IMG/VR virus record: IMGVR_UViG_3300032213_001476
Span: 1-29,088 of that record
Source of the DNA: a virus
DNA: 29,088 nt
Direction: 5' to 3' (one strand)
Position numbers and translations under genes: made by a program. This document shows, one piece after another, positions 1-29,088 of the stretch. The notes beneath the pieces were generated by a model that worked only from the letters and a program-made list of their open reading frames with translations, ran no database searches and was not told where the DNA came from. Every line of letters starts with the position of its first letter. Position 1 is the stretch's first letter.

Positions 1-231
1 ACTGTTGCTTCGTCAAGCACATTTACGTTAACAGACATTAATACTGGCACTATCACCTCTACTGCGGCTTCGTATGTAAGTGGCGGTGGTCGGTGGCTAA
101 TGACTTACGAAATAGACAGTACTGATACCTTTAGTAATGCACCCATTATTCCGGGCGAAGGAGTATTAGCTACTCAAGGAATTTATGCACTGATGACCAA
201 TATTGATTCAACGCAGATCTACTATGGCTGA
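1..231 (+). CDS. C-terminal end of an unknown phage protein (5' truncated by window)
   Basis: The first reading frame is open from base 1 to a TGA at 229-231, giving 76 residues rich in Thr, Ser and Ile that end in QIYYG. The composition (TFTLTDINTGTITS, then a GGGRWLMTYEID segment) suggests beta structure, as in virion proteins, but I recognise no family. The start lies outside the window. The stop overlaps the start of the next gene by 8 bases, so the two are probably translationally coupled in the same operon. The function is unknown; a structural or head-associated role is inferred only from position. Confidence 0.7.
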   Translation, partial: TVASSSTFTLTDINTGTITSTAASYVSGGGRWLMTYEIDSTDTFSNAPIIPGEGVLATQGIYALMTNIDSTQIYYG

Positions 232-964
232 AACAAGACAGGCAACCCTGACGGGACGCAAGCTGTTCATAGGCATCCCTGCTTATGACGGCAAGCTAAA
301 CATCAAAACAGCTTTTGCTCTGGCGCAGTTAATGCCCAAAGCAATGAGCCTTGGCGTGTCCGTCACGTTGTCTGATTTGTCTAATTGCTCCATCATTACA
401 ATGGCTCGCAATTCTTTGGTACACGAATTCTTAAAGACAGACTGCACAGAGCTTCTGTTTATTGATGCAGATGTAGTTGTAAATGCGGATGACATATTAC
501 GGTTGATGGCTCAAAGTGGTGGCATGGATGTAACCGCTGGGGCGTACCCACGTAGGGCCAAGGATGCTAAATTCTTTGCTGATGTGTATTACGACGACAA
601 CGGCGACCTTGAGTTTAAAGGCTCTTTGATGCGGTTAGAACGTGCGCCTACTGGGTTTATGTTGATCCAGCGCCATGTCATTGAGCGGTTAATAGCAGCA
701 CATCCCGAGTGGATGTATGAAAAACAACCAGGCGAGCAGATGGCTGCGGTTTTTGATTTTGCTATCAGGGACGGTAAATATGTTGGAGAAGACTATTTGT
801 TCTGCGATCGAGCTACTGCAATGGGTTTCACTGTTTATATCGACGTTGACATTAGCTTACCCCACGTTGGACAAGAAACATTTGAACGAAACTTCCGAGA
901 AGAAGTGGTAATGCCCATGTTAGAAAACATCCATCATTCCAGATTGAAAGTGGCCAATGGCTAA
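224..964 (+). CDS. GT-A-fold glycosyltransferase (family 2-like)
   Basis: A 246-residue protein. The N-terminus KLFIGIPAYDGK is the nucleotide-sugar-binding beta strand and loop typical of GT-A enzymes. Further along, LLFIDADVVV places a D-x-D-type metal/sugar-nucleotide motif at residues 81-83. GEDYLFCDRA and SLPHVGQ resemble the acceptor/catalytic and C-terminal metal-binding parts of such enzymes. No transmembrane segment is evident, so it is probably cytoplasmic. Donor and acceptor are unknown; phage enzymes of this sort may glycosylate virion proteins or modify host surface sugar precursors. I chose ATG 224 (MAETR...) over an in-frame TTG at 203 because it overlaps the preceding stop by 8 bases. 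It has no strong Shine-Dalgarno sequence, which fits coupling. Its stop overlaps the next start (ATGGCTAA). Confidence 0.85.
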   Translation: MAETRQATLTGRKLFIGIPAYDGKLNIKTAFALAQLMPKAMSLGVSVTLSDLSNCSIITMARNSLVHEFLKTDCTELLFIDADVVVNADDILRLMAQSGGMDVTAGAYPRRAKDAKFFADVYYDDNGDLEFKGSLMRLERAPTGFMLIQRHVIERLIAAHPEWMYEKQPGEQMAAVFDFAIRDGKYVGEDYLFCDRATAMGFTVYIDVDISLPHVGQETFERNFREEVVMPMLENIHHSRLKVANG

Positions 965-1202
965 AACTGCAGCATGGACGAGAAAAGAAGGCAAGAACCC
1001 CAAGGGTGGCTTGAACGCCAAAGGTCGAGCCTCTGCCAAAGCGCAAGGCATGAATTTGAAACCGCCCCAGCCAGAAGGCGGGTCCCGGCGCGACTCTTTT
1101 TGTGCGAGGATGGAAGGGATGAAAAAGAAGTTGACAAGCGCAAAAACCGCAAAAGATCCAAACTCACGCATCAACAAGAGCCTACGGGCTTGGAACTGTT
1201 AA
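957..1202 (+). CDS. Small basic DUF6321-like phage protein
   Basis: An 81-residue, strongly basic protein. It begins MAKTAAWTRKEGKNPKGG, continues with LNAKGRASAKAQG and a SRRDSFCARMEGM segment, and ends in RINKSLRAWNC. This order (W-T-R-K-E-G-K-N-P-x-G-G-L-N, F-C-A-R-M, C-terminal L-x-A-W) matches a small conserved phage family that I know as DUF6321; the number is from memory and not checked. No biochemical function is known. The start overlaps the upstream glycosyltransferase stop by 8 bases. The last 25 codons, including the stop, are duplicated about 770 bases downstream. Confidence 0.85.
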   Translation: MAKTAAWTRKEGKNPKGGLNAKGRASAKAQGMNLKPPQPEGGSRRDSFCARMEGMKKKLTSAKTAKDPNSRINKSLRAWNC

Positions 1203-1212
1203 GGAGAACATT

Positions 1213-1896
1213 ATGACACGCCCTCTACCAAATGCCACCCCCGAAGAAATGGCCGCGCTTGACAAACTTAATAAAAAACTTTATGGGGAAAAGACTGTGG
1301 GCAAGCCAGCAATACTGCAACCATCAGATATTAACGACCCAAAATCTATAGCAAAACGCAAAAAAGCTGAAGAGATGCAAGCTGAAGAGATGCAGTTAAA
1401 GATGCAAGCTGAAGAGATGCAGTCAAAAACGCAAAATAAACCTGTTCAACCGCCAGCTCCTAGACCGGGAATTGTTCCTCCAAAGGTCAACCCCGAAGAG
1501 TTGCAGCAGATGCGGCTAAAAAGAGATCAGGGGATGAAAGTGGCTGAACAGTCGAGGCTTAATGCACAGGCGTTGCAGCAAAAAGCGGATCAGATGCGGC
1601 AAACTCTGCCAGTAAAAACAGGCGCACCGCCAATGCCAGTAAAGCCGGCACCTAGAGTTATAACAGACCCAGTTCGGCCAACACCTACCCCTGCTCCCAT
1701 GCCTGCTGCCCCCAGCACTGCTCCCATGTCTGCTGTTCGCGGACCCTTTAATACCCCTGACGGCAATTTTGACGCAAGCAAAGCACCTCCACTTCCTCCC
1801 GGCGCAGTGTACAAAAAGGGCGGCAAAGTTGCTTCAACATCTCGCCGAGGTGATGGTATTGCCCAACGTGGCAAAACCAAAGGTAAATATATATAA
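1213..1896 (+). CDS. Low-complexity coiled-coil/proline-rich protein with C-terminal DGIAQRGKTKG tag
   Basis: A 227-residue protein with no recognised enzymatic domain. Residues about 45-75 and 95-130 are charged Gln/Met/Lys-rich helices likely to form coiled coils, including three copies of AEEMQ. Residues about 78-90 and 135-200 are Pro/Ala-rich linkers. The C-terminus reads PPLPPGAVYKKGG and then RRGDGIAQRGKTKGKYI. The ATG is set by a clear Shine-Dalgarno sequence, TAAGGAG, fused to the previous stop. It is a paralogue of the next full gene (1981-2757), sharing architecture, the PPGAVYKKGG segment and the terminal tag. Location in the structural operon suggests a virion-associated or assembly role, which is inference. 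Confidence 0.85.
   Translation: MTRPLPNATPEEMAALDKLNKKLYGEKTVGKPAILQPSDINDPKSIAKRKKAEEMQAEEMQLKMQAEEMQSKTQNKPVQPPAPRPGIVPPKVNPEELQQMRLKRDQGMKVAEQSRLNAQALQQKADQMRQTLPVKTGAPPMPVKPAPRVITDPVRPTPTPAPMPAAPSTAPMSAVRGPFNTPDGNFDASKAPPLPPGAVYKKGGKVASTSRRGDGIAQRGKTKGKYI
1366..1422 (+). repeat. 15-bp in-frame repeat GCTGAAGAGATGCAR, three copies
   Basis: Copies at 1366-1380, 1381-1395 and 1408-1422, the first two directly adjacent. Each encodes AEEMQ within the coiled-coil part of the 227-residue protein. The near-perfect DNA identity points to recent slippage or duplication. Confidence 0.85.
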
Positions 1897-1971
1897 AAGC
1901 TGACTTCTACAAAAACGGCAAAAGATCCTAATTCGCGTATCAACAAAGCTCTTAGAGCATGGAATTGTTAA
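1897..1971 (+). pseudogene. Stranded second copy of the 3' end of the DUF6321-like gene
   Basis: This is the longest stretch between genes (84 bases up to the next ATG). It starts directly after the TAA of the 1213-1896 gene, in the same frame, and reads 24 sense codons to a TAA. These align without gaps to the last 24 codons of the 957-1202 gene: 22 of 24 residues are identical, ending in RAWNC. Of 15 codons that differ, 13 differences are synonymous. There is no start codon for the fragment. The following TAAGGA serves as the Shine-Dalgarno sequence of the gene at 1981. It is probably a recombination scar left when a block ending with this tail was inserted or duplicated. Stop readthrough to append it to the upstream protein is possible but unsupported. 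Confidence 0.8.
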
Positions 1972-1980
1972 GGAAATATC

Positions 1981-2757
1981 ATGGCAACAACTAACAACCC
2001 CGCAGTCTTAAAATCTACTTTAGACGCTCAGGAGCGCGCCCGCGCTCGTATGCAGAAGATAAAAGATGTGACGAGCAAGAATCAGGCGCTGCAAGAACAG
2101 GCGGCGGAGAAGGCAAAGCAGGCGAAACTGGCGGAGCAGGCAAAGCCAACTTTAACGCCGCTACAGCAGGCGCAGGAGATGAAGCAGAAAACACTGCAGA
2201 ATCAGCAGGCGGTGCAAGCAAGGCTGGCAAAAGAGAAGGTGCAGAATGATGCGAAGATAGCGGAGTCAAATGCGGTAACGCAGCGTGCTAATCAGGAGCA
2301 GCAAAAGTCGCGGGATATATTGGCGTGGTCGCGGCAGGCATTGGAAGATGCGCGGATGGGGCGGCCAATAAATACCGTTCCACCTAAATCGTACACCCAA
2401 TCACTCGATAGCAAGCCAGCGTCTATGCCTGTGCCAAATAAGTCGTCCCAAACATTAGATGGCAAGCCAGCTCCCGTTCCAAATTCTACAACAGTCAACC
2501 CCATGCGAGATCCCGGAACTAGTGGCGCTCCTATGCCTGCTGGTGGTGGCGGTGCGCCAGCACCCGGAACTGAGCGCATGGTTAGTGCCCCACCCCCTCC
2601 CGGTGCAGTGTACAAAAAAGGTGGCAATGTCAAGAGAATGGCTTCTGGTAACATGAAGTCTGTTACAAAAATGGCATCTGGCGGTTCGGTTAGCAAAGCT
2701 TCTAGTCGTGGTGATGGTATTGCTCAACGTGGTAAAACTAGAGGCCGGATGCTTTAA
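1981..2757 (+). CDS. Coiled-coil/proline-rich paralogue with DGIAQRGKTRG tag
   Basis: A 258-residue paralogue of the 1213-1896 product. Residues about 8-125 are an Ala/Gln/Lys-rich helical region (repeated QEQAAEKAKQAKLAEQAK-like heptads), probably a long coiled coil. Residues about 130-205 are a Pro/Gly linker containing two copies of a Q-[ST]-LD-x-KPA element. The end carries YKKGG, KMASGGSV and SSRGDGIAQRGKTRGRML. Compared with its paralogue it has about 20 extra residues (with two MASG elements) between YKKGG and the tag. The start follows TAAGGA. The stop overlaps the next start (TAATG). The function is unknown; a virion or scaffold role is inferred from context. Confidence 0.85.
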   Translation: MATTNNPAVLKSTLDAQERARARMQKIKDVTSKNQALQEQAAEKAKQAKLAEQAKPTLTPLQQAQEMKQKTLQNQQAVQARLAKEKVQNDAKIAESNAVTQRANQEQQKSRDILAWSRQALEDARMGRPINTVPPKSYTQSLDSKPASMPVPNKSSQTLDGKPAPVPNSTTVNPMRDPGTSGAPMPAGGGGAPAPGTERMVSAPPPPGAVYKKGGNVKRMASGNMKSVTKMASGGSVSKASSRGDGIAQRGKTRGRML

Positions 2758-3017
2758 TGGACTACCATGTTCTTTGGTCGGCAGCTTTATCCGTCATCCT
2801 GGGCGTGGCGGGATTTATTCTGCGTGAAAAGTTTGCGGAACTCAAAGAAGTAGCTTCTGAGCTACGACGCGTTGAGCGTTTGCTCAATATTACACGAGAG
2901 GAGAACCATCGTGATTTCATTACTAAAGCAGAAGTTCAGCGAATTTCTGACCACATTGACCAACGTTTTAACAGGCTGGAAGAAAAAATTGACCAGCTTA
3001 TTCGCCAAAAAGGGTGA
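2757..3017 (+). CDS. Small membrane-anchored coiled-coil protein
   Basis: An 86-residue protein. Residues about 5-22 (LWSAALSVILGVAGFILR) form one hydrophobic segment near the N-terminus. The rest is a charged amphipathic helix (residues about 25-86, e.g. LRRVERLLNI and RFNRLEEKIDQLI) expected to be a coiled coil. This layout recalls XhlA-like haemolysin/holin accessory proteins and small phage membrane proteins, but I see no diagnostic motif. It is coupled by TAATG to the preceding gene and is separate from the lysis cassette at 13259-15226. A tail, ejection or membrane-contact role is equally possible. Confidence 0.8.
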   Translation: MDYHVLWSAALSVILGVAGFILREKFAELKEVASELRRVERLLNITREENHRDFITKAEVQRISDHIDQRFNRLEEKIDQLIRQKG

Positions 3018-3026
3018 TTAATCTTG
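3010..3026 (+). promoter_or_regulatory. Ribosome binding site and TTG start
   Basis: AAGGG at 3010-3014 lies 9 bases before TTG 3024-3026. No ATG occurs in frame until 3093, which would remove a conserved-looking N-terminal helix, so TTG is the preferred start of the following gene. Confidence 0.6.
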
Positions 3027-3986
3027 GCCGATTTAACATCATTGATTGCTGGCGGCGCCAAATCTTTGTTAAAAGACAAAGCGTCAGAGTTTATGTCGCC
3101 TCAGCAAATGGAGTTAGCTCGGTTCGCATTAAGCCCCCAAGCGTATTTGGCTGACAAAGGTATTACTGCGGTTGCCCAGTTGTTGGGATATGGCAATGAG
3201 TTCAGAGAACTAAAAGCTGGTGCTGAAGGCGAGAAAGCTTACGGCAAAGAAATAATCCGCGACACCATTGGGAATGCTTTGCCAAATTCTATTGGTGATT
3301 TTGTACGGGCAACTCCCAGAGTTAGTGAAGCAGATTCACAACCCGCTGGGACATATACAGCTTTTGACCCTGAAACGCAAACTTACAAACAGCAAGGATC
3401 GGCTAACCCAGTAGCAATGGGTAATTCCGCTGCGTTTGAAGACTTTATGCGTGATTTGAATGCTGGCGATAATTACCCGGTTGGACCGCTAGAAGAATAT
3501 GACCAAACGCGTTTAAATGATGAGTACGATTTCCAAACTAGTCTTAGCGATTTTCAGCAGCCATCAGAATCAAATACGCGTTCATTGTCTTCCCAACCGT
3601 CTGATACACAAACTCCACCCGGTTACAGTTTTGATCCAAACACGGGAACAATGGTGCCGGACGATTCTGGCGCACAAGCCCCGGAAGGGTTTAGGTTTGA
3701 TCCGGATTTGGGTATGAATGTTCCTAATGAAACGCCCCTCAACGCGGCCCCAGAAGGGTACACGTATGATGCTAATCTTGGTATGAACGTACCAGTTACA
3801 GAAAGCTTAGCCCCAACCGGTTATCAATTTGATCCCAATACGGGAACAGCAGTTCCAATAGACTTTGGCGGCACCATGGATTACGGTGATATGTTTGGCG
3901 GTGGCGGTGGCGGCGGGAAGCTAGAAGATGCTTTTCTACAAGCTCAAGAATACAAACGCGGTGGTCAAATTTGTGGATGTAAATGA
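3024..3986 (+). CDS. Repeat protein with four cysteine-free GYxxDxxxGxxVP units
   Basis: A 320-residue protein starting at TTG. Residues 1-95 are helical and hydrophobic in part (LTSLIAGGAKSLL, AVAQLLGYG). Residues 100-195 are acidic and low in complexity. Four related 15-residue units follow at residues 198-212, 220-234, 243-257 and 264-278, of the form P-x-G-[YF]-x-[FY]-D-x-(N/D)-[TL]-G-x-x-V-P. An eight-residue glycine run lies near residue 291, and the C-terminus is EYKRGGQICGCK. The units match the two-cysteine repeats of the 17679-22019 protein position by position, with both cysteines replaced. No enzymatic function is recognised; a virion role is likely from context. The TGA overlaps the next ATG. 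Confidence 0.85.
   Translation: MADLTSLIAGGAKSLLKDKASEFMSPQQMELARFALSPQAYLADKGITAVAQLLGYGNEFRELKAGAEGEKAYGKEIIRDTIGNALPNSIGDFVRATPRVSEADSQPAGTYTAFDPETQTYKQQGSANPVAMGNSAAFEDFMRDLNAGDNYPVGPLEEYDQTRLNDEYDFQTSLSDFQQPSESNTRSLSSQPSDTQTPPGYSFDPNTGTMVPDDSGAQAPEGFRFDPDLGMNVPNETPLNAAPEGYTYDANLGMNVPVTESLAPTGYQFDPNTGTAVPIDFGGTMDYGDMFGGGGGGGKLEDAFLQAQEYKRGGQICGCK
3615..3860 (+). repeat. Four tandem 15-residue units, about 22 residues apart
   Basis: The units, e.g. PPGYSFDPNTGTMVP and PEGFRFDPDLGMNVP, are spaced 21-23 residues apart and joined by short variable linkers. The second and third share LGMNVP; the first and fourth share FDPNTGT. The alternation (A-B-B-A) suggests duplication of a pair. Confidence 0.8.
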
Positions 3987-4363
3987 TAATGCCAAGCACT
4001 AGCAAAAAACAACACAATTTCATGGCTGCGATTGCACATTCGCCATCGTTTGCTAAGAAAGCAGGAGTGCCCATGTCCGTGGGTAAAGATTTTGTAACTG
4101 CCGATAAAGGCAAGAAATTTTCTAAAGGTGGCGATATGAAACATGAAGACGTCAAGATGGACAAGAAGATGATGCAGAAGGCCGTGAATAAACACGAAGG
4201 CCGTCTGCACAAAGGTGCAACCATGACCAAGCTGGCTAAAGGTGGCATGGCTCCATCTAAAATGGGTTCAGTTAAAACTGGCAAAACGACAGATGGTGTT
4301 GTGACTAAAGGCAAAACCAAAGGCAAAATGATTAAAATGAACATGGGCGGCATGCCCTGCTAA
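3983..4363 (+). CDS. Small basic conserved phage protein (SKKQHNFMAA type) with RGKTKG-like tag
   Basis: A 126-residue basic protein. The N-terminal block MPSTSKKQHNFMAAIAHSP, followed by FAKKAGVP and SVGKDFVTADKG, is a conserved module I recognise from many phage genomes, without known function. The rest is Lys/Met/Gly-rich with FSKGG, LAKGGMA and the near-C-terminal tag TTDGVVTKGKTKGKMI, ending in GGMPC. The first ATG (3983) overlaps the upstream stop as ATGA. A second in-frame ATG at 3989 begins the usual MPS start and may be the true one. The high positive charge suggests nucleic-acid or capsid-interior contact, which is inference. Confidence 0.85.
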   Translation: MIMPSTSKKQHNFMAAIAHSPSFAKKAGVPMSVGKDFVTADKGKKFSKGGDMKHEDVKMDKKMMQKAVNKHEGRLHKGATMTKLAKGGMAPSKMGSVKTGKTTDGVVTKGKTKGKMIKMNMGGMPC

Positions 4364-4372
4364 GGAGTTGAT

Positions 4373-4735
4373 ATGGCCACTAAAAAAGCCTTGTACACGG
4401 ATAATACTACTACTGAATATCCAGATGGTACTTCTGGCTTGTACGTAAAAGATAAACCTTTTGCGGGAGAGGGTTCTGAATATGTAGGCCCCAATCCTTC
4501 GGAAGCTGGCGCTGGTCGTGGCAAGCAGGGTGGCCCTACAGCCAAAGAGCTGAAAGCGTATGAAGACAAGAAGGACGCGCGCATCTTTACCAAAGAAAAG
4601 CGCATGCCTCCTTCTCCCCGTGAGATGGCTTCGGGCGGTAACGTTTCTTCAGCTTCCAAACGTGCTGATGGTTGTGCTACCAAGGGTAAAACCAAGGGCA
4701 CTATGATCACTATGTACGGCGGCGGGAAGTGCTGA
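4373..4735 (+). CDS. Small protein with MASGG and DGCATKGKTKG motifs
   Basis: A 120-residue protein preceded by TAAGGAG fused to the upstream stop. The N-terminal half (ALYTDNTTTEYPDGT, KPFAGEGSEYVGPN) looks like a small folded domain that I do not recognise. The C-terminal half is basic and carries REMASGGNVSSASKRADG followed by CATKGKTKGTMI and a MYGGGKC ending. The last part aligns with the C-terminal tags of the proteins at 1213, 1981 and 3983. The function is unknown. Confidence 0.85.
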   Translation: MATKKALYTDNTTTEYPDGTSGLYVKDKPFAGEGSEYVGPNPSEAGAGRGKQGGPTAKELKAYEDKKDARIFTKEKRMPPSPREMASGGNVSSASKRADGCATKGKTKGTMITMYGGGKC

Positions 4736-4736
4736 T

Positions 4737-4970
4737 ATGTTAGCCAGCCGTGGCATGGGCGCCATAATGCCCAGCAAAATGCCCAAAGGTGTACGCAAAG
4801 CGCGTAGGGATGACACTGATTTCACGCAGTATGCTAAAGGCGGCGGTGTTGGCTTATATGCCAACATCCATGCCAAACGTGCTCGCGGTGAAAAGATGCG
4901 CAAGCCTGGACAAAAGGGTGCGCCCACAGCTCAGGCTTTTATTGACTCTGCAAAGACGGCTAAAACATGA
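4737..4970 (+). CDS. Small basic GLYANIHAKR-type phage protein
   Basis: A 77-residue, very basic protein. It contains DDTDFTQYAKGGGVGLYAN followed by IHAKRARGEKMRKPGQKG and ends APTAQAFIDSAKTAKT. The GLYANI-x-AKR...GEKMRKPG-x-KGAPTA-x-AF pattern is a conserved small phage family of unknown function. It follows the previous stop by one base and overlaps the next gene by ATGA, so it sits inside the operon directly ahead of the first adaptor-like gene. DNA- or capsid-binding is conceivable from the charge but not shown. Confidence 0.8.
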   Translation: MLASRGMGAIMPSKMPKGVRKARRDDTDFTQYAKGGGVGLYANIHAKRARGEKMRKPGQKGAPTAQAFIDSAKTAKT

Positions 4971-5893
4971 CCACTACCGGCACCACGCTCTTCAACATGG
5001 ACTTCACGGAAATCGCTGAAGAGGCGTGGGAGCGCGCGGGCCGGGAGATGCGATCTGGTTATGACTTACGTACAGCACGTAGGTCCATGAACCTAATGAC
5101 GATTGAGTGGCAGTCCAAAGGTATTAATATGTGGACCATGGAGCAGGGCATCATCAACCTGACGCCAGGTCTAGCGACGTATGCTTTGCCAACAGATACG
5201 ATTGATTTGTTGGAACATGTAATCCGCACGGGTTCAAATACGGCATCTACCCAGGCGGATTTGACTATTACACGTATTAGTGTTTCTACCTATGCAACAA
5301 TCCCCAACAAGTTACAACAGGCGCGACCGATTCAGGTATGGATCCAGCGGTTATCTGGCGAGACAAATCCTACAAGCTCTGTGCTTAATGGTGCAATCAC
5401 CTCAACGGACACAACGATCACGCTTAACACGGTGGTTGGGCTAGCGGGTTCTGGCTTTATTCGCCTGGGCACAGAAGATATTTATTACACATATGTATCA
5501 GGCAATACGCTTGGTGGCGTGTTTCGTGGTCAGAACAATACAACCGCAGCCGCTCAAGCAGATGGCACGGCGGTTTTTGTGCCGCAACTTCCAGCTGTGA
5601 CTGTGTGGCCCACCCCTGATAACAGCACTACGTACCAATTTGTGTATTGGCGCCTACGCCGCGTTCAAGATGCTGGGGCCGGTGTTAGTACGGCCGACAT
5701 GAATTTTCGCTTCCTACCTTGTTTAGTGGCTGGCTTGGCGTATCACATTGCCATCAAAGTGCCAGAACTTATGCCGCGTATTGAAATGCTGAAACAAATT
5801 TACAACGAAACGTTTGATATTGCCGCTGGTGAAGATAGAGAAAAAGCTGCCGTTCGGTTTGTCCCCAGGCAAATGTTTATAGGTGGCTCCTAA
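4967..5893 (+). CDS. Head-tail adaptor / tail accessory-like protein 1
   Basis: A 308-residue protein. The N-terminal helical part (FTEIAEEAWERAG, YDLRTARRSMNLM, EWQSKGINMWTMEQ) and the sheet around YALPTDTIDLLEHVIRTG resemble the adaptor/connector proteins of short-tailed phages (T7 gp11 and P22 gp4-like in role; assignment from memory of related phage proteins). The conserved C-terminal part includes VTVWPTPD, FRFLPCLVAGLAYHIAIK and AAVRFVPR. Residues about 134-206 read as an inserted beta domain (DTTITLNTVVGLAGSGFIR, IYYTYVSGNT, RGQNNTT), a type often seen inserted in phage tail proteins. It would bind the portal and start the tail. Both ends overlap their neighbours (ATGA, TAATG). Confidence 0.8.
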   Translation: MTTTGTTLFNMDFTEIAEEAWERAGREMRSGYDLRTARRSMNLMTIEWQSKGINMWTMEQGIINLTPGLATYALPTDTIDLLEHVIRTGSNTASTQADLTITRISVSTYATIPNKLQQARPIQVWIQRLSGETNPTSSVLNGAITSTDTTITLNTVVGLAGSGFIRLGTEDIYYTYVSGNTLGGVFRGQNNTTAAAQADGTAVFVPQLPAVTVWPTPDNSTTYQFVYWRLRRVQDAGAGVSTADMNFRFLPCLVAGLAYHIAIKVPELMPRIEMLKQIYNETFDIAAGEDREKAAVRFVPRQMFIGGS

Positions 5894-6276
5894 TGGGTAA
5901 TCGTTTTGCTTCCGGCAAGATAGCGATTGCTGAGTGCGACCGCTGTGGTCAGCAGTTTCGATTAAAGAAGCTTAAGACAGAAATTATTAAACAGCGAAAA
6001 TATGAGTTGTTGGTTTGCCCTGAGTGCTGGGACCCGGATCAGCCGCAGTTAATGTTGGGTACATTTCCTGTAGATGATCCCCAGGCACTACGCAACCCGC
6101 GTAGGGATACAACTTATGTAACGTCTGGCATTAACAGCAATGGGAATTTGTCAGGCGGTTCACGAGACATTCAATGGGGCTGGTATCCAGTAGGTGGAGC
6201 TAGTAATTTTGATGCAGGATTGACCCCCAATTACTTGGTGGCAACGACATTTGTTGGTACAGTATCTATATCTTGA
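5893..6276 (+). CDS. Zinc-ribbon phage protein
   Basis: A 127-residue protein. Cysteines 15, 18, 42 and 45 in AECDRCG and LVCPECW form two knuckles about 24 residues apart, the spacing of a zinc ribbon, separated by a basic helix (LKKLKTEIIKQRK). The following WDPDQPQLMLGTFPVDDP and ALRNPRRD block is typical of a small conserved family next to adaptor genes in related phages. The C-terminal 50 residues are Gly/Ser/Thr-rich and probably beta. It may act as a structural metal-binding virion component or an assembly factor; no enzymatic residues are seen. It starts by TAATG overlap. Confidence 0.85.
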   Translation: MGNRFASGKIAIAECDRCGQQFRLKKLKTEIIKQRKYELLVCPECWDPDQPQLMLGTFPVDDPQALRNPRRDTTYVTSGINSNGNLSGGSRDIQWGWYPVGGASNFDAGLTPNYLVATTFVGTVSIS

Positions 6277-6281
6277 AGGAG
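6276..6281 (+). promoter_or_regulatory. Shine-Dalgarno AAGGAG deciding the ATG at 6288
   Basis: AAGGAG at 6276-6281 has a 6-base spacer to ATG 6288. This argues against the in-frame upstream TTG at 6273, which has no such site. Confidence 0.8.
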
Positions 6282-6287
6282 ATTGAA

Positions 6288-6476
6288 ATGGCATACACAC
6301 GATCAGCCGACGGCATAGCTAAAAAAGGCAAAACCGAAGGTAAAAATCTAGGTGACAGCGGCCCCACATCTAAACAAATGATGGGCGGCAAAGGTAAAGG
6401 CAAGGGTAAAACCAATGCTGATATGCTGTCTATGGGTCGTAACTTGGCAAAAATTGCCGCACAGAAACGAGGCTAA
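6288..6476 (+). CDS. Very small basic protein with N-terminal DGIAKKGKTEG motif
   Basis: A 62-residue protein. It opens MAYTRSADGIAKKGKTEGK, a version of the tag that is C-terminal in the proteins at 1213, 1981, 3983 and 4373. A GGKGKGKGKT run and a short helix NLAKIAAQKRG follow. No known domain is visible. The position of the motif at the N-terminus shows that it is not simply a C-terminal degron or cleavage tail. The gene lies between the zinc-ribbon gene and another small tagged protein. Confidence 0.75.
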   Translation: MAYTRSADGIAKKGKTEGKNLGDSGPTSKQMMGGKGKGKGKTNADMLSMGRNLAKIAAQKRG

Positions 6477-6478
6477 TC

Positions 6479-6760
6479 ATGGCTACACAAGTAAAACCTA
6501 CGACCAAAAATAGTCCCAAGATTGTGACCGGTACTAGCAAAGGTAAAGAAAATAAACCTGCATCAGCTTATGTTGATCGCGCTAAAGAAGGCTTAGCTCA
6601 ATTAGCTTCTCGCCCTGACCAAAGTGATGCTGCTACCGTCAATATGTCTGTTGGCAATATTACGCGCCGGCCACAGCCAGCAGCCAAAACATCTGGCATC
6701 AAAATGCGTGGCGCAGGCGCAGCTACCAAAGGCGTTATGAGCAGAGGCCCAATGGCATGA
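6479..6760 (+). CDS. Small basic protein with GIKMRGAGAATKG C-terminal motif
   Basis: A 93-residue protein. The N-terminus is Lys/Thr-rich. The middle AYVDRAKEGLAQLASRPD is probably helical. The C-terminus KTSGIKMRGAGAATKG, followed by VMSRGPMA, is a recurrent ending I recognise on small phage structural-region proteins; it resembles the DGIAQRGKTKG tag (x-G-I-x-x-RG-x-x-x-x-x-x-G). The function is unknown. The stop overlaps the second adaptor gene as ATGA, so their expression is probably coupled. Confidence 0.8.
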   Translation: MATQVKPTTKNSPKIVTGTSKGKENKPASAYVDRAKEGLAQLASRPDQSDAATVNMSVGNITRRPQPAAKTSGIKMRGAGAATKGVMSRGPMA

Positions 6761-7596
6761 ATTACACCGAGCTTGTCACGCAGGTAAGCGATTACTGCGA
6801 GAACTCTTTCCCAACTGACAATATGAATGTGTTCATTCGTCAGGCGGAGCAGCGCATTTATAACACCGCGCAGCCTGCTAATTTGCGAAAGAACGTGACA
6901 GGCGTATTGACTACTGGTAACAAATATCTTCAGTGTCCTACAGACTTCTTGTCTGTATACAGCCTTGCGGTATATCCCTACAACACTACAACTGCAACTG
7001 GTATCTACAACCAGAAAACAATTGTAGTTACTGATGCAACAGGAATTGCCGTAGGTCAAGAGGTAACTGGTACAGGGATTGGCACTAATGCTCAAGTTAG
7101 AAGCATTGCAGGTACAACTATCACCCTTACCGTGGCCAATGCAAATAGTGTGTCCGGCACAATTACGTTCCAAGGTGATTATTTTTACCTGTTAAACAAA
7201 GACGTCAACTTCATTCGTGAAGCATATCCTTTGTCAGCTTACGCGGCAGAACCAAAACATTACGCCATCTTTGGCCCTCGGTCTGATGATGTTAACGAAT
7301 TGACGTTTATTGTGGGACCTACGCCCAGCGCGGCCTATAACGCAGAGCTGCATTACAACTACTATCCTGAGTCAATTGTTACAGCTGGAACCACATGGCT
7401 TGGTGATAACTTTGATTCTGTATTGTTGTATGGAACTATCTGCGAGGCTTACACCTACATGAAGGGTGAGGCTGATATGGTTCAACTTGCACAGACCCGT
7501 TATGTACAGGCTATTGCTCTGTATAAAAACTTGGCGGATGGCAAACAGCGCGCTGATGCTTATCGCGATGGTCAGGTTAGAACGGCGGTTTCATGA
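6757..7596 (+). CDS. Head-tail adaptor-like protein 2 (T7 gp11-like role)
   Basis: A 279-residue protein. The N-terminal helices (YTELVTQVSDYCEN, MNVFIRQAEQRIYN), the strand pair NLRKNVTGVLTTGNKY followed by CPTDFLSVYSLAVYP, and the C-terminal helices (SVLLYGTICEAYTYMKGE, RYVQAIALYKNLADGK) are the layout of phage adaptor proteins that bind the portal ring in short-tailed phages. Residues about 76-139 are an inserted beta domain (VVTDATGIAVGQEVTGTG, GTTITLTVANANSVSGTI). This is the second adaptor-like gene in the window, so one of the two may be a tail accessory factor instead. Both ends overlap neighbours by ATGA. Confidence 0.8.
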   Translation: MNYTELVTQVSDYCENSFPTDNMNVFIRQAEQRIYNTAQPANLRKNVTGVLTTGNKYLQCPTDFLSVYSLAVYPYNTTTATGIYNQKTIVVTDATGIAVGQEVTGTGIGTNAQVRSIAGTTITLTVANANSVSGTITFQGDYFYLLNKDVNFIREAYPLSAYAAEPKHYAIFGPRSDDVNELTFIVGPTPSAAYNAELHYNYYPESIVTAGTTWLGDNFDSVLLYGTICEAYTYMKGEADMVQLAQTRYVQAIALYKNLADGKQRADAYRDGQVRTAVS

Positions 7597-8012
7597 GTAG
7601 CATTCTCCAAACACAGACGACCAGTTTTAAAACAGAGCTGTATACGGGCGTCCATAATCTCACTACGGACGAGATTCGGATTGCGTTGTACACAGCTAAT
7701 GCTGATTTAAACGAATCTACTACGGTTTATTCGGCTTCAGAAGAAGTAGTGGCTTCGGGCTACACGGCCGGTGGTGAAGTGCTTACCCCTATTACGGTTG
7801 ATTCTTCAGGCTTTACAGCGTACGTTGGCTTTCCAAATGTGTCATGGACGGCAAGTTTAACGGCCAGATGCGCTTTAATTTACAACGTGACGCAGGGTAA
7901 TAAATCTATTGCTGTGTTGGACTTTGGGTCTGATAAAACATCGACAACAACTTTTACAATCACAATGCCCGCTAATACGGCAACAGCAGCATTGATTCGC
8001 AGTTCTAATTAA
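7593..8012 (+). CDS. Phage structural protein, probably tail/fibre-associated
   Basis: A 139-residue protein with a conserved phage pattern: SFKTELYTGVHNL, EIRIALYTANADLN, a GYTAGGE turn, TARCALIYNV and AVLDFGSDKT. It is all-beta in appearance and lacks a signal peptide. Related small proteins occur among tail or decoration genes in phages, but I know no defined function. It is coupled to adaptor 2 by ATGA and followed by a TAAGGAG stop/Shine-Dalgarno fusion. A structural role is inferred. Confidence 0.75.
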   Translation: MSSILQTQTTSFKTELYTGVHNLTTDEIRIALYTANADLNESTTVYSASEEVVASGYTAGGEVLTPITVDSSGFTAYVGFPNVSWTASLTARCALIYNVTQGNKSIAVLDFGSDKTSTTTFTITMPANTATAALIRSSN

Positions 8013-8021
8013 GGAGTCAAT

Positions 8022-8600
8022 ATGACCACGGAAAAACTCAAAGCAACAGACCAGATTTCTAGCGGTCTGACTTGTAATCTTAAAGCCGGTGAAGATGCAA
8101 AGGCTACCGGCCTATTTGAAATCAAATGCCATGATAAAGATGGTAATTTGAAGTGGGAAGCCCAGTCTAAGAACTTGGTAGTCAACGTTGGCCTTCAGTA
8201 CATGGCGGGTTCCGCTTTAACTTCTGTCGCCCAGATTACCTCTTGGTATATCGGCTTGTACGGTGCTGGCGCTTCAAATACTCCAGCGGCTGGTGACACA
8301 ATGTCTTCTCATGCTGGTTGGACTGAGGTTGTGGCTTACAGCAATGCAACCCGTGTGGCGGCTACGTTTGTAACTGCAACTGCTGCCAACCCATCAGTTG
8401 TGACTAACTCAGCTTCTCCTGCTACGTTTAACATTAACGGCACAACAACTGTGGGCGGGGCTTTTCTGACCAGCGGCAGTGCTAAGAGTGGTACGGTAGG
8501 AACATTGTTCTCGGCGGCAGATTTTGGCTCACCCGGTGATCGTTCTGTGGTTAGTAGCGATACTTTGTCTGTGACTTACACATTCAGCTTGGCCGGGTAA
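8022..8600 (+). CDS. Phage structural protein, probably tail-fibre/decoration
   Basis: A 192-residue protein started by a strong TAAGGAG. It contains GLFEIKCHDKDGNLKWEA, SKNLVVNVGLQYMAG, TSWYIGLYGAG, HAGWTEVVAYSN and FNINGTTTVGGAFL. This set of motifs is familiar from conserved phage structural proteins lying among tail-fibre genes. It is beta-rich and Ala/Ser/Thr-rich, with no catalytic signature. The preceding gene shares the general pattern of short beta proteins, suggesting a pair working together in the fibre or collar. Confidence 0.75.
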   Translation: MTTEKLKATDQISSGLTCNLKAGEDAKATGLFEIKCHDKDGNLKWEAQSKNLVVNVGLQYMAGSALTSVAQITSWYIGLYGAGASNTPAAGDTMSSHAGWTEVVAYSNATRVAATFVTATAANPSVVTNSASPATFNINGTTTVGGAFLTSGSAKSGTVGTLFSAADFGSPGDRSVVSSDTLSVTYTFSLAG

Positions 8601-8601
8601 T

Positions 8602-9444
8602 ATGTCCGCGTGGGGTTCCGGCACATGGGGTGAAGGTGGCTGGGGCTTCACGGCTTTTTCAAGCGCGGTTGATGAGACTGCGACTGGTACAGATGCGGTA
8701 ACGGCGGCAATCAGTGTTAGTGCTTTGGTTGATGAAACTGCTACGGGGACGGATGCTGTATCAAGTTTGGTACAAGTCAATGCTGAGGTTACGGAAACTT
8801 CAACTGGGACAGACGATGTTGTAGCAGGGCAGGGATTTATAGCGTCAGTTGCTGAGACAAGTACGGGTAGCGATGCAATAGCGGCCTCATTATCGTACTT
8901 CTCAACCATAACGGAAACAGCTACGGGGACGGATGAGGTATTAAGTGTTCCTGTGTACGCGGCGGTAGTGGATGAGACTGCGACTGGTACAGATGCTGTA
9001 GATTCTAGTTTTGCGTTTTTTGCTGATGTGCAAGAGTCAGCAACAGGATTGGATGTAGTTGAGTCATCTCTTACGTTGAGTTCCTTTGTTGATGAAAGCG
9101 CAACGGGAACAGAAGTAGTTGAGGCGCAGGTAACCTTTGTTGGGACGGTAGAAGAAACTGCAACAAGTGCAGATACATTGACGGCAGCAGCGGCTTTTGT
9201 AGCTTCTATTGTTGAGTTGGCAACTGGAACAGATTCAATTACTGCGCGGTTTTTCTGGGAAATTATTGACGATGAACAGACGGCTAATTGGGGTGGGATT
9301 ACTAACACGCAAACGGCTGGTTGGCAAAATGTTAATGACACGCAGTCTACAAACTGGCAAAATATAACCAATACCCAGACATCAGGATGGGCAGCGGTTG
9401 ATGACACGCAAAACCCTGCGTGGACACCTATCAATACGAACTAG
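8602..9444 (+). CDS. Tandem-repeat virion protein (ten exact 20-residue and five exact 11-residue repeats)
   Basis: A 280-residue protein. Residues 4-15 are WGSGTWGEGGWG. Residues 23-222 are ten units of exactly 20 residues, consensus V-D-E-T-A-T-G-T-D-A-V followed by 9 variable residues. Residues 223-277 are five units of exactly 11 residues, consensus [DT]-[DN]-T-Q-x-x-x-W-x-x-[IV]. The strict period with alternating polar and small residues suggests a stacked beta fold such as a fibre shaft or beta-solenoid; this is inference. It lies between fibre-type genes, so a tail fibre or adhesin spacer is likely. Repeat number may vary between relatives. Confidence 0.85.
   Translation: MSAWGSGTWGEGGWGFTAFSSAVDETATGTDAVTAAISVSALVDETATGTDAVSSLVQVNAEVTETSTGTDDVVAGQGFIASVAETSTGSDAIAASLSYFSTITETATGTDEVLSVPVYAAVVDETATGTDAVDSSFAFFADVQESATGLDVVESSLTLSSFVDESATGTEVVEAQVTFVGTVEETATSADTLTAAAAFVASIVELATGTDSITARFFWEIIDDEQTANWGGITNTQTAGWQNVNDTQSTNWQNITNTQTSGWAAVDDTQNPAWTPINTN
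8668..9267 (+). repeat. 60-bp coding tandem repeat, ten units
   Basis: Ten in-frame units of exactly 60 bp. Units 1 and 6 begin with nearly identical DNA: 8671-8700 and 8971-9000 differ at one base in 30. The other units have diverged mostly at the 9 variable positions. The strict period with no insertion or deletion over 600 bp indicates structural constraint. Confidence 0.9.
9268..9432 (+). repeat. 33-bp coding tandem repeat, five units
   Basis: Five in-frame units of exactly 33 bp, e.g. TNTQTAGWQNV and TNTQTSGWAAV, with invariant Gln at position 4 and Trp at position 8. They follow the 60-bp array without a break. Confidence 0.9.
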
Positions 9445-9453
9445 GAGCATTAA

Positions 9454-10341
9454 ATGGCAACAGGCGCAACGGGACAACTAGGACTAGCTCTACCAGTACA
9501 AGGTGAGCTTTCTGGTACATGGGGGGATACTGTTAACAACGGTATTACTCAATACACCAACATTGCTATTGCGGCCACACTGACGCTGACTAATGATGGC
9601 GCGGTAACGCTGGCCAATACTACTGGTGATGCTTCAGCTTCTAACATTACGTCTACATTGACGGGTGCTGGTACGGTAACGGCTCAGTTTGCAATTGTGC
9701 GAATCACGGGTACGCTAACAACCGCAAAAGTAGTTACGGCTCCAAGTTACAGTAAAACGTATGTTGTGGTCAACGCGGCCACGGGCAGCACGGTTACGTT
9801 TAAAGCATCCGGCCAGACAGGTGTTTCTATTGCTGTAGGTGAAAGTGCTTATGTGTACTACAACGGCACGGATTACGTGAAGATATCGTCCTCTGCCTCT
9901 GGATCGTACCCCGCAGCCGGTATTGCTGTTTCTACAGGCAGCGCTTGGACTACCTCGCTAACAGCACCGTCAGGAACAGTTGTTGGAACCACAGATACGC
10001 AAACGCTGACCAATAAACGTATTGACCCTCGTGTTACAAGCGCCGCATCAGCCTCATCTTTGACGCCAGATATATCTGCTGCCGATCAGTATGCCTACAC
10101 CGCTCTTGCGGCTAATTTAACAATCAATGCGCCTACAGGCACCCCTGTTAATGGCAATAAATTGATTTTTAGACTGTTGGATAACGGCACTGCTCGAACA
10201 TTAACTTGGAACGCAACGTACACCGTAATTGGCGTCACCCTTCCAACTACCACCGTCATCAACAAAACAACCTATGTTGGCTGTATATACAACGCCAACA
10301 ACACCCGCTGGGATGTGATTGCTGTGATTACACAAGCCTAA
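9454..10341 (+). CDS. Tail fibre protein
   Basis: A 295-residue protein. It starts MATGATGQLGLALPVQGEL then SGTWGDTVN, a pattern common at the N-terminus of phage tail-fibre proteins. It is Thr/Ala/Gly-rich throughout and beta-type. Residues about 175-192 contain GTTDTQTLTNKRIDPRV, the D-T-Q-T-L-T-N-K motif widely found at shaft/tip junctions of phage fibres. The C-terminal part (KLIFRLLDNGTARTLTW, CIYNANNTRWDVIAVI) looks like a small beta-sandwich tip. The start has AGGAG at 9443-9447. It probably contributes to receptor contact on the outside of the virion. Confidence 0.8.
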   Translation: MATGATGQLGLALPVQGELSGTWGDTVNNGITQYTNIAIAATLTLTNDGAVTLANTTGDASASNITSTLTGAGTVTAQFAIVRITGTLTTAKVVTAPSYSKTYVVVNAATGSTVTFKASGQTGVSIAVGESAYVYYNGTDYVKISSSASGSYPAAGIAVSTGSAWTTSLTAPSGTVVGTTDTQTLTNKRIDPRVTSAASASSLTPDISAADQYAYTALAANLTINAPTGTPVNGNKLIFRLLDNGTARTLTWNATYTVIGVTLPTTTVINKTTYVGCIYNANNTRWDVIAVITQA

Positions 10342-10350
10342 GGATAGATC

Positions 10351-10656
10351 ATGCAAATTGTTTTTGAATTTGAAACTCAATATGGCACTTTTTGTGACGC
10401 CTTGTACTTTGAAGATGATGCTGTTCCTGATGACGCAACAATAGAAGCGTTGAAACAAGAACGCTTGGACAACTGGATTGCCATCGTGACTGCGCCACCA
10501 CAAGTTGTTTCTAAATATCAACGTGATGAAAATGGCAATCTAATTCTTGATGCTAATGGCGATCCAATTCTTAAAGAAAACGGCAATCTAATTCTTGATG
10601 AGAGCGAAAATCTAATTCTTGATGCTAATGGCGATTTAATTCCAACGGGGGCTTAA
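10351..10656 (+). CDS. Small fibre-associated protein with octapeptide NGNLILDA repeats
   Basis: A 101-residue protein. Residues 1-60 (MQIVFEFETQYGTFCDALYF, ALKQERLDNWIAIVTAPP) match a small acidic phage protein commonly encoded directly after tail-fibre genes, possibly an assembly or accessory factor. Residues 61-98 are five octapeptide units (NGNLILDA, NGDPILKE, NGNLILDE, SENLILDA, NGDLIPTG). The repeats appear to be a recent expansion of the C-terminus. Preceded by TAAGGA. Confidence 0.8.
   Translation: MQIVFEFETQYGTFCDALYFEDDAVPDDATIEALKQERLDNWIAIVTAPPQVVSKYQRDENGNLILDANGDPILKENGNLILDESENLILDANGDLIPTGA
10531..10653 (+). repeat. 24-bp coding tandem repeat, five units
   Basis: Units start at 10531, 10555, 10579, 10603 and 10627. 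A 27-bp stretch at 10537-10563 is repeated exactly at 10609-10635, 72 bp away, and a 19-bp part is shared by 10534-10552 and 10582-10600. This indicates recent duplication by slippage or recombination. Confidence 0.9.
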
Positions 10657-10658
10657 CC

Positions 10659-13244
10659 ATGGCAAACAGATATTGGGTAGGTGGCACTGCCGCTTGGGAC
10701 GGAACTGCGGGTACTAAATGGGCGCTGACCTCTGGTGGTGCTGGGGGTCAGGCTATACCTACATCTGCTGATGATGTGTTTTTTGATGCGGCATCGGGTG
10801 CCGTCACTTGCACAATTTCAACGGGTAATACTGGCGCTAAGTCAGTTACTTGCACTGGTTTTACAGGAACATTAGCTGGCACAGCCGCTATTTCTGTAGC
10901 AGGAAGTGTGACATTGGTTGCCGGTCAAACGGTGACATATTCAGGAACATTGACGCTTACTGCCACAGGAACACTGACCACTGGTGGCAAAACACTTGGC
11001 GCGGTGACAGTAGACGCTACGGCTGGTACGGTGACATTGGGTAGTGCCTTAACATCCTCTGGGGTTGTAACAGTCACAAACGGAACCTTTACAACAAGCA
11101 ATTTTGCGGTAACGGCGACAGGATTTACGTCAACTGGCTCAAATACTCGGGCAATAAATTTAGGCTCCAGTACTGTAACCCTGAGCGGAAGTTGGAACAC
11201 AACTTCAACGGGCTTAACAGTAAGCGCTGGCACTTCGTCAATAGTTATAAATTTAGAAAGCCAGACATTTACTGGGTCAGGCAAAACATACAACAATGTC
11301 TCATTTACCTCAACAACCGCTGGTACCAGCACCATTAGTGACTCCAATACATTCAATACTTTGACTTTGACCGCGCCTGCGGCATCAGGTGTGACTATAT
11401 TGTCTATTGGTGGACTTACCGCTCAAACCATCACCACAATGGTTTGCGCAGGGGCATCGGAGATTAGACGTATATGGCTTCAGTCAACTACGATTGGTAC
11501 GGCAAGAACAATAACGGCTACAACGTGGACAACCTTTAACTATTTGGATTTCAGAGACATTACGTTGACCAATGCCAAATCAGGCACAAGTATTGGTAAT
11601 TGTTTAGGCAATACAGGCATTACATTTTCTACCACTAAAACTGTTTATTGGAATTTAGCGGGAGCGCAAAACTGGTCGGCTACTGGCTGGGCTACATCTA
11701 GCGGCGGTTCGCCAGCGGCGGCTAACTTTCCTTTAGCTCAAGACACTGCCGTATTTGATAACACTGGCTCTGTTACTGGAACAATTACTTTAAATGCTGG
11801 CTGGAATTACGGCACTGTAAGCATGTCTGCGCGCACAACTGCCATGACATTATCTATTGGTTCGTTTACCCACAATGTGTATGTTAATTGGTTAAACGGT
11901 ACTGGGACAACCATTAGTGGCAGTGGGACACTTGTATTCGCTGGACGAACTACACAAACAATTACGTCTAACGGCAAAAGTTTTTCTACTCCAATTACAG
12001 GCACTGGCGCATCCAACACAATAACACTTGCAGATGCGTTAACCACTACTGATGTCGTGACGTTAAATGGAACAACAGGGCTTAGTTTAGGAAGCAACAC
12101 TTTAACTGCTAGTTCGTTTGTAAATAGCTCATCAAGCACAAGAACGTTGGCGTTTGGTACAGGCAACATCACCGTCACTGGTACAGGCGCAACGGCAGTT
12201 ACCATTTCTTCAACTGGCCTTACAGTCACAGGCACTCCGGTCATCAACATGACCTACAACGGCGCATCTGCGGCAACCGTTTTAACTGCCGGTATGTCGG
12301 AAGCACAATCCATAAGTTTTAACATCTCCGCCGGCACCTATGCGCTCACGTTTTCAGGTAGCGGCGTTGCAAGAAACTTAAACTTTACAGGGTTCTCGGG
12401 GAGTTTCTTGACTTCCTCGGGGATTTCAATGTACGGAAATTTAACCCTGTCCAGCGGGATGACTTTTTCGACCGGCAACGGATTTTTTCTTTCCGCCACC
12501 AGCGGTACAAAAACTATCACCTCAAACGGAAAAGCCATAAGCCAAGTTGTTTACATGTTTGGCGCGGGAGGCATCTATGCACTGCAAGATGCTTTGAGCG
12601 CCACTAGCGCCTCCGGCTTGGTGCTTGTCGACGGCACTTTAGATTTAAACGGTCAGACTGCAACAACTACAGCGTTTGCCACCTCAACGGGGACAAAAAA
12701 CTTGACGTTTAACGGCGGAACTTTAGTTGTCACAAACTCGGGTGCTTCTGCGTTTAACAACGCAGCGCCGACAGGGTTTACCACAACCGCTGGAACGGGC
12801 ACTGGCACGATTCGCTTGAACAGCGCAACCGCCAAAACCTTTGTTGGTGCCGGGTCAACATTTAATTGCACACTAGATCAAGGCGGTGCTGGCGCGTTGA
12901 CCATCACTGGCGCAAACACGTTTAGTAACATCACCGCATCGCAAACAGCAACCAGTGCGTGTTCAATTTTGTTCACAGCGGCAACGACAACTACTTTTTC
13001 CGATTGGAACGCAAGCGGAACTGCTGGAAAGTTATTGACCATTAGCTCTGTTACTGCGGCAACTCATACGCTATCAAAAGCTTCTGGAATTGTCGGTGCA
13101 AATTATTTATCACTGACTAATTCAATAGCAACTGGCGGTGCGACTTGGTACGCAGGTGCAAACTCTACAAACGTAAGTGGTAACACAGGGTGGATATTTA
13201 CGGCCTCGCCATCTGCATCGAGCGGCTTTTTCATGTTTTTCTGA
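10659..13244 (+). CDS. Large beta-repeat adhesin / tail-associated protein
   Basis: An 861-residue protein, very rich in Thr, Ser, Gly and Ala. The N-terminal module (MANRYWVGGTAAWDG, IPTSADDVFFDAASG) is a conserved start of large phage surface proteins. A second diverged copy lies at residue about 328 (VYWNLAGAQNWSATGWATSS, DTAVFDNTGSVTGTITL), so the protein is two related halves of beta-helix-like repeats (T-L-T/G-T-x-T strand periodicity). The C-terminus GNTGWIF...SSGFFMFF is a typical end of this type. No enzymatic motif is seen. It is probably a virion surface adhesin or receptor-binding protein. The gene follows the fibre-accessory gene by two bases and has only a weak Shine-Dalgarno sequence. 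Confidence 0.8.
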   Translation: MANRYWVGGTAAWDGTAGTKWALTSGGAGGQAIPTSADDVFFDAASGAVTCTISTGNTGAKSVTCTGFTGTLAGTAAISVAGSVTLVAGQTVTYSGTLTLTATGTLTTGGKTLGAVTVDATAGTVTLGSALTSSGVVTVTNGTFTTSNFAVTATGFTSTGSNTRAINLGSSTVTLSGSWNTTSTGLTVSAGTSSIVINLESQTFTGSGKTYNNVSFTSTTAGTSTISDSNTFNTLTLTAPAASGVTILSIGGLTAQTITTMVCAGASEIRRIWLQSTTIGTARTITATTWTTFNYLDFRDITLTNAKSGTSIGNCLGNTGITFSTTKTVYWNLAGAQNWSATGWATSSGGSPAAANFPLAQDTAVFDNTGSVTGTITLNAGWNYGTVSMSARTTAMTLSIGSFTHNVYVNWLNGTGTTISGSGTLVFAGRTTQTITSNGKSFSTPITGTGASNTITLADALTTTDVVTLNGTTGLSLGSNTLTASSFVNSSSSTRTLAFGTGNITVTGTGATAVTISSTGLTVTGTPVINMTYNGASAATVLTAGMSEAQSISFNISAGTYALTFSGSGVARNLNFTGFSGSFLTSSGISMYGNLTLSSGMTFSTGNGFFLSATSGTKTITSNGKAISQVVYMFGAGGIYALQDALSATSASGLVLVDGTLDLNGQTATTTAFATSTGTKNLTFNGGTLVVTNSGASAFNNAAPTGFTTTAGTGTGTIRLNSATAKTFVGAGSTFNCTLDQGGAGALTITGANTFSNITASQTATSACSILFTAATTTTFSDWNASGTAGKLLTISSVTAATHTLSKASGIVGANYLSLTNSIATGGATWYAGANSTNVSGNTGWIFTASPSASSGFFMFF

Positions 13245-13249
13245 GGTGA
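13243..13249 (+). promoter_or_regulatory. Shine-Dalgarno GAGGTGA serving one of two nearby ATGs
   Basis: GAGG at 13243-13246 is 5 bases from ATG 13252 and 12 bases from ATG 13259, which is in another frame. The 13259 frame encodes the signal-bearing protein that is coupled to the next gene. The out-of-frame ATG could modulate its initiation. Confidence 0.5.
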
Positions 13250-13258
13250 AAATGTTGG

Positions 13259-13546
13259 ATGCGCTGGCTCATACTGTTACTGCTGTTGGGGCTGGTTGGA
13301 GCCGTAGCCAAGAGTGGTTGTCATGTGCGCGAGTTCTATGGGATTGGCTACACCCAACACGACCCAACGCTACGGCACAGGGAAATGATGGCGTGGCTCG
13401 ACCAGAACGCAAGTCATTGCAAGTCAACAGAATACATAGTCATTTGGAACAACCTGTCCGAGTGGGCGGGTTCGGCAGATTCCACATGGCTTCGGGCTAA
13501 AGTTGTTCATGGCTACAAAGATGCACTTGAGCGAGAAAATAAATAA
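13259..13546 (+). CDS. Small secreted protein of the lysis cassette
   Basis: A 95-residue protein. Residues 1-18 (MRWLILLLLLGLVGAVAK) are a strong hydrophobic signal or anchor. A cysteine at 21 follows (KSGCHV), but the -3 residue is Lys, so it is not a classical lipobox. The rest (EFYGIGYTQHDPTLRHREMM, AWLDQNASHCKSTEYIVI, WNNLSEWAGSADSTWLRAKV) is a conserved phage domain with a second cysteine at 54 that could pair with the first in the periplasm. The stop overlaps the next start (TAATG). Being first in a holin/lysozyme cluster, it may help disrupt the envelope, for example as an outer spanin-like factor, but this is unproven. Confidence 0.75.
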   Translation: MRWLILLLLLGLVGAVAKSGCHVREFYGIGYTQHDPTLRHREMMAWLDQNASHCKSTEYIVIWNNLSEWAGSADSTWLRAKVVHGYKDALERENK

Positions 13547-14289
13547 TGGTTACAGCAAAGAAAACTACAGCTAAAGCTCCGGCAAAAGTAGCGCCTGTTA
13601 AGCGGCGTACACCTAAGCCAAAAGCAGAGCAGACCATCAACGTGTCTGTGGCCGCGCCAGCCCCTGTCAAAGCTGAAGCCAAAAAAGACGATAGCGCCCT
13701 TGGTAAAGTCATTGGCCTGATTGAGTGGGTAGACAATCCTTTTAAGTTGTTCACCGTTATCCTGCTGTCGTTCCTGTTTTTTGCTGGATACTTTGCTTGG
13801 GATTCTCGTCAAGTTATCCTTCACGCTATCACGGTTCAAGACAAGATGCCTCAGTTGGCAAAGCAGGAGAACTTGCTTGCCCCCGCCCGTAGCTTGATGA
13901 AAGACGTGGACGGCTTAGTCGTTTTGGTTCACAAAGCCAATCTGGCGATCAACAGTCGTACCACCGTATTGGCGCTAAACTCTGATGGCTCACGAGAAAA
14001 GTCAATGGAAGGAACGGTAACGTCCTTGTTTAACGCAAGCGCTGATCGCAACGCCGCTATGGTTGCCATGCTCAATGGTGAAATTCTTTGTGAAGAGTTC
14101 AACCCATCATCCAAAGTTGGGGAGTGGGGCGTAAAGCAGGGCGTTAAGTTCATGTGCCGTGGCTCCATCCCCCCAGATATGGGCAAGTTTGCGGGGTATG
14201 TGGCCATTGGATTTAAAGATAAGCCAGAGGATATTGCGGCGTTAAAGACCCGTATAAACTTGGCAGCAACTGATATGTCGGAGGATTGA
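13546..14289 (+). CDS. Bitopic membrane protein with exported C-terminal domain, lysis cassette
   Basis: A 247-residue protein. Residues 1-50 are a Lys/Ala/Pro-rich cytoplasmic tail. Residues about 67-85 (KLFTVILLSFLFFAGYFAW) form one transmembrane segment. Residues about 90-247 should face the periplasm, given the positive N-terminus. That domain contains NSRTTVLALNSDGSREK, ADRNAAMVAMLNGEILCEEF and FMCRGSIPPDMGKFAGYVAI, with cysteines 182 and 204. The end of it faintly recalls a GAF/PAS-type sensory fold (IP...G.FAGYVAIGF). Directly upstream of the holin-like gene, it could be a holin regulator (antiholin) or an inner-membrane lysis factor. No known family could be assigned. Confidence 0.75.
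   Translation: MVTAKKTTAKAPAKVAPVKRRTPKPKAEQTINVSVAAPAPVKAEAKKDDSALGKVIGLIEWVDNPFKLFTVILLSFLFFAGYFAWDSRQVILHAITVQDKMPQLAKQENLLAPARSLMKDVDGLVVLVHKANLAINSRTTVLALNSDGSREKSMEGTVTSLFNASADRNAAMVAMLNGEILCEEFNPSSKVGEWGVKQGVKFMCRGSIPPDMGKFAGYVAIGFKDKPEDIAALKTRINLAATDMSED
14280..14284 (+). promoter_or_regulatory. Shine-Dalgarno GGAGG deciding the ATG at 14292
   Basis: GGAGG at 14280-14284 lies 7 bases before ATG 14292. The in-frame TTG at 14286 would leave only one base of spacer, so ATG is preferred. Confidence 0.75.
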
Positions 14290-14291
14290 TT

Positions 14292-14786
14292 ATGTTAGAT
14301 ATTCTAAGTGGCGGTATTTTAGGTTCTGTGTTTGGTGGGCTATTCCGTATGGCCCCAGAGGTGCTGAAATTCTTTGATAAAAAGAACGAGCGCCAGCATG
14401 AACTGAATATGTTCGCCCGTCAGTGTGAACTGGAAACACTGCGTGGTCAGCAAAAATTGGCTGAGATTGGCGCACAGCGTGAAGCCGCTATGGACGTAGG
14501 CGTAATGGATGCGTTTAACAACGCCATTACACAACAAGCAGAGATGGTTAAAGCCGCTGGTGGATGGGTTGCAAGTCTGTCAGCTTCCGTCCGTCCAGTA
14601 GTAACATATTGGGTACTATTCGTATGGTCGTTCATTCATGTATGGTTTGCATGGAACGCATGGCTTGCCGGTGCGCCAGCTACTGAAGTGTTCAAGACCA
14701 TGATGACACCTGACTTCTCAGCCCTGCTGTCTGGGACAATTAACTATTGGTTCCTTGATAGAACTTTGAAGCAGCGCGGAATATGA
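14292..14786 (+). CDS. GTA-type 3-TM holin-like protein
   Basis: A 164-residue protein. Weakly hydrophobic Gly-rich N-terminal segment (residues 4-20, ILSGGILGSVFGGLF), then a charged helical middle (residues 28-70) and two C-terminal hydrophobic segments: residues about 97-122 (SVRPVVTYWVLFVWSFIHVW) and about 140-156 (FSALLSGTINYWFLDRTL). The SASVRP-VVTYW and WF-x-DR-x-LK motifs match the family known as 'holin of 3TMs, for gene-transfer release' (GTA_holin_3TM). It would form lesions in the inner membrane and release the following cytoplasmic lysozyme. The stop overlaps the lysozyme start by ATGA. Confidence 0.85.
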   Translation: MLDILSGGILGSVFGGLFRMAPEVLKFFDKKNERQHELNMFARQCELETLRGQQKLAEIGAQREAAMDVGVMDAFNNAITQQAEMVKAAGGWVASLSASVRPVVTYWVLFVWSFIHVWFAWNAWLAGAPATEVFKTMMTPDFSALLSGTINYWFLDRTLKQRGI

Positions 14787-15226
14787 ACTTAGAACTAGCC
14801 GCTGAACTGTGCCGCCGGTATGAAGGGTATCGGGCCAAGCCCTACCTTTGTCCGGCTGGTGTGGCCACGATTGGCTATGGTTCTACCTACTACGCAGACA
14901 AGCGCAAGGTAACTTTGGAAGACGCGCCGATGGATGAACCCACGGCACGGGCGCTTTTGATGATTGAACTGGAGCATACGTACTTACCCGGTGTTCTGCG
15001 TAACTGTCCCGGCCTGATTACTGACGTTCGTAAGTGCAATGCCATCGTGGATTTCTGCTATAACTTGGGCACCGGACGCTTGCAAACAAGCACGTTAAAG
15101 AGGAAAATCAACGCCAATGATTGGGAAGGAGCAAAAGAACAACTGATGCTCTGGACTAAAGGTGGCGGTAAGGTACTGCCAGGCTTGTTAAAACGCCGCA
15201 CGGCTGAGTGCGCTTTGTTGGATTGA
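14783..15226 (+). CDS. Endolysin, GH24 lysozyme (muramidase)
   Basis: A 147-residue protein of normal length for phage T4/P22-type lysozymes. The catalytic triad pattern E-8-(D/C)-5-T is met by Glu14 (RRYEGY), Cys23 (YLCPAG) and Thr29 (VATIGYGST); this is the Cys variant of the triad. The C-terminal lobe has CNAIVDFCYNLGTGRL, STLKRKINANDWEGAKEQL and WTKGGGKVLPGLLKRR, all typical of GH24. It hydrolyses the N-acetylmuramic acid to N-acetylglucosamine bond of peptidoglycan. No signal peptide or signal-anchor segment is present, so it should need the upstream holin for export. Confidence 0.95.
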   Translation: MNLELAAELCRRYEGYRAKPYLCPAGVATIGYGSTYYADKRKVTLEDAPMDEPTARALLMIELEHTYLPGVLRNCPGLITDVRKCNAIVDFCYNLGTGRLQTSTLKRKINANDWEGAKEQLMLWTKGGGKVLPGLLKRRTAECALLD

Positions 15227-15229
15227 CCG

Positions 15230-17344
15230 ATGGCACTTAAAAAACTAACCCTGAAGGCTGGTGTAAACAAAGAAAACACCCGGTATACCAATGAAAATGG
15301 TTGGTACGTTTCCGACAAAATGCGGTTTCGTCAGGGTACGCCTGAGAAAATTGGTGGCTGGGCACGTATTTCTGGTTATACATTCCAAGGCGTGTGCCGT
15401 TCTTTGTGGAACTGGGTAACACTGGGGTTTTTAAATTTGGTTGGTGTTGGCACTAACTTAAAGTTTTATATTGAAAAAGGCGGGTTTTATTACGACATTA
15501 CACCTATCCGAGCCAGCAGCACAATTAACAATAACCCATTTGTAGCAACGAATGGATCGGCAATTATCACTGTTACTGACACGGCTCACGGTGGAGTAAC
15601 GGGCGACTTTGTCACGTTTAGTGGGGCAGTAGGTCTTGGTGGAAACATCACTGCAACAGTCCTAAATGCTGAGTATCAAATTACAGTAATTGGGGCTAAT
15701 AGCTACACATTTACAGCATCAGCTACGGCAAATGCTACCGATGCTTCAGGATCTCCCGGTGGCGGAGCTTCTGTTGTAGCGGCTTATCAAATTAATGTGG
15801 GTCCATCATATGTTATTTCTCAAACTGGATGGGGCGCTGGAACTTGGGGCGAGGGAACTTGGGGTACTGGTGGGACTAATTTAAGCACTTTACGTATTTG
15901 GAACCAGCAAAACTTTGGTGAAGATTTAATATTTGGCCCCCGTGGTGGAGCGCTGTACTACTGGGATGCCACAAGTGGTGTAACTTCTCGCGGTGTTTTG
16001 GTGTCCAGTTTGGGCGGGACGGTCACTTTGACTATTGCTTCCCCTTGCGTAATTACATTAGGTGTTAGCTTATCTACTGGAACCAGCATTCAGTTGGCCA
16101 CTACTGGCGCTCTACCTACTGGTTTAACTGCCGGAACAACGTACTATTTAGAGAATGTAAGCGGCGCTACGGCTAATCTAGCAGCAACTCCGGGTGGAGC
16201 AGCAATTAATACCAGTGGTGTTCAATCTGGCGTTCAGTCTATTTCCACAATTACCAGCGTCCCATTGATGCAAAACTACATGCTGATTTCGGATGCCAGC
16301 CGATTTGTGTTTGCGTTTGGTACAAATCCATTTGACGGCGTTGTTCAAGATCCCATGTTAATCCGCTGGTCTGCCCAAGAATCGGTAGTTGATTGGTACC
16401 CGCAATCAACCAATCAAGCTGGCGATGCAAGGTTGTCCCACGGCTCTGAGATTATTGTTGCATTGCAAACCCGACAAGAGATCGTAGTGTTTACGGATTC
16501 TTCTCTTTATTCTTTGCAATACCAAGGGCCGCCAGTAATTTGGAGCACACAGCTTTTAGGTGATAACATTTCTATTATTGGCCCTAACGCGGCTGTTATT
16601 GCTTCTGGCGTTGTGTACTGGATGGGCGTAGATAAGTTCTATAAATACGATGGTCGCGTGCAAACATTGCGCTGTGACTTACGCCAGTACATTTTCCAAG
16701 ACATTAATTTGGGCCAAGTTGAACAGGTATTTGCTGGAACTAATGAAGGGTTCAACGAAGTCTGGTGGTTCTATTGTTCTGCCAACAGCAATGCAATTGA
16801 TCTGTATGTAACGTACAACTACGCAGAAGATGTATGGACTTACGGCACTATGGGCCGTACAGCTTGGCTTGACTCTGGTTTACGTAATAACCCAGTAGCA
16901 GCCACATACAGTTATAACCTGGTTAACCACGAGAGTGGTAATGATGACAACATAAGCGGTACGCCCGTAGCTATTAATGCAATTATTGGCTCTGCTGAGT
17001 TTGACATTGACGATGGCGACCACTTTGGGTTTGTCTGGAGAATGCTGCCTGACATTACATTCCGTGGATCTGATGCTGCATCACCTAATGTGACTATGAC
17101 GCTAATTCCTATGCAGAACTCCGGCTCTGGATACAACGATCCAATCTCTCTAGGCGGCAACCCTGACGCAACAGTCACCCGTACATCTACTTCTGTTATT
17201 GAGCAGTTTACGGGTCAGGTGTATGTTAGGGTGCGTGGCCGTCAGATGATTCTTCAGGTTGAGTCTAACCAGCTTGGATGCGCGTGGCAGTTGGGTTCAC
17301 CGCGTATTGACATTAAACAAGATGGTCGCAGGGGTAACTCATGA
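15230..17344 (+). CDS. Tail nozzle / tail tubular protein B-like structural protein
   Basis: A 704-residue protein. The N-terminus (KLTLKAGVNKENTRYTNENG, DKMRFRQGTPEKIGGWARIS) is a highly conserved phage structural start. Later motifs are WNWVTLGFLNLVGVGTNLK, IFGPRGGALYYWDA, SDASRFVFAFGTNPFDG, PMLIRWSAQESVVDWYP, GSEIIVALQTRQEIVVFTDS and YWMGVDKFYKYDGRV. These look like WD-type propeller blades, as in nozzle proteins of short-tailed phages (T7 gp12 and P22 gp10 in role; inference). Two low-complexity beta inserts lie at about 15535-15795 and 16018-16248, and a WG-rich strip at residues 200-215. It would close the distal end of the tail below the adaptor. Confidence 0.8.
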   Translation: MALKKLTLKAGVNKENTRYTNENGWYVSDKMRFRQGTPEKIGGWARISGYTFQGVCRSLWNWVTLGFLNLVGVGTNLKFYIEKGGFYYDITPIRASSTINNNPFVATNGSAIITVTDTAHGGVTGDFVTFSGAVGLGGNITATVLNAEYQITVIGANSYTFTASATANATDASGSPGGGASVVAAYQINVGPSYVISQTGWGAGTWGEGTWGTGGTNLSTLRIWNQQNFGEDLIFGPRGGALYYWDATSGVTSRGVLVSSLGGTVTLTIASPCVITLGVSLSTGTSIQLATTGALPTGLTAGTTYYLENVSGATANLAATPGGAAINTSGVQSGVQSISTITSVPLMQNYMLISDASRFVFAFGTNPFDGVVQDPMLIRWSAQESVVDWYPQSTNQAGDARLSHGSEIIVALQTRQEIVVFTDSSLYSLQYQGPPVIWSTQLLGDNISIIGPNAAVIASGVVYWMGVDKFYKYDGRVQTLRCDLRQYIFQDINLGQVEQVFAGTNEGFNEVWWFYCSANSNAIDLYVTYNYAEDVWTYGTMGRTAWLDSGLRNNPVAATYSYNLVNHESGNDDNISGTPVAINAIIGSAEFDIDDGDHFGFVWRMLPDITFRGSDAASPNVTMTLIPMQNSGSGYNDPISLGGNPDATVTRTSTSVIEQFTGQVYVRVRGRQMILQVESNQLGCAWQLGSPRIDIKQDGRRGNS

Positions 17345-17682
17345 TTGTTACTTCTGAATTTGAGATTAACCAAGTAGCTGCACCAAACTTGCCGTTGGCT
17401 CCTACGGAATACGAGCGTCAGTACCAAGACCAGCTAAACAATGTGCTTCGTCTTTACTTTAACAGGCTTGATTCAATTCTAGATCAGTTAAAAACAGACG
17501 AGATTATCCCTGCATTGACCAATTACACTGTGGCAACGTTGCCAAGTGCGGTTACAGCGGGTATAGGTGCTCGGTCTTTTGTTACTGATGCTTTGCTTCC
17601 TGCGTTTGGGGCTACTGTTGCGACTGGTGGCGCAGTAGCTGTGCCCGTATACTCTGACGGAACGGATTGGAAGGTTGGATGA
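17341..17682 (+). CDS. Small conserved tail-associated protein
   Basis: A 113-residue protein. The N-terminal half is helical (TEYERQYQDQLNNVLRLYFN, RLDSILDQLK). The C-terminal half has the pattern YTVATLPSA...GIGARSFVTDAL...AVPVYSDGTDWKVG, resembling the small beta tip (x-A-FVTDA, P-V-x-SDG-x-W) found in phage fibre and neck-associated proteins. It overlaps the nozzle-like gene (ATGA) and the large following gene (ATGA), which suggests coordinated synthesis with the tail. No enzymatic function is seen. Confidence 0.8.
   Translation: MIVTSEFEINQVAAPNLPLAPTEYERQYQDQLNNVLRLYFNRLDSILDQLKTDEIIPALTNYTVATLPSAVTAGIGARSFVTDALLPAFGATVATGGAVAVPVYSDGTDWKVG
17669..17674 (+). promoter_or_regulatory. Shine-Dalgarno GGAAGG for the 1446-residue gene
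   Basis: GGAAGG at 17669-17674 precedes two adjacent ATGs, at 17679 (4-base spacer, ATGA overlap) and 17682 (7-base spacer). Either could be used; an upstream TTG at 17667 overlaps the site itself and is unlikely. Confidence 0.55.
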
Positions 17683-20600
17683 TGGTTCAACAATTAAAAA
17701 CAGTGCTGGAAGACGATCCCACTACAGAAGATGACTTGCTGTCCGTACTCGGTGCGGCAGCGCCAGCCAAAAAAGATACCAGCGTAGTAGACGCACTGAC
17801 CAAACAAATCCTAGGGCAAGGTTTAACTGGTAAGTGGTCTGGTCAAGGTCATGGCAGTGCTGAAGCCAATGCCACAAACATGGCTCAGATTCTTTCTAGT
17901 GCTGGCATTACTGACATTAAACAGTTTGGCAAAGTTCCAGCATATACCCCAGTAACCGAGTTGTATAAAACATATAACGGGAAACAGGTTATTGAGCAAG
18001 GTAATGAAGATGGTACAACTGTTCGCTACTTTACGGAGCCTACGGGAACTTCGTATTCTGCTTATGATTCGGAGGGCAATGAAGTATTAAGACCTGAATT
18101 TCGGCAGGTTAATATCCCTAAAGACGCAAAACTTGAGACTATATATGGCGTACCCAACCCTGAGTATCAGCCATTTGAAGGCCAACCACAATGGCTCTCA
18201 ACACATAAAGAATCTGATGTTATTAAAAAAGACGGCCAACTGGTTACTAAAACTGGCGAAACTTTTGGCAATAAAGTAACAGGTCAGGCAGTTCCTTCAA
18301 ATTACGACAAAGCAGGTGGCAACATCTGGTCTGGTACTTTTGCGGGTAAGGGTTCTACTAGCTATGGCGTTCAATTTGGGCCTGATGGAACCCCTATTTT
18401 TTACACGCAGTATGGTGGATCATCAAATGACTTAGCCAAGATAATGGCTGACATTGGCCCTCTTGGTAATATTGCTTTAGCTGTAGCTACAGGGGGTTTA
18501 ACTATACCCCAGCAGATTGCCGCTAATTTAGCGTTTCAAGTTTTAAGTGGGAAAGACATTGGCGAAGCTCTTAAAAGCGCAGCCATAAGTTTAGCGGTTG
18601 CTCAAATCCCGGGCACCGACGTGATGAAGGAAGCTAACAAGTACATTGCGGGCTTGGATCTTCCAGTAACAGTTACCAACACAATTAATAGCGCGGTGCA
18701 AAATGCCGTGACATCTGGCGCAAGGGCTGCGTTGACTGGGCAAAATATTGGCGACGCCGTGCTTAGAGGTGCCGCTACTGGCGGTACAAACGGTGCAGTA
18801 GGCGCACTATTAAAAGAGGTTGATGGCTTTAGCGATCTGACGGGCACCCAGAAAAAAATGGTAATTAACGCCGTCACGGGCGTTATCTCAGGTAAACCGT
18901 TAGACCAGATAGCTATAAATGCAGCGATTGCTGCGGCGAATGCTGAAATTGCAGACCAAAAGAAATACGCGCCGTTAGATAAAGCAGACGAAGACGACCT
19001 TACCCCCGGCGAAAAAGCCGCCTATGATGAAGGGGGCACCAAAGCACTACTGGAGTTGCGCCGCAGTTTAAAAAACATGTCCGGTTTGACAACCAGTGGC
19101 CGAACCGGTGACGATACGGGTGGCGGTGATTTAACTACAACTGACACCACGCTACCAATTGGCGTGCAGGTTGCATCCACTGACAATAACGCATTTAAAA
19201 CGGACATCGGCGGCACACCTACGTATGCTGAAAGCGCGAATGCGGCTTCTATTACCCCTCCGTTTGGTTACACCCTGCTATCTTCTTCAGAAGCAGATGC
19301 CAAGCCAGAGGGGTCGTACTACGACATAACGGCAAATGCTTGGTTTAAGCCATCTACAGACACCAATGTAACGGACACGGTAACCGTCCAAGCAGATAGG
19401 GATTTATTCAATACCTCTATTGGTGACTTGGATCGTTTGGATACCGCAAGAACGGCAGATGATTTTGCTGCCTTCTTAAAGTCAATTGGTATTACCAACA
19501 CTGACGAGCTTACGGATAGCGGGCTGAGCAACCAAGACATTTTAGATTTGATTAATGCCACAGACGACACGGTAACTGTTGTTGGCGATCCAACAACCGA
19601 TACGACTACAAGCACAATTGGCGACAAAACTGATCAGACTGACAAGGTTGATACAGTCACGGTAACCGGCAATAAAGACGAACACGGATGCGATAAAGCA
19701 ACTCAGTACTGGGACCCGGTGCTAGAAAGTTGCCAGCTTAAGGTAGCAGATACAACCGACACAACCAACACACCCGACACAACCGAAACGGTTACCGTTA
19801 CGGGGTGTGGTCCCGGAAAAGAACGTAATGCAGCTGGCGAATGCGTGCCTATTGACTGCGGTGCAGGTAAGTACTGGGATCCTATAACAGGCCAGTGCGA
19901 AGTATCGGCTACAACACCTACAACAATCACCTGCCCTACAGGTAAAGTATTAAATGAAGCTGGTACGGCCTGTATTGACGAGGTCATCATCAAGGACAAG
20001 AAGTGCGACCCCGGGTTTGTCTACGATGAAGACCTAAAGATGTGCGTAGCCGAGCAGCAAACGTTGGTGTGCGATGCCGGATTCCACGAAGAAAATGGGG
20101 TTTGCGTCAAAGATAAATTGGTGTGCGACGCAGGCTACCACGAAGAAAACGGCGTATGCGTCAAAGACAAAATAACGTGCCCCGCCGGTAAAGTATTAAA
20201 TGCAGAAGGTACGGCATGTATTGACGAAGTTAAAATAACCGCTTGTGGTCCCGGAAAAGAACGTAATGCAGCTGGCGAATGCGTGCCTATCGATTGCGGT
20301 GCTGGCAAACATTGGGATCCAATAACGGGCCAATGCGAGCTTAATGCGGTTATTGATGAGTGCCCTACCGGTTACCATCGTGATGATACGGGCATTTGCG
20401 TTAAAGACACGCTGACATGCCCTCCGGGTAAAGTGCTAAATGAAGCTGGTACTGCGTGTATTGATGTAGTTAACGTTACGGCTTGTGGTCCCGGAAAAGA
20501 GCGCAATGCTGAAGGCAAGTGCGTGCCTATTGATTGTGGTCCAGGCAAACACTGGGATCCGATAACTAACCAGTGCGAGCTTGATGCCGTAATTGATGAA

Positions 20601-22019
20601 TGCCCAACGGGTTACCATCGTGATGCTACGGGCGTGTGCGTTAAAGATACCTTAACGTGCCCAGAAGGGTACGAACCAAATGAAGCTGGTACTGCATGTA
20701 TTCCGGTAGTAGTTATCAAAGACAAAAAGTGCGATCCAGGTTTTGTCTATGACGAAGACCTGAAGATGTGCGTAAAAATTGAGGACGACTGCCCTACTGG
20801 ATACCACCGTGATGCTACTGGTGCGTGCGTGCTTGACGATTGCCCAACTGGTTACGAGCGTGATGAGGTTACGGGCAAGTGCATACCCGTAATTGAAATT
20901 AAAGACAAGAAGTGCGATCCAGGTTTTGTTTACGATGAAAACTTGAAGATGTGCGTGCCGATTAAAGAAGAGCCATGCCCAACAGGTTACGAAAAGGTTA
21001 ACGGAACCTGCGTGCCAGTTTGCAAAGCTGGCTATCACCGCGACGCTACGGGCGTGTGCGTGCCGGACGACACTGACAAATGCCAGACTGGTTATGAGAA
21101 GATAAACGGTACTTGCGTGCCAGTTTGCGCGGCAGGTTATGTGCGCAATCTCACAACTGGAGTTTGCGAAAAAGTTCAAGAGCCTTGCGCTAAAGGGTAC
21201 CATCGTGATGAAACCACGGGCTTATGCGTTCCGGATGATGACGGCAAATGCCAAACCGGATATGAAAAAGTTAACGGCACTTGTGTACCAGTTTGCGCGG
21301 AAGGATACATACGTAACTTAGCCACGGGCGTTTGCGAGAAAGCCGAAGAGCCATGCCCTAAGGGGTATGAGCGTGACGAAGAGACCGGCGCTTGTATTCC
21401 TGTACTTGAAATTGAAGCGTGCAAAGACGGAAAAGTGCGCGACCCGATCACCGGTCTGTGCGTTTTGCCACCAGAAGACGAATCTTGCGCCGATGGTTTT
21501 CATCTAGAAAACGGGCTTTGTGTTCCTGACGATGACGAGAAATGCCAAGTCGGTTACGAGAAGGTAAACGGTACTTGCGTGCCAGTTTGTCAAGAAGGAT
21601 ACATACGTAATTTGGCATCAGGCGTCTGCGAAAAGGCGGAACAGGCTTGCCCAACCGGTCAGACTAAAAATGCAGAAGGTAAGTGCGTACCTATTGTGGT
21701 AACGCCTACTCCGTGCCCAGCAGGTCAAACTAGAAATGCCGCAGGGGTGTGCGTTCCAATTACGACAACCACAACCACAACCACAACCCCAACTCCTACA
21801 GGCGGGGCGCTCTCCCAAGAAAAAATTGACCCTATTTATGCGGGCGCTATGGGGGACTTCGATTTGTTTGCAACTTTGGAAGAATTGTTGTCGAACGACT
21901 CCAATAAAAAATCTACCCAAAACAAGCAACAAACTACTAAAATGGCTTCCGGTGGGTACCTTGATGACCTGCTGGCGGAGCAGACGACAGTAGATGATCT
22001 GCTAAAACTACTACGCTAA
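17679..22019 (+). CDS. Giant virion-region protein with 34 two-cysteine repeats
   Basis: A 1446-residue protein. Residues about 1-250 are a mixed domain (TTEDDLLSVLGAA, WSGTFAGKGSTSYGVQFGP). Residues about 250-427 are Gly/Ala-rich helices (IGPLGNIALAVATGGL, ISLAVAQIPG, AINAAIAAANAEI) that could meet membranes. Residues about 430-670 are acidic and Thr/Asp-rich, with repeated TVTV elements. Residues 671-1358 hold 34 units of the type C-x-x-G-[YFKQ]-x(6-9)-C-[VIE], giving 68 cysteines and none elsewhere. A nine-Thr run, then KMASGGYLDDLLAEQ and TTVDDLLKLLR, end the protein; this DDLL element echoes the N-terminus. The repeats recall EGF-like or GCC2/GCC3 modules and suggest a disulfide-linked rod. 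No catalytic motif is seen. It lies between tail and ejection-protein genes. Confidence 0.8.
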   Translation: MMVQQLKTVLEDDPTTEDDLLSVLGAAAPAKKDTSVVDALTKQILGQGLTGKWSGQGHGSAEANATNMAQILSSAGITDIKQFGKVPAYTPVTELYKTYNGKQVIEQGNEDGTTVRYFTEPTGTSYSAYDSEGNEVLRPEFRQVNIPKDAKLETIYGVPNPEYQPFEGQPQWLSTHKESDVIKKDGQLVTKTGETFGNKVTGQAVPSNYDKAGGNIWSGTFAGKGSTSYGVQFGPDGTPIFYTQYGGSSNDLAKIMADIGPLGNIALAVATGGLTIPQQIAANLAFQVLSGKDIGEALKSAAISLAVAQIPGTDVMKEANKYIAGLDLPVTVTNTINSAVQNAVTSGARAALTGQNIGDAVLRGAATGGTNGAVGALLKEVDGFSDLTGTQKKMVINAVTGVISGKPLDQIAINAAIAAANAEIADQKKYAPLDKADEDDLTPGEKAAYDEGGTKALLELRRSLKNMSGLTTSGRTGDDTGGGDLTTTDTTLPIGVQVASTDNNAFKTDIGGTPTYAESANAASITPPFGYTLLSSSEADAKPEGSYYDITANAWFKPSTDTNVTDTVTVQADRDLFNTSIGDLDRLDTARTADDFAAFLKSIGITNTDELTDSGLSNQDILDLINATDDTVTVVGDPTTDTTTSTIGDKTDQTDKVDTVTVTGNKDEHGCDKATQYWDPVLESCQLKVADTTDTTNTPDTTETVTVTGCGPGKERNAAGECVPIDCGAGKYWDPITGQCEVSATTPTTITCPTGKVLNEAGTACIDEVIIKDKKCDPGFVYDEDLKMCVAEQQTLVCDAGFHEENGVCVKDKLVCDAGYHEENGVCVKDKITCPAGKVLNAEGTACIDEVKITACGPGKERNAAGECVPIDCGAGKHWDPITGQCELNAVIDECPTGYHRDDTGICVKDTLTCPPGKVLNEAGTACIDVVNVTACGPGKERNAEGKCVPIDCGPGKHWDPITNQCELDAVIDECPTGYHRDATGVCVKDTLTCPEGYEPNEAGTACIPVVVIKDKKCDPGFVYDEDLKMCVKIEDDCPTGYHRDATGACVLDDCPTGYERDEVTGKCIPVIEIKDKKCDPGFVYDENLKMCVPIKEEPCPTGYEKVNGTCVPVCKAGYHRDATGVCVPDDTDKCQTGYEKINGTCVPVCAAGYVRNLTTGVCEKVQEPCAKGYHRDETTGLCVPDDDGKCQTGYEKVNGTCVPVCAEGYIRNLATGVCEKAEEPCPKGYERDEETGACIPVLEIEACKDGKVRDPITGLCVLPPEDESCADGFHLENGLCVPDDDEKCQVGYEKVNGTCVPVCQEGYIRNLASGVCEKAEQACPTGQTKNAEGKCVPIVVTPTPCPAGQTRNAAGVCVPITTTTTTTTTPTPTGGALSQEKIDPIYAGAMGDFDLFATLEELLSNDSNKKSTQNKQQTTKMASGGYLDDLLAEQTTVDDLLKLLR
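19806..20290 (+). repeat. 47-bp exact direct repeat inside the cysteine array
   Basis: The 47 bases at 19806-19852 recur exactly at 20244-20290, 438 bp apart (146 codons). They encode CGPGKERNAAGECVP. A third, diverged copy starts at 20484. The exact copies indicate recent internal recombination or duplication. Confidence 0.85.
20178..20657 (+). repeat. 240-bp supra-repeat, two copies of a four-unit block
   Basis: Blocks 20178-20417 and 20418-20657 each encode the same order of four units (C-P-x-GKVLN, CGPGKERN, CG-x-GKHWDP, CPTGYHRD) over exactly 80 residues. A third block begins at 20658 but soon changes order. Confidence 0.85.
21765..21788 (+). repeat. ACAACC hexanucleotide repeat, four units
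   Basis: Four perfect ACAACC units encode most of a nine-threonine linker between the cysteine repeats and the C-terminal segment. Such a tract can change length by slippage in 6-bp steps without frameshift. Confidence 0.85.
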
Positions 22020-22028
22020 GGACTCAAG

Positions 22029-23990
22029 ATGGCACAAGTTTGCGAACAAGTTTATAACCCCCACACGGATGAGTACGAAGAGTATTGCTACGACGACGGG
22101 TCCAACGAAAGCGTATCCGGCGACTATAGCACTGACGAAAGCGTTTCAGGCAATTTTACTTGGGGCGACGCGCCCGGAGCAGGTTCTAGCACAGTAGTTG
22201 ACCCCACAACGGGAAATATTACTTATAAGTTAGAAGACGGTTCATCAATAACTGTAGGCCCTGACCGTATGCCCGTTAGTGCTACCGAAAGCCCTGACGC
22301 CAAAGGAAATTCAGCGGCTTACAACCGTACTTTGGCATGGACCACCAAGACGTTTGGTCCTACTGCGGGCAAAGTGTTTGCCAACATGATGGCAAATCCC
22401 GGCGCTAGTATTATGACTGCATTGGCGGCATCAAAAGCGTTTGCAGGTAGCGATAGCCAAGGCGGGTATAACAAGCCAATCCCTAAGCTGGACGCAGTTA
22501 CACAACAAATTGAATATAACGACCCAAACCGCAGACCCGGCTCTGCTGGTCGCCAATATACGACTGACCCGCGTTACGTAAAAGAAGGCGACGCCGCAGG
22601 TTTGGCCGCCGCACAAGCTGCATCCGACGCGCAAAAAGCTGGCATTTTGGCAGCATACAGACCCGCAGCTAGAGAAGTAAATCCGTATATTGGGAAAACC
22701 AACATGAAATGGAATACCCCTGAAGCCACCACTACCACTGCCAATACGCAAAACACCACTGCGGGGCTTCCCGCTATTCCTACTCAGGCGCAACTTATGG
22801 ATCCAAAATACAAATTCGGCATGGCTGATGGAGGTATTGCAATGGCTAAAGGTCGCTACTTGCGCGGCGGTACTGATGGTATGGCCGACAAAATTCCGTC
22901 TAGTATTGATGGCGATCAGCCTGCGGCTTTAAGCCATGGTGAGTTTGTAATTCCTGCCGATGTGGTATCGCACTTGGGTAATGGCAATTCAGATGCCGGT
23001 GCCCAGAAGCTGTATCAAATGATGGATCGCATCCGTCAAGCCCGCACTGGTACCAAAGAGCAAGGCAAAAAGATTAACCCTGACAAGTTTATGCCCGGTG
23101 GTTTGGCTGCTGCTTATGCCGGTGGGGGAGAAGTTAAAGGGTTCCCAGATGGAGGCACAGTAACTGGAACTGGTGGCATACCATTAGATACATCCAAAAC
23201 ATCTACGCTTTCTCCTTGGGCGGGCGATTACGTCACAAACATGTTGGCTAAAACACAGGCGTTGGCCAACGCCCCTCAGGAATTTTATAAAGGCCCGTTG
23301 ACGGCTGGCCAATCTGATTTACAAAACCAAGGCTTTGCAGGACTAAGTGATATTGCAAAAGCTGGATACGATCCCACCAAGTTTACGTCCGGCACATTTG
23401 ATACAACTGCCGCTAATAAGTACATGAACCCGTACTTGATGGCTTCGCTTAACCCCCAGATGGAAGAAGCCCGTCGTCAGTCTATGATTACCCAACAAGG
23501 TAATGCTGCAAAGATGACCAGTGCCGGAGGGTTTGGTGGTTCCCGTAGCGCCTTGATGGATGCGGAATCACAACGAGCACTTGGCACTAACATGTCCAAT
23601 ATCGTGGGTACCGGCCTTAATACGGCATACGACAAAGCCATGGCTCAATTTAATGCTGAACAAAACCGTGGTTTGGATACTCAAAAAGCTACGGAAGCAT
23701 CGCGCCAATACAGCGCTGACTACGGACTGAAGTCCATGAACGATTTGCTGAACGCCGGTAAAACACAGCGTGATATTGAATCTGAAGGTATTGCCGCAGA
23801 CAAGAAGCAGTGGGAAGAGCAGCAAGCTCGCCCATACACAAACTTGGAGTTCCAGCGCAAAATGCTCGAAGGCTTGCCAATTGGAGCGTCAACGACATCA
23901 ACAAACCAAGACGCGCTATCTAAAATGCAATCAGATGTTGCAGGCTTGGCTTCTTTGTATGCATCGCTTTCTAAACTTATCCCTAAATAA
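22029..23990 (+). CDS. Internal virion / ejection-type protein with GEFVIPADVV motif
   Basis: A 653-residue protein, preceded by TAAGGA. The N-terminus is acidic (EYEEYCYDDGSNESVSGDYS). Residues about 265-340 contain MADGGIAMAKGRYLRGGTDG, then DKIPSSIDGDQPAALSHGEF with VIPADVVSHLGNG; this is a recurrent module of phage virion-associated proteins. PGGLAAAYAGGGEVKGFPDG follows. The C-terminal half (NPQMEEARRQSMITQQGNA, GGFGGSRSALMDAESQ, AMAQFNAEQNRGL) is long amphipathic helix, as in DNA-ejection proteins of short-tailed phages. It is therefore probably packaged in the capsid and released at infection; this is inference from composition and from the two similar genes downstream. Confidence 0.75.
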   Translation: MAQVCEQVYNPHTDEYEEYCYDDGSNESVSGDYSTDESVSGNFTWGDAPGAGSSTVVDPTTGNITYKLEDGSSITVGPDRMPVSATESPDAKGNSAAYNRTLAWTTKTFGPTAGKVFANMMANPGASIMTALAASKAFAGSDSQGGYNKPIPKLDAVTQQIEYNDPNRRPGSAGRQYTTDPRYVKEGDAAGLAAAQAASDAQKAGILAAYRPAAREVNPYIGKTNMKWNTPEATTTTANTQNTTAGLPAIPTQAQLMDPKYKFGMADGGIAMAKGRYLRGGTDGMADKIPSSIDGDQPAALSHGEFVIPADVVSHLGNGNSDAGAQKLYQMMDRIRQARTGTKEQGKKINPDKFMPGGLAAAYAGGGEVKGFPDGGTVTGTGGIPLDTSKTSTLSPWAGDYVTNMLAKTQALANAPQEFYKGPLTAGQSDLQNQGFAGLSDIAKAGYDPTKFTSGTFDTTAANKYMNPYLMASLNPQMEEARRQSMITQQGNAAKMTSAGGFGGSRSALMDAESQRALGTNMSNIVGTGLNTAYDKAMAQFNAEQNRGLDTQKATEASRQYSADYGLKSMNDLLNAGKTQRDIESEGIAADKKQWEEQQARPYTNLEFQRKMLEGLPIGASTTSTNQDALSKMQSDVAGLASLYASLSKLIPK

Positions 23991-24008
23991 ACACCCTGAG
24001 GTTGAATT

Positions 24009-25814
24009 ATGAATCTCGTTAAAGCGCAAGAACTGGCACAGAGCATGCCCCAGCAAGAGCTGGAAAAGTATGCCAATGGTTTTGCCCCGCACATCATTCC
24101 GCCTTGGTTGGCAACGGGTGAGATGCAGGCCAAGATGCAGCGTATGCAAAAAATGCAGGCCATGCAAGGTGCTGCGCAGGGCCCGCAGCCCAGCATAAAA
24201 GAACAGATTGAGCAGAAAGTTGGATTGATGGGCTTGCAACAAGCTCAGCAGCAAATGGCTCAGCAACAACAGATGGGGCAGCGTCCTCCAGCAGGCCCGG
24301 TGCCTGAAGGTACGCCCGAGCCAGAGATGCAGCCCAGGGCCGAAATGATGATGGCCCGCGGCGGCTTGGCTAGTGTCCCTGTGCGCTTTAATTATGATGG
24401 TGGCGGCATTGTGGCGTTTACAAGTGGCGGCGACGTAGATAGCGCTCGTGAAGCGGCTAAAGAAGCTCAAGCTAAAGTGCGCACGTATGGTTTGGCCCAA
24501 CGAAACAGGGACCCCGAAGGTTACCAGGCAGCACAAGATGCTCTGGAAAAAGCGCAATCTGCTTTAGCTGCTGTTGAAGCGGCATACGCCAAAGAAATGT
24601 CGGCGGCGGGTGCGGATCGTCCGGCTACTTCTAGACAACAAGTTGGTGGCATTAAGCAATTGATGGCTGCCAACGCACCCGCTGTTTCTGGTGATTTAGC
24701 TAAAGACCTTTATTCAGATTATGGCAACGTCAAAGGCGGGCGTGGAACTGGTACTGGCGAAGCTGGATCAAGTTATTATGTTGGTTCAACACGTCCTGCC
24801 GATTTCCCAAATCTTCCGCCTGTTGAAACGGCAAAAGTTCCTACATCATCTGCGAATACACGACCTACGCCTCCTGCGCCCCAGCCGCCAGCACCCGCTC
24901 AAGGCCTGCCAAATATCCCAGGCTTGAACGACCCAGCCGCACAAGCCGCTGTATCTGCCGCCATGAAGGCGCCGGATCAGGGTGCGTTGCTGTCAGAAAA
25001 CCAAGCGCGTTTAGCAGCCATGGGCGTGACTGGCCGTGGTGGTGAAGAGCAAGAGGCTCGAATCCAAGCGGCTCGTGACCTTTATGAGAAATCACGCCCA
25101 TCTGGTTTGGATGACTTGATTCGCATGCTTGGTCAAGCTGGTCAATACAAAGGTTTGTCAGGTACAGGCCCGGCGTATACGGCTTTGCAAGCGCAAAGGC
25201 GAGCTGACGATCTCAAGATGCAGCGGGACGAAATGGAAATGCGTAACGCGGTTGATGTTGCTCGGCGCTCTGAAGGTATTTCTGGCGCCAATAAAGTTGG
25301 CGATACATTGAGCAAGCTGCGTGATACGGCTGCTACCACAGGAGCTAGTGTCTTTGGTAACCAGATGTCAGGTAACGTTCAACTTGCCAACCAAGCGTCT
25401 AGCAATGCTACTCAAATGCAAATTGCAAGAGAGCGCAACTTAAATGCGCTTGAAGTGCAAAAGCTTCAAGCCGCTTCTGCTAATCGTCCGGGTGAAACAG
25501 AGCGTTTGATGATGCAATACGGCGCCATAAAAGCCAAAGATCCGCAAGCTGCCGAGCAATTTATGGCTGATTTGGAGCGCATCAAGACTGGTTCACGCGG
25601 TACTACAGCTCAAGATAAGATTGCGCTTCAGCGTCAAGCTTTGGTTGAGAAAAACGAAGTTTATAAAAACGCTGCGCAACAATACTATTTTAGTAAAGAC
25701 CCTGCCAAAAAAGCATCAGCTAAAGTTATCATGCAAGATATTGAGCGCGGCGCTGGCATCATGCCCGACCTGCCAGACAATATTGCAAACTTAGTAAGTC
25801 AATACGCAAAATAA
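24009..25814 (+). CDS. Internal virion / ejection-type protein, Gln/Ala-rich
   Basis: A 601-residue protein. The N-terminus (LVKAQELAQSMPQQELEKYA, FAPHIIPPWLATGEMQ) is followed by a Met/Gln-rich helical region (residues about 38-95). MMARGGLASVPVRFNYDGGG then IVAFTSGGDVDS at about residues 113-145 is a recurrent module of phage virion proteins. Then come an Ala-rich coiled coil, a Pro-rich linker (residues about 275-300) and a long helical C-terminal part (DDLKMQRDEMEMRNAVDV, KIALQRQALVEKNEVYKN). No catalytic site was found. By size, composition and position it would belong to the ejected internal proteins along with its two neighbours. Start preceded by GAGG. Confidence 0.75.
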   Translation: MNLVKAQELAQSMPQQELEKYANGFAPHIIPPWLATGEMQAKMQRMQKMQAMQGAAQGPQPSIKEQIEQKVGLMGLQQAQQQMAQQQQMGQRPPAGPVPEGTPEPEMQPRAEMMMARGGLASVPVRFNYDGGGIVAFTSGGDVDSAREAAKEAQAKVRTYGLAQRNRDPEGYQAAQDALEKAQSALAAVEAAYAKEMSAAGADRPATSRQQVGGIKQLMAANAPAVSGDLAKDLYSDYGNVKGGRGTGTGEAGSSYYVGSTRPADFPNLPPVETAKVPTSSANTRPTPPAPQPPAPAQGLPNIPGLNDPAAQAAVSAAMKAPDQGALLSENQARLAAMGVTGRGGEEQEARIQAARDLYEKSRPSGLDDLIRMLGQAGQYKGLSGTGPAYTALQAQRRADDLKMQRDEMEMRNAVDVARRSEGISGANKVGDTLSKLRDTAATTGASVFGNQMSGNVQLANQASSNATQMQIARERNLNALEVQKLQAASANRPGETERLMMQYGAIKAKDPQAAEQFMADLERIKTGSRGTTAQDKIALQRQALVEKNEVYKNAAQQYYFSKDPAKKASAKVIMQDIERGAGIMPDLPDNIANLVSQYAK

Positions 25815-25823
25815 GGTTGGGCT

Positions 25824-28800
25824 ATGGCAGACATGCAGACTCTTTACCGTGCGCTACAAAATGCGCACGCGGCAGGTGACGTCCAGGCAGCAACGCAACT
25901 GGCCACATACATCAAGAGTATGCAGGGTCAACCCGAAGCCGAGCCCGCGGAGCCTGGTTTCTTTGGTGGCGCTAAAGCCGCCGCAGTCCGTGGCTTTGAG
26001 GCCGTACCCGAAAGCGCATCCGGTATTGGCTTAGGTATTAAAGCTGCCCTGGGCATGCGGGAATCTGCCGGTAAACAAGCAGAAGAAATTCGCGCACAAG
26101 CTAAAGCAGAAGCAGGTAAGCCCCAGGGCGTATCGTTTGCTGATCTGGAAAAGGCATATCAAGAACAAGGCCTGATGGCTGCAGCCAAGAAGGTTCCCTC
26201 CTACATTACTGAGCAAGCCTTGCAAAGCGCTCCGTCTATGGCTGTGCCGTTGGCCGCTGGTGCTGGCGCTGCTGCTTTTGCTGGCCCGCTTGCTCCCGTC
26301 GTGGGACCAGCTGTAGGTATTGGTACGTATGGCCTGCAACAGTTTGGTAACTTCATGCGCCGGCAAGCTGAAGAGGGCGCTACCGGTGACACCTTAGCTC
26401 CTGCTAAAGCATTTGGTACGGCTGCTGTAAGCGCTCCATTAGGTTACTTTGCTGATCGCCTGACATTAGGTTTTGGCAAGGTACCTGAAAAGATTCTGGG
26501 GCAACAGGTTGCTGCTGAGTTGGCGAAACGTGCGGGTGTTCGTGCTGCTACGGGCGCTACTATTGGTGTTGTAGCAGAAGCTCCTACTGAAGTGTTAGAG
26601 CAGATGGGTGAACGCTGGCAAGCAGGTCTACCCCTCAAGGGTGAAGACGCGATGCGCGAATACAAAGAGGCATTCTTTGGCGCTGCTGCTATTGGCGGTG
26701 TTGGCGGTGCTGCTGCCGGAGCCCTCCGTAAGCCTACAGTTACACCCAAAGAAGAGCCTCCTGCATACGAGCCACCAGTTTCCCTAACCGGAAAAACACC
26801 CGCCGAGATGTTCCAGGAGCAGGCTGCCGGCCGTCAGGGCATGGGCGCCGATGTGATGGGTGCCGTGCGTGAGCGTGAAGCCGCTGCTGCCAAAGCCAAA
26901 CAAGATGAGCTGGACGCCCAACGTGCTACACAAGAGCGCGCTGCTGGTTTGTTTGAGCAACAAGCTGCCCCACGTAATGAAGATTTGATGCAAGCTGCCC
27001 GCGTCCGTGCGGAGGAGAAGGCTGCCGCTGATGAAGAAGCGCGCATCCAGGCTGAGAAAGAAGCCAAAGCTAAACGTGATGCCGAAGCTAAAGCTGCTGC
27101 TGCCGCTACGTACAGCGGTGACCCAGCGATCAATGCCGTTCGTCGTGATGAACAGCTAGCCACCCTTGGCTATCAGATGTCCAGGGATAAGCAGGGTAAC
27201 GATATTGTTATACCTATTCCACCCGCTGGCAGGGATCTGGCAGCTGAACGCGCAGCCCAAGAGGCAAAAATTGCCGAAGGTCGCAGAGCTGATGAAGTGC
27301 GTCAGTCCCTGGCCGGGACTACGGCTAACGAAGATTTGATGGCGTCTATCCGTCAACGTCAAGCAGACCAAGCTGCGGCTGCTGCCAAAGCTGAACAGGA
27401 CAAAAAGGCTTCGGCAACCAGCGATGTAGAGGCGCGTGTGCGCGGCATCATGGTGACAGAATACAGCCGTGACCCGATTATGAACAACGCCCGTCAGCGT
27501 GAAGCCCTGGGTGAATTGGGATATGAGCTAAAGTTGGACAAGAAGGGTAACCTGACACCCCAGCCAAAGCCCCCGGCAGCCACTACAACGCCAGCCGTAA
27601 CGCCTACGTCTTTAACGTTGGAAAAGCCACCAGCAAAACTACCCGTTACCACAACTCCCGAGGTGCGGGAAGAGTACCCACCGTTGACACAATCTGAAGT
27701 GGACGAACTAGGCCTGATCCCGCCCGCCAAAGTGGTTACGCCCAAAGAGCCCAAGGTAGATTACTTTAATCACCCTGAAAACATTGGTCACGACGCATCG
27801 GCTGATCGCGAGCTGGATGAAAAGGGTAAATTGCAGGTTGCACCACAACCAATTACCGAAGGTGGCGCTCCATTTAAGTCACGCAAATCAGCAGATATGG
27901 CGCGTAAAAACTATCCTGAAATGCGCGTACTCCCATTAAAGAGTGGGTCAGGATTTATCTTGGCTCCAAAGACTCCAAAGCAAATTGTTGCCGATGAAGC
28001 TAAAGCTAAACGTTTAGGCGTGGCCAAGACGTCGGCTACGGGTACGCCCATGTCTGCGCATGAGTACATCACCAGCGAAGGCGGCTTAGCGAAAACTGAA
28101 ATGTCTGATATGAACATGGACAAGAACGTCCGTGTTGGTAACCGATTCCTATTTGCTGGCGAAGGCAAAGGGTTAACCATGGAGCGAGCTACCGAAAAGC
28201 TTCAGGAAGCCGGCTACTTGGGTGAGAATGCCACCATGAACGATGCCCGCAACATGCTTACGGAAAGCGTTAAGAAACCCCAGTATCGTTCACAAGATCT
28301 GGAAGAGATGACTGAGCGCGAAACTAAAAAGCAGTTTTCCGATTACCTGAAAGCCGAAGAAGAAGCATCCCTTTATTCCCCCGTCGATGAAGAGCTGGGT
28401 TATGAGATGTCTGACTTTGACGGCACTGGCTACGAAGCTGCCGACCCTGACGTCCAGGCTGAAGTGCGCGCGCTGCTGGCCCAGGCCGATGAGCTTGGCA
28501 TCGATACAGAATCAATGAGAGAAGAGGTCTTTTATGAAACAGAAAACCAATCAGTCCAAGCCTACTACAAAGCCTTTAAGTCAGCCCTCGAAGGAGCCAT
28601 CGACCGAGGCCGTGAAGATAGCGTCCAGGATACTGGCGAACCGAGCGATGCGGGAACTGAACTCACGCTAACCCAACCAACCGCTCAAGAGATTATTGAT
28701 AAGCAGGATGCTGCGATCAAAACGGAAAAGGACAGGAAGGCTGCCGAGCGCGCTGCGGAAGAGAAAGCGAAAGCTGACGAAGCTGCTGCTGACTTTACCT

Positions 28801-29088
28801 TGACAGGTAGCGACCGGGATGCTGATGTTGCTGCAGCCCAGGGTCAAGGAGATATCTTTGCCGAACCAGCAAAACCCAAGGCACCGCCCAAGCTCACGCC
28901 TCCACCAGATTTCAAGTTAAAAGAAAACCGCAACGAGCAAGTTGTGTTGGCTGCCCGTGAACTCGAAGCTGGCCGCATTACCAAAGAACAGTTTGATGAG
29001 TATGTAGATTTCTACATGCCTATTGGCACGGTGCCTAATCCTGAGAGGCCCATGTCTCAATCTGACATGAAGTTGGTTTTGCAGACTA
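25824..29088 (+). CDS. Giant ejection/polyvalent protein, 3' end beyond the window
   Basis: The frame from ATG 25824 (AAGG at 25813-25816) is open for 1088 codons to the window end. Residues 1-35 (LYRALQNAHAAGDVQAATQL) are a helical hairpin common at the start of large phage internal proteins. Residues about 127-173 (SMAVPLAAGAGAAAFAGPLA, PVVGPAVGIGTYG) and 230-304 are Gly/Ala-rich hydrophobic segments like those of membrane-traversing ejection proteins. Residues about 340-620 are charged coiled coils, including two 117-residue repeats. Residues about 680-1040 (PFKSRKSADMARKNYPEMRV, VRVGNRFLFAGEGKGLTMER, AYYKAFKSALEGAIDRGRED, DFTLTGSDRDADVAAAQGQ) match patterns of large polyvalent proteins of phages and conjugative elements. 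Later enzymatic domains may lie past 29088. Confidence 0.85.
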   Translation, partial: MADMQTLYRALQNAHAAGDVQAATQLATYIKSMQGQPEAEPAEPGFFGGAKAAAVRGFEAVPESASGIGLGIKAALGMRESAGKQAEEIRAQAKAEAGKPQGVSFADLEKAYQEQGLMAAAKKVPSYITEQALQSAPSMAVPLAAGAGAAAFAGPLAPVVGPAVGIGTYGLQQFGNFMRRQAEEGATGDTLAPAKAFGTAAVSAPLGYFADRLTLGFGKVPEKILGQQVAAELAKRAGVRAATGATIGVVAEAPTEVLEQMGERWQAGLPLKGEDAMREYKEAFFGAAAIGGVGGAAAGALRKPTVTPKEEPPAYEPPVSLTGKTPAEMFQEQAAGRQGMGADVMGAVREREAAAAKAKQDELDAQRATQERAAGLFEQQAAPRNEDLMQAARVRAEEKAAADEEARIQAEKEAKAKRDAEAKAAAAATYSGDPAINAVRRDEQLATLGYQMSRDKQGNDIVIPIPPAGRDLAAERAAQEAKIAEGRRADEVRQSLAGTTANEDLMASIRQRQADQAAAAAKAEQDKKASATSDVEARVRGIMVTEYSRDPIMNNARQREALGELGYELKLDKKGNLTPQPKPPAATTTPAVTPTSLTLEKPPAKLPVTTTPEVREEYPPLTQSEVDELGLIPPAKVVTPKEPKVDYFNHPENIGHDASADRELDEKGKLQVAPQPITEGGAPFKSRKSADMARKNYPEMRVLPLKSGSGFILAPKTPKQIVADEAKAKRLGVAKTSATGTPMSAHEYITSEGGLAKTEMSDMNMDKNVRVGNRFLFAGEGKGLTMERATEKLQEAGYLGENATMNDARNMLTESVKKPQYRSQDLEEMTERETKKQFSDYLKAEEEASLYSPVDEELGYEMSDFDGTGYEAADPDVQAEVRALLAQADELGIDTESMREEVFYETENQSVQAYYKAFKSALEGAIDRGREDSVQDTGEPSDAGTELTLTQPTAQEIIDKQDAAIKTEKDRKAAERAAEEKAKADEAAADFTLTGSDRDADVAAAQGQGDIFAEPAKPKAPPKLTPPPDFKLKENRNEQVVLAARELEAGRITKEQFDEYVDFYMPIGTVPNPERPMSQSDMKLVLQT
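26976..27677 (+). repeat. 351-bp coding tandem repeat, two diverged units
   Basis: Units 26976-27326 and 27327-27677 align in frame at exactly 117 residues. NEDLM starts at 26976 and 27327, the Y-S-x-DP element at 27111 and 27462, and LGY at the Tyr codons 27171 and 27522. No gap is needed between these landmarks. The units are diverged, so the duplication is old and structurally maintained. Confidence 0.8.

Follow-up and report, generated by a model that had tools for sequence, protein, structure and literature searches.

We found that a 1446-residue protein, encoded among the tail and ejection-type genes of a lake phage, carries 34 consecutive two-cysteine units, and that this array appears to be one of several exchangeable fillings of a spacer slot. 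The proteins sharing the slot form a large, unnamed phage family, here called CYSFAM, in which quite dissimilar rods occupy the one slot. Each hairpin loop of the array is probably closed by one cysteine pair, judging from how the cysteines co-occur. Together, the observations suggest a spacer that locks on meeting the oxidising host envelope or the outside water, in a cluster almost without cysteine. The window analysed is the whole stretch of 29,088 nt (IMG/VR record IMGVR_UViG_3300032213_001476, positions 1 to 29,088).

Two-cysteine units and their predicted fold

The ATG of the array protein overlaps the stop codon of a 113-aa gene, and inspection by eye revealed no obvious signal peptide. 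The protein is laid out as follows.

17679..22019, + strand: array protein (CYSFAM), 1446 aa; open reading frame call, start conserved in relatives
17796..18422, + strand: N-terminal alpha/beta domain, residues ~40-248, conserved in 266 loci; AF2 pLDDT mostly 85-98
18426..18968, + strand: Gly/Ala-rich amphipathic helical region, residues ~250-430, from sequence, hydropathy and AF2 helices (low to moderate confidence)
19689..21752, + strand: 34 two-cysteine hairpin units, consensus C-x-x-G-[YFKQ]-...-G-x-C-[VI]-P; hairpin strands in the AF2 model of units 23-34
21753..22016, + strand: conserved C-terminal tail, ..KMASGGYLDDLLAEQTTVDDLLKLLR
21987..22016, + strand: C-terminal helix motif TVDDLLKLLR

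All 68 cysteines fall within residues 671-1358 (the first at 19689, the codon of the last ending at 21752), while residues 1-670 and 1359-1446 contain none. The preliminary description had assigned them to 34 two-cysteine units at 19689-21752, which the reading frame count and the spacing statistics confirm exactly. The spacing C-x(10-13)-C recurs in 34 consecutive units and nowhere outside the array; the cysteine-to-cysteine step is 11-14 residues within units (mean 12.35, SD 0.84; 11-13 in 33 units and 14 in unit 1) and 4-25 residues between them (SD 3.7). When the inner 66 cysteines were placed at random, 0 of 20,000 placements brought as many as half of the odd gaps into the range of 11-14. 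The array is moreover one intact frame and recurs with 1 to 25 units in independent contigs, and we therefore consider it real rather than a product of chance. A tandem-repeat finder detected duplications inside it, with a 240-bp period (2.1 copies) and a 54-bp period (2 copies); given these recent duplications, ordinary recombination is the probable source of changes in unit number.

We characterized the cysteine pairing using a unit profile with both cysteine columns masked, run on the open reading frames of the loci collected at that stage and counting matches of at least 6 bits. In related phages, 256 matches had both cysteines and 0 had one (bar one unit truncated where its contig stops), and complete array proteins have even cysteine counts, from 2 to 68. 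Units with neither cysteine also exist, in a second, upstream open reading frame of the array phage that is unrelated to the array protein.

3606..3866, + strand: four cysteine-free unit copies in ORF 3024-3986; Cys-masked unit HMM E 1.9e-16

In these copies, the first cysteine is replaced by T/A and the second by M/N/A, as in the cysteine-free unit APEGYTYDANLGMNVP aligned against CDPGFVYDEDLKMCVP. Relatives of this ORF have one unit (L110) or four (L113), all cysteine-free. The hairpin therefore occurs with both cysteines or with neither, and the two behave as a pair, as a within-unit disulfide would predict. On this pattern, we regard disulfide pairing within units as highly probable, whether the protein is ejected or external.

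In form, a unit corresponds to one 'c' loop of a cEGF domain, a beta-hairpin of minimal size. In the AF2 model (units 23-34, 13 rows), paired strands were predicted in every modelled unit; where units were checked by position, the first cysteine precedes strand 1 by four residues and the second falls within strand 2 or at its beginning. Confidence in the array model is moderate (pLDDT about 55-77, pTM 0.17), and the units are not packed on each other. The model shows hairpins strung loosely together and gives no support to the redox-triggered rigid rod proposed earlier.

In cEGF connectivity, 'c' is the last disulfide loop, and the spacing and topology of the array units match it; the C-terminal hairpin feature of cEGF, C5-x(10+)-C6 with CxxG[YF], is likewise present in their spacing and motif. 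The cEGF profile (PF12662) matches 11 of the 13 array rows (best E 4.3e-15), the CBM_14, DUF4215 and TIL profiles also match (9-11 of 13 across the four families), and Foldseek with the array model returned weak matches to EGF, LRP2 and TNFR chains. Common to cEGF/EGF-like, TIL (PF01826), CBM_14 (PF01607) and DUF4215 (PF13948) domains is a C-x-x-G-[YF] hairpin with a cysteine 11-13 residues on; EGF, TIL and CBM_14, however, hold 6 to 10 cysteines in a fixed knot, whereas each array unit has one pair. The array was described correctly as EGF-like insofar as its unit resembles the last EGF-like loop, but by cysteine count and Pfam no unit is an EGF or a GCC2/GCC3 domain.

Complete domains were rejected one by one, and the array contains no full cysteine-knot domain. 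Exactly two cysteines per unit rule out a whole EGF-like or cEGF domain (six cysteines, ababcc) and do not suit a TIL domain (ten cysteines, five disulfides), for which matches were partial and this array fell below the cut-off. CBM_14 peritrophin (six cysteines, full-length match) reached 24.7 bits over the whole protein, with no single stretch passing. GCC2_GCC3 was absent from the Pfam matches of the whole protein at E<=0.1 and from the listed array matches at E<=1. A search for relatives among solved structures gave only a chance-level match to R-spondin.

The CYSFAM family and its spacer slot

Searching with the N-terminal region identified 266 loci in viral contigs, and bacterial genomes yielded 0 homologues of the N-terminal domain or the array. 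The N-terminal domain had no PDB match by Foldseek at E<=0.001 and no sequence or fold homology to known ejection proteins (hhalign, Foldseek); an SSB-like fold was discarded (E about 0.05, TM-scores near 0.1-0.2). In tblastn searches of 50,697 phage records, the piece of this array found nothing at E<=1, the array piece of a relative (L109) found one chance-level match (E 6), and the whole protein matched a single record through its N-terminal domain only. Matches of five relatives to the phrog_790 'endolysin' profile cover only its C-terminal part and were not taken as function. Pfam, PHROG and PDB searches of the array protein found no trimeric fibre fold, receptor-binding domain or lectin-like domain.

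Family members share a layout of N-terminal domain, Gly/Ala-rich helical region and spacer, often followed by a C-terminal helix ending (TVDDLLKLLR, LSVDALLHILRN or TDVDTLLQILRG). A related ending is present in 25 of 49 complete members, cysteine-free ones included, compared to 4 of 650 other open reading frames. Between these parts lie two-cysteine arrays of 1 to 34 units or, in other relatives, (EP)47, poly-P43, (NPAV)16, (VTPQ)16, (TPSNVV)10 and (NTNPTV)9, PxV repeats among them, or coiled coils. The variation in unit number among homologues that had been proposed as a check is thus found. Mapped onto the tree of the adjacent nozzle protein, with only complete genes scored as lacking it, the array was gained or lost at least nine times. 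Since cysteine-free relatives place (EP)n, poly-P or coiled coils in the same slot, what is conserved seems to be the spacing role, for which redox is one solution. In the CYSFAM spacers, nature has in effect varied both length and chemistry experimentally, and the databases and literature searched contained no described match to the family, to its spacer exchange or to a 34-unit array in a tailed-phage tail or ejection locus.

Several relatives have features of their own. One (L040, 3841-8361) has an uninterrupted (EP)47 spacer where the cysteine array would be, comparable to the Pro-rich segment with which TonB spans the periplasm. Two members occur in tandem in one phage (L053, 4996-9984; also L055). 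Four relatives (L003, L004, L005 and L030) have RTX-like GGxGxD repeats in the linker ahead of the array, a motif that suggests calcium binding.

Gene order and cysteine content around the array

Across the contigs covering the locus, the gene order is holin, lysozyme, nozzle, p113, array protein, p653, p601 and a large protein (pBIG). The neighbours of the array gene in the window are as follows.

15230..17344, + strand: nozzle or P22-gp10-position tail protein, 704 aa, 5 cysteines; phrog_3287
17341..17682, + strand: p113, 113 aa, cysteine-free, needle position; synteny in 44 loci
22029..23990, + strand: p653, 653 aa, cysteine-poor block, ejection-type by position; hhalign matches
24009..25814, + strand: p601, 601 aa, cysteine-free, same block; synteny and cysteine count
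25824..29088, + strand: pBIG, large cysteine-free protein, open at the contig end; in the place of the DSL-LC04 'DNA transfer protein'

By hhalign, the 704-aa protein corresponds to nozzle gp17 of SU10 (E 2e-5, prob 77), and its relatives include a phage 'stabilization protein'; genes at 4967 and 6757 encode proteins of the SU10 adaptor type. Downstream, p653 matches, at the same genome place, the 294-aa protein of DSL-LC04, a protein of Pag-Yong1, and HTVC027P gp83 (hhalign), and pBIG has a weak hhalign match to LUZ24 gp50. As a needle, p113 was not confirmed, since hhalign gave no homology to a known one. The array gene thus directly follows the nozzle and needle positions and stands beside other ejection-type genes, as in the layouts of SU10 and P22. 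The SU10 genes for nozzle gp17 and needle gp18 precede those for gp20-24, proteins that virions contain and that are absent once the genome has been released (PMC9509320). The strict order of nozzle, p113, array protein and ejection-type genes bears out the initial placement of the gene in a virion region. Elsewhere in the window, ORFs 1213-1896, 1981-2757 and 4373-4735 have in common a C-terminal motif, [RS]xDG[IC]A.[RK]GKT[KR]G (at 1846, 2707 and 4661); MASGG precedes it in two of them, and MA[ST]GG also occurs in the tail of the array protein.

We compared cysteine content across P22, T7, LUZ24, lambda, N4, phiKMV, P-SSP7 and SU10 (L114-L121), using protein lists that we picked from annotation and literature. 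Across seven model phages, proteins that are ejected or internal contain 5 cysteines in 15,633 aa and other virion proteins 109 in 16,709 aa (0.65% cysteine), a difference whose Fisher p of 2.5e-25 describes a chosen sample rather than a survey. Ejected proteins with experimental support (P22, T7, N4 and SU10 gp20-24; PMC9509320) have 1 cysteine in 10,820 aa, and the 3500-aa N4 polymerase has none.

The CYSFAM loci show the same avoidance: p113 has 1 cysteine in 6,627 aa, p653 12 in 20,103, p601 3 in 10,312, the large protein 0 in 13,351 and the CYSFAM proteins outside their units 40 in 90,948, with 1 in 18,896 aa for the N-terminal domain and following helical region of relatives (alignment A6). 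Non-avoiding genes of the same loci are the nozzle (375 in 48,761 aa) and the lysozyme (139 in 5,131 aa). Conditions in the periplasm are oxidising (PMC8954989), a simple reason for ejected proteins to avoid cysteine. The array protein avoids it outside its units and breaks the avoidance only with the array itself; because the protein is otherwise under this constraint, the 34 cysteine pairs look selected. The needle position is cysteine-poor in P22 and SU10 as well, and thus a cysteine-poor block cannot separate a needle-like, external protein from an ejected one.

We present the cysteine avoidance of ejected phage proteins as a new and general observation. The literature searched contains no statement of it, and an ejection-protein review lacks the word 'cysteine', which marks the limit of a search rather than a proof of novelty. 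Cysteine avoidance could be a general sequence mark of ejected phage proteins; if so, it offers a simple way to find them in uncharacterised phages.

Candidate roles and known systems

We favour, at somewhat less than an even chance, a tether belonging to the tail-tip or ejection cluster, whose hairpin spacer is threaded reduced through the tail and stapled in an oxidising compartment. The array protein would be a modular tether in podophages of fresh water that have an SU10-like nozzle, its exchangeable spacer joining the conserved N-terminal domain to the conserved C-terminal helix. In this phage, the spacer would be a string of 34 short beta-hairpins, each with its own C1-C2 disulfide. The chain would be made as flexible thiols in the reducing cytoplasm, kept in all likelihood together with the ejection proteins or close to them, and then passed through the tail. 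Stapling would occur on entry into the oxidising compartment (the host periplasm, by Dsb-type oxidation) and yield a compact, protease-resistant spacer whose length is set by the unit number.

We infer disulfide formation, ejection rather than an external place, and oxidation as the working step from several lines of computational evidence: the both-or-neither cysteines, the fixed intra-unit and variable inter-unit spacing, the hairpin strands of the AF2 model, the match in spacing to the cEGF 'c' loop, the cysteine avoidance of the block, the strict gene order, and spacers exchanged while C-terminal helix endings are kept in many members. Of the two settings first suggested for the disulfides, after lysis or in the periplasm, the periplasm gains weight from the cysteine avoidance of ejected proteins and of the array protein outside its units. 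Against the tether reading stand the only moderate confidence of the array model, an N-terminal domain without homology to known ejection proteins, and the at least nine array changes, a turnover also typical of surface-exposed host-range modules. If the tether reading is true, the array protein is a concrete example of a phage that exploits the redox difference between cytoplasm and envelope to switch folding. Rather unlikely is its most specific form, in which the host's periplasmic disulfide machinery would fold the ejected protein inside the host, with 34 bonds per molecule, host oxidation would be used or even required for genome entry, and phages would as a general rule strip cysteine from ejected proteins.

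The main rival, to which we give a substantial but lesser probability, is an external tail appendage or adhesin, the array forming a stalk near the nozzle that is oxidised after lysis in aerated water. Tail disulfides are known in tailed phages (crAss001, PMC10172136; Pam3, as quoted in PMC10329688). The array units resemble extracellular modules by cEGF profile and Foldseek and recur in exported bacterial proteins (TraN, Ig-like) and in a filamentous-phage coat or adsorption-type protein, and the RTX-like repeats of some relatives, the fast module turnover and the cysteine-poor needle position also fit. However, external virion proteins of the model phages have a normal cysteine content, whereas CYSFAM avoids cysteine outside its units; the searches gave no domain of lectin-like, trimeric or receptor-binding type; and the C-terminus is a short conserved helix rather than a variable tip. 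Even if the protein is external, no other tailed phage in this analysis has a two-cysteine hairpin array as long.

It is improbable that the cysteines instead bind metal (for example, one zinc per two neighbouring hairpins) or stay as free thiols, with the hairpin fold alone serving as the spacer. Cytosolic synthesis with no obvious signal peptide would suit this arrangement, and the cysteine-free units of ORF 3024-3986, L110 and L113 indicate that the fold may not need the bond; but inter-unit spacing of 4 to 25 is ill-suited to fixed metal sites across units, CxxC knuckles are absent, and a strict both-or-neither pattern is the expected mark of a disulfide. Least probable is a late cytoplasmic or lysis-stage product merely located among virion genes: holin and lysozyme genes are nearby and the array protein is a putative virion protein by gene position, yet its place between nozzle and ejection-type genes is strict in dozens of contigs and its cysteine avoidance is common to the neighbouring proteins.

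Returning to the tether, the array protein resembles the ejection proteins SU10 gp20-24, P22 gp7/16/20, T7 gp14-16 and N4 gp50-52 in its place after the nozzle or needle and, outside the array, in its cysteine avoidance and Gly/Ala-rich helical region; unlike it, those checked have no two-cysteine array, and hhalign gave no sequence homology between them and the N-terminal domain. Plasmid TraN and large exported proteins of Shewanella and Alteromonas also have many C-x(10-13)-C units (13 in Vibrio TraN by masked HMM, E 3e-5). These bacterial proteins differ in architecture, have a similarity of 21-29% and may be convergent.

A closer likeness is the coat or adsorption-type protein phrog_4454 of the Stenotrophomonas and Xanthomonas filamentous phages SMA6, PSH1, XacF13 and Cf1c, which has about 5 of the same two-cysteine units in tandem. 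The whole array protein matches its profile at E 9.3e-15, best over residues 1270-1358 (the last units). Weak relatives of the array outside CYSFAM lie in three filamentous-phage-type contigs (L131, L132 and L133), whose phrog_4454 protein (E 2.4e-141) has about five units, and relatives are annotated as 'A coat protein' (Cf1c) and minor coat protein (XacF13). The phrog_4454 protein belongs to an unrelated phage type, has few units and shares no N- or C-terminal domain with the array protein; unlike the array protein, it has an apparent Sec signal peptide and an apparent C-terminal anchor, and it can thus oxidise in the periplasm before assembly. Disulfides have also been reported in assembled tailed-phage virions (crAss001, PMC10172136; Pam3, quoted in PMC10329688). 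With both precedents, the earlier argument that such arrays are rare in phages, whose proteins fold in a reducing cytoplasm, was overstated. By these profile matches, the phrog_4454 protein appears to be the nearest phage precedent, and it shows that the two-cysteine unit itself is not new.
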